A program made the position numbers and the translations under genes. From the NCBI RefSeq assembly GCF_900155525.1, contig NZ_LT706952.1, forward strand, positions 568,406 through 632,405: a stretch of DNA of 64,000 bases, given 5' to 3'. Below, piece by piece: positions 1 through 64,000 of the stretch. Each line of letters starts with the position of its first letter. Position 1 is the first letter of the stretch. The notes beneath the pieces were generated by a model. It saw nothing but the letters and a program-made list of their open reading frames with translations, was not told where the DNA came from and did no database searches. The DNA is from Mailhella massiliensis. GTDB taxonomy: Bacteria > Desulfobacterota > Desulfovibrionia > Desulfovibrionales > Desulfovibrionaceae.

Positions 1-184
1 CATACTCGTGCGGGGCATCTTTCAATTGCAGGCCGTGCTTGATGACATAGATAATGCCGCTGACGACACGCCTGTCATCGACTCTCGGAATGCCATGGGA
101 ACGAGGAAAGTAGCGTTTGATACGAGCAATCTGTTCATGAGAAAGATAAAAAATTCCTTCATGGCATTCTCCGTATGCCGGCAA
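1..184 (-). CDS. IS5-family transposase, N-terminal fragment (runs off the window)
   Basis: The minus strand reads through about 61 codons to the window edge and includes the segment LSHEQIARIKRYFPRSHG followed by IPRVDDRRVVSGIIYV and a DAPHEYG-like motif. This is the N-terminal DUF4096-type domain of IS5-group transposases, which precedes the DDE catalytic domain. The catalytic part would lie beyond position 1. The start is uncertain: TTG at 184 is in frame but has a poor ribosome site, and no stop codon was seen just upstream. It flanks the island, suggesting repeated insertion at this locus. Confidence 0.7.
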   Translation of the reverse strand, partial: MPAYGECHEGIFYLSHEQIARIKRYFPRSHGIPRVDDRRVVSGIIYVIKHGLQLKDAPHEY

Positions 185-241
185 TAAGAACTTTTTACCC
201 TTTTGGCAATTAATGAGTCTGGAGCCTAAGCAAAGGGCCTC
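1..241 (-). mobile_element. End of an IS5-family-like insertion sequence, cut by the window edge
   Basis: This stretch contains the 5' part of an IS5-like transposase and its upstream end. The sequence right of the gene falls off into a short non-coding run ending near GAGGCCC read on the minus strand, and is followed by TTAG at 242-245, which fits the YTAR tetranucleotide target known for IS5-type elements. The far end lies outside the window, so inverted repeats and target duplication cannot be checked. The exact boundary is inference. Confidence 0.4.
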
Positions 242-247
242 TTAGAG

Positions 248-451
248 CTACCCACGATCCGAGCCCGGTTCCACAACGCAACTCTCAAGAAAGCTCTGCA
301 GGTCGGAAATCCGATAACGAATCAGTCTGCCTACCTTCAGAAAAGTCGGCGGCAGCCTGAGATACCTTCGGTTCTGCAACGTCTTGACGGAAAAGCCCGT
401 TATGCGGGCAGCTTCTTTCTCGTTCACAGTCATCAAATCATTCTGAATCAT
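248..451 (-). CDS. AlpA/excisionase-like helix-turn-helix protein
   Basis: A 67-residue protein with the signature of MerR/HTH_17-type small DNA-binding proteins: ITGFSVKTLQNRRYLRLPP, then FLKVGRLIRYRISDLQSFL. In this family the first part is the recognition helix-turn-helix and the RIRY-like segment forms the wing. Members act as excisionases or AlpA-type activators of integrases on mobile elements. It is the last gene of a four-gene leftward operon; GGGAG precedes the ATG, which overlaps the upstream gene. In an island that also carries a tyrosine integrase at 6244-7368, an excisionase or regulator role is likely but not proven. Confidence 0.75.
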   Translation of the reverse strand: MIQNDLMTVNEKEAARITGFSVKTLQNRRYLRLPPTFLKVGRLIRYRISDLQSFLESCVVEPGSDRG

Positions 452-641
452 GGTTATTCTCCCTGCGGACCACCTTCTTCGGGCGTCCGCACAGTTCCGT
501 TATCCTTGCGATGGTATCCTGACACTCTGTATAGAACCGGAAACGCTCCGCCGCTTCAGCCCGCCTTTCCGCAGTTCTGAGCCCGTGCTTGAGGGCGAAG
601 GTATTGCCCGGCGGAGCTCCCCGGTGTTTACGCATGTTCAC
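438..641 (-). CDS. Small mobile-element protein with GAPPGNTFALKHG motif
   Basis: A 67-residue, basic, unrecognised protein. Its N-terminus carries GAPPGNTFALKHGL, matching the GAPxGNxNAxKHG motif common at the start of small phage and plasmid proteins, whose function is unknown. The GTG start at 641 overlaps the stop of the upstream gene (GTGA), which argues for translational coupling; ATG at 635 is an alternative start. The end overlaps the start of the downstream helix-turn-helix gene. Confidence 0.65.
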   Translation of the reverse strand: MNMRKHRGAPPGNTFALKHGLRTAERRAEAAERFRFYTECQDTIARITELCGRPKKVVRRENNHDSE

Positions 642-1192
642 TCCGTACCTCCCGCCGTGACCACGTTGCCGACAATGGCCTTGTCCGCGTGCACTACGGT
701 GATGGTCTGCTGTCCGGAATTTCTGTACTTACGCAATGCCTCAAGCTGTCTGGCATAGAGGTACATGAAGCGCCGGGCTATTTTAGAGCAGGATATCTTG
801 TCTTCAAGCAGTGTTGCAGTTGAGCTTTGCGAAAGAGCCGTCATGCCGCGATGCGCGGCAAGAAACATCTGAACGACAAGCATACGCTCGAGGGTATCCC
901 GAGGATGGGCTTCCCGAACGGCAGATATCAGGGCATTCAGAGTGGTCTCAGACGGCCTGCGATCGTCCGCCCGTGCGAGATTTTCAAGAATGTACCTGGC
1001 CAGTTCCCCTTCTTCCGTCCCAAAAGCATGCGAGAGTCTGTCCAGCCATTGCGCATAGTTTTCCCCATCAATAAGTACAGGAGTCAGCCCGTGCTCATGG
1101 CAACGTACCCTGATATGCGTCGTCTGGTCACGTTTCGCCTCTGGCAGGGAAACTTCCAGATTCTGTATTTCCATGTTGTCTGCTGCCATCAT
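638..1192 (-). CDS. Mobile-element hypothetical protein (C-terminal VVHADKAIVGNV motif)
   Basis: A 184-residue soluble protein. The C-terminal segment QQTITVVHADKAIVGNVV resembles the ending of a family of uncharacterised proteins found on prophages and integrative elements, especially in alphaproteobacteria. No catalytic motif is visible; the middle is helical and charged. Its start overlaps the upstream stop (ATGA at 1189-1192) and its end overlaps the next gene, so the operon is tightly coupled. Function unknown; the family assignment is from memory of the motif. Confidence 0.65.
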   Translation of the reverse strand: MMAADNMEIQNLEVSLPEAKRDQTTHIRVRCHEHGLTPVLIDGENYAQWLDRLSHAFGTEEGELARYILENLARADDRRPSETTLNALISAVREAHPRDTLERMLVVQMFLAAHRGMTALSQSSTATLLEDKISCSKIARRFMYLYARQLEALRKYRNSGQQTITVVHADKAIVGNVVTAGGTE

Positions 1193-1431
1193 TTACCGTC
1201 CGATCGACAGCTCAACGCAGCACACATGATTTTTGCAGCCTGTTCCGGCTGCATGTCCGTCAGCTCTCTGAAATTGCCATGACCGAGGGCAACGGCAAAC
1301 CGTACGAAATAACTGATGAGTGACGATACTGTCATGCGGGAAGGAGATGTCTGAACAAGGGCATGAAGCTCTGTCTTATCCACCTGCCTGACTGCCCCGG
1401 ATATGATGGTATTCTTCGCTCTATCGATCAT
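1189..1431 (-). CDS. Small hypothetical protein, first gene of the leftward island operon
   Basis: An 80-residue protein of unknown function. I start it at the ATG at 1431 because CAGGAG lies six bases upstream (1438-1443 on the plus strand), although the frame stays open further upstream. It has no recognised motif. It is promoter-proximal and coupled by a 4-base overlap to the next gene. A perfect hairpin lies just ahead of its ribosome site. Confidence 0.6.
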   Translation of the reverse strand: MIDRAKNTIISGAVRQVDKTELHALVQTSPSRMTVSSLISYFVRFAVALGHGNFRELTDMQPEQAAKIMCAALSCRSDGK

Positions 1432-1581
1432 AAAAAACTCCTGAAACGACCTCCGTCTGCGGAGGTGTGAAAATGTATTTATATAAAAGTTGCAGGGCTT
1501 CCGAAAAAATTTCAGCACTTGCAAAAAAAAGACCTGTTATTTGTTATAAGAATAAGAAAACCAACAAGTTAGGAGTGTATT
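1432..1581. promoter_or_regulatory. Divergent promoter region of the island with a 7-bp hairpin
   Basis: This AT-rich spacer separates the leftward and rightward island operons. It contains a perfect inverted repeat, ACCTCCG-TCTG-CGGAGGT (1449-1466), in the leader of the leftward operon. Toward the rightward operon, TTGCAA near 1519 and TTATAAGAAT near 1547 could be a sigma-70 promoter, though the spacing is slightly long. Toward the left, TATATAAA near 1480 (minus strand) could be a -10. A shared operator here would co-control both operons; this is inference. Confidence 0.45.
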
Positions 1582-2220
1582 ATGGAATTTTCTTCGGACT
1601 CCATCTCAAACATAGCCCCGGCGCTGCTTAAGACTCAGCAGTCTCTCGGCCCCATCGGCAAGGACTCTTCCAATCCGTTTACGAACTCCAGATACGCGAG
1701 CCTCGCCAGCGTTCTGGAAGCATGTCGCCAGAGTTTCAGAGACAACGGCATATTGCTCATCCAGCGCGGAGTGGCGTCCTCGCCAGGAACGGTAACCGTG
1801 GAAACAAGGCTTATTCATGCGCCTTCCGGGGAATGGATCATGGGCCTGACCACCATCCCCGTGCCGGAAGAGGAAGGACGGATGAACAGTTCTCAGAAGA
1901 TCGGTGCCTGTCTGAGCTATGGCAGACGCTACGGCCTTATGAGCCTGCTCGGCATGGCCGCCGTGGACGACGACACCGACGCGGAGTTCCGGGTATCGGC
2001 GCAGACAGCACAGCATCCAGCGAGCCATGACAGCAGATTTGCGTCGTATCTGCCGGAAATATCGGATGTTACGTACTCGGAAGTTCTGGATGAAAAGTCA
2101 GGAAGAAAACTGGTCTTTGCTTCGGGCAAAACCATGAGCCACAAGGACGAACTGCGCATCTGCGGCTTCAGATGGTCGCCGGAAAGACGGGTGTGGTGGA
2201 GAGAACATGCAAATCATTAA
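1582..2220 (+). CDS. ERF-family single-strand annealing recombinase with extra C-terminal domain
   Basis: This 212-residue protein matches the ERF superfamily of phage recombinases, which anneal complementary single strands in homologous recombination. The N-terminal half has the family pattern: NPFTNSRYASLASVLEACR, then SYGRRYGLMSLLGMAAVDDD, the conserved YxxRYxLxxLLGI block with its acidic end. The C-terminal part (about residues 165-212) has FASGKTMSHKDELRICGFRW and ERRVWWRE, resembling small domains seen at the ends of phage recombinases. AGGAG precedes the ATG. It heads the rightward island operon. Confidence 0.85.
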   Translation: MEFSSDSISNIAPALLKTQQSLGPIGKDSSNPFTNSRYASLASVLEACRQSFRDNGILLIQRGVASSPGTVTVETRLIHAPSGEWIMGLTTIPVPEEEGRMNSSQKIGACLSYGRRYGLMSLLGMAAVDDDTDAEFRVSAQTAQHPASHDSRFASYLPEISDVTYSEVLDEKSGRKLVFASGKTMSHKDELRICGFRWSPERRVWWREHANH

Positions 2221-2231
2221 CAGGAGTTTTT

Positions 2232-3197
2232 ATGAAACAGGCATATGAAACCGTGCAGCTCGACGCAGGAGAGGTCTTCAGCGGGCAGAAAAGCAACACG
2301 CCCATTACAGGCTTTAAAAGCTCATCGCCGAACACCCCGGGCGTAGACGAAAACTTTATCTTCGGCGACCTTGCCAGAGACCTTGTGGTGTTCTTTCTGC
2401 AGGCGAAGCCCGATCCTCTGTTCATCTTCGGAGACACCGGCACGGGTAAAAGCTCTCTGGTCCGACAGATTGCAGGCCGACTGCGCTATCCTGTCTGGGA
2501 AGCCACAGGCAGCGAACGCCTGGAGGTAGGCGACCTTATCGGTCATCTCACATTGAAAAAAGGGAATATGGAATTCTCGGACGGCCCCCTTACCGCTGCT
2601 CTGCGGGCAGGGGGCGTTTTCATGCTTAATGAGCTGGATGCCGTGAACCCGGCCGTGCTCATCATGCTGAACACGCTCTTTGATCATCAACCTCTTCTGA
2701 TACCGGAAACAAACGAACTTGTTGTTCCGGCTCCGACCTTCCGCTTCGTGGCCACGGCCAACACCGCCGGTAATGGTGATGAAACGGGTCGCTTCACCGG
2801 TACGAATCAGCTCAATCAGGCCTTCATGGACCGCTTCACCATTCTGAAGGCTGACTATCCCGCCCCGGAAGAAGAAAAACGTTTGCTGGCCGCACGGTAT
2901 CCCGCTCTGCCGGAACAGGTGCGTTCGGGCATGGTCGAAGTGGCGGGCAAGGTACGGGCGATGCTCTCCTCAGATAATCCTGAACATGCACCGGGCGTGG
3001 ATATCGTTCTGTCAACACGCACCCTGCTGCGCTGGTGTGAGCTCACGCTCTGTTATCAAAGCCTGGCGTCTTCCGGCATCTCGCCGGTGCTGTATGCCTT
3101 GGACAGAGCGGCGGGATTCCGGGCCGGACGCGAAGGCAGAGCGCTTCTCCATGAACTCTGTCAGAGAATTTTCGGCATTTCCAACAATAAGGAGTAA
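2232..3197 (+). CDS. CobS-like MoxR-class AAA+ ATPase
   Basis: A 321-residue AAA+ ATPase. Walker A is GDTGTGKSS (Lys73); the Walker B region is GGVFMLNELDAV, and sensor-1-like FVATANTAG follows, as in the CobS/MoxR branch. In cobalamin synthesis CobS pairs with the VWA protein CobT in cobaltochelatase, but no cob genes are here. On integrative elements the same pair, separated by a DUF3150 gene, is a recurring module of unknown role. The start at 2232 was chosen for CAGGAG just upstream; it lies 11 bases after the ERF gene and 3 bases ahead of the next gene. Confidence 0.85.
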   Translation: MKQAYETVQLDAGEVFSGQKSNTPITGFKSSSPNTPGVDENFIFGDLARDLVVFFLQAKPDPLFIFGDTGTGKSSLVRQIAGRLRYPVWEATGSERLEVGDLIGHLTLKKGNMEFSDGPLTAALRAGGVFMLNELDAVNPAVLIMLNTLFDHQPLLIPETNELVVPAPTFRFVATANTAGNGDETGRFTGTNQLNQAFMDRFTILKADYPAPEEEKRLLAARYPALPEQVRSGMVEVAGKVRAMLSSDNPEHAPGVDIVLSTRTLLRWCELTLCYQSLASSGISPVLYALDRAAGFRAGREGRALLHELCQRIFGISNNKE

Positions 3198-3200
3198 ACC

Positions 3201-4124
3201 ATGACAAACGATATCAAGGTATTGAACGGACTCACGGCCATCTCTCCGGCCATCACCATCTGGTCTGGCAAACGCAAGATGCTGGCAACGGACTACGGAG
3301 TGAACACTGACGAGCTTCCTCCCTCTGAAATCATGGATCTCGGCACGAAGAAACTCTGTCCCCCGGAAAAGATGCGCGTTTTCCTCACATTGAAAGCCCG
3401 CTGCATTGCTCTTCTGGACAGACACGGCATCAAGTTCATAGCTTCAAGCTGGCTTGTGCCGAAGGAAAAGGTCAAGGATATCACTGCTGGCCTCGAAGGT
3501 CTGAAGCAGGAATTCCTGGCAGAAAAGGCCGCCTTTCTGGCTTCCTACGATGCTACCGTACAGGACTGGATTGCAAAGCATCCGCAATGGGCGGAAATGC
3601 TTGCCCGCGCTGTGCCTTCGGCTGACTACGTGTCATCGAAACTGAGCTTCGACTGGAAGAGCTTCCGTTTTTCCATGGCCCGGGACAGCAATATCGCCGA
3701 CGATGTGGTTCACCTTGCGGAGTCTGTGTTCTCAGACATCGCAAGGCAGGCCGCCGATGCCTACAGGAACATCTTCGCCGACAAAGAGCAGATTACGCGA
3801 CGGGCACTCGGGCCGCTGAAGGCCATGGAAAACAAGCTGGCCGGGCTGGCATTTCTTGAGCCTCGGGTCGGTCACGCGGCGGAACTTATACATGCGGCTC
3901 TTGAAGAACTCCCCTCGAAAGGCGTCATTCAGGGACAGGAACTCTCAAGGCTGCTTGGTCTGCTCTGTCTTCTGAAGAGTCCTGAAGCTCTGGAGGACTT
4001 CACAGGTCGTATGGCTGAAGGCCAAAAGACCAGAACGTTGCTGGACAGGCTGCATATGCCCGAACAGGGGAAAGTTCCCGTGCCGGGGAAGCCCGCCAGA
4101 ATAGAAAGTCAGGGGTTATGGTAA
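3201..4124 (+). CDS. DUF3150-family protein between CobS-like and CobT-like genes
   Basis: A 307-residue soluble, mostly helical protein resembling the DUF3150 family, recognised mainly by its position between a CobS-like ATPase and a CobT-like VWA protein and by its N-terminal layout (a helical segment with KLCPPEKMRVFLTLKARCIALLDR spread over residues 50-75, then SSWLVPKEK). The centre is coiled-coil-like. It has no visible catalytic motif. Its stop overlaps the next start (TAATG at 4122-4126), so it is translationally coupled to the VWA gene and probably made in stoichiometric amount with it. Confidence 0.65.
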   Translation: MTNDIKVLNGLTAISPAITIWSGKRKMLATDYGVNTDELPPSEIMDLGTKKLCPPEKMRVFLTLKARCIALLDRHGIKFIASSWLVPKEKVKDITAGLEGLKQEFLAEKAAFLASYDATVQDWIAKHPQWAEMLARAVPSADYVSSKLSFDWKSFRFSMARDSNIADDVVHLAESVFSDIARQAADAYRNIFADKEQITRRALGPLKAMENKLAGLAFLEPRVGHAAELIHAALEELPSKGVIQGQELSRLLGLLCLLKSPEALEDFTGRMAEGQKTRTLLDRLHMPEQGKVPVPGKPARIESQGLW

Positions 4125-5731
4125 TGAACGCATCTGAATCCATACGAAGCTCTCTTCCTCTTGTTGCGCAGGCTCTTACCGAAAGAACCGGCATCCGTGT
4201 GGAAATAGGCGGCTCGGAAGCCTACACGAACGGAAAGGTTATTCATCTGCCGTCACTTCCATTGCATGTGGACGAAACTCTTGCCGGTGTCGTCAGAGGA
4301 TATGCTGACCATGAAATAGCGCATTGCTTTTTCACGGACTTCTCCGTTGCCGGTAGAGCCCGGGACAACGTTGAGCATTGGCTTCTCAACATGCTTGAGG
4401 ATGTTCGCGTCGAGGGACTTATGGCCAATCGTTATGTCGGCAGCGCCGTAAACCTTTCGGAACTGACAAGGCGCATGTTTCTGAAAGGCCAGACGGATGT
4501 CTGTCCTCTGAACTGGTGCCTGCTTTATGCGCGGTCATGGAGTGAACCCATGCTGGGTAAGGAATATAGACGCCTCGGCCGGGAACTGGAGAAAAACGCT
4601 CCCGGTCTTGTAGGAGAACTTCGAACCGTCTTGAATGAAGCAAGGAGGCAATGCCAAAGCACGGAAGATTCTCTGCGGTATGCCGGGCAGCTTGCTGCTA
4701 TTCTGAAAAACTATGTGCCGCCTTCGCAGAAAAGACAGGAAAGCGGAAACAGCGATGGCAACAAAACCACTCAGGAGGAAAAAGGCGAAAGAAACGAAAC
4801 ATCGTCGGAAAGCTCAGACACTCAGGAAAGCATAAAGGGTGATACGAACAGCGTATCACCCTTTTCTGCACTCTTTGAACCGGACTCTGTTCTGCCCATG
4901 AACGTCGGCGATACACTGAAGCAGGAACTGGAAGCTGCTTCTGCTGGTTCCGTGGACGACTCCTTTCATGTGGCAAGACTTGCCTCCTGCACCTTTCCCA
5001 ACATGCCTCCCGAAGCTGTAACCCAGACGCTGAGCCTTGCGGCCCGTCTCAGGACGTCAGTCGCCGGTCTGCTTCAGGCAGATACTCTTGAAGGCCGTCG
5101 TGCGGCAGTTTTCGGCAGGCTTAACTCTCGCAAGCTCCACACTGCTGCTCTTGGTGAAAGCAAGGTGTTCCTGCGGGACGCTCCGGCCAGAATGAGGTCT
5201 GCGGCTGTGCATCTGCTGCTTGACGTGTCCGGCTCCACGACTCCCATTGTCCGTGAAGAGCTCATCTCGGCCTATGCCATAGCCCTGGCATTACAGGGAC
5301 TGCGAGGCATCTCCTGCGGAGTATCTGTCTTTCCCGTGCAGGACGCCGACTTCTATGATGAATGTTCTCCGGCTATGGCAGACATTTTCTGTCACGGCCG
5401 GAGAATATGTCGCGGCTTTCCTGATGTCCCCGCCTATGGTTTGACTCCTCTTGCGTCCGCCATGTGGCGTGTGCTGTCTCGGCTGTGTTCCATGCGGAAG
5501 ACAAGGAAAATCCTCATTGTGTTCACCGACGGACTTCCCGACAGCGTGGCGGCCGCGACTGCTGCCGTGCAGGATGCCGAAAGCAATGGTGTGGAAGTTT
5601 ACGGCATAGCCTACAACGTCCACTCAATTCAGCATGTCATTCCGGCTTCTGTTTCCATAAAACATATCGCAGAATTACCTGGCGCATTCTCTTCGCTCCT
5701 GCTGAAGACTCTGCACAGCCGTAATCATTAG
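4124..5731 (+). CDS. CobT-like protein: metalloprotease-like HEIAH motif plus VWA domain
   Basis: A 535-residue protein. The N-terminal region carries HEIAH (residues 63-67), an HExxH zinc-metallopeptidase-type motif within YADHEIAHCFF, as in island CobT relatives. A low-complexity acidic/polar linker (about residues 200-240) follows. The C-terminal VWA domain has the MIDAS motif DVSGS (367-371) and FTDGLPD. The VWA domain would bind Mg2+ and engage the CobS-like ring. I prefer the ATG at 4124, as AGGGG lies 8 bases upstream and it overlaps the previous stop; ATG at 4118 is too close to that ribosome site. Confidence 0.85.
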   Translation: MNASESIRSSLPLVAQALTERTGIRVEIGGSEAYTNGKVIHLPSLPLHVDETLAGVVRGYADHEIAHCFFTDFSVAGRARDNVEHWLLNMLEDVRVEGLMANRYVGSAVNLSELTRRMFLKGQTDVCPLNWCLLYARSWSEPMLGKEYRRLGRELEKNAPGLVGELRTVLNEARRQCQSTEDSLRYAGQLAAILKNYVPPSQKRQESGNSDGNKTTQEEKGERNETSSESSDTQESIKGDTNSVSPFSALFEPDSVLPMNVGDTLKQELEAASAGSVDDSFHVARLASCTFPNMPPEAVTQTLSLAARLRTSVAGLLQADTLEGRRAAVFGRLNSRKLHTAALGESKVFLRDAPARMRSAAVHLLLDVSGSTTPIVREELISAYAIALALQGLRGISCGVSVFPVQDADFYDECSPAMADIFCHGRRICRGFPDVPAYGLTPLASAMWRVLSRLCSMRKTRKILIVFTDGLPDSVAAATAAVQDAESNGVEVYGIAYNVHSIQHVIPASVSIKHIAELPGAFSSLLLKTLHSRNH

Positions 5732-5741
5732 GGAGGCTTCC

Positions 5742-5816
5742 ATGCCGAATATCTATGTGGAAATTCTTATTGCCATTCTTGGCGGAATCATCGCCGTTCT
5801 CCAGGATAAACGCTGA
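5742..5816 (+). CDS. 24-residue single-span membrane peptide
   Basis: Reading ATG at 5742 gives MPNIYVEILIAILGGIIAVL followed by QDKR and a stop. GGGAGG sits at 5731-5736, a strong ribosome site five bases from the ATG, and the downstream gene has its own site just after the stop. The peptide is one hydrophobic helix with a basic tail, reminiscent of Ldr/TisB-like toxic peptides or small holins, but the sequence alone cannot tell. It lies between the VWA gene and the next small gene in the same direction. Confidence 0.55.
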   Translation: MPNIYVEILIAILGGIIAVLQDKR

Positions 5817-5828
5817 CGGGAGGGCTTT

Positions 5829-6200
5829 ATGGGCTATTACAGCGACGTGTGCATCATGCTCACAAAACAGGGCAGGGAGATCATGAAGGAACGGCTGCGC
5901 GGACTCGGTCGGAGTGCAACAGCAAAAGAAGTACGACGCTTCATATCCTCCGCCGATCTTCATCGTGTGGATTCCGGCACGGGCGGCGAAATCTTTCTCT
6001 GGAAAAACGTGAAGTGGTATGAGGACAGGGAGGACTTCCAGGAAGTCCGGTTTTTCTCCCAACTGCTGCGCGAATTACCTCTGAAGGATTACCGCTTCAT
6101 GCGTCTGGGAGAATATGCCGACGATGCCGAGGATCAGGGCACGTTCTGGAACGACAATCCGTTCAATGTTCATTTCGAGAGAAAAATTGTGATAAGCTAA
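5829..6200 (+). CDS. Hypothetical phage/island protein (123 residues)
   Basis: An unrecognised soluble protein. GGGAGGGC precedes the ATG by about five bases. The N-terminus MGYYSDVCIMLTKQG resembles short uncharacterised phage and plasmid proteins that begin MGYYS; the C-terminal half is acidic with aromatic residues (YEDREDFQE, EYADDAED). It is the last gene of the rightward island operon and is followed by a hairpin. Confidence 0.65.
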   Translation: MGYYSDVCIMLTKQGREIMKERLRGLGRSATAKEVRRFISSADLHRVDSGTGGEIFLWKNVKWYEDREDFQEVRFFSQLLRELPLKDYRFMRLGEYADDAEDQGTFWNDNPFNVHFERKIVIS

Positions 6201-6207
6201 AAAACAT

Positions 6208-6236
6208 GGGCGGTCATGGAAGGCCGCCCGCGTTTC
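6208..6236 (+). terminator. Hairpin ending the rightward island operon
   Basis: GGGCGG (6208-6213) and CCGCCC (6224-6229) form a stem, followed by CGCGTTTCTTT. The U-tract is weak. It lies between convergent genes (5829-6200 and the integrase), so it may serve the plus strand only. Confidence 0.55.
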
Positions 6237-6243
6237 TTTACGG

Positions 6244-7368
6244 TTATTTTTTAGCTGTCAGCACATCGTCCGCGACAGCCGCCGCCTTGAGCATCGCCTG
6301 ATCCGCCAGATGCGCATAGCGCTGGGTCATCACGGGATTGGAATGTGTCAGCAGCTTTTGAAGCGTGTAAAGATCAACCTTGCCTGAGCTCGCCAGCCGG
6401 GACGCGAAGTTGTGACGCAGTCCGTGCAACGGACGGAAATCCTTGGGAAGTCCGGCTTTATCGCAAACCTGTCGTGCTTTGGCAGTATAGGTGGTAGGCG
6501 CCCATTGCGGAAAGAGGAACGCCCCATTGTCATGGCCAAGATTTTCCAGAAGCTCACGAACATACTGGCTCATGGGGACATAGGCAGTCTTTTTATTTTT
6601 AGCGGACACGCCACGAAGAGTGATAAATCCTCTGTCGAAGTCGATATCCGCCCAGCGCAAAGCTATGGCCGCAGAACGCCTGATGCCGGTATGAGCAACG
6701 AATTGCAGATATGCCCGCAGATATGAATCCTCTATCTCCAGAAGAGCTTGTTCATATCTTATAAGCTCCTCATCCGTCATGACCTCCGTTTTCTGATTAT
6801 CCACTCGGGGCATGTTGAAGATAAGTGTCTGGGGCTTTACACAAAGGCCTCGTCGGCTTCCAAAGTTAGCGAGACGCTTTACCAGCCCAAGAACCGCGCA
6901 TGCCATCGCGGGCTTTTTCCCCTTCCTCAGAATATATTTACATAGTCTGTCGATATCCTCCGTGGTGAGCTCCTCAACCGTTTTGTTGCCAAAGCGCTCT
7001 TCCAGGTAGCGACTATAGATGGATCTATCAGTACGGCGTCGTCCTGGAGATTCTTTCGTCGCTTCAAGATATGCAGCCCAGAGTCGTGCTATCGTCCAGC
7101 GTTCCGCCTTTCGTTTTTTCTCCTCCTCTTTTCTCCTGCGTTCATGATTGGAATCCTCCTTGCCGTTTATTCGATCCGCTCGAATACGTGACGCCTTGGC
7201 GGCTGTCATGCCCGCCGAGGATTTACCTACGGGTTCACGAATTTCCTTTGAACCTCTTCCCCCGGTCCTGTAGCGGATGTAAAACGATTTTTCGCCTTTC
7301 TGGTTTACACGGGCGAATACTCCCGGATACGCCGTCGCAACAAGTTTTCCGGTGCTCTTCTCTGACAT
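6244..7368 (-). CDS. int: Tyrosine-family site-specific integrase
   Basis: A 374-residue phage-type integrase. The N-terminus has the beta-rich DUF4102-like/arm-binding region, then a charged linker (about 72-90), a core-binding SAM-like domain (about 91-185) and the catalytic domain. The catalytic residues are visible: Arg230 in HTGIRRSAA, His315-x-x-Arg318 in HGLRHNFAS, His342 in LLTHSN and the nucleophile Tyr351 in TQRYAHL. LTHS in place of the usual LGHS is a mild variation. It is the right-most gene of the island, pointing inward, so an attachment site is expected at 7369-7632. Confidence 0.93.
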   Translation of the reverse strand: MSEKSTGKLVATAYPGVFARVNQKGEKSFYIRYRTGGRGSKEIREPVGKSSAGMTAAKASRIRADRINGKEDSNHERRRKEEEKKRKAERWTIARLWAAYLEATKESPGRRRTDRSIYSRYLEERFGNKTVEELTTEDIDRLCKYILRKGKKPAMACAVLGLVKRLANFGSRRGLCVKPQTLIFNMPRVDNQKTEVMTDEELIRYEQALLEIEDSYLRAYLQFVAHTGIRRSAAIALRWADIDFDRGFITLRGVSAKNKKTAYVPMSQYVRELLENLGHDNGAFLFPQWAPTTYTAKARQVCDKAGLPKDFRPLHGLRHNFASRLASSGKVDLYTLQKLLTHSNPVMTQRYAHLADQAMLKAAAVADDVLTAKK

Positions 7369-7632
7369 AAAGCTCTCCCAAAGTTTTTAAGAGATTGCCG
7401 GGTAGTCAGAGGAAGTTCAGTTCTGTCCGCTATCTTTTTCTCATTAATTTTTGTGCCGCACCGTGTCCGCACCAACCCCATTTTTGTCCGCACACGTTAT
7501 CGAACGAGAGGGAAGAATAGAGAAAATGGGTGAATATAACTTATTGTATTCATAGGAGTTGTTGGTAAATTATAAAAACTCTGTGAAATTGCGGGAAATG
7601 AGAAAGTTCTCCTGAAAAAGGAAACTGCAAAC
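7369..7632. other. Island right boundary and possible attachment/arm-site region
   Basis: No gene is visible. The stretch contains TGTCCGCAC at 7464-7472 and again at 7485-7493, exactly 21 bases apart, with a degenerate third copy TGTGCCGCAC at 7452-7461. Two-turn spacing next to an integrase start suggests arm-type or excisionase binding sites. GC drops at 7500-7630 before the high-GC EamA gene. No tRNA gene lies here, and the left attachment site is outside the window. Confidence 0.4.
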
Positions 7633-8046
7633 ATGTGGCTCGTTCTCGCGCTTCTCTCCGCCGTGTTCGCGGCGCTCACGTCCATACTGGCCAAGGTGGG
7701 CATCCAGGGCGTGGATTCCAACGTCGGCACCGCCATCCGCACGCTGGTGGTCTTCTTCATGGCCTGCGGCATGGCCTTCCTCTGCGGGGCGAAGTTCTCC
7801 CCTTCCGCCGTGAGCGCCAGGACATGGGTCTTTCTCGTGCTTTCCGGCCTGGCCACCGGAGCTTCCTGGCTCTGCTACTTCAAGGCTCTGCAACTGGGCG
7901 ACGTCTCCAGGGTGGCCCCCGTGGACAAGATGAGCATCGTCTTCACCATCGTGCTCGCCGTCGTCTTCCTGCATGAGGAGCTTACCCTCAAGGCAGCCGC
8001 AGGGGGCGCTCTCATTGCTCTGGGCACGCTTCTCATGGCCCTGTAG
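7633..8046 (+). CDS. EamA-type four-TM transporter (small multidrug/metabolite exporter)
   Basis: A 137-residue membrane protein with four hydrophobic helices and the short EamA repeat: SVLAKVGI-like start, TGASWLCYFKALQLGDVSRVAPVDKMS (residues 78 on, typical EamA loop) and a final FLHEEL-TLKAAAGGALIALGTLL helix. Full DMT proteins have two such repeats, so this is a single-domain version that would dimerise. Substrate unknown. The ATG at 7633 follows AAGGA. It is the first chromosomal gene beyond the island. Confidence 0.85.
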   Translation: MWLVLALLSAVFAALTSILAKVGIQGVDSNVGTAIRTLVVFFMACGMAFLCGAKFSPSAVSARTWVFLVLSGLATGASWLCYFKALQLGDVSRVAPVDKMSIVFTIVLAVVFLHEELTLKAAAGGALIALGTLLMAL

Positions 8047-8186
8047 CGGCCTTCCGCGCCGTGCGCGGCGGGAAAAACGCGCAGGCCCCCCCCTGCCGCC
8101 CGATGCGGAAGGAAGGTTGACTTTTCCCTCCGTATCGTGAATTATCGCACGAATCATCACCCATCCACTCCAAAAAAGGTCTGCGC

Positions 8187-9593
8187 ATGGAATTTCTTGA
8201 AAAGGCGATCGCCTTCTCCAACGACATCCTCTGGTCGTATGTTCTTATCGTCATGCTGATAGCCCTCGGGCTCTGGTTCTCCTTCCGCACGGGCTTCGTG
8301 CAGCTTCGCCTGTTCCGGGAAATGCTGCGTCTTCTGAGGGAAGGCGTGAGCCACGACGGCGGGCACACCCACATCAGTTCCTTCCAGGCCTTCTGCATCA
8401 GCACCGCCTCGCGCGTGGGCGTGGGCAACATCGCGGGCATAGCCATCGCCATCATGGTGGGCGGCCCCGGAGCCATCTTCTGGATGTGGGTCATCGCCGT
8501 CATCGGCGCGGCCTCGGGCTTCGTGGAAAGCACGCTCGCCCAGATATACAAGGTGCGGGACCCGAAAACCTTCGGCTTCCGGGGCGGCCCGGCCTACTAC
8601 ATCCGCAACTGCCTCGGCAGCAGAAGCGCCGCAGCGCTCTTTGCCGTGCTCATATCCGTGACCTTCGGGCTCTGCTTCAACTCCGTGCAGGCCAACACCA
8701 TCACCCTTTCCCTGCAGTCCTCCTTCGGCATCGACCGCGCTCTGGGCGGAGCGGGCATCACCATCCTTTCCGCCATCGTCATCTTCGGCGGACTGAAGCG
8801 CATCGCCCACCTGAGCAGCTGGCTCGTGCCCGTCATGGCCACGCTCTACCTTCTCATCGCGCTCGTCATCGTGCTGATGAACATCACGCACATTCCCGCC
8901 ATGTTCGTCACCATCATTTCCCAGGCCTTCTCCCCCGACGCCGCGGTGGGCGGCATAGGCGCGGCCATCCTTACCGGCGCCAAGCGCGGCCTCTTCTCCA
9001 ACGAGGCGGGCATGGGTTCCGTGCCCAACGCCGCGGCCACGGCCTTCGTTTCCCACCCCGTAAAGCAGGGGCTCGTGCAGGCGCTCGGCGTGTTCGTGGA
9101 CACGCTCCTCGTGTGCACCGCCTCGGCCTGCATCGTGCTCCTTTATGAAGGCTACGCCGACGCGGGCAAGACCGGCATCGAACTTGTGCAGCTGGCGCTT
9201 ACCTCGCATCTCGGCAGCTTTGCGGGCGTGCTGCTTTCCTTCATGGTCTTTCTCTTCGCCTTCAGCTCCATTGCGGGCAACTACTACTACGGCGAAAGCA
9301 ACATTCAGTTCTTCAGCACCCGGCCCGAGCCGCTTCTCATCTTCCGCGTGCTCGTGGTGGCCATGGTGGCCTTCGGTTCCGTGGCCGATCTGCCCTTCGT
9401 ATGGAACCTCGCCGACCTGTTCATGGCGCTCATGGCCATCGTGAACCTCGTGGCCATCGCCCTGCTCGGCAGAAACGCCTTCATCGCCCTGAAGGACTAC
9501 TCGGCGCAGAAGAAGGCGGGCATAGCCGACCCGGTGTTCCACCCCGAACAGCTCCCGGACCGGCGCGGCATAGAAGCCTGGGAAGAAAAGTAA
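8187..9593 (+). CDS. AGCS-family sodium:alanine/glycine symporter
   Basis: A 468-residue protein of about eleven membrane spans. It has the alanine/glycine:cation symporter signature near residues 70-90 (FCISTASRVGVGNIAGIAIA) and the family-typical FVESTLAQIYKVRD, GGPAYYI, GAKRGLFSNEAGMGS and AVCLGL-like blocks. The expected activity is Na+-coupled alanine or glycine uptake. A single gene with its own promoter space; a strong terminator follows at 9615-9645. Confidence 0.93.
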   Translation: MEFLEKAIAFSNDILWSYVLIVMLIALGLWFSFRTGFVQLRLFREMLRLLREGVSHDGGHTHISSFQAFCISTASRVGVGNIAGIAIAIMVGGPGAIFWMWVIAVIGAASGFVESTLAQIYKVRDPKTFGFRGGPAYYIRNCLGSRSAAALFAVLISVTFGLCFNSVQANTITLSLQSSFGIDRALGGAGITILSAIVIFGGLKRIAHLSSWLVPVMATLYLLIALVIVLMNITHIPAMFVTIISQAFSPDAAVGGIGAAILTGAKRGLFSNEAGMGSVPNAAATAFVSHPVKQGLVQALGVFVDTLLVCTASACIVLLYEGYADAGKTGIELVQLALTSHLGSFAGVLLSFMVFLFAFSSIAGNYYYGESNIQFFSTRPEPLLIFRVLVVAMVAFGSVADLPFVWNLADLFMALMAIVNLVAIALLGRNAFIALKDYSAQKKAGIADPVFHPEQLPDRRGIEAWEEK

Positions 9594-9614
9594 CGGCTTT
9601 TTTTTGAAAACGCG

Positions 9615-9645
9615 GGCGGCCTTTGAAAAAAGGCCGCCTTTTTTT
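9615..9645 (+). terminator. Rho-independent terminator after the AGCS gene
   Basis: GGCGGCCTTT and AAAGGCCGCC pair as a ten-base stem with a short loop, followed by seven T. Confidence 0.9.
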
Positions 9646-9779
9646 GCGCTTCCGCGATGCTCCCTGCGAGCTGCAGGAAAATGCAGAAAAAGGCGTCCAA
9701 TTGACAAAATATCCCCGCAATGGAATCCTGAGAAGGATACGTTTCGTTCCCCCGCCTTTTGAGGAAAGGACACCGCATC

Positions 9780-10562
9780 ATGAAGAGCTTCTCCATGCCC
9801 CTGCCTCCGCTTCCCGGCAACAACCCTCTCGGTTCTCTGCCGGACGGCGGAAAAAGGCCGCCCCTTCCCGACATGGAAACATGCCGGAACTTCCTCATGC
9901 GCTTCAGCAGGGAAATCACCGTTCCGCGCGGTACGAAACTCATGATCAACCGGGTGTTCTACCTGCTTGAGGGAACCGTGACGCTCACGGTCGTTTCCGC
10001 CACGGGGGAACGCCATTCCCTGGTGTATTTCGAGCCCGGCGACCTGCTCAGCTTCATGCCCTCGGTGAACCACACCTATGCCATTCCTCACGAGGCCTTC
10101 GACTTTCTGCTGTACAACGAATCGCTCTCCATGTTCGCCAAAACGCCCTGCCGCCTCATCTGCACCGACCACAGGGAATTCATGCGCCACATGGACGAGG
10201 AACCCGTGAAGACCCTGCTCATCCGGGGACTTGCCGCCAACCTGCTCAAGGTCATCGTGCAGTCCGTGAACAACTGCACCCTGCCCGCCACGGTGCGGGT
10301 GTGCCGTATGCTTTCCGTGTTCATGCAGCAGGATGCCCCCCACGCCATTCCCCGCTACCTCACCCATACGGAAATCGCCGGGCACCTTTCCCTGCACGTC
10401 ATGACCGTGACCAAAATCTTTCAGTCCCTGCGCAAGGAAGGCATTCTGGACAGGGAACACGGCATCACCTTTGTGAAAGACCCCGCGCGCCTCATGAGCC
10501 TGGCCTCCCAGCAGAGCCTGCTCTCCTACAAGAATTCCGACATACGCGCCTATCCGGCCTGA
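9780..10562 (+). CDS. Crp/Fnr-family transcriptional regulator
   Basis: A 260-residue regulator with an N-terminal cupin/cyclic-nucleotide-like domain (FYLLEGTVTLTVVSATGERH, then YFEPGDLLSF) and a C-terminal winged helix-turn-helix (YLTHTEIAGHLSLHVMTVTK, then IFQSLRKEGIL). There is no four-cysteine Fnr cluster, so oxygen sensing by Fe-S is unlikely. I start at ATG 9780, preceded by AGGAAAGGA, rather than upstream at 9759. It lies 450 bases before an SLC13 transporter in the same direction and may control it. Confidence 0.85.
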   Translation: MKSFSMPLPPLPGNNPLGSLPDGGKRPPLPDMETCRNFLMRFSREITVPRGTKLMINRVFYLLEGTVTLTVVSATGERHSLVYFEPGDLLSFMPSVNHTYAIPHEAFDFLLYNESLSMFAKTPCRLICTDHREFMRHMDEEPVKTLLIRGLAANLLKVIVQSVNNCTLPATVRVCRMLSVFMQQDAPHAIPRYLTHTEIAGHLSLHVMTVTKIFQSLRKEGILDREHGITFVKDPARLMSLASQQSLLSYKNSDIRAYPA

Positions 10563-11027
10563 GCCGGTCGGCCCGCCAAACACGCGCCCCCCTTCCCCAT
10601 CTTCCCTCACAGACGGCGGCACGCCGCAGAACGCGCATGAGGCCGCCGCAGAAACGCCGGCCCCGAAGATAAAAATTTCCCGTGCGGACGAGCTTGCCCG
10701 GCACCGACGCTCTCGTGTATGCTCATGCCGACCGGCATGAACCCTTTTTCCGCCCCGAAAACGCCATCCGGGCCGCAGCGAGGAGGAAAAACACCCCTTT
10801 CCCGAAAAACGCACAAGCGGCACTGCCCCGGAGCGGGAAAGGAAGGCTCCTTTTCCCGTTTCAAGAAAAAATCTTCACAACACTAGTTTAGACTAGTTTT
10901 CTTTGTTTCCCTTCGTCCTATGTTAAGCGGCATCATAAGCATGGAACCTGGCCGCAGGGCCCGCGGCTTTCCGAACATTCCGTTGTTTCCCATCAAGCGC
11001 AGATCCGCTCCATAACCGGAGGCAAGC
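10563..11027. other. Gene-free 465-base spacer
   Basis: No convincing gene was found: frames open here are short, high-GC by-products. The right part is AT-richer and holds a ten-base-period repeat (10882-10897). The SLC13 gene start at 11028 has GGAGG about ten bases upstream. Confidence 0.6.
10882..10897. promoter_or_regulatory. ACTAGT-TTAG-ACTAGT operator candidate ahead of the SLC13 gene
   Basis: Two palindromic ACTAGT hexamers are spaced exactly ten bases apart, also readable as the direct repeat ACTAGTTTAG / ACTAGTTTTC. CTAG-rich boxes are rare in a high-GC genome, so this is likely a protein binding site. It superficially resembles the E. coli TrpR operator, but the two boxes there are eight bases apart. 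Confidence 0.45.
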
Positions 11028-12557
11028 ATGCCCGTCAAAAGTCTTTCCCTGGGAACCATCATCCATACCGTCATCGGTATCGGACTCATGTTCCTGGGCC
11101 ATGTTCTTCCCTGCCCTTCCCTCGTCGTTCCCGTAAGCGACGCCCTCGTGGCCGCGGGCTTTCCCGTGGCGGACGGCAACGCCGTCATCACCATCACCCG
11201 CATGGGCATGGTCAACGCCATGATCTTCCTCGGCGTGGTCTATCTGTGGACCTTCGTCGATACGCTCTGGCCGTGTTTCCTCGGCGTGCTCATGCTCGCC
11301 TTCAGCGGCTTCACGCCCGCGCCCAAGGTGCTGAACTCCTTCCTCGGCAACCCCATGGTGGTGATGATCTTCTTCACGCTGTGCTTCGCCACCGCCCTCA
11401 TCAGAAGCAACGTATCCTCGTGGCTCGCCCAGTGGATACTCCGGCGCGATTTCATCATAGGCCGCCCGTGGACCTTCACCGCCGTCATTCTGGTGACCTC
11501 CTACCTGCTCGCCTTCTTTGAACAGACCTCCATCTGCTTCCTCATCTGGCCCGTGATGTACAGCATCTTCGACCAGGTGGGCTTCAAACGCGGCGACAAG
11601 TACGTTTCCGTCATGCTGGTGTACATCATCGTCATGGCGCTGCTCTCCTTCGCTTCCGACCCGTTCAAGACGGGCGCCTTCCTCCTGCTCGGCAACGTGT
11701 GGGGCCTTGCCGCCTCGAATCCGGGCATGAACGTGCCCGCCCTGCCCGCGGCCTCCTACTTCTGCTTCGCCCTCGTCGTCTCCCTCGTTTCCATCGCCCT
11801 GCTCATGGCGGCCATGCGCTTCGTCTACCGCGTGGACGTTTCCCCCCTGCTGAAGCTCGACCCCGCGGTGCTGCGCCGCGAACCGCTCAAGCCCATGACC
11901 GGGTATCAGATAGGCGTGCTCGTCGCCTTCGCCCTCTTCGCGTGCTGGATTCTGCTGCCCGGCATCATCGGCAAGGACAATGTCGTCGGAGCCTTCCTCG
12001 CCAAGAATTCCCTGCTCGCTCCGCTGGTGGCGCTCTTCCTCGTGGGCTTCGTACACCTGCACGGAAAGCCCATCGCGGACATCAGCGAAACCGCGGCGGC
12101 CTACCCCTGGCGCATCTTCCTGCTCATCGCCGTGGCCATGCTCCTCGGCGACGCCATGACCGGCAAGGGCACCAACGTCACCATCTACATGGAATATGTG
12201 CTGCGCAACGCCCTTTCCGGCTTCGGCTACGTGCCTCTGTGCATCGCCGTCATCCTGCTCGGCATCACCTTCACCAACTTCTGCAACTCCGTGGTGCTCG
12301 GCCTCGTGCTCACGCCCGTGCTGCTCGCCATGTGCAACGCCTTCGGCATGAACGCCGGGCCCCTCATGGCCTGCTTCATCTACGCCGTGCTCATCGCCGC
12401 CTGCACCCCTGCGGCCTCGCCCTTCGCGGCCATGCTCTTCGGCAACAGCCAGTGGCTCTCTCCCAGGGAAATCGTCACCTACAGCGTCTCTTCCTCGCTC
12501 ATCATCGCGGGCGTCGTCATCGTGATCGGCATCCCGCTCGCCATGGTCATTTTCTAA
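11028..12557 (+). CDS. SLC13/DASS-type or related anion permease
   Basis: A 509-residue protein with about twelve to thirteen membrane spans. It shows SLC13/CitMHS-like features: two inverted repeats, the segment NPMVVMIFFTLCFATALI, LLAFFEQTSICFLIWP and the late TFTNFCNSVVLGLVLTPVL segment, which resembles the paired NT/SNT loops of DASS carriers. The substrate would be a dicarboxylate, sulfate or other organic anion. It lies directly upstream of trxB-trx-assT in the same direction (86-base gap), so import of a sulfated or carboxylated anion for that cluster is possible; this is inference. Confidence 0.75.
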   Translation: MPVKSLSLGTIIHTVIGIGLMFLGHVLPCPSLVVPVSDALVAAGFPVADGNAVITITRMGMVNAMIFLGVVYLWTFVDTLWPCFLGVLMLAFSGFTPAPKVLNSFLGNPMVVMIFFTLCFATALIRSNVSSWLAQWILRRDFIIGRPWTFTAVILVTSYLLAFFEQTSICFLIWPVMYSIFDQVGFKRGDKYVSVMLVYIIVMALLSFASDPFKTGAFLLLGNVWGLAASNPGMNVPALPAASYFCFALVVSLVSIALLMAAMRFVYRVDVSPLLKLDPAVLRREPLKPMTGYQIGVLVAFALFACWILLPGIIGKDNVVGAFLAKNSLLAPLVALFLVGFVHLHGKPIADISETAAAYPWRIFLLIAVAMLLGDAMTGKGTNVTIYMEYVLRNALSGFGYVPLCIAVILLGITFTNFCNSVVLGLVLTPVLLAMCNAFGMNAGPLMACFIYAVLIAACTPAASPFAAMLFGNSQWLSPREIVTYSVSSSLIIAGVVIVIGIPLAMVIF

Positions 12558-12643
12558 CCCTGTCCGGGCGCGTCCGACGCGCCCGCCCTGCCTGAACGAA
12601 CGTTCTCCCGAGGGGAACAGAAACATAGAAAAGGAGTCTCTCC

Positions 12644-13570
12644 ATGGACAAGTACGACGTCATCATCGTGGGCGGCGGCCCCGCCGGTCTCACGGCTTCC
12701 ATCTATGCCGTGCGCGCCAACATGAAAACCCTGGTGCTCGACAAGCTCGCCCCCGGCGGCCAGATCATCAACACCAACGAAATCGCCAACTACACCGGCT
12801 TCGGCACCATCAACGGTGCGGAACTCGCCATCAAGATGTTCGAGCACTCCCAGGAAGTGGGCGCGGAATTCGACTACAAGACCGTGACCGCCGTCATCGA
12901 CGAAGGCGACGTGAAGAAGGTCGTCTGCCTTGAAGACGACACCGTCTACGAAGCCTCCGCCGTGATCATCGCCACCGGCACCCGTCCCCGCCGCCTGCAC
13001 ATTCCCGGCGAGGAAGCCCACACCGGCGCGGGCATCAGCTGGTGCGCCGTGTGCGACGGCGCGCAGTACAGGGGCAAGGACGTGGTCGTCATCGGCGGCG
13101 GCAACTCCGCCGTGGAAGAATCCATCTACCTTGCGGGCATCGTGAACAAGCTCACCGTGGTCACCATGTTCGACCTCACGGCCGATCCTTCCGCCTGCGA
13201 CAAGCTGCGCGCCATGCCCAACGTGACCATCTATCCCTATCAGGACGTTCTGGAATTTCTCGGTACGGACAAGCTTGAAGGCGTGCGCTTCAAGTCCACC
13301 AGGGAAGACGCCACGGAACGCACCGTGACCTGCGACGGCGTGTTCGAATACATCGGGCTTGAACCCACCGCCTCCTTCTGCGCCGACCTCGGCATTCTCG
13401 ACCGTACCGGCTGCATCATCACCGACGCCGCCATGCAGACCTCCCGCCCCGGCATCTTCGCCGCCGGCGACATCATCGTCAAAGGCCTGCGCCAGGTGGC
13501 CACCGCCTGCGGCGACGGCGCCATCGCCGCGAACAGCGCTTCCAAGTATGTAGAGAAACTGAGAGGATAA
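12644..13570 (+). CDS. trxB: Thioredoxin reductase
   Basis: A 308-residue FAD/NADPH disulfide reductase of normal length. It has the FAD GGGPAGLTASIYA motif at the N-terminus, the redox pair Cys134-Ala-Val-Cys137 (WCAVCDG), the NADPH motif GGGNSAVEES and the C-terminal FAD-binding GIFAAGD. It would recycle the thioredoxin encoded 53 bases downstream. AAAGGAG precedes the ATG. Codon use matches the highly biased style of assT, suggesting strong expression. Confidence 0.95.
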   Translation: MDKYDVIIVGGGPAGLTASIYAVRANMKTLVLDKLAPGGQIINTNEIANYTGFGTINGAELAIKMFEHSQEVGAEFDYKTVTAVIDEGDVKKVVCLEDDTVYEASAVIIATGTRPRRLHIPGEEAHTGAGISWCAVCDGAQYRGKDVVVIGGGNSAVEESIYLAGIVNKLTVVTMFDLTADPSACDKLRAMPNVTIYPYQDVLEFLGTDKLEGVRFKSTREDATERTVTCDGVFEYIGLEPTASFCADLGILDRTGCIITDAAMQTSRPGIFAAGDIIVKGLRQVATACGDGAIAANSASKYVEKLRG

Positions 13571-13623
13571 GCTCTCACCGGCAAAAGCCCTTCCCGCAAC
13601 CCACAACCTCAAGGAGCATTCCC

Positions 13624-13935
13624 ATGATTACGGAAATCGATACCGCCGGCTATGACAGCATGGACAAATCCGGCGTCATGATGGTGGAATTCTATTCCAA
13701 GACCTGCGGCCCCTGCAAAATGCTTTCCTTCGTGCTGAAGGACATCAGCAAGAACGACCCCGACTTCCGCATCTTCACCGTCGACTTCGACGCCAACCAG
13801 GACCTCAAGGAACGCTGCGGCGTGAAGGGCTTCCCCACCATGCTCTTCATGAAGGACGGCGCCGAAGTTTCCCGCCTCGAAGGCCTGAAGCAGAAGCCCG
13901 CCATCATTCAGGAAATCGAAAAGCTCAAGGCCTGA
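13624..13935 (+). CDS. Thioredoxin
   Basis: A 103-residue thioredoxin with the active site Cys28-Gly-Pro-Cys31 (KTCGPCKM) and the cis-proline loop GFPTMLF. It has no signal peptide, so it is cytoplasmic. The first helix is shorter and less conserved than in E. coli TrxA. Lying between trxB and assT with AAGGAG before the ATG, it probably forms a three-gene operon. It may be the general thioredoxin or one dedicated to the sulfotransferase. Confidence 0.92.
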   Translation: MITEIDTAGYDSMDKSGVMMVEFYSKTCGPCKMLSFVLKDISKNDPDFRIFTVDFDANQDLKERCGVKGFPTMLFMKDGAEVSRLEGLKQKPAIIQEIEKLKA

Positions 13936-13976
13936 GCACCAGAACACGCGCAACACTCAAGAAGGAGTCCGAACCC

Positions 13977-15857
13977 ATGAGCAACAAAGTGATGCACACC
14001 TACAGCGACCACCTCATCACCCGCCAGAACCGTGCCGAAAAAGAATTCCTCGCGGCCTTCGAAGCGGAAAAGCCCACCCTTGAAAACGCCCATGTTCTGG
14101 TCAACCCCTACTTCATCAACCCCCTCTGCGCGCTGATTCTCTTCAAGAGCGAAAAGCCCGCCTCCGCCACCATGACCCTTCACGGCAAGCGCAACGCCCG
14201 TGAAAACATCGTGCATACCTTCCCCGAAGGCACCGATCATTTCATTCCGGTCATCGGTCTGTACGAGGGCATCGCCACCGACGTGACCGTGGAACTTTCC
14301 ACCGGCGAAAAGAAGACCTTCTCCATCCAGTCCCAGCCCCTGCCTGAAGACGTGTGCCGCTGCCGCAACATCAACACGTCCATGGACTACTTCGGCAACA
14401 ACTTCATGTTCCTCACCCCGGCCGGCAAGAACCTGCCCACCGCCTACGACTACATGGGCGACATCCGCTGGCTGCTCACCGAAAACACCATGTTCGACAT
14501 CAAGCGCGTGAAGAACGGCAACATCATGACCGGTTCCCACCGCTTCTGCCACATGCCCTACTGCTCCACGGGCCTCATCGAACTCAACCTGCTCGGCAAG
14601 ATCTACAAGGAATACCGTATGCCGGGCAACTACCACCACGACCACTTCGAAATGCCCGACGGCAACATCCTGGCCCTCACCCAGGACTTCACCACGAGCA
14701 CCGTGGAAGACATGATCGCCCTGCTCGACCGTGAAACCGGCGAAGTGCTGCGTACCTGGGACTACAAGACCTTCCTGCCCCAGAACGTGGGCGGCTCCGG
14801 TTCTCAGGATGCCCACGACTGGTTCCACAACAACGCCCTGTGGTACAACGAAAAGAACAACACCATCACCATTTCCGGCCGTCATCAGGACGCCGTGGTG
14901 AACTTCGACTACGAAACCAGCAAGCTCAACTGGATCATCGGCGACCCCGAAGGCTGGCCTGAAGACATGCAGAAGTACTTCTTCAAGCCCGTGGGCGACC
15001 TCGACAACTTCGACTGGCAGTATGAACAGCACGCCTGCGTGGTCTGCCCCGACGGCGACATCATGTGCTTCGACAACGGCCAGTACCGCTCCAAGGTGAA
15101 GGAAAAGTACATCCGCAACCGCGACAACTTCTCCCGCGGCGTGCGCTACCGCATCGACACCGAAAAGATGGAAATCGAACAGGTGTGGCAGTACGGCAAG
15201 GAACTCGGCCAGAGCTTCTTCTCCCCCTACATCTGCAACGTGGAATACTACGACGAAGGCCACTACCTCATCCACTCCGGCGGTATCGGCTGGAAGGACG
15301 GCTATGCCTCCGACAAGCTCGGCGCCTTCATCAACCCCAAGAAGGAACCCGGTACCGACATCTGCGCCAAGACCGTGGAACAGAAGGACGGCGTGGTCAT
15401 GTACTCCATGGAAGTGGACGGCAACTTCTACCGTGCCGAAAAGCTCTTCCCCTACCATGACGGCGACAACGCCGCCTTCGGCGAGGGCAAGCTCCTCGGC
15501 CACCTCGATGTGACCCCCACCTTCGACACCATCCCCGACGTGCCCGAATCCCAGCAGGTCATCGACTCCTGGCATCAGGTCAACATCGAGGAAGACGAAG
15601 ACCGCCTGGTCTTCCACGGCCGCTTCGCCCGCGGCTCCCTGGTCATGGTGCTGCTCGAAGGTGAAAAGGAAACCCGCGGCTACTTCATCAACACCGCCGC
15701 TTCCTATCACCTGGCCATGTGCTCCGGCGCCTACCTTGAAGAAGACGACCGCGTGATCAAGCAGAACATCAGCAAGGAAGGCCTCTCCGGCAAGTACGAA
15801 ATCAAGGTGCTCGTGGAAGACACCAAGTACCAGACCGGCGTGAGCATCTTCTGCTAA
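13977..15857 (+). CDS. assT: Aryl-sulfate sulfotransferase (PAPS-independent), no signal peptide
   Basis: A 626-residue member of the arylsulfotransferase family, which transfers sulfate from one phenolic sulfate to another via a sulfohistidine. The residues matching the E. coli catalytic set are visible: His220 in NYHHDHFEMPDGN, His284 in DWFHNN, Arg302 in SGRHQD and His352 in EQHACV (nucleophile). The spacing His284-Arg302 equals that of the E. coli pair (18). EGWPED and FDNGQYR blocks also match. Unlike E. coli AssT it starts MSNKVMHTYSDH with no export signal. It has extra cysteines around the active site (HACVVCPDGDIMC), which could explain the neighbouring thioredoxin genes. AAGGAG precedes the ATG. 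Confidence 0.92.
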   Translation: MSNKVMHTYSDHLITRQNRAEKEFLAAFEAEKPTLENAHVLVNPYFINPLCALILFKSEKPASATMTLHGKRNARENIVHTFPEGTDHFIPVIGLYEGIATDVTVELSTGEKKTFSIQSQPLPEDVCRCRNINTSMDYFGNNFMFLTPAGKNLPTAYDYMGDIRWLLTENTMFDIKRVKNGNIMTGSHRFCHMPYCSTGLIELNLLGKIYKEYRMPGNYHHDHFEMPDGNILALTQDFTTSTVEDMIALLDRETGEVLRTWDYKTFLPQNVGGSGSQDAHDWFHNNALWYNEKNNTITISGRHQDAVVNFDYETSKLNWIIGDPEGWPEDMQKYFFKPVGDLDNFDWQYEQHACVVCPDGDIMCFDNGQYRSKVKEKYIRNRDNFSRGVRYRIDTEKMEIEQVWQYGKELGQSFFSPYICNVEYYDEGHYLIHSGGIGWKDGYASDKLGAFINPKKEPGTDICAKTVEQKDGVVMYSMEVDGNFYRAEKLFPYHDGDNAAFGEGKLLGHLDVTPTFDTIPDVPESQQVIDSWHQVNIEEDEDRLVFHGRFARGSLVMVLLEGEKETRGYFINTAASYHLAMCSGAYLEEDDRVIKQNISKEGLSGKYEIKVLVEDTKYQTGVSIFC

Positions 15858-15865
15858 GCCTCTCT

Positions 15866-15973
15866 GCGGGGAAGGCCGCCACGGCGGCCTTCCCCGCCCC
15901 TCGCCGGGTTTTCACTTTCCCGCCCGCGCGCAGGCCGAAGGCGGAAGGAGCATCTGCTCCTTCCGCCTCTTTT
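15866..15973 (+). terminator. Two hairpins between assT and pdxT
   Basis: A 15-bp stem GCGGGGAAGGCCGCC / GGCGGCCTTCCCCGC (15866-15897) follows assT directly but lacks a T-run. A second stem, AGGCGGAAGGAGCA / TGCTCCTTCCGCCT (15939-15968), is followed by CTTTTC and looks like the true terminator. Confidence 0.7.
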
Positions 15974-15980
15974 CATTCCT

Positions 15981-16628
15981 TCAGATGCTTCCTGCGCCTT
16001 TTCTTCCGTCAAGGCACAGATTCAGAAAAAAGCTGTGTATCCGCCTGTCGGCCGTAAGTTCCGGGTGAAACGACGTGGCAAGCAGATTGCCCTGCCTTAC
16101 CGCCGCAGGACTGCGGCCGAGAGGCCCATCCACCAGAGAAAGCACCTCCACATCCGGCCCATGGGAAACGATGAGCGGCGCACGGATGAACACCGCCTCC
16201 ATATCGCCTGCCGCACCCGCGACATCCAGCCTTGTCTCAAAGCTTTCCGTCTGTCTGCCGAAGGCGTTGCGGCGCACCCTGGCATCCAGAAGACCGAGCA
16301 CCGGCTGCTTCATGGGGGAACCGTCCGCATCTTCCACTTCCCGGCACATCAGAATGAGTCCGGCACAGCTTCCGTACACGGGCATGCCCATGCGCGCGCA
16401 GTCCCTTAAAGGCTCAAGCAGTCCCTCTTCTTCAAGAAGTCTGCCCATGACGGTGCTCTCCCCGCCCGGCAGAACGATGCCGTCAAACTTTTCCAGCCCT
16501 GCGCAGGCCGAATCTCCGGGACGCCGCCGGATTTCCGTCACCTTCGCGCCGCAGCTCTCCAGCGCCAGCCGGTGTTCGCGAAACGCCCCCTGAAGCGCGA
16601 GCACGCCGATATGAAGAGCGCCTACCAT
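15981..16628 (-). CDS. pdxT: Pyridoxal 5'-phosphate synthase, glutaminase subunit
   Basis: A 215-residue class I glutamine amidotransferase that makes ammonia for Pdx[10 protein letters not shown], the nucleophile motif YGSCAGLIL and the His-Glu end of the triad in SFHPELT are all present. It overlaps the end of pdxS by seven bases, the normal coupled order pdxS-pdxT. Length is slightly above the usual 190-200. Confidence 0.93.
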
Positions 16629-17503
16629 CCCCGCTCCTGCATGCGCTGCTCTGCGGCAATGGAGGCAATCTCAAGGCCGGGCATGGCTTCGCCCAGCCCT
16701 TCCGACACTTCCGCCAGCACGTCGGCATCGTTGTAGCAGGTGGTCGCCCTCACGATGGCGCGGGCAAAACGCTCCGGATTCGAGGAGTGGAAAATGCCCG
16801 ATCCCACAAAAATGCCGTCGCAGCCGAGCTGCATCATGAGCGCGGCGTCGGCAGGCGTGGAAATGCCTCCCGCCGCAAAATTGACCACCGGAAGCCGCCC
16901 CCTGGAACGCACGACATGCAGAAGTTCCAGCGGCGCGCCGATTTCCCTGGCATAGGCGGCCACCTCTTCTTCCGGCAGAGAAAGAAGACGGCGCAGTTCC
17001 CCCATGACCATGCGCATATGCCGCACGGCTTCCACCACGTTGCCCGTGCCGGGTTCCCCCTTGGTACGCAGCATGGCCGCGCCCTCGGCTATGCGGCGCA
17101 GCGCCTCGCCGAGATTGCGCGCGCCGCAGACAAAGGGCACCTTGAAGTCGTGCTTGTTGATATGATGCCCCTCGTCCGCCGGAGTAAGCACCTCGCTCTC
17201 GTCGATGTAATCCACGCCGAGGTGCTCCAGAATGGCGGCTTCCGCCATATGCCCTATGCGAACCTTGGCCATGACGGGAATGCTCACCGCCTCCATGATG
17301 CGCTTCACCACAGCAGGGTCGGCCATGCGGGCCACACCCCCCGCCTTGCGTATGTCGGCAGGAACTCTTTCCAGCGCCATAACCGCACATGCTCCGGCCT
17401 TTTCGGCAATAACCGCCTGTTCCGGCGTGGTCACGTCCATGATGACGCCGCCCTTCAGCATTTCGGCCAGTCCCGTTTTCAGTCGTATGGTTCCCTGTTC
17501 CAT
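16622..17503 (-). CDS. pdxS: Pyridoxal 5'-phosphate synthase, PLP-forming subunit
   Basis: A 293-residue TIM-barrel enzyme that builds PLP from ribose 5-phosphate, glyceraldehyde 3-phosphate and ammonia. It has [28 protein letters not shown] (active-site lysine), [17 protein letters not shown] ([10 protein letters not shown] signature) and the phosphate loop [17 protein letters not shown] start at ATG 17503 ([11 protein letters not shown]), preceded by AAGGAGCAAG; the frame stays open further upstream but that part is not pdxS. Confidence 0.95.
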
Positions 17504-17614
17504 GTCTTGCTCCTTCTCCGGCCTTATGAAACATCGCGCCCTTGCGCTTCCTGCCGGAATAAGGGCGATATACGCCCCAGCCTTGCCGATGCCCAGAAAA
17601 TGCTGCAATATACA

Positions 17615-17630
17615 GACAATACATATTGTC
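17615..17630. promoter_or_regulatory. GACAAT-ACAT-ATTGTC palindrome in the pdxS/MocR divergent region
   Basis: A perfect inverted repeat with a four-base spacer, set in an AT-rich stretch between the divergent pdxS and MocR-type genes. PdxR-type regulators usually bind direct or inverted repeats in this position. It is a good candidate for the operator controlling both genes. Confidence 0.55.
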
Positions 17631-17892
17631 ACAGATACAAAAAAATATTGCCTCGGCATGATATGCCCGGCACAGCTTCGGAGCACACGGTGAACAAAAA
17701 AGAAGAACGCCTTCACAGGCTGCACGCCCTTTATGAGGAAGCCGACGCGCCCTGCCTCTACCAGCGCGTGGCCGACGCCATTGAGGAAGGCATAAAGCAG
17801 GGGGTGTTCCGCCCCGGCGACGCCCTGCCCACACAGCGCGCCCTGGCAACCGAAATAGGCGTCACCACGGGCACGGCGACGCACGGCTATGC

Positions 17893-17930
17893 CTGTCACT
17901 TATACACACCTAGAAGTGTAAAAGAGACAG
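17893..17930. other. Two back-to-back Tn5/Nextera mosaic ends (technical junction)
   Basis: CTGTCACTTATACACACCT at 17893-17911 matches the 19-base mosaic end CTGTCTCTTATACACATCT at 17 positions. AGAAGTGTAAAAGAGACAG at 17912-17930 matches its reverse complement at 17 positions. Together they form the 38-base head-to-head junction left by Tn5 tagmentation and circularisation. It marks a chimeric read or assembly join. Confidence 0.9.
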
Positions 17931-18026
17931 GACGAAGACCGCCTGGTCTTCCACGGCCGGTTCGCCCGCGGCTCCCGGGTCATGGTGCTGCTCGAAGGTG
18001 AAAAGGAAACCCGCGGCTACTTCATC
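17931..18026 (+). repeat. 96-base near-copy of the 3' part of assT (15594-15689)
   Basis: The segment follows the mosaic ends directly and matches 15594-15689 of assT at all but two of 96 positions (a G for C near 17960 and a G for T in CTCCCGGGTC). It ends at CTTCATC, after which MocR sequence resumes. A copy this short and precise flanked by adapter sequence is an artefact of chimera formation. Confidence 0.88.
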
Positions 18027-19232
18027 GTAGCTGCCAGAGCCTCGGACGTGGACGTCATGCCGCCCCCGGCCCCGCTGCCCCCCGCCGCGGCATGGCCTGC
18101 CCGCGGGGAAGAGACTCCCGCCGGACAGCCCGGGGAGAAGGAAGAACCTTCCCGCATGAACCTCGGCTTCATTGCGCCTTTTGAATATCTGAATCCTTCC
18201 CTGCGTGAGGCGCTGAACAGCATGCTGCACGACATGGATGCGGGAACCGTGGCCGGGCTCCAGAGCTATCACCGCCCGGCGGGCATGGAACGCCACCGCG
18301 AGGCCGGAGCGCTCTGGGCGGCCCGCTACGGGGTGCCCGTATCCGGCAGAGACCTTCTTGTCTGCGCAGGTTCGCAGCATGCGCTCATGACCATACTGCT
18401 CACGCTCTGCACACCGGGCGACCGCATCGCCGCGGAAAGCCTGAGCTATCCGCTGCTGCGCCAGATGTCCTGGCGGCTCCGCCTTCCTCTTGTCCCCGTA
18501 CGCACCGACGCCTGCGGCATGCTGCCGGACGCACTGGAAAACGCCTGCAGAAACGGCGGAGTAAAGGCCGTTTATCTCATGCCCTCCTGCCGCAACCCCA
18601 CGCTGACGCGCATGCCGGAATCCCGACGGAAGGAACTTGTGGAGGTATGCCGCAGGCACGATGTCCTCATCATAGAAGATGATGTCTACGCGCTTGCCTT
18701 CGCCGCACCGCAGGCTCCTGCGTTTGCCGCACTCGCCCCCGAAAGAACCTGCTTCATCGCCGCCACCAGCGAAATTCTCGGCGGTGGCCTGCGCGTGGCC
18801 TATCTCTGCCCGCCGCAGCATGCTCTGGACGAACTTGAGCGCAGCATATCCCACACCATTTCCATGGTGCCTCCGCTCATGGCCGAACTTGCCGCCCGGT
18901 GGATAACGGACGGCACGGCGGACGCCGTGCTTGCCGCCAAAAGGAAGGAGGCCGCGGCACGCAATGCCCTTGCCCGCGATATTCTGGACGGATTTCCCCT
19001 CATGTCGCGCAGCACGGGCTTTTTCTGCTGGCTCGGCCTGCCCGATTCCCGTACGGGGAGGAATGTGGCCGTACAGGCAAAGGAACGGGGAGTGATCGTG
19101 GCCGAAGGGGAGCACTTCCGCATGGGGCACGGCGCTGCGGAAAACGGCGTGCGCCTTGCCCTCGGCGGCGTTCAGAGCCGCGAAGAACTCGCCGCGGCCC
19201 TCGGCATCATCAGAAGCATTCTCGAATCCTGA

Positions 19233-19709
19233 GCGCGCAAGGCAAAACCTGCGATTCACGCTTTTGCCCTGCATGCTCCGGCACGGCAACATGCGGCAGG
19301 AGCGAGAGCATCGGCAAAGAAAGCCGCCCCGGAAGCGGCGGACTCTTCCGCTCTCTTCAGGTTCTTGAGAGTATTTTCCGTTTGAAATGCTTTGCTCTTC
19401 AAACCATACGGCCTGTCGTTTCACGAAAAAAACGCGGTTTTTCCGCTCACTCCGGGCCGGGCGGCGCTGCGCCGCGTGTCACCTTTTAAGGCAGCACGCT
19501 CTAAACGCCGCATGAGGTGTCTTCCGCCCCGGGCGGGCACCGAACCTGCACGCTCTTTCGCAAAGGCGGCCGAACGCCGCATGGCATGGGCATGTTCTCC
19601 CGGTCAGCAAAGCGCTTGCCGAGCGGCTGCCCATCCGGCGCGCTTTGCCGTGACATGCGCGTCTCTTTTCCTGCGGGAACCTGCCGTACGCAGCCTGTAC
19701 GCGGAACGC
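19233..19709. other. Gene-free spacer after the MocR gene
   Basis: No supported gene. Short open frames here have no ribosome site or recognisable motif, and their composition is typical of non-coding high-GC sequence. Confidence 0.5.
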
Positions 19710-19760
19710 AAAAAGCCTCCCCGGATCAGGACGCTTTCGCGCCGCAGATGCCGGGGAGGC
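19710..19760 (-). terminator. Terminator of the tctC-like gene
   Basis: GCCTCCCCGG (19715-19724) pairs with CCGGGGAGGC (19751-19760); read leftward the stem is followed by CTTTTTGCG. The loop is large (26 bases), so it may be a weaker terminator. Confidence 0.6.
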
Positions 19761-19794
19761 GGAGCCGGTTTACCATAACCGTGAGGGACGGAAC

Positions 19795-20769
19795 CTACTT
19801 TTTCTTCTGGGAATAATGCAGGCCCATGGAGAGAGCCAGATCCCTGTAGTAGTCAAACTCCTTCTGAAGGAAGGCGTCCGCCTCTTCCGGGGGAAGGTAG
19901 GCGAGAATCTCGTAGTTCTCTTCTGCAGACTTCTTCATCTCGGGGCTTTCCATGGCCTTCTTCGTGGCCTCGGTGAGGATCTTCACCACGGCGTCGGGAG
20001 TATCCTTGTTCACCACCAGAAGCCGCCAGCTCGTCTGATCGAAGTCATAGCCGAGTTCGCGGAGCGTGGGCACATCGGGCAGCATGGCGAGCCTTTCGGC
20101 ATTGAAGGTGGCCAGCGGAATGAGGTGGCCGCTCTTGATGTAGCGCATGATGTCCGGCGGATGGCTGATGAGCGCATCCGTATAGCCGATGAGGCAGTCG
20201 ATGGTGCCGCGGATGGGCCCCTCGGGCTGATCCACAAGCTTCACGTCCAGCTTGGCGAGGTCGCGGATGAAGTGCGTCATACCCACCTGGAGGGAGCTCG
20301 GGGCATTGGTGAGGCCGATGCTCGCCTTGCCGGGGTTGGCCCTGGCATAGGCTTCGAACTCGCGGAAGGTCTTGAACGGCGCCTCCTTGTGCGCCACGAA
20401 GAGAATGGGCAGGAGCGTGGCGCGGGCCACGCAGCGGAAATCACCGGGTTCATACACCGGGGCCGTCATGTTGGGCTTGAGCACCATGGGACCCATGGCT
20501 GCGAAAAAAACGTTGGAACCGTCGGGCGCGGTATCGAGCACGACTTTCGCCGCCTTGCCCATCATGCCGTATTCAAAGAGGAAGGGCACGCCCAGAATCT
20601 TTTCCATCTGGTCGTTGTACACCTTGCTCAGGGCATCGTAGGGCGTAGGCTCGAAAGGATGCCACACCGTTACCGGGCCTTTGGGGTACGTTTCCGCCGC
20701 CACGCCGGAAAAGGCGGGCAGGAACATACTCGCCGCGACGGCCAGAGATACCATCCATCGCTTCAGCAT
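19795..20769 (-). CDS. TctC/Bug-family substrate-binding protein
   Basis: A 324-residue periplasmic solute receptor of the tripartite tricarboxylate transporter type. The signal peptide MLKRWMVSLAVAASMFLPAF..AAE is cleaved near residue 25; PKGPVTVWHPFEPTPYD, FYGMMGKAAK-like loop and IPLATFNAERLAMLPDVPTL are family blocks. I start at ATG 20769, with AGGAG five bases upstream. No TctA/TctB membrane genes are nearby, as is often seen for orphan Bug receptors. It lies just downstream of a GntR regulator gene in the same direction, which likely controls it. Confidence 0.88.
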   Translation of the reverse strand: MLKRWMVSLAVAASMFLPAFSGVAAETYPKGPVTVWHPFEPTPYDALSKVYNDQMEKILGVPFLFEYGMMGKAAKVVLDTAPDGSNVFFAAMGPMVLKPNMTAPVYEPGDFRCVARATLLPILFVAHKEAPFKTFREFEAYARANPGKASIGLTNAPSSLQVGMTHFIRDLAKLDVKLVDQPEGPIRGTIDCLIGYTDALISHPPDIMRYIKSGHLIPLATFNAERLAMLPDVPTLRELGYDFDQTSWRLLVVNKDTPDAVVKILTEATKKAMESPEMKKSAEENYEILAYLPPEEADAFLQKEFDYYRDLALSMGLHYSQKKK

Positions 20770-20801
20770 ATCCACTCCTTGCATGACGCCCCGCTCCCCG
20801 G

Positions 20802-21524
20802 CTACTCCCACCGGTTGAAGGAATGAAGCGTCACCAGTCCGGGATTGAAAAACACAAGGCTTTCACAGAGCAGGTCATCCTTCAGGCCGAAGCTGCGCTG
20901 ATGCCAGTACACCATGGCTTCCCCCTCCTTCATGCCGAAGAAGGCGACCGTTTCCCTCCATGCCGGGCAGGCATGAAAGGCAGTGACCGTATGTGAAAGC
21001 TCCTCCCCCGTTACCGCGCCGACAAGCTCCCCGTAGGAAAGCCCCTGAACCTGCGCCTCATCCAGCAGCCTTCCCGTTCCGGGAAAGATGTTGAAGGTGA
21101 GCACGACGGGGGCATCGTTCAGCGTATGCTCCGAGCGCTGAACTATCCAGGGGCGCGGCGTCGTCACCCGGGCGGATACGGCTTCGCCGAACATATCCTC
21201 CCGCTCCGGCCACGGCGCAAGGCGTATCGTATCCGCCCTGCCGCCTCCGCTCTCCAGCATGCGGCGCAGATTGACTTCCGCGTCGAAACGCATGGGGGCG
21301 CTGAGAACGCTGGGGTTGACGATGTTCCCCACTCCGTGCCGCTTGGTGATGAAACCGGCGCGGTCGAGCAGGCTCAACGCTTCCCGAAGCGTCGCCCTGC
21401 TCACTTCCAGCATACCGCACAGTTCCTCTTCCGAGGGAAGTCTGCGCGCGCCTTCGGGAAGCGCTCGCATGATCTTCAGAAGTTCTTCTCCCACCGTGCG
21501 GGCCAAAGGTGATTTTTTACTCAT
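20802..21524 (-). CDS. GntR-family regulator (HutC/UTRA type)
   Basis: A 240-residue repressor-type protein. The N-terminal winged helix has RRLPSEEELCGMLEVSRATL, then REALSLLDRAGFITKRHGVG; the C-terminal part is a UTRA-like ligand domain (QRSEHTLNDAPVVLTFNIFP, WHQRSFGLKDD). I start at ATG 21524 (MSKKSPLARTVGEE), preceded by GAGGT. A 12-base perfect palindrome overlaps the start codon, a possible autoregulatory operator. It is followed by the substrate-binding gene after 32 bases. Confidence 0.88.
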   Translation of the reverse strand: MSKKSPLARTVGEELLKIMRALPEGARRLPSEEELCGMLEVSRATLREALSLLDRAGFITKRHGVGNIVNPSVLSAPMRFDAEVNLRRMLESGGGRADTIRLAPWPEREDMFGEAVSARVTTPRPWIVQRSEHTLNDAPVVLTFNIFPGTGRLLDEAQVQGLSYGELVGAVTGEELSHTVTAFHACPAWRETVAFFGMKEGEAMVYWHQRSFGLKDDLLCESLVFFNPGLVTLHSFNRWE

Positions 21525-21535
21525 CAGACGTCTGA
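21524..21535. promoter_or_regulatory. TCAGACGTCTGA palindrome over the GntR start codon
   Basis: A perfect 12-base palindrome touching the first base of the ATG and lying between it and the ribosome site. GntR-family operators are short palindromes of this kind, so self-repression by blocking translation or transcription is plausible. Confidence 0.45.
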
Positions 21536-21598
21536 CCTCTATGTTTTTATGCGTGAAGGCATCGCTTGTCAATGTCTTTCCTGTTTCCGCCCTGAAAC

Positions 21599-21925
21599 TT
21601 ATGCCGCGAAAAGCCTGCCGCAGTTGCGGCAGCGGTAGAGGTGCCTGCCGTGCCTGTTGTCCATGGCATGGCCCGCCTTGTGGCCCAGGGCCGCGCCGGA
21701 AACGCCGCCCGTCACCGCGCCGAGAAGCCCTCCGGTGAGCGCCCCGATGACGGAACCTATCACCGGCACCACGGAGCCTATGGCCGCGCCTGCCGCGGCT
21801 CCCACGCCCACGCCGGAAAGCCCGGCGGCTGCGCCGCCTGCGGCCCCGGCGGCCGTACCCAGCGTGCGGTAACGGTCATCTTTAAACACGCGGGAGCTTC
21901 CGCATTGCGGACAACGGATGTTCAT
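21599..21925 (-). CDS. Zinc-ribbon plus glycine-zipper membrane protein
   Basis: A 108-residue protein with CPQCGS at residues 5-10 and CRNCGR near the end, forming one zinc ribbon split around a long Gly/Ala-rich hydrophobic centre (GTAAGAAGGAAAGLSGVGV and GALTGGLLGAVTGG). The middle is a glycine-zipper, likely membrane-inserted hairpin. Function unknown; such proteins are associated with envelope or stress. The ATG at 21925 has GGAGG six bases upstream. Confidence 0.75.
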   Translation of the reverse strand: MNIRCPQCGSSRVFKDDRYRTLGTAAGAAGGAAAGLSGVGVGAAAGAAIGSVVPVIGSVIGALTGGLLGAVTGGVSGAALGHKAGHAMDNRHGRHLYRCRNCGRLFAA

Positions 21926-22181
21926 GCTTCACCTCCGAATGGTTCAGTGTGAATCATAGGGGAAAAATTCCGCCCCTTCAAGAAGCCCCTCCCCGCAGAT
22001 ATTCCGGCCATTTCCGCCGTAAAAACCTTGCCGGAAAAGGCCGAATGCCGTGCACCATGGCGGAAGCTTCGCCCCCCTCCCGGAAAGCGGTCCGCGACCC
22101 TCCGGCAAGGGACGGTCTTACGCTTCTGTTCCGGGCCATGTACCGGGGCACGACAAAAACGTGCGTCCGGCGTGCCGCGCC
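21926..22181. other. Gene-free upstream part of the glnN control region
   Basis: No supported gene is seen. This forms the left part of a 770-base non-coding region between the zinc-ribbon gene and glnN; the identified regulatory sites begin at 22182. Confidence 0.5.
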
Positions 22182-22209
22182 CTCCTATTTTCTACCTTTA
22201 TGTAGAAAA
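22182..22209. promoter_or_regulatory. Distal copy of a 28-base palindromic element (UAS candidate)
   Basis: It contains TTTTCTAC (22188-22195), a six-base spacer CTTTAT and GTAGAAAA (22202-22209), a perfect 8-base inverted repeat. The 28 bases from 22182 are identical to 22519-22546. It is about 440 bases upstream of the sigma-54 promoter, a distance still workable for enhancer binding. Confidence 0.65.
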
Positions 22210-22518
22210 TGCCCATATTCGGCACCATGACGTACCGCAAGCCTTCTCTGCCCTAAAAAATCGCTGTTCCGCCCTCCGCAAGGGCATGAGAGCTGCCCCC
22301 ATTCCCCCGCGGCAGCATTCCCACCGCCTGTTCCGCTCTGCGCCGGTAACGGCCTCCCCCCAAAAAAGCCCTCTTTTCTCCCGTCCGGGCCTGCAACTTC
22401 GCCGGAGGAAAATCCACATTTTGGTAGATTTTTATTTTTTTTGCGGCAACATGCTGATTCTGCAGCATTAATGGCATGGCCCCGACTCGGATATAACATT
22501 TTTGTACATAAAATCTCG

Positions 22519-22546
22519 CTCCTATTTTCTACCTTTATGTAGAAAA
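22519..22546. promoter_or_regulatory. Proximal copy of the palindromic element (UAS candidate)
   Basis: Identical in all 28 bases to 22182-22209; its inverted repeat is TTTTCTAC (22525-22532) and GTAGAAAA (22539-22546). It is about 100 bases upstream of the -24/-12 promoter at 22630, the standard place for the activator site of a sigma-54 promoter. Confidence 0.7.
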
Positions 22547-22629
22547 CGATAACGCTTTTGTTCCGAGCCTTCCTTTTGGAAATTTTTTATTCCTATAATT
22601 TCCATATATTATAACAATCCACTCTTCTT

Positions 22630-22645
22630 TGGCACGCTTCTTGCT
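22630..22645 (+). promoter_or_regulatory. Sigma-54 (-24/-12) promoter of glnN
   Basis: TGGCACG-CTTC-TTGCT fits the consensus TGGCACG-N4-TTGCW exactly, with GG and GC ten bases apart. It is about 50 bases ahead of the glnN start, leaving a leader of roughly 40 bases with AAAGGAG. Confidence 0.88.
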
Positions 22646-22695
22646 ATTATCTCGGGCAGAAAAAGCAAGCGACCCTTCCAAAAGGAGTTACAAAC

Positions 22696-24810
22696 ATGTC
22701 AAATCCCGCCGAGACAAGGCATGACGAAGAATATTTCGGCTGCGACGTCTTCACACTGGACACCATGCGTCAGCATCTGCCCCACGACGTGTACGCCAAC
22801 CTCGAACAGACGGTGCTGAACGGCACCCGCCTCGATCCGGCCATTGCCGGAACCGTGGCCAATGCCATGAAGGACTGGGCCGTGGCCCGCGGCGCCACGC
22901 ACTACACCCACTGGTTCCACCCGCTGACCGGCCTCACCGCGGAAAAGCACGACGCCTTCCTCCAGTGCGTGGACGGCAGGATGATTTCCTCCTTCTCGGG
23001 AAAGACCCTGCTTTCCGGTGAACCGGACGCCTCGAGCTTCCCCTCCGGCGGGCTGCGTTCCACCTTCGAAGCCAGGGGCTACACCGCGTGGGACCCCACC
23101 TCCCCGGTTTTTCTCATCGGCCGCACCCTGCACATTCCCACCATGTTCTATTCCTACACCGGCGAAGCGCTGGACAGAAAGGTACCGCTCCTGCGTTCCG
23201 TTTCCGCCGTGTCGCGTCAGGCTCTGCGTATTCTGCGCCTGTTCGGCAACGACAGGGCCCGCTACGTCACGGCTCAGGCCGGCCCGGAACAGGAATACTT
23301 CCTTGTGGACAAGGCCCTTGCCGCGAAAAGGCCCGACCTCATCATGACCGGCCGCACCCTGTACGGCGCCACCACGCCCAAGGGCCAGGAAATGGAGGAC
23401 CACTACTTCGGCGCCATTCCCGCCCGTGTGCTGGCCTTCATGGAAGATCTGGAACAGACGCTGTACCGTCTGGGCATTCCGGCACAGACGAGACACAACG
23501 AAGTGGCCCCCGCGCAGTTCGAACTCGCGCCCATGTATGAACAGGTGAACATCGCCACCGACCACAACATGCTGGTCATGAACCTCATGCGCCACATCGC
23601 GCCCCGCCACGGCTTCATGTGCCTGCTGCACGAAAAGCCCTTTGAAGGCGTGAACGGTTCGGGCAAGCACAACAACTGGTCTCTTGCCGATTCCGAAGGC
23701 AACAACCTGCTCAAGCCCGGCGACACCCCGCAGGACAACGCGCAGTTTCTGGTGTTTCTCGCCGCCGTGCTCCGCGCCGTACACAAACATGCCGCCGTGC
23801 TGCGCCTCGGCACCGTGAGCGCGGGCAACGATCACCGCCTCGGCGCCAACGAAGCCCCGCCCGCCATCATTTCCGTGTACCTCGGCGATCAGCTCGCGGA
23901 AGTGGTGAACTCCTTCACGGGCAACGGTTCCTGCACGCGCAAGGCGCGCCCCACCCTGAACATCGGCGTGGACGTGCTGCCCCCCCTGCCCCGCGACTAT
24001 TCCGACCGCAACCGCACGAGTCCCTTCGCCTTCACGGGCAACAAGTTCGAATTCCGGGCCGTGGGTTCCGCGCAGTCCATCGCTCCGGCCAACATCGCCA
24101 TCAACGCAGCCGTGGCCTGCGCCCTTGAAGACATTGCCGACCGCCTGGAAGCGGAAACGGCCTCGGGCAAGGAACTCAACCTCGCCGTACAGGAACTGCT
24201 CACCGACCTCTTCACCGAACATGCGCCCATCGTGTTCAACGGCAACGGCTACACCGACGAATGGCCCCTCGAAGCGGCAAGACGCGGCCTGCCCAACTAT
24301 GCGAACACCGTGGAAGCGCTTGAACACTACAGCGACGCCGACGTTCTCGAGACCTTCTCCCGCCAGGGCATTCTCTCCGAAAAGGAATGCCTCTCCCGCC
24401 AGGAAATCCTGCTTGAGAACTATGCCAAGACCGTAGGCATAGAAGCCGCCGCCGCAAGCCGCATCGGCCGCACCCTCATTCTTCCCGCGGCCATGAAGGC
24501 GCAGAGCTCCGCCGCCGAAATGGTGAACCGCACCCGCGCTGCTACGGGCGGCGTGCCCGAAGCGGAAGGTTCCTACCTCGAGATGTTCTGTTCCCTCACC
24601 GGCGATCTCATGCTGGCCCTGCGCGTGCTCGACGAAAAGCGCATGGCTCTGGCCGCCGCGGAAGGCGCCGCAGAATGCGCCCGCTTCGCCCGCGACGAGG
24701 TGCTCCCGGCCATGAACGCATGCCGTGCCCTGGCCGACAAGCTGGAATCCGTCATGTCCGCGTCCGATTACCCCATGCCCGGCTACGCCGAGCTCATGTG
24801 GACGCATTGA
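22696..24810 (+). CDS. glnN: Glutamine synthetase type III
   Basis: A 704-residue GSIII, normal for this family (about 700-730) and much longer than GSI. It condenses glutamate and ammonia with ATP. Family blocks seen: THYTHWFHPLTG, DGRMISSFSGKTLLSGEPDA (two segments), ETRHNEVAPAQFE (active site), GVNGSGKHNNWSL (ATP loop) and NRTSPFAFTGNKFEFRAVGS. It is the first gene of the cluster under the sigma-54 promoter, so expression is expected to rise on nitrogen limitation. Confidence 0.95.
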   Translation: MSNPAETRHDEEYFGCDVFTLDTMRQHLPHDVYANLEQTVLNGTRLDPAIAGTVANAMKDWAVARGATHYTHWFHPLTGLTAEKHDAFLQCVDGRMISSFSGKTLLSGEPDASSFPSGGLRSTFEARGYTAWDPTSPVFLIGRTLHIPTMFYSYTGEALDRKVPLLRSVSAVSRQALRILRLFGNDRARYVTAQAGPEQEYFLVDKALAAKRPDLIMTGRTLYGATTPKGQEMEDHYFGAIPARVLAFMEDLEQTLYRLGIPAQTRHNEVAPAQFELAPMYEQVNIATDHNMLVMNLMRHIAPRHGFMCLLHEKPFEGVNGSGKHNNWSLADSEGNNLLKPGDTPQDNAQFLVFLAAVLRAVHKHAAVLRLGTVSAGNDHRLGANEAPPAIISVYLGDQLAEVVNSFTGNGSCTRKARPTLNIGVDVLPPLPRDYSDRNRTSPFAFTGNKFEFRAVGSAQSIAPANIAINAAVACALEDIADRLEAETASGKELNLAVQELLTDLFTEHAPIVFNGNGYTDEWPLEAARRGLPNYANTVEALEHYSDADVLETFSRQGILSEKECLSRQEILLENYAKTVGIEAAAASRIGRTLILPAAMKAQSSAAEMVNRTRAATGGVPEAEGSYLEMFCSLTGDLMLALRVLDEKRMALAAAEGAAECARFARDEVLPAMNACRALADKLESVMSASDYPMPGYAELMWTH

Positions 24811-24977
24811 TACATTCCCTCCCCGGAACATGAGGGGGCGGGCCGCACGCCGGTTCGCCCCTCTCCCACGCAGGGAGCGGTACAAATACGCATCGCGGGC
24901 CGTTATCGTTCCGGCAGGGCGGGACGAAGCCCCTTTCGGGAAGAACCTGAAAGCGAAACCTTCAAGGACTATACACC

Positions 24978-26084
24978 ATGTGCAGAATAGGGTCGATTAA
25001 AAGCATCACCCCCGTGGGGCCGGGTACGGCTCTCACCCTCATGCTGCCCCAGCAGGAGGGACACGACAACTCCGGTTACGCCATGGTCATGCAGGACATG
25101 GCCGGGGTGTTCGGCGAATGGAAGGACAAGCCCCTTCTTTCCGCCGCATGCACGCGCGAAGGCATGCGCGCCGTGGACGACTACATGGCTGAGCATCACT
25201 TCACCCTGCTCTTCAGCTGGACGCCCAAGTACGACGCAAGGCCCGGCCTGAACATACGCCCCATGGAGCGCTACATCTTCCGCGTATACGACTACCCTTC
25301 CTATTACCGCTACAGCAGCGAAGAGGAAAAGGCCGCCCTTCTGCTCGATACGCGCCTCGCCCTGCGCTCCATGCTGGAAGAAAGAAACGACGGCTTCGTC
25401 TATTCCTTCTGGCCTGACGTGCTCACCCTCAAGGAAATAGGCGACCCGCGCGACATCGCCGCCTACTTCCGCCTCTGGGACGACTCCTGCCCCCTGCTCG
25501 CCCGCAACATCGTCACCCAGTGCCGCCAGAACACCAACTACGACATCGTGCGCTACGCCGCCCACCCCTTCTTCCTTCAGGGCTACACCGTATGCGTCAA
25601 CGGTGAAAACACCTTCTACACCAAGAACAAGGAATTTCAGAAATCCCTGCACCGGGGCTACACCGGCTTCGAATCCGATTCCCAGTGCCTGCTCTACAGC
25701 CTGCACTATGTGCTGCACGAGCTCAAATGGCCGCTGGAATACTTCAAGCACGTCATCACCCCCCTGCCCTTTGCGGAAATCGACAAAAGAGAAGATGCGG
25801 ACGTGCTGCGCCTCATCCGCCAGACTCTGGCCCACCTGGAAATCAACGGCCCCAACGCCGTCATCGGCATGCTTCCCGACAACCGCATGATCTGCTGCTG
25901 CGATTCCAAGAAGCTCCGCCCCGTGGTGGTGGGACGCACAAACGGCATGATCGCCGTTTCCTCCGAAGTATGCGGCCTGAACGCCGTCATGCCGGAACGC
26001 AACGCTTCCCTCGATCTTTACCCCGGCGAACGGGAAACCATCATCATCGACAACGACCTCAAGGTGCGCGTATGCAGGCAGTAA
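24978..26084 (+). CDS. Glutamate synthase, glutaminase (class II amidotransferase) subunit
   Basis: A 368-residue protein whose Cys2 would be the N-terminal nucleophile after Met removal (MCRIGSIKSI). It has the class II GATase pattern (QEGHDNSGYAMVMQD; later GPNAVIGMLPDNRM, AVSSEVCGLNAV). It is a separate gene for the amidotransferase domain of GltB, as in archaea and desulfovibrios. It frees ammonia from glutamine for the FMN subunit, whose start overlaps its end by 13 bases. Confidence 0.85.
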   Translation: MCRIGSIKSITPVGPGTALTLMLPQQEGHDNSGYAMVMQDMAGVFGEWKDKPLLSAACTREGMRAVDDYMAEHHFTLLFSWTPKYDARPGLNIRPMERYIFRVYDYPSYYRYSSEEEKAALLLDTRLALRSMLEERNDGFVYSFWPDVLTLKEIGDPRDIAAYFRLWDDSCPLLARNIVTQCRQNTNYDIVRYAAHPFFLQGYTVCVNGENTFYTKNKEFQKSLHRGYTGFESDSQCLLYSLHYVLHELKWPLEYFKHVITPLPFAEIDKREDADVLRLIRQTLAHLEINGPNAVIGMLPDNRMICCCDSKKLRPVVVGRTNGMIAVSSEVCGLNAVMPERNASLDLYPGERETIIIDNDLKVRVCRQ

Positions 26085-27703
26085 ACGCTCTCGACATCTG
26101 TACCGGCGATCTGCGCTGGGTCATCCGGCACGATCCTTCCCGCTGCACCATGTGCGGCAGCTGCGTGGCCCAGTGCTCGCAGAACGCCATTGAAGCGGTC
26201 ATGCTGCGCTGCGACATCACCGTTTCCGAAAAGCCCTGGCCCGAACCGGCCAGAAAGCACTTCACCCGGCCCGTCATCCGCCAGAAGGCCGACCTTGCCC
26301 ACCTGTGCGTGGGCTGCGGCTTCTGCGCCAAGGTATGCCCCAACGGGGCCATTCACCCCGAACGCAACGCCGACCAGCGCTTCCCGCTCATCGGCCGCGC
26401 GCAGGGTCCCATCCGCCGCGGCGGGCGCACCAACCTGAACACGCAGCGCACGCTCGATGCCGTGGTGGTGGGACGCATCAGCCAGATGACCGACCCCGCG
26501 CTCGACTCGGAACGCCATACCTTCGACATGCGCGCCCCCCTGGGCCGCGTGCTGCCCACAGGCTCCATGCCTCTGGAAGTGAAGGACGGAAAGCTCGTAA
26601 GAACCGACCGCACCCCGCCGGTGAACTGGATTTATCCTCTCATCTTCAGCGACATGTCCATCGGCGCGCTCTCCACCCGCGCCTGGGAGGCCATCGCCCT
26701 GGCCGCCTCCTACCTCAACGAGGAATGCGGGCTTCCCGTACGCATGAGCTCCGGCGAGGGCGGCATGCCCGTGAAGCTCATGGAGTCGGACAAGCTCAGG
26801 TACTTCATCATACAGATCGCCTCCGGTCATTTCGGCTGGGACCGCATCGTCAAGGCCCTTCCCCGCATGAAGGTCGACCCGGCGGGCGTGCTCATCAAGA
26901 TAGGCCAGGGCGCCAAGCCCGGCGACGGCGGCCTTCTGCCCGCCTCCAAGGTGGCCCCGCACATTCAGGCCATACGCGGCGTACCGAAGTCCACCCTGCA
27001 TTCCCCGCCCAACCATCAGGGCCTGTATTCCATCGAGGAATCGGTGCAGAAGATGCACCTTTCCCTCAACGCGGCCTTCGGCTTCCGCGTACCCGTGGCC
27101 ATCAAGTGCGCAGCCTCGGCCACCTCGGTTTCCGTGTACAACAATCTTCTGCGCGACCCGTACCGCATCTGCGGGGGCTTCTTCATCGACGGCATACAGG
27201 GCGGCACCGGCGCGGCCAACGAGGTTTCCCTCGACCATACCGGCCACCCCGTGGTTTCCAAGCTGCGCGACTGCTACCTCGCCGCCGTGGGGCAGGGCCT
27301 TCAGGGCCAGATTCCCCTGTGGGCGGGCGGCGGCGTGGGCCTTACCGGCAACGCCGCGGCCGACGCCTTCAAGATGATATGCCTCGGCGCCAACGGCGTG
27401 TTCATCGGCAAGATGCTCATTCAGCTTCTGGGCTGCGTGGGTAACGAAACGGGCCGCTGCAACAACTGTTCCACGGGCCTGTGCCCCAACGGCATCTGTT
27501 CGCAGGACCCGCGCCTCGTGGCGCGGCTCGATGTGGACAGAGGGGCGCAGGCCATTGTGGACTACGTTCTGGCCTTCGACAGCGAAATGCGAAAACTCAT
27601 GGCTCCCATAGGCAACAGCTCCCTGCCCGTGGGCCGCTCCGACGCTCTCGTAGCCACGGATCGCGCCGTGGCCGACAAGCTCGGCATAGCCTACGCCTGC
27701 TGA
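26072..27703 (+). CDS. Glutamate synthase, FMN-binding synthase subunit with ferredoxin domain
   Basis: A 543-residue archaeal-type GltB core. The N-terminus has two 4Fe-4S motifs, CTMCGSCVAQCSQNA and CVGCGFCAKVCPNGA, then the (beta-alpha)8 FMN domain: MSSGEGGMPVKL, KIGQGAKPGDGGLLP, SPPNHQGLYSIEE, FFIDGIQGGTGAAN and AGGGVGLTGNAAADAF. The 3Fe-4S cysteines are in GRCNNCSTGLCPNGIC. It reductively transfers ammonia to 2-oxoglutarate. The start at 26072 overlaps the preceding gene. Confidence 0.92.
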   Translation: MQAVNALDICTGDLRWVIRHDPSRCTMCGSCVAQCSQNAIEAVMLRCDITVSEKPWPEPARKHFTRPVIRQKADLAHLCVGCGFCAKVCPNGAIHPERNADQRFPLIGRAQGPIRRGGRTNLNTQRTLDAVVVGRISQMTDPALDSERHTFDMRAPLGRVLPTGSMPLEVKDGKLVRTDRTPPVNWIYPLIFSDMSIGALSTRAWEAIALAASYLNEECGLPVRMSSGEGGMPVKLMESDKLRYFIIQIASGHFGWDRIVKALPRMKVDPAGVLIKIGQGAKPGDGGLLPASKVAPHIQAIRGVPKSTLHSPPNHQGLYSIEESVQKMHLSLNAAFGFRVPVAIKCAASATSVSVYNNLLRDPYRICGGFFIDGIQGGTGAANEVSLDHTGHPVVSKLRDCYLAAVGQGLQGQIPLWAGGGVGLTGNAAADAFKMICLGANGVFIGKMLIQLLGCVGNETGRCNNCSTGLCPNGICSQDPRLVARLDVDRGAQAIVDYVLAFDSEMRKLMAPIGNSSLPVGRSDALVATDRAVADKLGIAYAC

Positions 27704-27768
27704 TTCTCCGGGAGCGCCCCGGCGCTCCCGGACAAAAGTCCGGAACCTCATCCCACAAAGGCAATTCC

Positions 27769-30196
27769 ATGTTTTGCATAGATACCCTCACTCAGCACGA
27801 ACGCATGTCCACGCAGAGCCTGCTGCTCGCCATATCCGAAGCAGTGGCCCGGGGCGAAACGGAATTTCATATCCATGCTTCCGGTCAGCACGACATCGGC
27901 GGCCCCCTGTGGAACGCAGAAGGCCGCACCCTGCGCTTTTTTGTGACCAACCCCGGCCAGAGGGTGGGCTGCATGGGCCTCGACCATACCGACATCATGG
28001 TGGAAGGCCCGGCCCCGGCCGATGTGGGCTGGCTCAACTCCGGCGCCCGCATCACCATCAAGGGCGACGCCGGCGACACTGCCGGGCACTGCGCCGCCTC
28101 GGGCATCATCTACATCGGCGGCCGGGCGGGCACGCGCTCCGGTTCGCTCATGAAGCACGACCCGCTCTACCCCGAACCGGAAATGTGGATTCTCAAGAGC
28201 ACGGGTTCCTTCCCCTGCGAATTCATGGGCGGCGGCAGAATGGTGGTATGCGGGCTCGACTCGGAACACCTTCCCTCCGTCCTCGGCGAAAGGGCCTGCG
28301 TGGGCATGGTGGGCGGCGTGGTCTACTTCCGGGGCAACCCCGGTTCCTTCGCCGAAGACGACGTGGCCGTGCATGACCTGAACGAGGAAGACATCGCCTT
28401 TCTTTCCGGCGGCATGGACGACTTTCTCCACGCCGTGGAACGCTCGGACGTGAAGGAACGCCTCACGAACTGGAGCGAATGGAAGAAGCTCCTCCCCCTG
28501 CAGAAGGGCGAGCATGCTCACCGCAGGCTTTCCATGACCGAGTACCGCAAAGAAAAGTGGGTGAAGGGCGGCATTTTCAGCGACGTGGTGGGCGACGATT
28601 TTCATGTGAACAGTCTGGTGATGCGCGGCGATTTCCGCCTGCGCGTCCCCTCGTGGGACAATGCGGCCACGGCCTCTCCCTGCGAATACGCCTGCCCCGC
28701 GCTCATTCCCACGCACAGGCGCTTCAATCTGCTGCGTGAAGGACGCACCGAAGAGGCCCTGCGCCTGGTGCTCGACTATTCCCCCTTCCCCGGTTCCGTA
28801 TGCGGCCATGTGTGCCCTAACCCCTGCATGGAGGCCTGCACGCGCGGCAAGCGCATCGACCTGCCCGTGCAGATAGGCGCTCTCGGCAGGGAATCCGCCG
28901 CCCTTCGCGCGGATGCCCCCGCCGCGGCAAGCGGAAAGAAGGTTGCCGTCATCGGTTCCGGCGCGGCCGGGCTTTCCGCGGCATGGCAGCTTGCCCGCAG
29001 GGGGCACAGCGTCACGGTGTACGAGGCCGACCGCGTCATCGGCGGCAAGATGGAGCAGGTCATTCCCAGAGAAAGGCTCGACCACGCCGTGCTGGAAGCG
29101 GAAATCGCCCGCATCGCGTCCCTGGGCGTAACCTTCGTGACCTCCTGCCCCGTGGACGGAAAAAAATTTGAAGCTCTGCGCCGGGAAAACGACGCCGTCA
29201 TCGTGGCCGTGGGCGGCACGAAGGCCCGCGTATTCCCCTGGGCCGGGAAGGAACGCGTCGTGCCCGGCATCGACTACCTGAAGGCCGTGAACAGGGGCGA
29301 ACACCCCGCCACGGGCAAAAACGTCATCGTCATCGGCTGCGGCAACGCGGGCATGGACGTGGCGGCCGGAGCCTATGCGGAAGGCGCCGGACATGTGACC
29401 TGCATCGACGTGCAGAAGCCCGCGGCCTTCGACGGGGAAATCGCCCATATCGAATCCCTCGGCGGCACGCTGGTATGGCCCTTCAGGACGCAGGCCGTCA
29501 CGGAAAAAGGTGTGGTGGACGACACGGGCCGCCTCATTGCCGGCGACATGGTCATCGTGGCCGTGGGCGAGGAACCGGATATCTCCTTCCTGCCCGAAGG
29601 CGCGCCCACCTTCCGGGAACACTGGCTCGTTCCCGGAGAGGACGGAAGCGTCCTGCCCGGCGTCTTCGCCGCGGGCGACGTACTGCGGCCCGGCCTGCTT
29701 GCCGCGGCCATAGGCTCCGGCCGTCTCTTATACACAACTAGCGGAGTGTCGGTGACTTGCTTTCCCTGGCCTGCCTGTCCGCCCCCGTCCTCGCCCCCGA
29801 ACGCCCGGCCAAAGGCCTCTCTCTTATTCACATCTAGATGTGTATAAGAACCAGTTGGAAGGCCGTGAGCCCAGAAAGGAAGCGGCAAGACCCGTGGCCT
29901 CCGCCAGACTCAGCCTGGAATACTTCAGCCGCGTACGCGTGGCCGACCTGCCCGCCCCCGCCGCCGACGATGCCCGCTGCATCAGCTGCGGCACCTGCCG
30001 CGACTGCCGCATGTGCCTGAATTCCTGCCCCGAAGGAGCCGTTTCCCGCACGGAGACGGACGGCGGCTTCGCCTATGTTTCCGACCCGGCGCGCTGCATA
30101 GGCTGCGGCATCTGCGCGGGCGTATGCCCCTGCGGCGTGTGGACCATGAAAAACAACGACCCCATGTACTTCCCCGCAGGGCGCGTGGTCGCATAA
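27769..30196 (+). pseudogene. GXGXG/GltD-like/ferredoxin fusion subunit of glutamate synthase, broken by a chimeric insert
   Basis: The gene joins three parts. Residues 1-240 are the GltB GXGXG beta-helix (SGARITIKGDAGDTAGHCA, GTRSGSLMKH). Residues 290-650 are the GltD-type NADPH:acceptor flavoprotein with CGHVCPNPCMEAC cysteines, FAD motif GSGAAGLSAAW and NADPH motif GCGNAGMDVAAGAYAEG. After ASGR-like end GLLAAAIGSGR it breaks at 29721 into mosaic ends. The true end resumes at 29855 in another frame (LEGREPRKEAARPV) with two 4Fe-4S motifs, CISCGTCRDCRMC and CIGCGICAGVCPCGVW. It passes electrons to the FMN subunit. Probably intact in the organism. Confidence 0.85.
29721..29854. other. Mosaic-end-flanked chimeric insert (technical)
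   Basis: CCGTCTCTTATACACAACT (29721-29739) is a mosaic end with two mismatches. After 77 bases of unrelated sequence, CTCTCTTATTCACATCT (29819-29835, part of a 19-base copy from 29817) and AGATGTGTATAAGAACCAG (29836-29854) form a back-to-back pair. The gene frame changes across it. No biological transposon has this layout without other genes. Confidence 0.88.
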
Positions 30197-30238
30197 CTCT
30201 TTCCTCCGGTACGGCCGGAGAACATGTTCGGAGCTTCC

Positions 30239-31465
30239 ATGAAAAGCATCAACAACGCCTACGCGGGCCTTTCCGGCAATTATCTGTTCAGCGAAGTGGC
30301 GCGCAGGGTTTCCGCATTCAAGGCCCGCCGCCCGGAAACGGAAGTCATCAGTCTCGGCATCGGCGACGTGTCGCAGCCTCTGGCTCCGGCCGTCATCAGC
30401 GCGCTGCACAAGGCCGTGGACGAAATGGCCCGGCCCGAAACCTTCCGCGGCTACGGCCCGGAACAGGGCTACGCCTTCCTGCGCGAGGCCATACTCAGGC
30501 ATGATTTTCTGCCGCGCGGCGTGAATGTGAGCGCAGAGGAAATCTTCATCAGCGACGGCGCAAAAAGCGACATCGGCAACTTTCAGGAACTCTTCGGCGA
30601 AGATGCCGTCGTGGCCCTCACCGATCCGGTCTACCCCGTGTATGAGGATTCCAACGCCATGTCCGGCCGTGCGGGCACGTTCCGGAACGGCCGCTGGAGC
30701 CGCCTCGTTTACCTGCCCTGCACCCGGGCCAACGGCTTTCAGCCCGAACTTCCCGAAACGCGGCCCGACGTCATCTACCTGTGCAGCCCCAACAACCCCA
30801 CAGGCACCGTGCTCGACCGGGAATCGCTCACCTCATGGGTGAACTACGCAAGGCAGCAGGAATGCCTCATCCTCTTCGACGCGGCCTATGAATCCTTCCT
30901 CCGCGACGATTCCCTGCCCCACAGCATCTACGAAATCCCCGGCGCGGACGAGGTGGCCGTGGAATTCCGCAGCCTTTCCAAGACGGCGGGCTTCACCGGG
31001 CTGCGCTGCGGCTATGCCGTGGTGCCGGAAAAAATCTCCGCACGCACGGCGGACGGCCGCACGCTGAAGCTGCACGACATGTGGCTGCGCCGCCAGTGCA
31101 CCAAGTACAACGGCTGCCCCTACATCGTGCAGCGCGCGGCGGAAGCCGTGTTCCTGCCGGAAACGCGGCAGCAGCTCGACGCCGCCCTTTCCGTGTACCG
31201 GAAGAACGCCGATCTCATGCTCGACGCCTTCCGCCGCATGGGGCTTTCCGCCTTCGGCGGCGTGCATTCCCCCTATGTCTGGCTGCAGACGCCGGAAAAC
31301 ATGCCTTCCTGGAGCTTCTTCGATCTCATGCTGGAGAAGGCCGCCGTGGTCTGCACCCCGGGCGTGGGCTTCGGCGCAAGCGGCGAAGGCTACGCGCGCT
31401 TTACGGCCTTCAACTCTCCCGAGAACACTGTCAAGGCGCTCGAAAGGCTGGAAAAGGCCCTGTAG
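30239..31465 (+). CDS. dapL: LL-diaminopimelate aminotransferase
   Basis: A 408-residue class I/II aminotransferase. It matches DapL by the N-terminus INNAYAGLSGNYLFSEVARR, GIGDVSQPL, GYGPEQGYAFLREAI, FISDGAKSDIGN, LCSPNNPTG and the PLP-lysine block SLSKTAGFTGLRCGY. It makes LL-diaminopimelate directly from tetrahydrodipicolinate, using glutamate as amino donor. I start at ATG 30239 with GGAG five bases upstream; ATG at 30224 is less well spaced. It follows glutamate synthase by 42 bases, linking nitrogen supply to lysine synthesis. Confidence 0.93.
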   Translation: MKSINNAYAGLSGNYLFSEVARRVSAFKARRPETEVISLGIGDVSQPLAPAVISALHKAVDEMARPETFRGYGPEQGYAFLREAILRHDFLPRGVNVSAEEIFISDGAKSDIGNFQELFGEDAVVALTDPVYPVYEDSNAMSGRAGTFRNGRWSRLVYLPCTRANGFQPELPETRPDVIYLCSPNNPTGTVLDRESLTSWVNYARQQECLILFDAAYESFLRDDSLPHSIYEIPGADEVAVEFRSLSKTAGFTGLRCGYAVVPEKISARTADGRTLKLHDMWLRRQCTKYNGCPYIVQRAAEAVFLPETRQQLDAALSVYRKNADLMLDAFRRMGLSAFGGVHSPYVWLQTPENMPSWSFFDLMLEKAAVVCTPGVGFGASGEGYARFTAFNSPENTVKALERLEKAL

Positions 31466-31569
31466 AGCTCCAGCGGAAGAGCTTCCTGCGCCCCCGGAAG
31501 AAGCCCTTCCGCCTCCCCGGCCGCGGCGGCCCGAATCCGCCGCGGCCCCATCCTGCGGAAAAATACCCC

Positions 31570-33159
31570 ATGTCCGAGCACGATTTTTCCCTTTCTTCGC
31601 CGGAGCCCTTTCTCGAGGGTCTGTACCACGTCGTCGGCACTCTCGAACCGGGTCTGCCCTTCAGGGAGGCCCTTTCCCGCGTGCTTGCCGCCATTTCCCG
31701 AGATATGCCCTTCACCCGGGCGCACATCGTGGTGCAGCACCCGGAAAACGGCAGACTCCACCTTTCCATGGCCGAGGGAAAGACCTGCGTGCCTCACCTT
31801 ACCTATGCCCCGGGCAGGGGCATCACCGGGCAGGTCTTTTCCTCCGGCAAACCCATCATCGTGGAATGCATGAAGGACCACCCCGACTTTCAGAACCGCC
31901 TTTTTGAACGCAGTGACGAGGAGCTGCGTTCCCTGGCCTTTCTGTGCGTACCCGTCATCTCCCGCGAACGCCCGGCCGAAGGCGGCGGGGCCAGGCCCGT
32001 CGTCGTGGGCACGCTGAGCGCCGACACCCCCCGGGCAAAAGCCTCCGAACTTGCGCTGCGCTGCCGCTTTCTGGAAATCGTGGCCGCGCTGCTGGGGCAT
32101 CAGGTAGCCTGCCTGCAGGAAGACATGCTGCGCGAAAGCGGGCACTACACCCGGCAGGACGACGCCCCCCTGCCTTCCGAGCTTCGGAACATGCCCTCCA
32201 TCGTGGTGAGTTCCCAGAGCATGAATCATGTGCTGCACCATGTGGCGCAGGTGGCGCCGAGCGGCACCACCGTGCTGCTGCGCGGGGAATCGGGTTCGGG
32301 CAAGGAACTCATGGCCTCGGCCATCCATCAGTGCAGTTCCCGATCTGCGGGGCCCTTCGTCAAGCTCAACTGCGCGGCCCTGCCCGCCGACCTTGTGGAG
32401 GGCGAACTCTTCGGCTGGCAGAAGGGGGCCTTCACCGGGGCGCAGCAGGCGCGGCGCGGGGTGTTCGAACAGGCCTCTTCGGGCACGCTCTTTCTGGACG
32501 AAATAGGCGACCTTTCCCTGCCCGCGCAGGCCAAGGTGCTGCGCGCCATACAGGAAGGAGAAATCACCAGACTCGGCAGTGAAAAGGCCGTGAAGGTGGA
32601 CGTCCGCCTTATCTGCGCCACGCATCAGCCTCTGGAAAAACTGGTGGAACAGGGCCTTTTCCGCGAAGACCTCTATTACCGCATCAACGTCTTTCCCCTT
32701 TTTCTGCCGCCCCTGCGGGAACGCAAAGACGACATTCTGCCCCTTGCGGAACACTTTCTGCACCTTTTCGCCCGCAGGCACGGCCGGGAAGCGCAGAGCC
32801 TTTCCCCCCAGGCGGCGGACGCGCTCACCGCATGGCGCTGGCCGGGCAACGTGCGCGAACTGCAGAACGTCATGGAACGCGCGGTGCTTCTCTGCGAAGG
32901 CGATACCGTGCACCCCTGCCACCTGCCCCGGGAACTGCGCTCCGGGGAGGCGGAACTCATTGCCGGAAGTCCGCACGCCGCGCCCCTCGGCTTTCACGAG
33001 GAAGTGGGCCTGCTTGAGAAAACCCGGCTGGAAGAGGCCCTCGCCCGTTCCGGCGGCAACATTCATCAGGCCGCGCGCGACATCGACATCACCTACCGCA
33101 TCTTCTATTACAAAATGAAGAAATACGGCATCGACTACCGGCGCTTTCTTGCGCGCTGA
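31570..33159 (+). CDS. NifA-like sigma-54-dependent activator
   Basis: A 529-residue enhancer-binding protein. Residues about 15-180 form a GAF domain (LSMAEGKTCVPHLTYAPGRG, ITGQVFSSGKPIIVEC). The AAA+ domain has Walker A GESGSGKE (Lys245), the sigma-54 contact loop GAFTGA (286-291) and Walker B FLDEIGDL. The C-terminus is a Fis-type helix-turn-helix (ALARSGGNIHQAARDIDITY, RIFYYKMKKYGI). It is downstream of dapL and in the same direction as glnN, whose sigma-54 promoter and palindromes it is likely to serve. Its GAF ligand is unknown. Confidence 0.93.
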   Translation: MSEHDFSLSSPEPFLEGLYHVVGTLEPGLPFREALSRVLAAISRDMPFTRAHIVVQHPENGRLHLSMAEGKTCVPHLTYAPGRGITGQVFSSGKPIIVECMKDHPDFQNRLFERSDEELRSLAFLCVPVISRERPAEGGGARPVVVGTLSADTPRAKASELALRCRFLEIVAALLGHQVACLQEDMLRESGHYTRQDDAPLPSELRNMPSIVVSSQSMNHVLHHVAQVAPSGTTVLLRGESGSGKELMASAIHQCSSRSAGPFVKLNCAALPADLVEGELFGWQKGAFTGAQQARRGVFEQASSGTLFLDEIGDLSLPAQAKVLRAIQEGEITRLGSEKAVKVDVRLICATHQPLEKLVEQGLFREDLYYRINVFPLFLPPLRERKDDILPLAEHFLHLFARRHGREAQSLSPQAADALTAWRWPGNVRELQNVMERAVLLCEGDTVHPCHLPRELRSGEAELIAGSPHAAPLGFHEEVGLLEKTRLEEALARSGGNIHQAARDIDITYRIFYYKMKKYGIDYRRFLAR

Positions 33160-33295
33160 CATTTCCTCTCCCTCACTCTCCGCGGCGGAGCCTTTCCCGG
33201 GCCCGCCGCTTTTTCACGCCCGCCCCGGCCGTCGGTCCGCATTGAAAAAGCCAGCGGCTGAGGATATAGGTGAAGGCGTTGCAAGGGGGTGGGCC

Positions 33296-33697
33296 ATGGC
33301 GGAAAATTTCCTGCATTTTCTGGCGAACCGGGCGGAGCGTCGCATTCAGGAGGCGCAGAAGGAAGGCGCGTTCGACCATCTTCCCGGCGAGGGGCGGCCC
33401 CTTGACCTGGAAGACGATTCCGCCGTTCCCCAGGAACTGCGCATGGCCTACAAGGTGCTGAAGAACGCGGGCTATCTGCCGCCCGAACTTGCCGACCGCA
33501 AGGAAATAAACACCATACTCGACCTTCTCGAACACTGTGAGGACGGCGCGGAAAAACTGCGTCAGATGCAGAAGCTCGACGTCATCCTCATGCGCATGAA
33601 AAGCCGCCGTTCCCGTTCCGTTGCCATAACTGAGAATGATCCTTATTATGAAAAAGTGGTGCGCCGCATCACGCTTATCAGAAACGGACGGCGCTGA
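33296..33697 (+). CDS. DUF1992 (DnaJ-related C-terminal-like) protein
   Basis: A 133-residue protein matching DUF1992, found alone or fused to J-domains. It has AERRIQEAQKEGAFDHLPGE, GRPLDLEDDS, RMAYKVLKNAGYLPPE and ELADRKEINTILDL. Function unknown. I start at ATG 33296 with GGGGG nearby and good conservation from MAENFLHFLANRAERR. It directly precedes uvrA. Confidence 0.88.
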   Translation: MAENFLHFLANRAERRIQEAQKEGAFDHLPGEGRPLDLEDDSAVPQELRMAYKVLKNAGYLPPELADRKEINTILDLLEHCEDGAEKLRQMQKLDVILMRMKSRRSRSVAITENDPYYEKVVRRITLIRNGRR

Positions 33698-33742
33698 GTC
33701 TCTTTCCGGCGCTGAGTCGCCGCGCAAGCAACAAGGAACAAC

Positions 33743-36667
33743 ATGAATCTGCCCGAAAAACATGCGGGCCCCTGCATCCATATCGAGGGCGCCCGTCAGC
33801 ATAATCTTAAAAACGTGAACGTGGACATTCCGCGCGACCAGCTCGTGGTGGTGTGCGGGCCTTCCGGCTCCGGCAAGTCCACCCTGGCCTTCGACATCGT
33901 GTACGCCGAAGGCCAGCGCCGCTATGTGGAATCGCTCTCCACCTACGCGCGTATGTTCCTGCCCAAGATGGACAAGCCGCTGGTGGACAAGATAGAGGGG
34001 CTTTCCCCCGCCATATCGCTGGAGCAGCAGACCACGGCGCACAACCCCCGTTCCACCGTGGGCACGGTGACGGAAGTGTACGACTTTCTGCGCGTGTTCT
34101 TCGCCCGCCTCGGCAAGGTGTACTGCCCGCACTGCGGCGCGCCCATCGAGGCACGCGCCTCCGACGAAATCATTGCGGACATCATGGCCATGCCCGAGGG
34201 CGAACGCATCATGCTCATGGCTCCCCTGGTGGAACTTCAGAAGGGAACCCATGCCGACCGCTTCAAGAAGCTGCGGGCCGAGGGCTTCGTGCGCGTGCGC
34301 GTGGCCACGCTGGGAGAAGAGGCCGCAATATACAATCTCGACGAAGTTCCCGCTCTGGACAAGAACAAAAAGCACAGCATCGACCTTGTGGTGGACAGGC
34401 TCGTCATCAAGGACGACATGCGCACCCGCCTTGCCGACTCCGTGGAGCTGGCCCTGCGCCACGGCAAGGGAAGAGTCATCGTGAGCGTGCCGGGCAAGCC
34501 CGACATCGTGCATTCCACCGAATCGGTATGCCCCGCCTGCCATGTGAGCGCGCCCGTGCCCTCGCCGCAGCTTTTCTCCTTCAACAGCCCTCAGGGCGCG
34601 TGCCCCCAGTGCCTCGGCATAGGCACGGTGGTGGCCTTCGACGAATCCCTCATCGCTCCCGACGAAACGCTCTCGCTCAAAAAAGGAGCCCTCGCCCCCT
34701 TCTCCAGCCCCTATTTCATGGCCAAGACAGGCAAGGCGCTGGAAGCTCTCGGCGAACGGCAGGGCTTCACCATGGATACGCCCCTCAAGGACTTCTCCGC
34801 CAAGGCAAGAAAGGCGCTCTTCAACGGCGAGGCGGGCGGCATCACCCGCACGGGAAGCCTGCGCCGCAACTTCATGGGCGGCACGAGCCTGAACCGCGAC
34901 GATGCGGGGGAAAGCCTCTCCACCTCCCACTGGCCGGGCGTCATGTATCTTCTGGAACAGCGCATGAAGCGGGGCGACGCCTGGAGCGACATTCTGAGCC
35001 GCTACAGCTACGAAGTGGAATGCCCCACCTGCCACGGCACAAGGCTCAGGAAGGAAGCGCTTTCCGTCAAAGTGAACGGCCTCACCATCGAGGACTTCTG
35101 CAACCTTTCCATCGAGCGCGCCCTTGCCTGGGTGAAGGGGCTTTCCTTCACGGGCCGCCACGCCCTTATTGCCGAGCCGCTCATCAAGGAACTTTCCTTC
35201 CGTCTCGGCTTCATGGTCAACGTGGGGCTGGAATACCTCACCCTCGGCCGTTCCATGGCCACGCTCTCCGGCGGCGAGGCCCAGCGCATACGCCTTGCCT
35301 CGCAGCTCGGTTCCGGCCTCGTGGGCGTGACCTATGTGCTGGACGAACCTTCCATAGGCCTGCACCCGCGCGACAACGAAAGGCTCATCCGCACCCTGCG
35401 CAGTCTCCAGAGGCGCGGCAACACCGTACTTGTGGTGGAACACGACGAAGCCACCATCTGCGAGGCGGATACCGTGCTGGAAATGGGCCCGGGTTCCGGC
35501 TCTCAGGGCGGGGAACTCGTGTTCGCGGGCACGGTGAAGGAACTCATCCGCCATTCCGATTCCCTCACCGCGCGCTACCTGCGCGGCGATCTTTCCATTC
35601 CCGTGCCGGAAACGCGCCGCCGCTCCGACAAGTTCCTCACCCTGCGCGGCGTGACCACCAACAACCTCAAGAACATCGACTGCGCCATTCCCCTGGGCGC
35701 GCTCACCTGCGTCACCGGCGTTTCCGGTTCGGGCAAAAGCTCCCTCGTCATCGACACGCTCTACCGCCGCGTGGCGCGGCACTGCGGCCTGCGTACCGAA
35801 CAGCCCGGCCCCATGAAGGGCGTGGAGGGTCTTGAACAGATAGAACGCATCGTATCCATCGACCAGACGCCCATCGGCCGCACGCCCCGTTCCAACCCCG
35901 CCACCTACACCAAGGTGTTCGACGACATCCGCAAGATCTTCGCCATGACGCCGGACGCAAGAAAGCGCGGCTACACCGCCAGCCGCTTCAGCTTCAACGT
36001 GCCGGGCGGCAGGTGCGAAACCTGCAAGGGCGACGGGCAGATCCGCGTGGAAATGCACTTTCTGCCCGACATCTTCGTCACCTGCGACGTGTGCAAGGGC
36101 CGCCGCTTCAACCGCGAAACGCTGGAAGTGCGCTACAAGGATCTGAACATCTCCGAAGTGCTCGACCTCACCGTGCACGAAGCGCGGGACTTCTTCTCCA
36201 GCTATCCCGCTCTGGAACGCAGGCTCGGAGTGCTGGAAGACGTGGGCCTCGGCTACATACGCCTCGGTCAGGCGGCCACCACTCTTTCCGGCGGCGAGGC
36301 GCAGCGCATCAAAATCTCGCGCGAGCTCGGCAAAAAATCCCTGCCGCGCACGCTCTACATTCTCGACGAACCCACCACGGGCCTGCACATGCACGAGGTG
36401 GGCAAGCTCATCAGCGTGCTGCACCGCCTGGTGGAACGCGGAGCCACGGTGGTGGTCATCGAACACAATACCGACGTCATCATGGCGGCCGACCATATTC
36501 TGGACCTCGGCCCCGGCGGCGGCGAAAACGGCGGCACCATCATCGCATCCGGCACGCCCGAGGAAATCATGAAGAATCCCGCCTCCGTGACGGGAACCTT
36601 CCTGGTGGAGGAACACAACAGACGCCGCGAATTTCTGAACCGCGCGCTCAGGGAGGACGACGCATGA
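33743..36667 (+). CDS. uvrA: Excinuclease ABC subunit A
   Basis: A 974-residue DNA-damage recognition ATPase of the UvrABC system. It has two ABC cassettes: Walker [12 protein letters not shown] and [11 protein letters not shown], and two LSGGEAQRI signatures. Zinc ligands appear as [20 protein letters not shown] and [18 protein letters not shown]. Length is slightly above the usual 940. Its stop overlaps the next start (ATGA). AAGGAAC precedes the ATG. Confidence 0.97.
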
Positions 36668-38139
36668 AAAAGGCCCTTTCCCTCCTCGCTCTTATCTCCC
36701 TTGCCCTGCCCCTTCAAAGTCAGGCGAAGCCCGTTTCCGTCACGATGTACCCGCAGGGAGCCATGGTGACGGAAGAGGAAGTCTTCCGGCCCGGACAGGG
36801 CCGCATCATCCTTTCTCTGCCCGCCGGAGCGGATGCGGAAAGCCTTTCCGTCTCCCTTTCCGCAGGCACGGTGCAGGAATCGCGCATGAGGATCCGGAAC
36901 ACGCCCTCCCCTGCCATGAAAAAGCTGCAGAAGGAACGGGACGAAGTGCAAAGCGGCCTTGCCCGCGTGGCGGCCGAACGCGAAAATATCTCCTTTGAAC
37001 GCCTTTTCTGGGCCGAGCCGCCCGTCACTGTTGAAGGAAAGAACAAGAAGGAACTGCACAGGCAGGCGAAGGAAACGCAGGAGCGCCTTGCCGCCATCGC
37101 CGACCGGGACGTTGCGCTCGATTCCCGCCAGAGAGAGCTGGAACGGCGCCTGCGGGTACTGGAATCGCGCATGGAGAGCCTCGGCAGGCACAACGACGCC
37201 GTGCAGGAATGCGTTCTTGTTCTCGAAGGCGAAGAACCGGTGACGGTACGCTGGACCTATTTTCTGGCCGGAGCCTCCTGGCAGCCCCGCTACCGCGTGC
37301 TGGCCGGAGAAAAGGATCAGAAGGCCCGTGTGCTTATGGACGCCGTGCTGCGCCAGACAAGCGGCGCGGACTGGAAAGGCGTGAACGTCACTCTTTCCGG
37401 CGCCGATACGTCCGGCAGGGTCAGCCCCCCGGCGCTGCCCGACTGGATCATCAAAGATACGCTGCCCGTCATGCGCTCGGCCAACCTCATGGCGGCCAAG
37501 GCCGTTGCCGATGCCGCGCCCGTGCAGGAATACGCCGCCGGAACATTGTGGAATCTCGGCAAGGTGGACGTGCCCGCCGAAGGGAGCCTCACGCGGCCCG
37601 TATCCTCCCACGAGTTTTCCGCCTCCTTCTTCCGCCTCGCCCGCCCGGCGCTGGAGGAAAAGGCATGGATTGCGGCCGAAATCAGGGACGACGTCATACC
37701 GGTACTGCCCGCAGGGCAGGCCCTGTTCCTCGTGGACGGCGTGGAAAACGCACGCGGCGTCTTCAGCCTCGAACCGGGACGGAAGGAGCTTTTCTTCGGC
37801 GTGGATCAGCTTGTGAGCGCCTCGGAACGGAATCTCCCCGTTTCCGCGGCTCCTGCAACGGACGAGGGCATGATCGTCCGGCGGTGGAAAAAGAGCGTGG
37901 ACATCCGCAACGGGCACGACAGATCCGTGACCGTGCGCGTGGAGGCGGCATCGCCCATCGTGCGCGACGCGTCCACGAAGGTCGCCTTCACGGCGGAACC
38001 GGAAGCGAAGGCAGGGGAAGACGGAGCGCTCCGTTTCTGGAACCTCGAGGTCCCGGCAAAAAAGAGCGCCGGCATCGTGTACGAAGTGACCGTGACGGAA
38101 CCCGACGACAAAGCCTCCGCCGGCAACGAAAGGAACTGA
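36664..38139 (+). CDS. DUF4139/DUF4140 (mucoidy-inhibitor-like) periplasmic protein
   Basis: A 491-residue exported protein with a signal peptide ([21 protein letters not shown]). The N-terminal DUF4140-like region (PVSVTMYPQGAMVTEEEVF) is followed by a coiled coil (about 75-165) and the DUF4139 domain with WTYFLAGASWQPRYRVLAG and LSGADTSGRVSPPALPDW. Function is unknown; eukaryotic and bacterial relatives are named after MuiA. It is coupled to uvrA by a 4-base overlap, with GGGAGG before the ATG. Confidence 0.82.
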   Translation: MKKALSLLALISLALPLQSQAKPVSVTMYPQGAMVTEEEVFRPGQGRIILSLPAGADAESLSVSLSAGTVQESRMRIRNTPSPAMKKLQKERDEVQSGLARVAAERENISFERLFWAEPPVTVEGKNKKELHRQAKETQERLAAIADRDVALDSRQRELERRLRVLESRMESLGRHNDAVQECVLVLEGEEPVTVRWTYFLAGASWQPRYRVLAGEKDQKARVLMDAVLRQTSGADWKGVNVTLSGADTSGRVSPPALPDWIIKDTLPVMRSANLMAAKAVADAAPVQEYAAGTLWNLGKVDVPAEGSLTRPVSSHEFSASFFRLARPALEEKAWIAAEIRDDVIPVLPAGQALFLVDGVENARGVFSLEPGRKELFFGVDQLVSASERNLPVSAAPATDEGMIVRRWKKSVDIRNGHDRSVTVRVEAASPIVRDASTKVAFTAEPEAKAGEDGALRFWNLEVPAKKSAGIVYEVTVTEPDDKASAGNERN

Positions 38140-38552
38140 GCATCCGTTTCCGCACGGCGCGCGTCGCCCCGGAGCGGATGCTTCCCCGGAGCCTTGTGAA
38201 GGGCCCGACGACAGTGCGCCTCCGCCCCGTGCCGGAAGCGCGCTCCGTACGGGCCCTTTCTTTGCGCCGGAGCGGCCCGGCGGGCGGCCTTGGGCATTGA
38301 CAAGAGTTTTACGGGGGGGATATCTTCCAAAGGATATTCCCTGCGGGCGACGCCGCCTTTTTCATCGCCATGCGTAGGGTCGGGGATATCCCTTTCCGGG
38401 GAAGCGGCGTTGACGCATCGGCCGTGCCGATGCCTGTCGTTCCGCATTCCCCCGGCGGGCAGCGGGCGCTCACAAGGCCCTTTCGGGCGGATGCACCCGA
38501 CGGCGGCCGTGCCGTCCGCGGACGGAAACCTCTTTAACTCCCCCTCGAATTT
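38140..38552. other. Leader region of the ricT-like/metG operon
   Basis: No gene is visible in this 413-base spacer. AAGGGCCCG (38198 on) and CGGGCCCTTTCTTT (ending 38263) could be a long-loop terminator for the preceding gene. The right half holds a promoter at 38297-38325. Confidence 0.55.
38297..38325 (+). promoter_or_regulatory. Sigma-70 promoter candidate for the ricT-like/metG operon
   Basis: A perfect -35 TTGACA (38297-38302), a 17-base spacer and -10-like ATATCT (38320-38325). It is about 230 bases upstream of the first gene. Confidence 0.55.
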
Positions 38553-39752
38553 ATGAAGCAAACGATAGGCATACGATTCAGCCGCTACGGTCAGGTGCTT
38601 GCCTGCCTGTACGACGCCGAAGGCGACGCTCCCCTCACCGTGGGCGAAAGCGCCATGGTCATGACGGAGCGCGGCCTGAACTGCGGCCAGGTGGTCTGGC
38701 AGAGGCCCTGGCAGGAAGAACTGGAACAGGCGCTCAAGGCCGCCAACGCCGCCGTGCAGAACATGAACGGCAACACGGAGACGGAAGAAGGCGGAGAAGA
38801 GAACGCACAGACGCCCATGCCCTCGGCCCGCCGCGCCACCGAAGAGGAAAAGCTCGCCGCGCAGGACAACGCCCTGCTTTCCCGGGAGGCCTATCAGTTC
38901 TGCCGCCGCTGCATTGCGGAGCGCAGGCTCGACATGAAGCTTGTGGACGTGGAGATTCTCTTCGACCGCAGCAAGATGGTCTTCTTCTTCACCGCGCCCA
39001 CGCGCATCGACTTCCGCGATCTGGTGAAGGATCTGGTGCGCCAGTACCGCACGCGCATCGAGCTCAGGCAGATAGGCGTGCGCCACGAAACGCAGATGCT
39101 CGGCGCGCTCGGCAACTGCGGCATGGTGTGCTGCTGCCGCCGCTACCTGCACAAGTTTGCGCCCGTGACCATCAAAATGGCCAAGGAGCAGAACCTCTTT
39201 CTCAATCCTGCGAAAATTTCCGGCATCTGCGGCCGCCTGCTGTGCTGCCTGAGCTACGAACAGGAAAATTACGACGCCTTCCACCGCAGCTGTCCGAGGC
39301 TCGGCAAGCGCTACCAGACCACGGAAGGCCCCATGCGCGTGCTGCGCAGCAACATGTTCCGCAATTCCGTGGTGGTGCTGCCCGACGGCGGCCAGGAAAC
39401 GGAAATGAGTCTCGAAGACTGGCAGGCGCTCAAGCCCAGCCGCAGCGAAGGCCCATCCTCCCCCGCCGGCAAGGAACAGAAAAGCCAGCCCGCCCCCGGC
39501 ATGATGGTGTTCTCCACCGCGCCGGACACGCTGGACGACGACCTCGCCGACCTTGAGGTCGTGGACAGCCCCGCTCCGGCCCCTTCCCACGAACCCAGCA
39601 TGATGAATTCCGAGGAAGCGACGCACCGCCGCAAACGCCCGCATCACCATCAGGAAAACCACGAAAGAAAAGGCCGCCCCCGGCCCGCGCGCGAACAGAA
39701 GGAGCGCCCCGCTCCCGAAGTTGCTCCCGAGCAGGACGCCGACGCCAGGTAA
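38553..39752 (+). CDS. PSP1-domain protein (RicT/YaaT-like)
   Basis: A 399-residue cytoplasmic protein. Its PSP1 domain shows CRRCIAERRLDMKLVDVEIL, FFFTAPTRIDFRDLVKDLV and two cysteine clusters, CGMVCCCRR and CGRLLCCLSYEQEN, similar to RicT, which binds Fe-S in Bacillus and affects RNA processing. The C-terminal 100 residues are a charged, basic low-complexity tail. It is followed by metG after 12 bases, a common pairing in desulfovibrios. Confidence 0.85.
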   Translation: MKQTIGIRFSRYGQVLACLYDAEGDAPLTVGESAMVMTERGLNCGQVVWQRPWQEELEQALKAANAAVQNMNGNTETEEGGEENAQTPMPSARRATEEEKLAAQDNALLSREAYQFCRRCIAERRLDMKLVDVEILFDRSKMVFFFTAPTRIDFRDLVKDLVRQYRTRIELRQIGVRHETQMLGALGNCGMVCCCRRYLHKFAPVTIKMAKEQNLFLNPAKISGICGRLLCCLSYEQENYDAFHRSCPRLGKRYQTTEGPMRVLRSNMFRNSVVVLPDGGQETEMSLEDWQALKPSRSEGPSSPAGKEQKSQPAPGMMVFSTAPDTLDDDLADLEVVDSPAPAPSHEPSMMNSEEATHRRKRPHHHQENHERKGRPRPAREQKERPAPEVAPEQDADAR

Positions 39753-39764
39753 ACAGGAGTTCTT

Positions 39765-41720
39765 GTGAAAAGCTACTACATCACCACGCCCATTTACTAT
39801 GTCAATGCGCGTCCCCACCTCGGGCACGCGTATTCCACCATCGTGGCCGACACGCTCAAGCGCTTTCACCGTATGCTCGGGGAAAACGCCCGGATGCAGA
39901 CCGGCACCGACGAGCACGGCGACAAGATCGTGAAGGCCGCCACCGCCGCGGGCGTGTCGCCCCAGGCCTTCGTGGACGACATTTCCAGCGTGTTCCGCAA
40001 CCTGTGGCCCAAGCTCGGTATTGAGAACGACGGCTTCATCCGTACCACCGATCCCGCGCACAAGAAGGCCGTGCAGGTGCTGCTGCAGCGCCTTTACGAC
40101 AAGGGCGACATCTACTTCGGCGAATACGGCGGCCACTACTGCTACGGCTGCGAACGCTTCTATACGGAAAAGGAACTGGAAAACGGCCTCTGCCCCCAGC
40201 ATCAGACCAAGCCGGAATTCATCAGCGAGAAGAACTACTTCTTCAAGATGTCCAAGTATCAGGACGCGCTCAGGCAGTACATTCTCGATCACCCCGACTT
40301 CATCCGCCCCGAACGCTACCGCAACGAAGCCCTCGCCATGCTGGAAGGCGGCGTGCTGGAAGATCTGTGCATCTCCCGCCCCAAGTCCCGCCTCACCTGG
40401 GGTATCGAACTGCCCTTCGACAAGGACTATGTGAGCTATGTGTGGTTCGACGCTTTGGCCAACTACATCACGGCCCTCGGCTGGCCTGAAAACGAAAACG
40501 ACGAATCCGGCGCGTACAAGACCTTCTGGCCCGGCGAACATCTGGTGGCCAAGGATATTCTGAAGCCCCACGGCATCTTCTGGCCCACCATGCTCATGGC
40601 CGCCGGTCTTCCGCTCTACAGGCACCTCAACGTGCACGGCTACTGGCTGGTGAAGGACACCAAGATGTCCAAGTCTCTGGGCAACGTGGTGGACCCGCTC
40701 AAGGCCGCCGAGCACTTCGGACTGGATGCCTTCCGCTATTTCCTGCTGCGTGAGATGAACTTCGGTTCCGACGCCTCCTACTCCCCGGAAGCCATCATCA
40801 CCCGCGTCAATGCCGACCTCGCCAACGACCTCGGCAACCTGTTCAGCCGCGTGCTTTCCATGAACGCCAAATACTTCGGCGGCAGGATTCCGGCCCTCGG
40901 CGAACAGCTGGAGGCCGACGACGTGCTTTCCGAAGCCACGGACAACGGCGCGGCAAACTATGTGCAGCTCTTCGGGGAACTGCGCTTCTCCCAGGCGCTC
41001 GACGCGCTCTGGACGCCCATCCGCGCCATGAACAAGTATGTGGACGAACAGGCCCCCTGGACGCTGGCCAAGAACGGCGAAACCGAACGCCTCGGCACCG
41101 TCATCCGCACGCTTCTGGAAAACATGTACAAGGTGGCCTATCTGCTCTGGCCCGTCATGCCCGGCGCTTCCGCCGCCATGCAGGCCCAGCTCGGCCGTCC
41201 GCAGCCGCCCCTTTCCGAAGACGCTCTGAACGATGTTTTGCGCTACCGCATGCACCTGCGTACCGGCATGGAAATCGCCGCTTCCTCCAACCTCTTCCCC
41301 CGCCTGGAAATGGAAAAGGAAGAAGCGCCCGCCAAGCCAAAGAAGGAAAAGAAGACCGCTCCCAGGGAAGCCCCTGCCAAACCTGCGGAAGAAGCCAAGG
41401 CTCCCATTGAATTCGCGGACTTCCAGAAGCTCGATCTGCGCGTGGGTCACATCCTTTCCGCAAAGCAGCACCCCAATGCGGACAAGCTGCTCTGCTTCGA
41501 GGTGGACCTCGGCGAAGAAAAGCCCCGGCAGATCGTTTCCGGCATCGCCGCCCACTTCAAGCCGGAAGACCTGGTGGGAAGCCGTGTCGTGGTGGTGGCC
41601 AATCTCCCGCCCCGCAAGCTGCGCGGCGTGGAATCCCAGGGCATGATTCTCACCGCCGAATTTGAAGGCAAACTCGCGCTGCTCTCGGCCGAGGCTCCCG
41701 CCGGAGCCTCCATCGCGTAG
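39765..41720 (+). CDS. metG: Methionyl-tRNA synthetase
   Basis: A 651-residue class I synthetase. It has the HIGH-like motif RPHLGHAYS, a single zinc knuckle CYGCERFYTEKE..LCPQH, KMSKS (DTKMSKSLGNV) and a C-terminal tRNA-binding domain (DLRVGHILSAKQHPNADKLL) after an Ala/Lys/Pro-rich linker. It starts with GTG at 39765 behind CAGGAG. A strong terminator follows. Confidence 0.96.
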   Translation: MKSYYITTPIYYVNARPHLGHAYSTIVADTLKRFHRMLGENARMQTGTDEHGDKIVKAATAAGVSPQAFVDDISSVFRNLWPKLGIENDGFIRTTDPAHKKAVQVLLQRLYDKGDIYFGEYGGHYCYGCERFYTEKELENGLCPQHQTKPEFISEKNYFFKMSKYQDALRQYILDHPDFIRPERYRNEALAMLEGGVLEDLCISRPKSRLTWGIELPFDKDYVSYVWFDALANYITALGWPENENDESGAYKTFWPGEHLVAKDILKPHGIFWPTMLMAAGLPLYRHLNVHGYWLVKDTKMSKSLGNVVDPLKAAEHFGLDAFRYFLLREMNFGSDASYSPEAIITRVNADLANDLGNLFSRVLSMNAKYFGGRIPALGEQLEADDVLSEATDNGAANYVQLFGELRFSQALDALWTPIRAMNKYVDEQAPWTLAKNGETERLGTVIRTLLENMYKVAYLLWPVMPGASAAMQAQLGRPQPPLSEDALNDVLRYRMHLRTGMEIAASSNLFPRLEMEKEEAPAKPKKEKKTAPREAPAKPAEEAKAPIEFADFQKLDLRVGHILSAKQHPNADKLLCFEVDLGEEKPRQIVSGIAAHFKPEDLVGSRVVVVANLPPRKLRGVESQGMILTAEFEGKLALLSAEAPAGASIA

Positions 41721-41745
41721 GATAAGGCCGCACGGGCATGAAAAA

Positions 41746-41776
41746 AGCGCCGCTTCTTCGGAGGCGGCGCTTTTTT
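41746..41776 (+). terminator. Terminator after metG
   Basis: AGCGCCGC and GCGGCGCT form the stem, with six T after it and A-rich sequence before it, so it may act in both directions. Confidence 0.9.
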
Positions 41777-42061
41777 CTCCTGCATCTCCGGCGGCGTTTG
41801 CGCCGTACCCCGCCCACACCGCTTTTTGCGGCAGATGCGCGTTATGCCCTCTCCGTATGCCCTTCTGCGGCAGAAAGGGCCGTACAACCGCCGAAAACGC
41901 CTTCTCCGCCCCGTTTTTCTCCTTTCCCTTCCCTTTTATCAGGGAAAGCCCTCATTTTCGCCTGAGCGCCTTTCCGTCGTTTTTTCTGTCCGGGAGTATT
42001 CTGGAAAAAAGAAGAAAAAAGCCTCTTCCTTCCGCCGTGCGGAAAGAAAAGGCCGCCTGAT
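41777..42061. other. Gene-free spacer between convergent genes
   Basis: No supported gene. Pyrimidine-rich stretches and short open frames only. Confidence 0.5.
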
Positions 42062-42092
42062 AAAAAAGGCGGAAGGCCGCGGCCCTCCGCCC
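42062..42092 (-). terminator. Terminator of the DsrE-like gene
   Basis: On the minus strand GGCGGAGGGCCGCGGCCTTCCGCC folds on itself and is followed by TTTTTTA. Confidence 0.8.
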
Positions 42093-42111
42093 GTAACGCT
42101 CATGCTTCAGA

Positions 42112-42525
42112 TTACACCTTCATGTAGGCGAATCCCGAATTCTGAAGCTGCACCAGATCCAGCGTTGCAGAAGGAACCACTTCCACAAACGACCAGATCA
42201 TGCTCTTGTCCAGCTTATAGGAATCCATGGCGCACTGGCCCACATGGATTTTCAGGCCGTTGGCCACGGCTTCCTGAGCCTTGGCCAGAAGTTCGGTATT
42301 TTCCTTGACGAGCTGCTGCACGGCAGGCCCGTTGACCACCATGATGAGCTTGAAGGTCTCCACCTCGCTCAGGGCCGTGAAACCGGCCTTGGCGGCGATA
42401 TCCACGGCGGAAATCTTGTGCCGCTTGAGCATGGCTTCCTTCTTGTAGTTGGCAGCCTGGCTGAAGGCCAGCTTGAAGATTTCGGCGTTATTGGCGTTTA
42501 CATGGATGACCAGATCGTATTTCAT
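42112..42525 (-). CDS. DsrE-family protein
   Basis: A 137-residue protein resembling the DsrE/F-like family (KYDLVIHVNANNAEIFKLAF at the start, FKLIMVVNGPAVQQLV in the middle, IHVGQCAMDSY and DLVQLQNSGFAYMKV at the end). Family members carry or handle sulfur and form small oligomers; the one conserved Cys in GQCAMDSY may be the sulfur carrier. I start at ATG 42525, seven bases after AAGGAG. The role in a sulfur-metabolising bacterium is plausible but not shown. Confidence 0.85.
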   Translation of the reverse strand: MKYDLVIHVNANNAEIFKLAFSQAANYKKEAMLKRHKISAVDIAAKAGFTALSEVETFKLIMVVNGPAVQQLVKENTELLAKAQEAVANGLKIHVGQCAMDSYKLDKSMIWSFVEVVPSATLDLVQLQNSGFAYMKV

Positions 42526-43102
42526 GATATTCTCCTTGAACCCGGGATATGTCCGCTCCTGCGCGTGCGCTTCCAGCGCCGTCGAAAAGCGGAACACCGA
42601 CCCTCCAGAACGAAGGGCGCATGTGAAAAGAATCTCATTACTGTCTTCTTCTGTCAATTCCTTTTTTCGGGTCCCCGCTCTGCGGAAAAAGCCCTCCGCA
42701 GGCTTTCGTGCCGGGGCCTGTTCCTCATAACGGCACGCTTTAATACAAAAATGTATCAAAATTCAGACTTGACAAATCCCCTTGCTCGGGAGCAACGTGC
42801 ATTCCCTACCCCGTGACAAGGAATTGCGGTTCCTCAGGCAACGGGATAAGAGCGGAGCAGATGAAAACTCCACTCGCACGGACACGAGGGCGAAGACACG
42901 CCGCACGCAAAGAACATGCCGACTTCCCGCCGCGCGGCAGCAACATTGAGGGAAGGGTTGTTCTCCGGCGTTCCGCTCTCAGGTAGAAGCGGCCCCGCAA
43001 AGCGGGAGCCCGCCGCCCCGGAAGGGGTATTCTTCACCCGCCCGATCGCGAAAAACGCCCTTATGGAGAGGGCATGGAGGGCCGGCTCAGGCCGGATCTG
43101 TT
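42526..43102. other. Gene-free spacer ahead of the CstA-like gene
   Basis: About 575 bases without a supported gene. ATAC-AAAAAT-GTAT (around 42744-42757) is an inverted repeat that may regulate the DsrE-like gene, and TTGACA stands at 42768 without a good -10. The right half is GC-rich with several hairpins (for example CCCGCAAAGCGGG), so a structured leader for the CstA-like gene is possible, but I could match no known riboswitch. Confidence 0.35.
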
Positions 43103-44572
43103 ATGTTTGGCACCCTTTATTTCTTCGGCTGCTGCGCGCTGCTCGTAGCCGGCTATGCGCTGTACGGCGCTTTTGTTGAACGTGTTTTCGGAGCTGACGG
43201 CTCCCGCGAAACTCCCGTCATGACCAGAAGGGACGGCGTGGACTTCGAACCCATGCCCCTCTGGAAGCTCTATATGAGCCAGATGATCAACATCGCCGGG
43301 CTCGGCCCCGTGCTGGGCACCATTCTCGGTGCTCTCTACGGCCCCGTGGCCCTGCTGTGGGTGGTGCTCGGCTCCATTTTTGCCGGTGCGGTGCACGACT
43401 ACGTCGCCGGTATGATTTCCATCCGTGAAGACGGCATAAGCTACCCCGAGATCATAGGCCGCAACCTCGGCCGGGGCATGCGTGTGTTCATGGAATGCTT
43501 CACCATTCTCTTCATGATCATGGTGGGGGCCACCTTCGTGCTGGCTCCGGCCGCGCTGCTTGCCAGCCTCTTCCCCCATTTCCTTACGAATCTGTTCCCC
43601 TCCGCGCCCACGCTGGCCTGGAGCGTGCTCATTTTCGCCTATTACTTCGTAGCCACCATCATTCCTTTCGACCGTATCGTCAGCCGCTTCTACCCCATCG
43701 TGGGCGTGCTGCTCATCTTCATGGCTTTCGGGCTCATCATCGCGCTCTTTGCGCAGGGCTATGAAATCCTGCCGAATACGGACTTCTTCACCAACGTGCA
43801 CCCCGCCGATGTTCCGGTCTGGCCGCTTCTGTTCATCACCATCGCCTGCGGCGCCATCAGCGGCTTCCATGCCACGCAGTCTCCCCTGCGCGCCCGCTGC
43901 ATGACCAATGAAAAGATGGGTCGCCGCGTCTTCTACGGCGCCATGATCACCGAGGGCCTTCTCGGACTCATCTGGGCCACGCTCGCCCTGTCCTTCTACC
44001 CCGATTCCGCCGCTCTTTCCGCGGCCATGGGCCCCAAGGGCGCTCCCACCCTGGCGGTGCAGGAAATCGCCCTCACGCTGCTCGGACCGGTGGGCGGCAT
44101 CTTCGCCATCCTCGGCGTGGTGCTGCTGCCCATAAGCACCGGCGACACGGCCTTCCGTGCCGCACGCGCCATGCTGGCCGATCACTTCCACATCGACCAG
44201 AAAAGCGTGACGAAGCGCGTGCTCACCGCTCTGCCCCTGTTTGCGGGCGGCGTGGCGCTCACCCTGCTCGACTTCCCCATCATCTGGCGCTACTTCGGCT
44301 GGGCCAACCAGACCATGTCCTGCGTGAGCCTGTGGGCCTTCTCCGTGTGGCTTGCCCGCCACGGCCGCCTGCACTGGATCACCACCGTTCCGGCCGTATT
44401 CATGACCACGGTGTGCACGGCCTACATCTGCTACGCGCCCATAGGTCTCGGCCTGTCCATGGAAGTGTCCACCCTCACGGGCATCGTGGTTTCCCTTGCC
44501 TGCCTTGCTCTCTTCCTGCATTTCTGCAGATCCGAACGTCGTGAAGGCGTAGGCGCTCACGTCGCCGGATAA
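43103..44572 (+). CDS. CstA-family (carbon starvation/peptide-pyruvate) transporter
   Basis: A 489-residue protein of about twelve to thirteen membrane spans. It has the CstA blocks FEPMPLWKLYMSQMINIAGL, GPVLGTILGALYGP, GSIFAGAVHDYVAGMISIRE and GFHATQSPLRARCM, but is shorter than E. coli CstA (701), like the small versions that take up peptides or pyruvate. The ribosome site (CCGGA) is weak. It ends at a clear terminator. Confidence 0.9.
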   Translation: MFGTLYFFGCCALLVAGYALYGAFVERVFGADGSRETPVMTRRDGVDFEPMPLWKLYMSQMINIAGLGPVLGTILGALYGPVALLWVVLGSIFAGAVHDYVAGMISIREDGISYPEIIGRNLGRGMRVFMECFTILFMIMVGATFVLAPAALLASLFPHFLTNLFPSAPTLAWSVLIFAYYFVATIIPFDRIVSRFYPIVGVLLIFMAFGLIIALFAQGYEILPNTDFFTNVHPADVPVWPLLFITIACGAISGFHATQSPLRARCMTNEKMGRRVFYGAMITEGLLGLIWATLALSFYPDSAALSAAMGPKGAPTLAVQEIALTLLGPVGGIFAILGVVLLPISTGDTAFRAARAMLADHFHIDQKSVTKRVLTALPLFAGGVALTLLDFPIIWRYFGWANQTMSCVSLWAFSVWLARHGRLHWITTVPAVFMTTVCTAYICYAPIGLGLSMEVSTLTGIVVSLACLALFLHFCRSERREGVGAHVAG

Positions 44573-44605
44573 CAGGGCGGGACAGCCGTTCCCATCCCCG
44601 CCCTC

Positions 44606-44637
44606 AAGACCCCTCCCTGGAGGGGTCTTTTTTTGCG
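44606..44637 (+). terminator. Terminator after the CstA-like gene
   Basis: AGACCCCTCC pairs with GGAGGGGTCT-like sequence and is followed by a run of seven T. Confidence 0.9.
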
Positions 44638-44650
44638 CCTTCCATAAACA

Positions 44651-44705
44651 ACATGTATCCTTAATAAACATGTATCCTTCATACATGTTTCTCCTGCATA
44701 CATGG
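44651..44705. promoter_or_regulatory. Four ACATGTAT/ATACATGK boxes (activator sites)
   Basis: ACATGTAT occurs at 44651-44658 and 44668-44675, ATACATGT at 44681-44688 and ATACATGG at 44698-44705. The second and third make a 21-base palindrome with a 5-base spacer. Box starts are 17, 13 and 17 bases apart. They lie 40-90 bases upstream of a sigma-54 promoter, as expected for an enhancer. Confidence 0.7.
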
Positions 44706-44741
44706 CGGACTTTTTTCTGCAATGAATTCAAGCTGGTTCTC

Positions 44742-44757
44742 TGGCACGGATATTGCT
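44742..44757 (+). promoter_or_regulatory. Sigma-54 promoter of the hydroxyisobutyrate-dehydrogenase-like gene
   Basis: TGGCACG-GATA-TTGCT equals the consensus -24/-12 with correct spacing. It is about 50 bases upstream of the start at 44808. Confidence 0.88.
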
Positions 44758-44807
44758 ACTTTTCAGAAACGTCCTTCGGACACGCATACTGCAAGGAGAA
44801 TACATCT

Positions 44808-45671
44808 ATGGCGGACATCGCATTCTTCGGACTCGGCACCATGGGGCTGCCCATGGCCCTCAATCTGCTCAAGGCGGGGCACTGCCTTCACGTCATGCCC
44901 TTCCGCGGCATCATGGAAGGCCCCAGAGAGGTGGAAAGACTTGGCGGCGTCATTCACGACAATCTGGAAGGCATGCTGGAAAAGGCCGAATTCATCATCA
45001 GCGTCGTGCCCAACGACGATTCCGTACGCGACATCTACCTCAACGAAACCATGAAAAACGCCGTCCGCCCCGGAAGCATCATCATCGAAATGACCTCCTG
45101 CTCCCCCGAGGTGGTGCAGGAAGTGGAAGCCTATTATGCGGACAAGAACGTCGGCGTCATCGACGCGCCCATCACCGGCGCACTGCCCAAGGCCATCGAC
45201 GGCACGCTGACCATCATGGGCGCAGGCAGGGCGGAAGACTTCCAGAGAGCGGAAGCGGTGTTCGCTCCCATGGCCGAAAAGGTGTTCCAGCTCGGCAAGG
45301 TGGGCAACGGCAAGCTCATCAAGGCCATGACCAACCTGCTCGGCGCCGTGAACCTTGCCGCCGTGGGCGAATTCTACCGCTTCGCCTCCGCCATGGGGCT
45401 GAACATGGAGGAAGTGGCCGAGGTGGTGAAGAAAAGCGCGGGCGGTTCCACCCAGTTCGACAGAAACTTCTTCAAGATGGTGGAAGACAACTACAAGCCC
45501 ACCTTCACCCTCGCCCTGCTGCGGAAAGACATGGGCATAGCCCTGCAGTGCGCGGAAAAACACCCGGAACTTGCCCTGCCGCTTTCCCGCCTGGCCTATG
45601 ATCTTTACCGGCAGGCCTCCGATTACGACAAGGACGACTGCAGCTCCATCGCCCGGCTGAAAAACGTATAG
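44808..45671 (+). CDS. 3-hydroxyisobutyrate dehydrogenase-family NAD(P) oxidoreductase
   Basis: A 287-residue beta-hydroxyacid dehydrogenase. The Rossmann motif GLGTMGLPMALNLLKAG, the substrate motif DAPITGALPKAIDGTL and the catalytic lysine in VGNGKLIKAMTN are present. Substrates of this family include 3-hydroxyisobutyrate, tartronate semialdehyde, 3-sulfolactaldehyde and 4-hydroxybutyrate, so the sequence does not fix the substrate. CAAGGAGAA precedes the ATG. It is a single gene under a sigma-54 promoter, suggesting substrate-induced catabolism. Confidence 0.88.
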   Translation: MADIAFFGLGTMGLPMALNLLKAGHCLHVMPFRGIMEGPREVERLGGVIHDNLEGMLEKAEFIISVVPNDDSVRDIYLNETMKNAVRPGSIIIEMTSCSPEVVQEVEAYYADKNVGVIDAPITGALPKAIDGTLTIMGAGRAEDFQRAEAVFAPMAEKVFQLGKVGNGKLIKAMTNLLGAVNLAAVGEFYRFASAMGLNMEEVAEVVKKSAGGSTQFDRNFFKMVEDNYKPTFTLALLRKDMGIALQCAEKHPELALPLSRLAYDLYRQASDYDKDDCSSIARLKNV

Positions 45672-45754
45672 GCGCTTTCCGCGAAGGTTCGCGACGGCCT
45701 GAGCCCAAAAACATGCCGAAGGCTCCGGGCTGACACGCCGCCCTGCAAGGCACG

Positions 45755-45793
45755 ACAAAGGCCCCGGTTCCTCATGAGGAACCGGGGCCTTGT
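45755..45793. terminator. Bidirectional terminator between the dehydrogenase and adk
   Basis: A near-perfect stem, AAGGCCCCGGTTCCTC / GAGGAACCGGGGCCTT, between convergent genes. Confidence 0.85.
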
Positions 45794-45812
45794 GCCGCAG
45801 GCAAAAATGCCG

Positions 45813-46484
45813 TTACTTCAGCTTGGAAAGCAGCTCTTCGCGGATGGCGTCGATGGTGCCGCTGCCGTCCAGTTCAATATATTTGGTCATGCCCTTGGCG
45901 GCCAGATCCTTGAAGTAGTAGGCCGCGGCCAGGGTGCCGTTCTTTTCGTCGTAGTAGATGTCGTGGCGCTTGTTGATGGCCTCTTCGTCCTGATCGTCGG
46001 GGCGGGTCTTCAGCGCGCCGCCGCACACACGGCACACGTCGCCGTTGGGCTTGATGGCGTCGATGAAGATGTTGTTGGGATGATTGTTGTTGTTCACGCA
46101 GAGGCGGCGGCCCATGATGCGGTCGCGGGCCACCTTGCGGGGCAGGAGGATTTCCACCACATAGTCAAGCTTGAGACCTTCCTTTTCCAGCGCGTCTTCC
46201 AGCTTGCGGGCCTGTTCCATATTGCGGGGGAAGCCGTCCAGAAGCCAGCCCTTGTCGCCCTGCGCCTCAAGGATGTCCAGCACCATGGGAATGGTGATTT
46301 CATCGGGAACAAGCTCGCCCTTATCGATATAGGCTTTGGCCTTTTTGCCCAGTTCCGTGCCATTTCCAATGTGCTGACGGAAAACGGCGCCGGATTCGAT
46401 GTGCTGAATGCCGTACTTTTCCATGAGAAGGGCACCCTGGGTACCCTTGCCGCTGCCGTTGGGGCCAAAAATCAGAATATTCAT
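45813..46484 (-). CDS. adk: Adenylate kinase
   Basis: A 223-residue kinase (2 ADP to ATP and AMP). P-loop GPNGSGKGTQ, AMP-binding DGFPRNMEQA, and a long lid with CRVCGGAL. The sequence is of the Desulfovibrio type, with NNNNHPNNIFIDAIKPNGDV in the lid. The start at 46484 follows AGGATTC; an upstream extension is open but not conserved. Confidence 0.95.
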   Translation of the reverse strand: MNILIFGPNGSGKGTQGALLMEKYGIQHIESGAVFRQHIGNGTELGKKAKAYIDKGELVPDEITIPMVLDILEAQGDKGWLLDGFPRNMEQARKLEDALEKEGLKLDYVVEILLPRKVARDRIMGRRLCVNNNNHPNNIFIDAIKPNGDVCRVCGGALKTRPDDQDEEAINKRHDIYYDEKNGTLAAAYYFKDLAAKGMTKYIELDGSGTIDAIREELLSKLK

Positions 46485-46688
46485 CAGAATCCTCTGGCGC
46501 TTTCGCGCGTGAACGCCCCCGGGGTTCCTTCCCGGCGGGCTTCCTGCGTGGATGCTCCCGGCATACACGCGGAGCAAAGGCATCATGCGACGCCCGCTCC
46601 CATGGTTAACAACCTCTGCCGCGCCGTGCGCGGCCTACCCCGGACCATGCCGCCCTCGGCGGCTCCTCCCGTATGCGGGAGGAAAATA

Positions 46689-47573
46689 TCAGCCCCTGTT
46701 CAGAGGCGGAAGCTCCTCTTCCTTCACCACAAGGGCGCGTCCCTCATGCTGGATGTCGTCCGCAAGGAGCTTGTACTCCTTCAGATAACGGTAGCCTTCG
46801 CGGGCGAATTCGGCATGAGACGTCTGCCGTACTATGCCCGGACAGTCCTCTCCGGCCATGGCGAAACTCACCTCGTCCACGAGATTGCCGCGGAAAAAGG
46901 GCCATGCACGGCACACGGCAGGACGCGCGGGATGGATGGAACAGCCCTTGCCCGCACGGAAGAAAAGACAGAAACCGTCCTCCCCGCATTTGAGCGTGGG
47001 CTTGCCGCCCAGATTCTCGGTATAACGCGCGAGCACCTCTTCCGCGGGAAGGTTGAAATGGGCGCAGAGACGCGGCAGGTCGCGGGGGCCGACCACGATG
47101 CCGCCGCGGCCTTCGCAGCATTTGCCGCACATGCGGCAGGCAAAGACGGAAGAGGATTCATCGAAAAGCGCGGTGTGCACGGTCTGAAGGCAGCGGTCCT
47201 CCACCACCTTCACTCCGGCCCCGGCCATGAGCTTCCCGGCCTCGGGGCTGCGTATGCCCTCCTGCATCCAGAAGATGAGCGGAAGTCTGGGCAGGGAAAG
47301 GGTTTCGCGCGCATGTTCGGCGCAGTACTGCGGCGCACGGAAAAGACAGATGATGTCGGGCTGAAAACCGCGGGAGGGAAGTTCCGTGATGTTGCGTACC
47401 GTGGGAATGCCCCACGCCTGCCTGCGCACGGGATGCACGGGCATGATGTTGAAACCGGCATTGAGGAGATAACGACCCACATGGTCCACTGGGGAACCGG
47501 GCCTGTCCTTGGCGCCTACGATGGCGATATTCCTCGCGCGGCCGAGCAGGTCGCGCAGATCGTCGAACAGCAT
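46689..47573 (-). CDS. CoA-binding domain fused to YkgJ-like cysteine cluster protein
   Basis: A 294-residue two-domain protein. The N-terminal half is a CoA-binding (Rossmann) domain: NIAIVGAKDRPGSPVDHVGR and NIMPVHPVRRQAWGIPTV, as in YccU/Acs fragments. The C-terminal half is a UPF0153/YkgJ zinc or iron cluster: CRMCGKCCEG, then CLFFRAGKGCSIHPARPAVC, then GEDCPG. The fusion is uncommon to my knowledge. Function unknown. ATG 47573 has GGAG six bases upstream. Confidence 0.85.
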   Translation of the reverse strand: MLFDDLRDLLGRARNIAIVGAKDRPGSPVDHVGRYLLNAGFNIMPVHPVRRQAWGIPTVRNITELPSRGFQPDIICLFRAPQYCAEHARETLSLPRLPLIFWMQEGIRSPEAGKLMAGAGVKVVEDRCLQTVHTALFDESSSVFACRMCGKCCEGRGGIVVGPRDLPRLCAHFNLPAEEVLARYTENLGGKPTLKCGEDGFCLFFRAGKGCSIHPARPAVCRAWPFFRGNLVDEVSFAMAGEDCPGIVRQTSHAEFAREGYRYLKEYKLLADDIQHEGRALVVKEEELPPLNRG

Positions 47574-47686
47574 GAAAACTCCGCAGGAGGCATTCGTCAC
47601 AAAACGTGCATAGTGTAAGCCCGCATACCCTTTCTTGGCAATGGCCTCCGGCGGGAAAGAGGCAAAAAAAACGTGCCCGGGCATAC

Positions 47687-47717
47687 GAAAACCCCCGTTT
47701 CGCAGGAAACGGGGGCC
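47687..47717 (-). terminator. Terminator candidate downstream of trmH
   Basis: CCCCCGTTTC and GAAACGGGGG form a stem with TTTTCG after it on the minus strand. Confidence 0.7.
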
Positions 47718-47804
47718 TGTCAGGCGAAAAAACTCCGCCGAAAGCGCCCGGCGGCGGAACGCCCTTCCCGGCTTTTCCGGGAAAAGCGCTCCGCCGCTTC
47801 CGCC

Positions 47805-48395
47805 TCAGGCCTTTTCCAGCCAGGCGTTCAGGCGCTCTTCATATTCTTCGTCGCTCCAGAGCCTGCGTTCGTACATGCCCGCAAGGGAACGCTGGCGCGA
47901 GGCTTCGGACAGCATGAGCGCGGAAGCCACGGACACGTTGAAGCTCTGCACCATGCCGTACATGGGAATGTACACCTCGCCGTCCACCATGGGAACCAGC
48001 TCGGGCGAGACGCCGGCGTGTTCGTTGCCCATGATGATGGCCGTGGGCTTTGTGAAGTCATATTCGGTGAGAGGCTTCGAGGCCGGGGAACAGCTCGTGG
48101 CAAGTACCTGCATGTTCTGTGCGCGCAGGCATTCCATGAGTTCTTCCTTGTTCGCATGGCGCACGGTGTTCACCCACTTGAAGGCGGAGGCCGAGGTCTT
48201 GCGGCTCAGCTGCGGAAAGGCGCAGCGCGAATAATACAGATGCACCTCCGGCACCCCGAAGGCGTCGCAGCTGCGGTATATGGCCGACACGTTGTGCGGG
48301 TCCCACACGTTGTCCATCACGAGGGTGAGGCCCTTCTGGCGCTGCGTGAGCACCTTTTCAATCTTCGCCCGGCGGCGTTCGGTCATGGCGCGCAT
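47805..48395 (-). CDS. SpoU-family tRNA/rRNA 2'-O-methyltransferase (TrmH-like)
   Basis: A 196-residue SPOUT-fold enzyme. It has the three SpoU motifs: DPHNVSAIYRSCDAFGV, IIMGNEHAGVSPEL and VQSFNVSVASALM. This set fits TrmH (tRNA Gm18). The ATG overlaps the stop of asnS (TGATG), so both are cotranslated. Confidence 0.92.
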   Translation of the reverse strand: MRAMTERRRAKIEKVLTQRQKGLTLVMDNVWDPHNVSAIYRSCDAFGVPEVHLYYSRCAFPQLSRKTSASAFKWVNTVRHANKEELMECLRAQNMQVLATSCSPASKPLTEYDFTKPTAIIMGNEHAGVSPELVPMVDGEVYIPMYGMVQSFNVSVASALMLSEASRQRSLAGMYERRLWSDEEYEERLNAWLEKA

Positions 48396-49780
48396 CAGAA
48401 CTCCAGAGAACCCGTGGTACGGGGGAAGGGAAGCACGTCGCGGATATTGGAAATACCCGTGAGCAGCATGATCATGCGTTCAAAGCCCATGCCGAAGCCG
48501 GAATGAGGCACGCTGCCGAAGCGGCGCAGGTCGAGATACCACCAGTAATCCTCTTCCTTCTGTCCGAGCTCCGCAATGCGGGCCACAAGGCGGTCGAGGC
48601 GTTCTTCTCTCTGGCTGCCGCCCACAAGCTCGCCGATGCGGGGAACGAGAAGGTCCATGGCGGCCACGGTCTCGTTGTCGTCGTTCATGCGCATGTAGAA
48701 CGCCTTGATGTCCTTGGGATAGTCGTACACCGTTACGGGAGAGCGGAAATATTCCTCGGCAAGGAAGCGTTCATGCTCGGTCTGCAGGTCGGTACCGAAA
48801 GACACGGGATACTCGAACTTCCTGCCGCTTTCCTGCAGGAGCTTTACCGCGTCGCGGTAGCTGATGCGGGCATACTTCTTTTCCATCATGTCTCTGAGTC
48901 CGTCCAGAAGGCCGGGAGAGACGAACTTGTCGAACAGGGCCACGTCGTCCGCGCAGGTCTCCACCGTGTGACGCACCACATGGCGGATCAGCCCTTCGGC
49001 CAGTTCCATGTTGTCCCACAGGTCGTTGAAGGCGGCTTCGGGTTCCACCATCCAGAACTCGGCGGCGTGACGCGGAGTGTAGGAATGTTCGGCGCGGAAG
49101 GTGGGGCCGAAGTTGTACACCTTGCCCAGCGCGCAGGCCAGGGCCTCGGCCTCAAGCTGGCCCGACACCGTAAGGCTGGCCTGCTTGCCGAAGAAGTCGT
49201 TTTCAAACACGTTGCCGGATTCCGGCTTCGGCCCGCCGTCCACGGGAAGCGTGGTCACGCGGAACATCTCGCCCGCGCCCTCGCAGTCGGAGCCGGTGAG
49301 GATGGGCGCATGAACATAATAGTAGCCGAGGGAACGGAAATAGTCGTGCACGGCGAGCGCCGCCTCGGAACGGATGCGGAAGGCCGCGCCGTACTTGTTG
49401 GTACGGGCGCGAAGGTGCGCGATGGTGCGCAGAAATTCATCGGAATGGCGCTTTTTCTGAAGAGGGAACACCGCCGGATCGGCAAGGCCGAACACCGTCA
49501 TGTTCCGGGCATGGACTTCCCACTTCTGTCCCTTGCCGGGAGATTCCACAAGGTCGCCGCAAACGCTCACCGCTGCGCCCGTGTTCACGCCCTCAAGGGC
49601 GCCCCAGGCCTGCGTGCCCTCGTCGATGATGCACTGCAGGTTCTTCAGGCAGGAACCGTCGTTGAGTTCAAGAAAGGCAAATCCCTTGGAATCGCGGCGG
49701 GTTCTCACCCATCCGCATACGGTAATGCCGGCGCGCGGTCCGGCGGAAGCCAGAGCTTCGCTGATACTGGTACGCTGCAT
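48395..49780 (-). CDS. asnS: Asparaginyl-tRNA synthetase
   Basis: A 461-residue class II synthetase. The OB-fold anticodon domain (VCGWVRTRRDSKGFAFLELN) is N-terminal; motif 2 FRAEHSYTPRHAAEFWMVEP and motif 3 GFGMGFERMIMLLTG are clear. GGAGAG precedes the ATG at 49780, and an upstream open extension lacks homology. The frame shares a TGATG with trmH. Confidence 0.96.
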   Translation of the reverse strand: MQRTSISEALASAGPRAGITVCGWVRTRRDSKGFAFLELNDGSCLKNLQCIIDEGTQAWGALEGVNTGAAVSVCGDLVESPGKGQKWEVHARNMTVFGLADPAVFPLQKKRHSDEFLRTIAHLRARTNKYGAAFRIRSEAALAVHDYFRSLGYYYVHAPILTGSDCEGAGEMFRVTTLPVDGGPKPESGNVFENDFFGKQASLTVSGQLEAEALACALGKVYNFGPTFRAEHSYTPRHAAEFWMVEPEAAFNDLWDNMELAEGLIRHVVRHTVETCADDVALFDKFVSPGLLDGLRDMMEKKYARISYRDAVKLLQESGRKFEYPVSFGTDLQTEHERFLAEEYFRSPVTVYDYPKDIKAFYMRMNDDNETVAAMDLLVPRIGELVGGSQREERLDRLVARIAELGQKEEDYWWYLDLRRFGSVPHSGFGMGFERMIMLLTGISNIRDVLPFPRTTGSLEF

Positions 49781-50056
49781 GGAACATCTCTCCAGAGAGG
49801 CATGGCGGTTGATGTTTAAACGCAAGGCGGAACACGGCGCGGAAAAGACGCCCTGCCCGGCGGCGCGGGCAGTCCGCACGCCTTTTACGCAAAAAACGCT
49901 CCGCTCTTGAATGGTGTGTCAGCATACGCCATAGCGGCACGCTCTGCAACCGCCGCAAAGGCCTCTGCAAAAGCGCGCGGCCCAGGAAAACGCCGCAGCC
50001 GGGAATGCGGGGATGCCGTCATACCGGCGGAGGTTCGGAAACGGCGCAGCAGCCCC
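49781..50056. other. Gene-free spacer between asnS and yccF
   Basis: Divergent intergenic region with no supported gene; GC-rich with several short repeats of CCGC. Confidence 0.5.
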
Positions 50057-50085
50057 TTGCGGGCCGGGGCCCGGCCCGCTATACT
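50057..50085 (+). promoter_or_regulatory. Sigma-70 promoter of the yccF-ydjM-like operon
   Basis: TTGCGG (50057-50062), a 17-base spacer and TATACT (50080-50085). The spacer holds a GGGCC/GGCCC dyad that may be an operator. Confidence 0.65.
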
Positions 50086-50134
50086 GCCCCTCCCGCGCAG
50101 TACGCGGCCCTTCCCCAACCATATCGGAAAAAAC

Positions 50135-50593
50135 ATGAGCGTTATCGGCAACATACTCTGGATCATCCTCGGCGGCTGGATATCGGCCCTGCTCTGGCTT
50201 CTGGCCGGAGTGCTGGCCTGCCTGAGCATTGTCGGCCTGCCCTGGGGCAGAGCCTGCTTCGTCATGGCGGGATTTGTCTTCATGCCCTTCGGCTATGAAT
50301 CCATCTCCCGCGACGTTCTCTACGGACGGGGCGACATGGGTACGGGCGCGCCCGGCATGGTGGGCAACGCGCTCTGGTTCCTCTTCGCCGGGCTGTGGAT
50401 AGCCCTCGGCCATGTGGCCATGGCCGTGTGCCTCGGACTCAGCATCGTGGGCATCCCCTTTGCCTGGCAGCACCTGAAGCTGGCGGAACTCGCCCTCTTC
50501 CCCATAGGAAAAACCGTGGTCCCCTGCGAAGTCGCCGCCGAGGCGCGCCGTCGCCGCGCGGCCGAAGAACTCGACAGGAGAAGAAACGCATGA
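50135..50593 (+). CDS. YccF-family inner membrane protein
   Basis: A 152-residue protein matching YccF (DUF307): two copies of a hydrophobic motif, VLACLSIVGLPWGRACFVMA and VCLGLSIVGIPFAWQHLKLA, with four helices and a positive C-terminal tail. Function unknown. Its stop overlaps the next start (ATGA at 50590). Confidence 0.88.
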   Translation: MSVIGNILWIILGGWISALLWLLAGVLACLSIVGLPWGRACFVMAGFVFMPFGYESISRDVLYGRGDMGTGAPGMVGNALWFLFAGLWIALGHVAMAVCLGLSIVGIPFAWQHLKLAELALFPIGKTVVPCEVAAEARRRRAAEELDRRRNA

Positions 50594-51060
50594 AATGGAT
50601 CACCCATCAGAGCGTGGCGCTCATGGCCGCCTTTTCCGCCGGATTCCCTCTTGCAGGCATTGCCGCCGCCTGGGCTGGTTCCGTGATACCCGACGTCATC
50701 GACCAGCGCAGTGCCAATCGCGCCTTTTTCCGGCAGAAAAAATTCAATCAGGTGCACAGAAAGGGCTCGCACTGGTTCGGCTGGTGGCTGGCCGTATGGA
50801 TATGGTCGCTCACCGGCCAGCTCGGCCCCCTGCCCGACGCTCTGGTGGGAGGCTTCGGCTTCGGCGCGCTCACCCATGTGCTCCTCGATATGTGCACCTC
50901 CCACGGCGTGCCGCTGCTGCCCTTCGGCAGGGTGCGCTTTTCCCTGAAGATATGCAGTACCGGAAGCTTCGGGGAATACGCCATACTCATCATGTGCGTA
51001 CTGGTGTTCTGGATAGCGAAAAGGCCCGAACTTCTGCACTTTCATGTGCCGCTGTACTAG
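50590..51060 (+). CDS. YdjM-like membrane-bound metal-dependent hydrolase (DUF457)
   Basis: A 156-residue membrane protein. The metal-binding pattern of the LexA-binding/YdjM family is visible: WITHQSVAL at the start, GSVIPDVIDQRS, HRKGSHWFGWW and LTHVLLDMCTSHGV. Members may cleave lipids. It is coupled to yccF and ends in a four-base overlap with the convergent WYL gene. Confidence 0.85.
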   Translation: MKWITHQSVALMAAFSAGFPLAGIAAAWAGSVIPDVIDQRSANRAFFRQKKFNQVHRKGSHWFGWWLAVWIWSLTGQLGPLPDALVGGFGFGALTHVLLDMCTSHGVPLLPFGRVRFSLKICSTGSFGEYAILIMCVLVFWIAKRPELLHFHVPLY

Positions 51061-52301
51061 TCGCTCCTGAACGCTCCGCCTTCCGCGCCGGCGGAAAAAA
51101 TCATGCCGGAAGAACCTGGCGCTTCTTCCGAAGGCCCGGAGGAAGGCTCCTTTCGTGAAGAACGGGGCTCCTCTTGCTGCGCTGCATACGCGGCGGAAAC
51201 AGGTTTTTCCGAAGAAAAGGGCCGCTCCGCACGGAATTCTTCCCCGCCTGCAGACTCCGCATGTTTTCCCCGGCGGCCCTGCCCTCTGCCGGACTTCCGG
51301 GCGTACACGGCGTTCATGGCGCGCACGCGGCAGGCCACCGCCTTTCTGAGCGCTGCCGGAGACAGAACTTCCGCCGTATCCGCAAAGCTCATCACCCAGG
51401 CGATGACCTCGGCCTCGCTCCGGGCCGTCATGGTCAGCGTGACGGAGCCGTCCTTATGTCTTGTGATCTTCTGGTCGCGGCTCCACGTCCGTTCCGAGGC
51501 ATAGGTCGCGGCCGAGGGGGCAAAGCGCACGCGCACGGTGAAGGGTTCTTCCCCCATCAGGCCGAAACAGCCTTCCAGCGCATCCGCATCCCCGGGGAGG
51601 GATTCCGCATTTCTCCGCGTCATGCGGGCCCCTGTCATGCGGTGTACGGCAAGGCTGGTGGGCGAGGAAAAAAGCGCCCCGGCCCTGCCCTTTTCCGACA
51701 CCAGCCAGCCGCGCGCATACAGTGCCTCGTGATAGGCCACGATTTTCACCGGAGCAAAGCAGTGCCGCTTCACTTCGCCCTGAAGGGTCGCCCGGTACGA
51801 CACCTCGCATACCCGATGCAGCCGTATGGCCTCCATAAGTTCCCTCAGCGTTTCCTGAAACGGCGTATAGTCGATGGGCCCCTTGGCAAAGGCGCAGCCC
51901 ACCTCCTCGATACCGCACGGTTCGGCCCCTTCCGGCAGATAGGCCGAAGCCTTCTGAAGCGTGGCATCCACCGTTCTGCGCATGGATTCCGGCAGAAGAT
52001 GCATGAGAAAGGCCCGGCACAGGGCAAGCTGACGCAGCCCTTCGGGATCAAGACTGAGCTTCGGCAGATTCCGGGGCCTCTCCAGACGGTAGGCCACCTC
52101 GCGCCCGTGCATTTCACGAAGCAGCGTACCGAAACGCGAGGCCTCCAGCTGGTCGATGAGTCTTCTCACCGTCTGCTTGGAACAGTCCAGCCTGCGGGCC
52201 AGCTCCGTCAGACTCATTTCCCGGCCGCTGAAAAGCAGCATGGTGTACACGAAAAGCAGCCTTTCCGCAGGCGTCACATCCTGATTCCATTTCCTGCCCA
52301 T
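51057..52301 (-). CDS. HTH-WYL transcriptional regulator
   Basis: A 414-residue protein. The N-terminal winged helix has RLLFVYTMLLFSGREMSLTE and LARRLDCSKQTVRRLIDQLE; the middle is a WYL domain (VCEVSYRATLQGEVKRHCFA, YHEALYARGWLVSEK) followed by the WCX-like C-terminal part. The last 65 residues are low-complexity and probably disordered. WYL regulators sense nucleic-acid or nucleotide ligands and control defence or DNA repair genes in many bacteria. It lies 94 bases downstream of the AAA+ gene, in the same direction. Confidence 0.88.
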   Translation of the reverse strand: MGRKWNQDVTPAERLLFVYTMLLFSGREMSLTELARRLDCSKQTVRRLIDQLEASRFGTLLREMHGREVAYRLERPRNLPKLSLDPEGLRQLALCRAFLMHLLPESMRRTVDATLQKASAYLPEGAEPCGIEEVGCAFAKGPIDYTPFQETLRELMEAIRLHRVCEVSYRATLQGEVKRHCFAPVKIVAYHEALYARGWLVSEKGRAGALFSSPTSLAVHRMTGARMTRRNAESLPGDADALEGCFGLMGEEPFTVRVRFAPSAATYASERTWSRDQKITRHKDGSVTLTMTARSEAEVIAWVMSFADTAEVLSPAALRKAVACRVRAMNAVYARKSGRGQGRRGKHAESAGGEEFRAERPFSSEKPVSAAYAAQQEEPRSSRKEPSSGPSEEAPGSSGMIFSAGAEGGAFRSD

Positions 52302-52395
52302 ACTCTTCCCGTCCTTCTGCGCCGCCGGAAACGGCGGTACGACGTTCCTCAGAACGTAGAAAAAAAGCAGACTGCGGGCAAGAAGAAAGGAAAAA

Positions 52396-54585
52396 TCACA
52401 AGGCCTTTCGGGAAAGGAAACCGACGGTGCCTTCCCGCTTTTCCAGCTTGAGTTCCGCCTCGCGGACAAGGGCCTGCACCAGTTCCCCGTGGGACACCTG
52501 ACCGGGTTCCGTAAAAAGCGGATCGTACTGCATACGCACGGCATGAAAATCCCCGGGGGCAAGATTCCGAAGGGCAAGGAGCTTTCGGCAGAGCTGCTCC
52601 GGCAGAGACTCCCCGCAGAGCGGCGCAAGCATGGTTTCATACAGCGTGCGAATCTGCCCGCTTTTGGCGTAGCCGAAAGCCACCTTGTACGAAAAACGCC
52701 GCATGGCCGCCGCGTCGAGCATCTCCCGGCGGTTGGTGGTGCAGACGCAGAACGTCCGGCACTGTTCAAGCGAGGTAAGAAACTCGTTGACCATGGTGTT
52801 CTCCCAGGAATGGCGGGTCGATTCCCGGGAAATCAGGAAACTGTCCGCCTCGTCGATCACAAGCACCGAACCGGTGTCTTCCGCCTGCCGGAAGGCCCGG
52901 GCAATGTTCTTTTCCGTTTCCCCCACAAAGGCGCCCATAAGGTCGCTTGCCCGCCTGCACAGACATTCGCGATCCAGTTCCCCCGCGATATGGCGGGCCA
53001 GCGCCGTCTTGCCCGTGCCGGGAGGCCCGTAGAAAAGCATGGTGCCGCAGCCGGGACGCGGCGCATCGCCCCTGCGGAGGGCGGCATCCACACGACGGCA
53101 GCGCTGCATGAGCCGTTCCGCATCGCCTTCCAGGCACACGCCGTTCATCGTGAAGTCCTCTTCGGAGGAAGGAATCGTCCGGGGCTGAAAGTCTCCTCCC
53201 TCCTGAAGCGTGAGGTGTGCCTTAAGGATGCGCTCCAGCGCATGGGAAAAATCCCGGCTTCCGCCGTACAGCCTGCGCGCCTGCGAAACGGCCTCCTGAA
53301 TCACCGCAGCTTCCACGGGATACTTCTGGGAAAGTTCCTTCATGCGCGGTTCGGAAAAGCTCCTTGCCATGCCGAGCCTTCTCATGACCTGCCGCCACAC
53401 TTCCACGCGGTCGCGCACGTCGAGTTTTTCAAAATGAATGCTGTAGGTAAAACGCCGCCGCACGGCAGGGTCGATGTGCTCCACCTGATTGCTTATCCAG
53501 ATGATGCGCTGCCCCGGCCTTTCCAGAAAATCGTTGAGCCAGGCCTTGTCCTTGGTCTGCCGGCCGAAGACGAGATCGGTATCGAGCAGTCTTTCGGCCT
53601 CATCCACCACCACGAAGGAACCCTTGTGACGGGAGGACAGATTCAGACATGCCGTAAGCGAGGCGCGGCGGTCGGCGTCGCTGTCGTTCTCCCGGCTGCT
53701 CACGGACCAGGCGCTTACGCCGCACGCCTCCGCAAGAGCCCGGACAAAGCTGCTCTTGCCCGTGCCGGAAGCTCCGTAAAGCAGAATATGCACGGGTTCC
53801 CCGCCCCCGCTCTTCAGAAGCTTCAGCACATGACGCTTCACCTCCTCAGGAATGCGGAAGGCGGAAAGAGGCAGACTTTCCCCTTCGAGCGGACGGCAGA
53901 AAAGCAGATCCTGCCGGGGTTCCTCACCATCCCAGAACGCAAGCATGATTTCGGAAAGTCTCAGGGAATCGCCGAACGTATCCATGAGGCCCAGAGTGAT
54001 AAGTTCATTGATGAGCGGACGAAGACGGGAAAAGGATATGTCCAGCATGGAGGAAAGCAGACGCCGGCGGCCGAAACGGAACACCCTGAGTTCATCTTCA
54101 AAATAGTGCTCCACCGCAGAAAAATGCTGGATCAGAAAAATGAACTCGCAGAGTCTCCACGCCTCGGGCCCGAGTCCGAACACACGTTCAAAGCCGCAAG
54201 ATGCCTGCTCGAAAACGCTTCCGTCCGTTCCGTCCGTGACCGCTGCCCGGCAGGCTTCTTCCGCGCAGGCATAAAAAAACGCCTCCATGCAGGGATGATC
54301 GCCGATGAGTTCCTCGCATACGGAGGCGGCGTTCAGCATACGCATATTCGTCAGCACATCCTGAAGGGCCTTCACGGCGGCAGTCACGCCGTTTTTGTTC
54401 CGCCCCGTCTGCATGGCCTGCAACACGGCCCTGAGCAGCAGTTCCTTTTCCCCCAGAACCCAGAACAGACATTCGAAAAAAGGATCATCCATGGGAATGC
54501 GCTGTTCCAGTACGCGCATGAGCCATAATGCGGTTTTGCGCCGGGCATCTCTGACTTCCACATCGCCCGTATTCTTCGACATCAT
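52396..54585 (-). CDS. Tandem-AAA+ ATPase of unknown function
   Basis: A 729-residue soluble protein. The first 240 residues are helical and unrecognised. AAA domain 1 has YGASGTGKSSF (Lys277) and VVVDEAERL; AAA domain 2 has FYGPPGTGKTAL (Lys526) and LVIDEADSFL, with an arginine-finger-like AAAMRRFSYKV. The second domain resembles CDC48/SpoVK-type AAA modules. Two ATG starts (54585 and 54582) sit behind GAGGAG. Its partner is the WYL regulator just downstream. An ATP-driven remodelling role, possibly defence, is inference only. Confidence 0.8.
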   Translation of the reverse strand: MMSKNTGDVEVRDARRKTALWLMRVLEQRIPMDDPFFECLFWVLGEKELLLRAVLQAMQTGRNKNGVTAAVKALQDVLTNMRMLNAASVCEELIGDHPCMEAFFYACAEEACRAAVTDGTDGSVFEQASCGFERVFGLGPEAWRLCEFIFLIQHFSAVEHYFEDELRVFRFGRRRLLSSMLDISFSRLRPLINELITLGLMDTFGDSLRLSEIMLAFWDGEEPRQDLLFCRPLEGESLPLSAFRIPEEVKRHVLKLLKSGGGEPVHILLYGASGTGKSSFVRALAEACGVSAWSVSSRENDSDADRRASLTACLNLSSRHKGSFVVVDEAERLLDTDLVFGRQTKDKAWLNDFLERPGQRIIWISNQVEHIDPAVRRRFTYSIHFEKLDVRDRVEVWRQVMRRLGMARSFSEPRMKELSQKYPVEAAVIQEAVSQARRLYGGSRDFSHALERILKAHLTLQEGGDFQPRTIPSSEEDFTMNGVCLEGDAERLMQRCRRVDAALRRGDAPRPGCGTMLFYGPPGTGKTALARHIAGELDRECLCRRASDLMGAFVGETEKNIARAFRQAEDTGSVLVIDEADSFLISRESTRHSWENTMVNEFLTSLEQCRTFCVCTTNRREMLDAAAMRRFSYKVAFGYAKSGQIRTLYETMLAPLCGESLPEQLCRKLLALRNLAPGDFHAVRMQYDPLFTEPGQVSHGELVQALVREAELKLEKREGTVGFLSRKAL

Positions 54586-54678
54586 AACGCAGCTCCTCTT
54601 TGTGCGTTTTCCATGCAGTTTTCTCATGCCGAAGAAGTCTACGGAAACATCGTGCCAGATTCCGACAACCGTTCCATC

Positions 54679-54711
54679 TTTTTATCATCAAGTATATCAA
54701 ATAGATAAAAA
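54679..54711. promoter_or_regulatory. AT-rich dyad upstream of the AAA+ gene
   Basis: TTTTTATC and GATAAAAA flank a 17-base AT-rich core about 95 bases upstream of the gene start. It is the only low-GC block nearby and is probably the promoter/operator for the AAA+-WYL pair. Confidence 0.4.
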
Positions 54712-54742
54712 ATATCTACGAAAATTTCCCCCAAAAGGACGA

Positions 54743-54771
54743 CAAAAAAGGCGGGGAACAGCCCCGCCTTC
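54743..54771 (-). terminator. Terminator of the 54814-55206 gene
   Basis: AAGGCGGGG and CCCCGCCTT form a stem with six T following on the minus strand. Confidence 0.85.
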
Positions 54772-54813
54772 CACATGCAGCATCAAAACGCTCAAAAGAG
54801 CACGGAAAACGCC

Positions 54814-55206
54814 CTACCCCTGACCGGCATCCGCCTTCACACTCACCGGAGAAAGACCGGGGCGCGACACGCAAAGCGCTCTGCCCGTGCCCGTATCCAC
54901 CAACACAAGACGCGACAGGTCGAATCCTGCGGAACGAGGCTCGGCATCGGGCACGATCATGCGGCAGAACACGGAAAGTCCCTCCCCGCCCTCGTCTTCG
55001 CTCCTTCCCAGCGCGAGCCTCTCCTCTTCCGAAAGCAAAAGAGAAAAAGCGGGAGAAAGCAGCGTCACATCGCCGAGCAGAAAAGCTCCCTTTCCGGCCA
55101 TGTCCAGAAGGACGGCCGCGGCTTCCGGGGAAAAACGGCGCAGCACGCCGCGGCACGCTTCGCCCGGGGTGTCGAACCCGAAAGGAAATGCAACTTCGTA
55201 TGTCAT
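54814..55206 (-). CDS. Hypothetical protein (130 residues)
   Basis: Not recognised. Starting at ATG 55206 gives MTYEVAFPFGFDTPGEACRG, then a leucine-rich middle (GDVTLLSPAFSLLL) and a beta-rich end (LVLVDTGTGRALCVS). The layout is vaguely like FliW-type small beta-barrel proteins, but no flagellar genes are near. The ribosome site is weak, so the start is uncertain. The clear downstream terminator supports a real gene. Confidence 0.5.
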   Translation of the reverse strand: MTYEVAFPFGFDTPGEACRGVLRRFSPEAAAVLLDMAGKGAFLLGDVTLLSPAFSLLLSEEERLALGRSEDEGGEGLSVFCRMIVPDAEPRSAGFDLSRLVLVDTGTGRALCVSRPGLSPVSVKADAGQG

Positions 55207-55438
55207 GGACAAAATGTTGCATAAAAAGCGGCAACGGGCAAGGCGCACGCCTTCTGCCGGAAGCACGAAGGAACCGGGCCCCCGCTTTCCTGCCCGCACA
55301 CACCGCCCCTGAGCACGCTCCGCCCTTGCTGCAGAAGGGAACGGAAAACAGGCGGAACCATGACTTGCCGAAGAATGCGCAGCCCCTCAGGCAGCGCATT
55401 CCCGAGAGCGCGGAACAGGAGCGGAAAAATACGGAACC

Positions 55439-56065
55439 TTACAGAGGCGCGCCCGGGCTGCGGCAGTCCAGAGCATGGCGCAGAATACGCAGCGCCTCGC
55501 GCATTTCCGAGGTGGAAACGGTGGGAGGCACGCCTTCGGGCAGAAGACGACGCAACAGCAGCATACCCAGAATACAGGATGTGAGAATGCGGGCCGAGGG
55601 CACGCCCCCTTCCCCTTCCGTCTTCTCAATGTCCGTAAGAAAGCTCTGCATCTTTTCCTGAATCACGGGAGAAGCCTCCTGCGACATGGAAGAAAGCATG
55701 AGTATGTTCAGCAGTTCGAGCAGACCGTCATCCTCGAAGCCGATCTCGAAGGAACGGACGATTCTGCCCGCCAGATCCCCCAGCTTGTTCTCATCGCTGA
55801 GCGGCGGCCTGCGGCTGGAAATGCTTTCGAACACGGCGCGGAACAGATCCTTTTTCGAACCGTAATAACGGGAGATCAGCGCCACGTTGACCCCCGACAT
55901 GTCGGCCACCCGGCGCAGCGACACAAGCTCATACGGATACCGGGAAAAAAGCTTTTCGGCATTTTTCAGTATTCTGAGTCTGGTCTGCGCGGCATTACGG
56001 CCGGGCCTTGCGCCGGATTCACACGGGCAATCCAGAGGTTCGAAAACATCCTCATTCATACGCAT
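55439..56065 (-). CDS. TetR-family repressor
   Basis: A 208-residue regulator. Its N-terminal helix-turn-helix reads RILKNAEKLFSRYPYELVSL, RRVADMSGVNVALISRYYGS, KKDLFRAVFE, a textbook TetR domain; the C-terminal ligand part is helical. The stretch ahead (residues 12-20) has CPCESG, unusual cysteines. It is divergent from mipA with a palindrome between them, so it probably represses that gene and itself. Confidence 0.92.
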   Translation of the reverse strand: MRMNEDVFEPLDCPCESGARPGRNAAQTRLRILKNAEKLFSRYPYELVSLRRVADMSGVNVALISRYYGSKKDLFRAVFESISSRRPPLSDENKLGDLAGRIVRSFEIGFEDDGLLELLNILMLSSMSQEASPVIQEKMQSFLTDIEKTEGEGGVPSARILTSCILGMLLLRRLLPEGVPPTVSTSEMREALRILRHALDCRSPGAPL

Positions 56066-56125
56066 CCACCTTGAATCTCATACAATAACGCCATGTTCCC
56101 TTATACCCTGCTTCATGGCCGAACG

Positions 56126-56139
56126 CAAGTAAACACTTG
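56126..56139. promoter_or_regulatory. CAAGT-AAAC-ACTTG operator between tetR and mipA-like genes
   Basis: A perfect inverted repeat with a 4-base spacer that touches TTGACT (56140-56145), a -35 for the mipA-like gene. Binding there would block the promoter. Confidence 0.55.
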
Positions 56140-56202
56140 TTGACTTAATGACGAAAACCCTTTAACTCTCCATCCGCATCATGTTCGACCAGGAGGAATC
56201 CC

Positions 56203-56946
56203 ATGCATCTGCGCAACCTGTTTCTGCTCGCGGCCGCCGTGCTGCTGCCGTGGAACGCGGCCTTTGCCGACGAGCTTTCCCTGAGCGTCGGCGCCTTTGC
56301 GACGCAGTCCGAATACAAAGGCGCCGACACGAGAGTACTGCCCATGCCCGTGATTCAGTATGAAGGCAACCGCTTCTTTCTCAAGAATGCGGAAGCGGGC
56401 GTTTATGTATGGAGCGACGAAAGGCAGAGGCTCTCCGCGGGGCTCACGCTTCTTCCCCTGTATCTTCGCACCGGCAAGTGCGACGATCAGGCCATGAAGC
56501 AGCTCGACAACCGCAACATCATCGTGCTCGGCACGCTGGGCTATGAACTGGAAACGGAATACGGACGGCTCAGGCTCACGGCGTCCGGCGACGTCACCGG
56601 AACAAGCGACGGTTTTCTCGCTTCCGCAGTCTACGCCTATCCGTTGCGCCGGGGCGCGCTGACCCTTACCCCCAACGCGGGCGTGATTTTCGCCAGTTCC
56701 GACTTCAACGACTATTATTACGGCGTAAGTCATGCCGAAGCGGCCAGAAGCGGATTTTCCCACTATGATCCCGAAGCCTCGTTCACGCCCTTCCTCGGCG
56801 TCGCCGCAAACTACAGGCTCAGCGATCACTGGAGTCTCTTCGCCACATGGAAGATCACCTTCCTCAGCGACGAAGTGAAAGACAGCCCCATGGTGGACAG
56901 GGACACGCAGCACATCTTCGGCGGCGGCATCACCTACAGCTTCTGA
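56203..56946 (+). CDS. MipA/OmpV-family outer membrane protein
   Basis: A 247-residue beta-barrel precursor. The signal peptide (MHLRNLFLLAAAVLLPWNAAFA) is cleaved near residue 22. The mature part has GAFATQSEYKGADTRVLPMP, RTLSAGLTLLPLYLR-like strands and ends in F (GGGITYSF), as required for outer-membrane insertion. The family holds scaffold and osmotic-type proteins. It is divergent from TetR. GGAGG precedes the ATG. Confidence 0.9.
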   Translation: MHLRNLFLLAAAVLLPWNAAFADELSLSVGAFATQSEYKGADTRVLPMPVIQYEGNRFFLKNAEAGVYVWSDERQRLSAGLTLLPLYLRTGKCDDQAMKQLDNRNIIVLGTLGYELETEYGRLRLTASGDVTGTSDGFLASAVYAYPLRRGALTLTPNAGVIFASSDFNDYYYGVSHAEAARSGFSHYDPEASFTPFLGVAANYRLSDHWSLFATWKITFLSDEVKDSPMVDRDTQHIFGGGITYSF

Positions 56947-57261
56947 TCCGGCGCGAAAAACGCGCCCCCTTCCCTTCGCGCAATGCGCGCTTCCGGCTCC
57001 GTTCCCCCCATGAGCCGCAAGCGCACAGAACGCCGCAGCATGAAGACGGAACCGGCACCTCCTCGCCGATTCCGTCTTTTTCTTTCCTGCGATTCGTTCC
57101 GAAAAAAGGCCTCCTGCCGATCCCCCTGCGGCAGAAGCCTCCCGCATTGCCGCGCAACGTGTCCCCCCCCAAAAAAAAGCGTCTCCAGCAAAAACGCGCG
57201 GCAAAGGACGGCCCTTTCCGCCCTTTGCCCAGACGGCGCGAAGAAGACTCCCCCGGACGAC
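56947..57261. other. Gene-free spacer after the mipA-like gene
   Basis: No supported gene in about 315 bases, only high-GC open frames without a ribosome site. Confidence 0.5.
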
Positions 57262-57297
57262 AAAAGGCGGAACCGACTTTTGTCGGTTCCGCCTTTT
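57262..57297. terminator. Bidirectional terminator
   Basis: AAAAGGCGGAACCGAC and GTCGGTTCCGCCTTTT pair as a 16-base stem around TTTT, between convergent genes. Confidence 0.9.
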
Positions 57298-57317
57298 TCA
57301 TGCATGATTGCGGCAGA

Positions 57318-60300
57318 CTAGCGCTTTTTCTCTTCCATGCACACCACGCGCACGCCGGGATGCCCTTCCGTGCGCGAAGCCTGCGCCTTGAAGAGCGCAA
57401 GCCAGTTTTTGCCGAGCAGGGTTTCCGCCAGCCACTCGGCATTGTGCAGTACCGGGCGGTGCGTATCGATGACGGGAGTATCCCCCGCAGCCTTGTTCTT
57501 GCCGCGCGCGGGATGACTCATATCCATGGTCATGAGCGTACGGGCAATGCCTATCTTGCAGGAGGGACAGCCCACCAGAATGGGCGCATCGGCCTTGTAG
57601 CCCGCAAGAGCGCTCTGCAGCCGGTCACGCTTGCGTTCGCGCAGAACATTGTAGATGTCCGGGCAGGTGTAGGCCCCCGCGCCGGATTCGCCGCAGCAGC
57701 CGGGATTGATGAGGATGGATGCGCCGGTGATGCGTTCAAGCGCCCGCGCCACCTTGCCGCCGTCCTTGGTGGCCTTCACGCCCGACCATGCCGGATGGCA
57801 GGAGGAATGGTAGATGATGTGCTCGTCGCTCACTTCCACGCCGTGGGGCAGGCGGTCCACCAGCAGCTGCACGATATCGTTGTGGGGCAGCACGTTGCCG
57901 TCCGTGCCCGTGATGCCGTGCCGCATGAGCGAATCACGGCAGGAACCGCAGGCGGTGACAAGCATGTTCACGTCGAAGCCCGCCTCGTATGCGGCCTGAA
58001 GCGTGGCCGCGATGACCTGCCGGTTGTGCTGCAGATTCTCCTCATACTTGTCGGCCCCGCCGGCGGCAAGCAGGGGGTAACCGCAGCAGAGATGACGGCC
58101 GGGCAGCACCACGGGCACGCCCGCGTGCATCATGAGCGCGATGGAGGCCAGCGCAATGCGGCGGTAGAACAGGCTGCCGCCGCAGCCGGGGAAATACAGC
58201 ACCGCGGGCACGCGGCCTTCCAGCACCCCCTGGGCGGAAATGTCGCCGCTCACGGGAAGGAAGAGATGCGCCGGGGCGTTTCTGTCGAGATGCAGGCTTT
58301 CGTAGATGCTCACCATCCCCAGCGCCGGGCCGCGCGCGGAAAAGAGCGGGCTGCTCATGCGTCTGCGCCAGACGCGGGGCACCAGCGGAATGAACTGGTT
58401 CATCACGTTCTGGCCGAGCGCCGCCATCTTGGCGAAGGCGGGAAGGCGCTTCTCGGGATCGGACGCGAGTATGTTCAGCACCTGCGACTTGACGGGATGC
58501 CCGCCCATGCCCTCGCGCTTTACATAGGCAAGGGAGCTCAGGGCCACTTCCGGCGATTCAATCTTCACCGGGCAGACGGAGGTACAGCGGCCGCAGCCGG
58601 TGCAGTGCTCCACCAGATGGCGCAGCTCGCCCAGAAGTTCCTGCGAAGGCTTGCCGCTCGTCACCTGGGAATAATAGATGGCCTCGGTAAGCGCGCCGAG
58701 AATGAGGTTCTTGTTGCGCGGATTGTACTGGAAGGAACGCTCGGGGTACACCATGGGGCATACCTGCTTGCACTTGCCGCAGCGAGTGCAGGTCTGCACC
58801 TGGGAAAGCAGGCGGATGAGGCACTCCTTGTCCGGCAGGCCCGATTCCCGGATATCCGCAATGAGTCTGTTGAAGGAGAAGGTGAAGGGCCTCACGGGAA
58901 GCTTGCGCGTGACGAGTTTGCCCGGGTTCAGCAGATCGCGCGGGTCCACGCGCATCTTGAACTCGCGCAGGCTCTCCATCTGCTTTGCATCCAGAAACGC
59001 GATCTTGGTGATGCCTATGCCGTGTTCGCCGGAAACCGCGCCGTCCAGTTCCTGCGTTTTGGCCATGACCTGCATGGCCACATCCTCGGCATGTTCCATC
59101 ATGCGCGGATCGTTGGAGTTCACCGGAATGTTCACATGACAGTTGCCGTCGCCCGCGTGCATGTGGCTCGCCACCACGATGCGGCTGCTCTTCATGTATG
59201 CGATGATGCCGTCCACGCGGGAGGCAAGACGGGGGAAACGTTCCTTCTGGGCAAGAAGCCACGTTTCGGCACGGGCGGCCACCTCTTCATCCACCAGATC
59301 GGGGTCGATATTGGATTCGTCGCTCGCCGCAACGTGCGAAGCGAAGGAGAACTCCTCATTGAAGGCCGGGTCTTCCAGCGGGAAGCCCTGAAGGCGGGAA
59401 AGTTCCTGAAGGGCGAAACGGTAGGCATCCGCCGCGGCCACCACGTTCAGCGCTTCCAGATAACGGGCGAATTCCGGGATGCTCCTCATGGGGAGCACCA
59501 CGTCCTCGTTCATCTTGAAGCCGGAGGTACGCCTGGCAATGGCGGAAAGGCGGTGTCTGTCCTCCCAGAACTCGGCGGCCTGCTTGTCGTCCTTCGCAAT
59601 GGCGGCAAAAACATGCGGGTCGCCTTCGGCAAGGGCGTGTATGGCCTGCACGGTATCGTCGAGCACATAGGCGTCGTTGCCGTCCACCTGCACGATGATG
59701 ACGGAAATGGGGCTTCCCTCGTGCCTGTCGGACTTGCGCTGATAATTGATGGCCTGCACATACTTGGAGTTGAACTCCTCAAGGGCGGAAACGCGCACGT
59801 CGCCGCCCTGCTCGCGTATTCTGTCGCGCAAATTCACGATCTTGCGTACCAGCTCCGCCGCAGGAACCATGGACGTGCCGTAGAATTCCAGCACCATCAC
59901 GCGGGAAACGGAAGGCTTGGGATGCAGCAGGAACGTGGCTTCGGTGATGATGCCGTCTATGCCTTCCTTCTGCATGCCGGGCAATCCGTCCAGCAGCTTG
60001 TTGGTCACGTCCTTTCCGAGGCCGTCGTGCCGTACCTCGTTGCCCTTGAGGCGCACCACGTTGCGCATGCCGCCGGAAAGATCCTTCACCTCGAAAACCA
60101 CGGTTTCCTCGGGCAGAATCTTGTGGCCCGGGTGATTCACCCTTTCAATGCGGATGATCTCGCCCGTGGGCGTGACCATGCTCCAGGAAAGAAGATTGTC
60201 GATGGTGGTGCCGTATTCGAAGCAGAAGGGCCCGCCGGAGTTTTCCGACACGTTGCCGCCGATGGTGGAGGCCGTTTTGGAAGCCGGGTCCACGGTGAAG

Positions 60301-60974
60301 AGCAGCCCCTTGGAAGAGGCGAAGTCGATGGCGTCCTGCGTGACCACGCCTGCCTGACACGTCATGGTGCGAGCGGCCCTGTTCACCGATTTTGCCGTAA
60401 GGCGCGTGGTGCTCACCACCACGGTACGCTTGCGCGTGGGCACGGTGCCGCCGGTAAGGCCGGAAGCCCCGCCGCGGGGAATGATGGCGAACTTCATTTC
60501 GTTGGCAAGACGCACCAGCGCGCTGATCTGTTCCGGCGTATCGGGTTCCACCACCAGAAGAGGCAGTTCCATGCGCAGGTCCGTGGCGTCGGTGGCGGCG
60601 GCCACCAGCGCGCCCCGGCGGCGCAGGATGCAGTCGTCGGGCATGATGGAGGAAAGCCGTCCCGTGAGCTCCCGGCAGAATTCCAGCTCCGCCTCGTGGG
60701 CGCTCCAGAACATGGTGATGCCTTCGCTTATGGCCGTGGCGTACTGATGGGCGAGGGAGGGAGATTCCGCCTGATAATGCTCGTTGACGCTCTTCTTCAC
60801 GTCGCCTGCGGAAATGAAGGGGTTGTAGGCGACGAGGAAAAGCTCTTCCGCTATATCAATGGCAAGCTGCCGGACGCTCTGGGGCCAGCGCTCGAACTCA
60901 TCCAGATTGATGCGGAGTATGCGGTTGACCACATATTCTGCCGATATGGAAATGTGGGGCCCTTTATGGGGCAT
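57318..60974 (-). CDS. Fused FAD-linked/Fe-S oxidoreductase (D-lactate dehydrogenase-like)
   Basis: A 1218-residue fusion. Residues about 150-350 bind FAD (PCMH fold: AIIPRGGASGLTGGTVPTRK, GGNVSENSGGPF); the FAD_oxidase_C part follows, with SHMHAGDGNCHVNIPVNSND and SGEHGIGITKIAFLD. A ferredoxin pair CTRCGKCKQVCPMVYP and CTGCGRCTSVCPVKI comes next, then two CCG domains (CCGYPLLAAGG, GCCGESGAGAYTCPD). These are the parts of GlcD and GlpC/LldG-type partners joined. D-lactate or 2-hydroxyacid oxidation linked to quinone or ferredoxin is likely. The first 150 residues are extra. CAAGGAGAGAG precedes the ATG. Confidence 0.92.
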   Translation of the reverse strand: MPHKGPHISISAEYVVNRILRINLDEFERWPQSVRQLAIDIAEELFLVAYNPFISAGDVKKSVNEHYQAESPSLAHQYATAISEGITMFWSAHEAELEFCRELTGRLSSIMPDDCILRRRGALVAAATDATDLRMELPLLVVEPDTPEQISALVRLANEMKFAIIPRGGASGLTGGTVPTRKRTVVVSTTRLTAKSVNRAARTMTCQAGVVTQDAIDFASSKGLLFTVDPASKTASTIGGNVSENSGGPFCFEYGTTIDNLLSWSMVTPTGEIIRIERVNHPGHKILPEETVVFEVKDLSGGMRNVVRLKGNEVRHDGLGKDVTNKLLDGLPGMQKEGIDGIITEATFLLHPKPSVSRVMVLEFYGTSMVPAAELVRKIVNLRDRIREQGGDVRVSALEEFNSKYVQAINYQRKSDRHEGSPISVIIVQVDGNDAYVLDDTVQAIHALAEGDPHVFAAIAKDDKQAAEFWEDRHRLSAIARRTSGFKMNEDVVLPMRSIPEFARYLEALNVVAAADAYRFALQELSRLQGFPLEDPAFNEEFSFASHVAASDESNIDPDLVDEEVAARAETWLLAQKERFPRLASRVDGIIAYMKSSRIVVASHMHAGDGNCHVNIPVNSNDPRMMEHAEDVAMQVMAKTQELDGAVSGEHGIGITKIAFLDAKQMESLREFKMRVDPRDLLNPGKLVTRKLPVRPFTFSFNRLIADIRESGLPDKECLIRLLSQVQTCTRCGKCKQVCPMVYPERSFQYNPRNKNLILGALTEAIYYSQVTSGKPSQELLGELRHLVEHCTGCGRCTSVCPVKIESPEVALSSLAYVKREGMGGHPVKSQVLNILASDPEKRLPAFAKMAALGQNVMNQFIPLVPRVWRRRMSSPLFSARGPALGMVSIYESLHLDRNAPAHLFLPVSGDISAQGVLEGRVPAVLYFPGCGGSLFYRRIALASIALMMHAGVPVVLPGRHLCCGYPLLAAGGADKYEENLQHNRQVIAATLQAAYEAGFDVNMLVTACGSCRDSLMRHGITGTDGNVLPHNDIVQLLVDRLPHGVEVSDEHIIYHSSCHPAWSGVKATKDGGKVARALERITGASILINPGCCGESGAGAYTCPDIYNVLRERKRDRLQSALAGYKADAPILVGCPSCKIGIARTLMTMDMSHPARGKNKAAGDTPVIDTHRPVLHNAEWLAETLLGKNWLALFKAQASRTEGHPGVRVVCMEEKKR

Positions 60975-61605
60975 GGCTCTCTCCTTGAAAACAAAATTTC
61001 GATTCTTTAACTATATTCCGATAGATAGTAATATCAATATATTATTATATACTACGCTGCAAATGCGCCTTTTCCGCGCCGCCCCGACCTCTGCGCGATG
61101 CAGAAGGTGGTGCCACAGAAAAAAAGGAAGGAACAAAAACTCCCCGGAGCGTTCCTTCATAGCCTGTCCGTCAAAAATTGGCAAGAGACCGGCAAAGGCC
61201 CCGCCGGCGTGTCTTCCCCTGCCGACATCATGGCAACTACGGGAAATCATGAGGATAACATGACCTCCTGCCTCTTCTTCGGAAGCCTTCCCCCGGGTAT
61301 GAGCGCTCCCGGCTTTCTGCGCGGGGTTAGAAAGCGCGGCCCATGCTGCACGACATGTGCCGGAGAACCGCGAATTCCCCGGAAGGACAGCATGACGGCA
61401 TGAAAAAAAGGCGCGCTTTTCCCAAGCGCGCCTTTTTCGCAGGCAGAAAGCCCCGGTGCGGCAGACTCACGCCGCCCCGGAAACTGAAAAGCCCACATCC
61501 GCCGCACGAAGTTTCTCCGTGCAGAAGCCCCTTTCTCCGCCTTCCTCTCCCGTGCTTTCCCAAACGCCGGAGGAACAGAAAGCGACACAGCCGTCTCGGG
61601 ACGCA
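60975..61605. other. Spacer upstream of the oxidoreductase, with one terminator
   Basis: No supported gene. The part near 61010-61060 is AT-rich (TATATTATTATATACTACG) and likely holds the oxidoreductase promoter. A terminator hairpin at 61405-61437 serves the regulator gene to its right. Confidence 0.55.
61405..61437. terminator. Hairpin after the sigma-54 regulator gene
   Basis: AAAAAGGCGCGCTT and AAGCGCGCCTTTT form a long stem flanked by A and T runs, so it acts in both directions. Confidence 0.85.
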
Positions 61606-63230
61606 TCACATCAGGGAAGGGGGCTCGTCCATCTGCTTTTCCGTGGTGCAGATTCCCAGCTTCTTCATGCGGTGCTGCAGTGTCGAACGATTAATGCCCA
61701 GCAGGGAAGCAGCTCCGTACTCTCCTCCCAGCTTTCCGCCGCTTTTCTTCAATGCCTGCAGAATATGTCCCGCTCCATTTCCGCCAGCGTCTGCAGGCGG
61801 CTGTTCATCTTCGTGTCGGAAGAGGGCGGCGAGGACCGTTCGCTGCCGGTGACGCCGCTTCGGATGAGCTCGTCGACCTCCCTGACGCTGATCCGCTTCG
61901 CTTCATTGTATATCACCATGATATGAAGCAGAACATTGCGCAGTTCCCGTATATTGCCGGGCCAGTCCCACCCCTTGAAGACCCTCATCATCTCCCTGGA
62001 GACCAGTATGTTCATGGGGACTGAAGGAATGACATACTTTTCCGACAACTGCGACACCAGTTTATCCATGAGATACGGAATATCATCCTTTCTGTCCCGA
62101 AGCGGCGGAATCTTCAGCACATAGCCCGAAAGCCGGTAGAACAAGTCCGTACGGAAGGACCCTTCCCTGATGGCACTGTCAATATCAATGTTGGTCGCCG
62201 CAATGAAGCGCACGTCGACCTTCTGTGAGACGCTCTCCCCCACACGTTCAAAGGTCGATTCCTCCAGAACCTGCAGCAGCTTGCTCTGCATGTCCTTGCT
62301 CAGATCGCCTATCTCGTCCAGAAACAGCGTGCCCTTCTGGGCCATTTCCAGGCGCCCTATGCGTTTTTCCTCTGCCCCGGTAAAAGCCCCCTTGCAATGT
62401 CCGAAAAGCTCGCTCTCAAACAGCGTGGACGAGAGCGAAGGACAGTTCACTTTGATAAATGCGTTGTTATGTCGCGGACTTCTCAAATGAATTTCCCGGG
62501 CGAGCATGGATTTGCCGGTTCCGCTCTCACCGATGATCAGCACGGGAATATCAAATTTTGATATGGATACAACCTGTTTCCTGAAAGTTTGCATGGAGGA
62601 GTTATAATATAAAAAATTGCCTTTCAGGTCATTGCTCTTCAGGTCACTTTCGGAACAGGAAACCTTTGCTGGCGGCTCTCCATGTTCCTGAAGCACGAAC
62701 GGCGTGGAAGAAAACTGGGGGGAAAGAATCACTCCCAGGCAGATGGATATGGCGGGGGAAATTTCCGTTAAAAAATTGGTAATAGCATAAAGATCAACAG
62801 GTTGCTTGAAGAACGAACAGTGCAGCGTCGCAAAGATCCTGTCATTGAGCATCAGCGGAAAGGCCATGGTCGTCGTCAGCCCGGCTTCCACCAGAGGGTG
62901 CTGAATGATATCGGGAAACGCTCCCGGCAGATCGGTAATGACCACAGGCTTGCGTTCCTCGATCACCTTTCCCGCAACGGTCTGCATAGGATCTGCAGGA
63001 CGTATGGTCGACAGCGACTTGATGACCACCCCCTCAACGGAGGTAAAATAGGAAAGCATTCTGCATTCGGAATCATACAAATTGATAGCCATTCTATCAA
63101 ATTCAAAAACCGACAACAACTCATTATAAAGCGTTTTGCAAAAGTTTGTACGAGAAACGCTTGTAGTTAAACTATGAAGTAAATTTTTTATGACATACTC
63201 TGATTTCTGGTGAAAGTTTTTAGTCTGCAT
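61606..63230 (-). pseudogene. Sigma-54 activator with a 1-base deletion before its DNA-binding domain
   Basis: The protein reads through a GAF domain (about 20-190) and the AAA+ domain with Walker A IGESGTGKS, GAFTGA in HCKGAFTGAEEK and Walker B FLDEIGDLS. It then ends at a stop (61749-61751) right after MERDIFCRH. One frame over, the sequence continues as LQALKKSGGKLGGEYGAASLL-type Fis helix (about 61765-61606; GINRSTLQHRMKKLGI). The expected MERDHILQALK block needs one extra base in GGAC-ATATTC near 61767-61770. The start at 63230 has GGGGG eight bases upstream. Either a pseudogene or a sequencing error. Confidence 0.82.
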
Positions 63231-63855
63231 AAAAATAGACCCCCAATACATAATATTGAATTCTTTATAATTCACTATTATCTATTGAATCAAACTTAAA
63301 AACGAGAAACTAATAGGAAAATGCTTTTAGAAAAATTGACGAAACAAATATATTATAACAAATACAACAATTCTATGGGACTGTTATGAAATTTCACACT
63401 TCCCCATACACGGAAGAAGCCTTTCTTCATATCTGAGGAAAGGCAACGTCGATTCAGGAACAGAAATTTTCCACCTTATTTTGTAAGGATAAACAGTCTA
63501 AACAACATTGTATGGCCTCTTATAATTAAAATTTCCACTGAAAGCAATAATATTCATAAAACCGTTGCAAAATTAGCTAAAAATCACATATATCCGATTT
63601 CACTTCATTCATTTTTAATACCAAAGATCCATATTAAACAATATCAATTTGGAATAATATTATAAACACACATAAATAATTTTATAAAAATTAATTCAAT
63701 TACAGTAATTGATGCTTTATTTCAATATTGAACCATACAACAGGAAAGTTACTGAACTATACAGATTAAAAAATAAAATTTCATTTACAGGAATAAATCA
63801 ATATTAATACGACATGCCGAGGCATGCTCTCTTATGTATCATAAACATGAAGGCA
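63231..63855. other. AT-rich gene-free block
   Basis: About 625 bases of strikingly low GC (about a quarter by eye), in a genome otherwise above 60%. It has no credible open frame, many runs of A/T and TTATAA-like motifs, and several possible promoters for the regulator gene. It may be bound by an H-NS-like protein or be a regulatory region between the regulator and an operon to the right. Confidence 0.6.
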
Positions 63856-63856
63856 T

Positions 63857-63898
63857 AAAAAATCCGACGGCGGAACTTTCCGCAAGGAAAGTTCCGCC
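63857..63898 (-). terminator. Terminator of the gene entering from the right edge
   Basis: GGCGGAACTTTCC and GGAAAGTTCCGCC form a 13-base stem around GCAA; on the minus strand TCGGATTTTTT follows. Confidence 0.9.
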
Positions 63899-63937
63899 GC
63901 TCCTCATCTGAAAAAGTGAAGAATACCAAAAGAAGCG

Positions 63938-64000
63938 CTATGCGCTGCGATACAGCTTGGTCATGACAAGTTCACGATGGCCGAGGGCTTCCGCGCAGGT
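63938..64000 (-). CDS. C-terminal end of a protein (cut by the window edge)
   Basis: The last 20 residues, TCAEALGHRELVMTKLYRSA, followed by TAG, continue in the open frame to the window edge. The family cannot be named from so little. The strong terminator just downstream confirms a real gene end. Confidence 0.7.
   Translation of the reverse strand, partial: TCAEALGHRELVMTKLYRSA

What the first reader, a model, noticed from the sequence alone, without database searches (positions are those of the whole stretch)
22182..22645. Two identical 28-base palindromic elements with a consensus sigma-54 promoter before glnN
The exact 28-base repeat 337 bases apart, each centred on TTTTCTAC-N6-GTAGAAAA, ahead of TGGCACG-N4-TTGCT, predicts an enhancer pair. 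The palindrome is unlike the NtrC site (GCAC-type) or the NifA TGT-N10-ACA site, and a NifA-like activator sits at the end of the same cluster. This may be an undescribed nitrogen control site in this lineage.
Basis: partly seen in the sequence, partly recalled or inferred. Interest (0 to 1): 0.7.

Follow-up and report, generated by a model that had tools for sequence, protein, structure and literature searches.

The report
Three-site enhancer switching on nitrogen assimilation
The two identical palindromes are the ends of a conserved three-site enhancer that very probably lets a NifA/AnfA-like activator switch on an ammonium-assimilation operon; the core resembles a known type of site, but its use on this operon, and the swapping of activator genes around it, look new.

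Summary
In detail: an exact 28-base repeat at 22182-22209 and 22519-22546, each holding TTTTCTAC-N6-GTAGAAAA, before a consensus sigma-54 promoter (22630-22645) of a type III glutamine synthetase (GSIII) operon. Chance does not explain it. A third, degenerate copy lies between them (22410-22431). In the genus the array is conserved at fixed distances (-94, -209, usually -281). A matrix built from this genus finds the site in 13 of 14 regulator-to-amt/GSIII gaps from two other genera, and in 0 of 13 GSIII upstream regions of genomes without that regulator (an imperfect control). The core, TAC-N6-GTA, is the published AnfA-type site, so the palindrome is unlike NtrC or NifA sites but not of an unknown kind. 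The regulator best linked to it is not the one at the operon's end (clade A) but a paralogue (clade B, elsewhere in this genome) that sits upstream of amt-glnN in many relatives. Clade A remains a possible co-binder: two clade-A genomes without a detected clade B keep palindromes. Which of them binds is not settled. New variant of a known kind; moderate interest.

The parts
22182..22209 (.). distal 28-base repeat; palindrome 22188-22209 TTTTCTACCTTTATGTAGAAAA, centre -431 from the TGGCAC start
22496..22505 (.). ACA-N4-TGT element (ACATTTTTGT), seen in 6 of 8 aligned promoters of the genus; possible extra, half-conserved site
   Evidence: alignment A1; (ACA-N4-TGT anywhere in 7 of 9 promoters, expected 0.32)
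22519..22546 (.). proximal 28-base repeat; palindrome 22525-22546, centre -94
22630..22645 (+). sigma-54 promoter TGGCACGCTTCTTGCT (-24/-12)
   Evidence: conserved in alignment A1; an RpoN (PF04552) gene is present in the genome
22696..24810 (+). type III glutamine synthetase (glnN-like)
   Evidence: PF12437, PF18318, PF00120
24978..26084 (+). glutamate-synthase amidotransferase-like part (no Pfam or NCBIfam hit; role inferred from its place in the operon)
26084..27703 (+). glutamate synthase FMN domain with 4Fe-4S part
   Evidence: PF01645, PF00037
27763..29847 (+). fused GXGXG domain and GltD-like FAD/NAD(P) oxidoreductase
   Evidence: PF01493, PF14691, PF07992
29840..30196 (+). ferredoxin-like protein
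   Evidence: PF12838
30224..31465 (+). LL-diaminopimelate aminotransferase-like (TIGR03542, 561 bits, cut-off 364.7)
31570..33159 (+). GAF-AAA+-HTH_8 enhancer-binding protein, clade A (GAFTGA present): candidate binder

Best explanation
The palindromes are upstream activating sites for a one-component GAF-AAA+-Fis-type enhancer-binding protein of the NifA/AnfA/VnfA superfamily. Dimers bind TAC-N6-GTA dyads at three places (-94, -209 and -431 here), the DNA loops, and the AAA+ ring opens the RpoN promoter at 22630 to express the glnN-glutamate synthase-dapL operon, presumably under nitrogen limitation sensed by the GAF domain. The best-supported binder is the clade-B paralogue (G000:C27:517238-518776, unlinked here, next to amt-glnN in many relatives). 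The operon's own clade-A regulator may be a second user of the same sites. Shown: the sites, their conservation, geometry, promoter, gene linkage and co-occurrence. Inferred: binding, looping, activation, the nitrogen signal, and which paralogue acts. My split: B alone 0.40, A and B both 0.30, A alone 0.20, another factor 0.10.
For: Chance excluded. Geometry: middle site at -209 in 6 promoters and -206 in a seventh; proximal at about -94; distal at about -281 in G186, G187, G189, G191, G192, moved out to -431 in the window and -595 in G190. Dyad symmetry kept through change: G194 TTTTCCAC-N6-GTGGAAAA. 37 of 57 sites with at most 1 mismatch in 288 genomes lie within 2 kb of amt, GSIII, aminotransferase or glutamate synthase genes. 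Independent test: a matrix from 16 sites of the genus is significant in 13 of 14 gaps between clade B and amt or GSIII in 14 genomes (13 of genus g18, 1 of g8), none of which had a site with at most 1 mismatch; 0 of 100 column-permuted matrices do as well. It is significant in 0 of 13 GSIII upstream regions of B-negative genomes (caveats in Tried and rejected). Palindrome near nitrogen genes in 27 of 103 B-positive and 2 of 185 B-negative genomes (Fisher p 1.5e-11); 11 of the 27 have B and no A, A2 or I match better than 1e-139 (my reading). Precedent for the site: TAC-N6-GTA for AnfA, two sites ahead of an RpoN promoter (PMC7294313, passages and Discussion read). Precedent for paralogues on one site: VnfA1/VnfA3 (PMC9542535, passages and section 2.5 read).
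Against: No binding or expression data. The genomes are related, so the Fisher p overstates independence. B is unlinked to this operon here; no site with 3 or fewer mismatches lies near the B gene, only a weak matrix hit. Two clade-A genomes without a detected B keep palindromes (G189, G194); G066 has an exact one with neither A nor B detected; G182 keeps a degenerate array though neither A nor B was detected (69% complete). The HTH stretches of A and B agree at only 11 of 27 positions, which speaks against a shared site. Five B-positive genomes fetched (G174, G109, G111, G081, G117) show no site with 3 or fewer mismatches near the GSIII gene fetched. The nitrogen signal is inferred from the genes alone.
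Confidence: 0.82

Rival explanations
1. The operon's own regulator (clade A, 31570-33159) is the sole cognate activator; clade B in other genera merely has a similar taste.
For: A closes the operon in the window and in 8 further genomes of the genus whose operon region was fetched. Its HTH stretch is 27 of 27 identical in window, G189 and G193; G190 differs at 2 positions and keeps the palindrome. Where it has diverged (G185, 18 of 27) the strict palindrome is gone and a GATAC-N6-GTATC dyad is found instead. G189 (96% complete) and G194 (88%) have A and palindromes but no detected B.
Against: 21 genomes have the palindrome at nitrogen genes with B and without A; one covariation event only; absence of B in draft genomes may be an assembly gap.
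Confidence: 0.2
2. The palindrome is the operator of an unrelated regulator (for example a repressor) that overlaps nitrogen promoters.
For: No experiment ties an enhancer-binding protein to it; G066 and G182 have sites with neither A nor B detected, both in drafts.
Against: Fixed spacing ahead of RpoN promoters, several copies up to -595, and co-occurrence with clade B.
Confidence: 0.1
3. It is simply the DVU1949 nitrogen site of Kazakov et al. 2015, already predicted.
For: DVU1949 is a one-component regulator with a predicted nitrogen regulon (PMC4641369 Table 1); the iorAB-linked clade I matches its described context (8 of 8 loci examined); GSIII promoters of clade-I genera carry TACA-N4-TGTA / TAC-N6-GTA dyads.
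Against: The matrix of this genus fits only 8 of 39 such promoters; ACA-N4-TGT occurs within 1200 bases upstream of iorA in only 2 of 8 loci; the I-clade protein of this genome (own3, by tree) has GAFLGA. I could not see the published motif figure, so this stays open.
Confidence: 0.25
4. Chance repeat or recent local duplication without function.
For: The two copies share the spacer and 6 flanking bases, so one may have been copied from the other.
Against: Conserved in relatives with different spacers.
Confidence: 0.01

Closest known systems
AnfA sites of Rhodobacter capsulatus anfH (PMC7294313)
   Same: TAC-N6-GTA dyads in two repeats upstream of an RpoN promoter; CAC-N6-GTA variants also noted there
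   Different: controls Fe-nitrogenase, not ammonium assimilation; no TTTTC/GAAAA flanks mentioned in what I read; two sites, not three
VnfA1/VnfA3 sites of Azotobacter vinelandii, GT(T/A)C-N6-GTAC (PMC9542535)
   Same: N6 spacing and GTA half-site; most promoters have two motifs; two paralogues occupy the same targets
   Different: flank G/C instead of TTTTC; vanadium nitrogenase and related genes
DVU1949 nitrogen regulon of Desulfovibrio vulgaris (PMC4641369)
   Same: one-component enhancer-binding protein predicted to control nitrogen genes in what I infer to be the same family of bacteria
   Different: clade I, linked to iorAB; sites at clade-I GSIII promoters share only the core; motif figure not seen
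NifA (TIGR01817) with TGT-N10-ACA
   Same: GAF-AAA-HTH architecture
   Different: below the NCBIfam cut-off; the site is different

Membership tests
AnfA/VnfA-type upstream activating site | TAC-N6-GTA dyad | tested here: met
   exact in both 28-base copies; CAC-N6-GTA in the middle copy
AnfA/VnfA-type upstream activating site | repeated upstream of an RpoN promoter | tested here: met
   three copies ahead of TGGCACG-N4-TTGCT
AnfA/VnfA-type upstream activating site | bound by AnfA or VnfA | not testable with these tools
   no binding data; no AnfA or VnfA model among the 25 families shown
AnfA/VnfA-type upstream activating site | controls nitrogenase genes | tested here: not met
   operon is GSIII, glutamate synthase parts, aminotransferase
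NifA (TIGR01817) | score above the curated cut-off | tested here: not met
   window protein 415, own clade B 482.9, cut-off 528.85
NifA (TIGR01817) | TGT-N10-ACA site | tested here: not met
   the palindrome has no such dyad; TGT-N10-ACA not enriched in 14 clade-B gaps (2 of 14, shuffle mean 1.16)
Sigma-54 enhancer-binding protein | AAA+ Sigma54_activat domain with GAFTGA, Fis-type HTH | tested here: met
   PF00158, PF02954; GAFTGA
DVU1949 orthologue (clade I) | groups with iorAB-linked proteins in the tree | tested here: not met
   window protein is clade A, beside A2 and I; own3 falls in I on a long branch. DVU1949 itself was not in the tree

The most novel reading that the evidence does not exclude
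One ancient three-site enhancer for ammonium assimilation stays fixed while the paralogous activator encoded beside it changes (clade B in some lineages, clade A in this one); where both exist, as here, two activators share the same sites, giving a two-input switch on glnN.
Probability: 0.3. Interest if true: 0.6.

Novelty: new variant of a known kind. Interest (0 to 1): 0.42.

Why it matters
It extends the TAC-N6-GTA class of activator sites, known from alternative nitrogenases, to ordinary ammonium assimilation in this family of bacteria, names two candidate regulators, and gives a clean case for testing how an enhancer outlives changes of its activator. It also gives a matrix that predicts amt-glnN control in relatives.

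Tried and rejected
Genome-wide regulon in this genome: rejected, core not enriched (50 against 71 control places). The 26 amt loci found in 13 genomes of the genus chosen for carry no match with 2 or fewer mismatches; but amt in two other genomes of the genus does (G188, G181). The one-mismatch place at C27:923140 (L003, L147) has none of the tested nitrogen genes beside it. Named relatives by a genome-contig scan: failed, because the patterns used were general AAA+ stretches; the scan is spent. Autoregulation of the iorAB-linked regulator by the clade-I dyad: not confirmed. First HTH comparison used a wrong residue range; repeated; only the GAFTGA lines and tree are used. One search stopped on N letters; repeated. 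My first reading that G182 had lost the array was wrong: degenerate copies are there. Papers: PMC4641369 abstract, passages, sections 5, 6, 11, 12, 13, 19 (figures and supplements not seen); PMC9542535 passages and section 10 (2.5); PMC7294313 passages and section 15. The other papers were seen only as listings. Searches (no paper) showed no description of this palindrome on glnN or amt; the library lacks most subscription journals.

Limits of the counts: the clade-B set of 103 genomes is my reading of the listed rows with 50% identity or more, partial rows included; one search did not list all rows. Clade A = 10 genomes with 65% identity or more. Promoter set B was chosen partly by palindrome hits, so its enrichment is circular; so were 10 of the 24 gaps (4 duplicates dropped from 28); hence the 14-gap test. 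Those 14 are from the 20 regions; the other 6 (G172, G102, G110, G121, G052, G080) had no clade-B gene directly before amt or GSIII in the stretch; of these G172 has two 2-mismatch sites before amt. The 13 B-negative regions come from 20, one genome (G070) giving two; left out were B-positive ones and G274 (45% match, ambiguous; one 3-mismatch site). That control is imperfect: 3 of the 13 are the other GSIII type (56-58% identity), two are shorter than 300 bases, and sites before an amt gene further upstream would be missed (seen for G070). Shuffles are first-order resamplings, not exact permutations. Of the 40 regions, 14 are genus g33; L064 (genus g18) was dropped for the one-per-genus test. 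Helical phasing was considered; the spacings (115, 72, 222; 119 and 110 in g18) are too few to claim it.

Full report
WHAT IS THERE. The repeat is real: 28 identical bases at 22182-22209 and 22519-22546, 337 apart, each with the palindrome TTTTCTACCTTTATGTAGAAAA, and TGGCACGCTTCTTGCT at 22630-22645. Within 64 kb nothing else matches with up to 3 mismatches; shuffles give 0.08 on average. In the whole genome the core TCTAC-N6-GTAGA is found exactly only here. A sigma-54 (RpoN) gene is present. Downstream lie a type III glutamine synthetase, split glutamate synthase parts, a ferredoxin, an LL-diaminopimelate aminotransferase-like protein and a GAF-AAA+-HTH_8 activator.

A THREE-SITE ARRAY. It sits at -209 in the window, G190, G189, G186, G191 and G192 and at -206 in G187; the proximal one at about -94. 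The distal one is at about -281 in G186, G187, G189, G191 and G192, but at -431 in the window and -595 in G190. G193 shows a proximal copy with two mismatches and a more degenerate middle one. G182 keeps three degenerate copies at about -276, -204 and -93. In G194 only the proximal part lies on the contig, and it shows a change on both arms that keeps the dyad. G185, whose regulator has diverged, has AGCGATACAAAAACGTATCGGT at -147 instead.

SPREAD. In 288 genomes of the family, 46 have the site with at most 1 mismatch, 57 sites in all, against 30 for the reversed control pattern (my sums from the table). 37 of the 57 are within 2 kb of amt, GSIII, aminotransferase or glutamate synthase genes, in 29 genomes; 20 are not. 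In genus g18 the order clade-B regulator, sites, amt, GSIII is common; in G097, G172 and G188 the clade-B gene lies instead at the far end of the cluster, beyond the aminotransferase.

WHICH REGULATOR. Trees separate clade A (window), A2, I (iorAB-linked in 8 of 8 loci examined, the context described for DVU1949 in PMC4641369) and B; some branches are weakly supported. The window's genome has A in the operon, B at C27:517238-518776 and an I-clade protein at C28:321211 with GAFLGA instead of GAFTGA. 27 of the 29 genomes with the site at nitrogen genes have B (not G066 and G189); 7 have A. A matrix trained only on the window's genus is significant in 13 of 14 gaps between B and amt or GSIII elsewhere (L325 fails), in genomes with no site of at most 1 mismatch, and 0 of 100 column-permuted matrices reach its mean score. 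It is significant in 0 of 13 B-negative GSIII upstream regions and 8 of 39 of clade-I and related genera; the limits of that control are told in Tried and rejected. Against B as sole binder: G189 and G194 keep sites without a detected B, B is unlinked here, and its own upstream has only a weak hit. Against A as sole binder: 21 genomes have sites and B but no A. Against both sharing a site: their HTH stretches agree at 11 of 27 positions. I therefore leave the binder open, with B favoured.

COMPARISON WITH WHAT IS KNOWN. TAC-N6-GTA is the AnfA consensus established by promoter mutations and binding in Rhodobacter capsulatus, with two sites ahead of the RpoN promoter (PMC7294313). [quoted passage not shown] there the authors note highly similar recognition helices, whereas the HTH stretches of A and B differ. 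GSIII promoters outside the two main genera show TACA-N4-TGTA, that is, the same core (13 of 40, expected 0.05; one per genus: ACA-N4-TGT 7 of 13, expected 0.84). PMC4641369 predicts a nitrogen regulon for DVU1949; that DVU1258 there is a type III synthetase is my recall. Its motif figure was not visible to me.

VERDICT. Observation confirmed; interpretation partly supported. An enhancer array of known site type, with new flanks, new target genes and an unsettled pair of candidate activators.

Noticed in passing
G000:C28:321211-322737 (L146): A third GAF-type activator of the genome falls in the DVU1949-like clade on a long branch and has GAFLGA instead of GAFTGA, so it may no longer work with sigma-54; no iorAB found beside it.
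   Followed up: partly
window 27763-29847: A GXGXG glutamate synthase domain is fused to a GltD-like oxidoreductase, next to separate amidotransferase-like and FMN/4Fe-4S parts.
   Followed up: no
L038 and L051 (G037, G078): In two genomes the palindrome stands upstream of a DctP-type solute-binding protein gene, a possible further target.
   Followed up: partly
L364 (G211), 1950-1971: A one-mismatch palindrome about 100 bases before a GAF-type activator gene 41% identical to clade B, a possible autoregulatory site.
   Followed up: no
G000:C28:1232785-1233273 (L177): A second type III glutamine synthetase gene, 50% identical, without a detected site upstream.
   Followed up: partly
G271:C68:7557-8996 and G272:C1:346838-348274: A clade-B-like regulator gene (45% identity) has one in-frame TGA in each of two genomes of genus g40: broken or recoded.
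   Followed up: no
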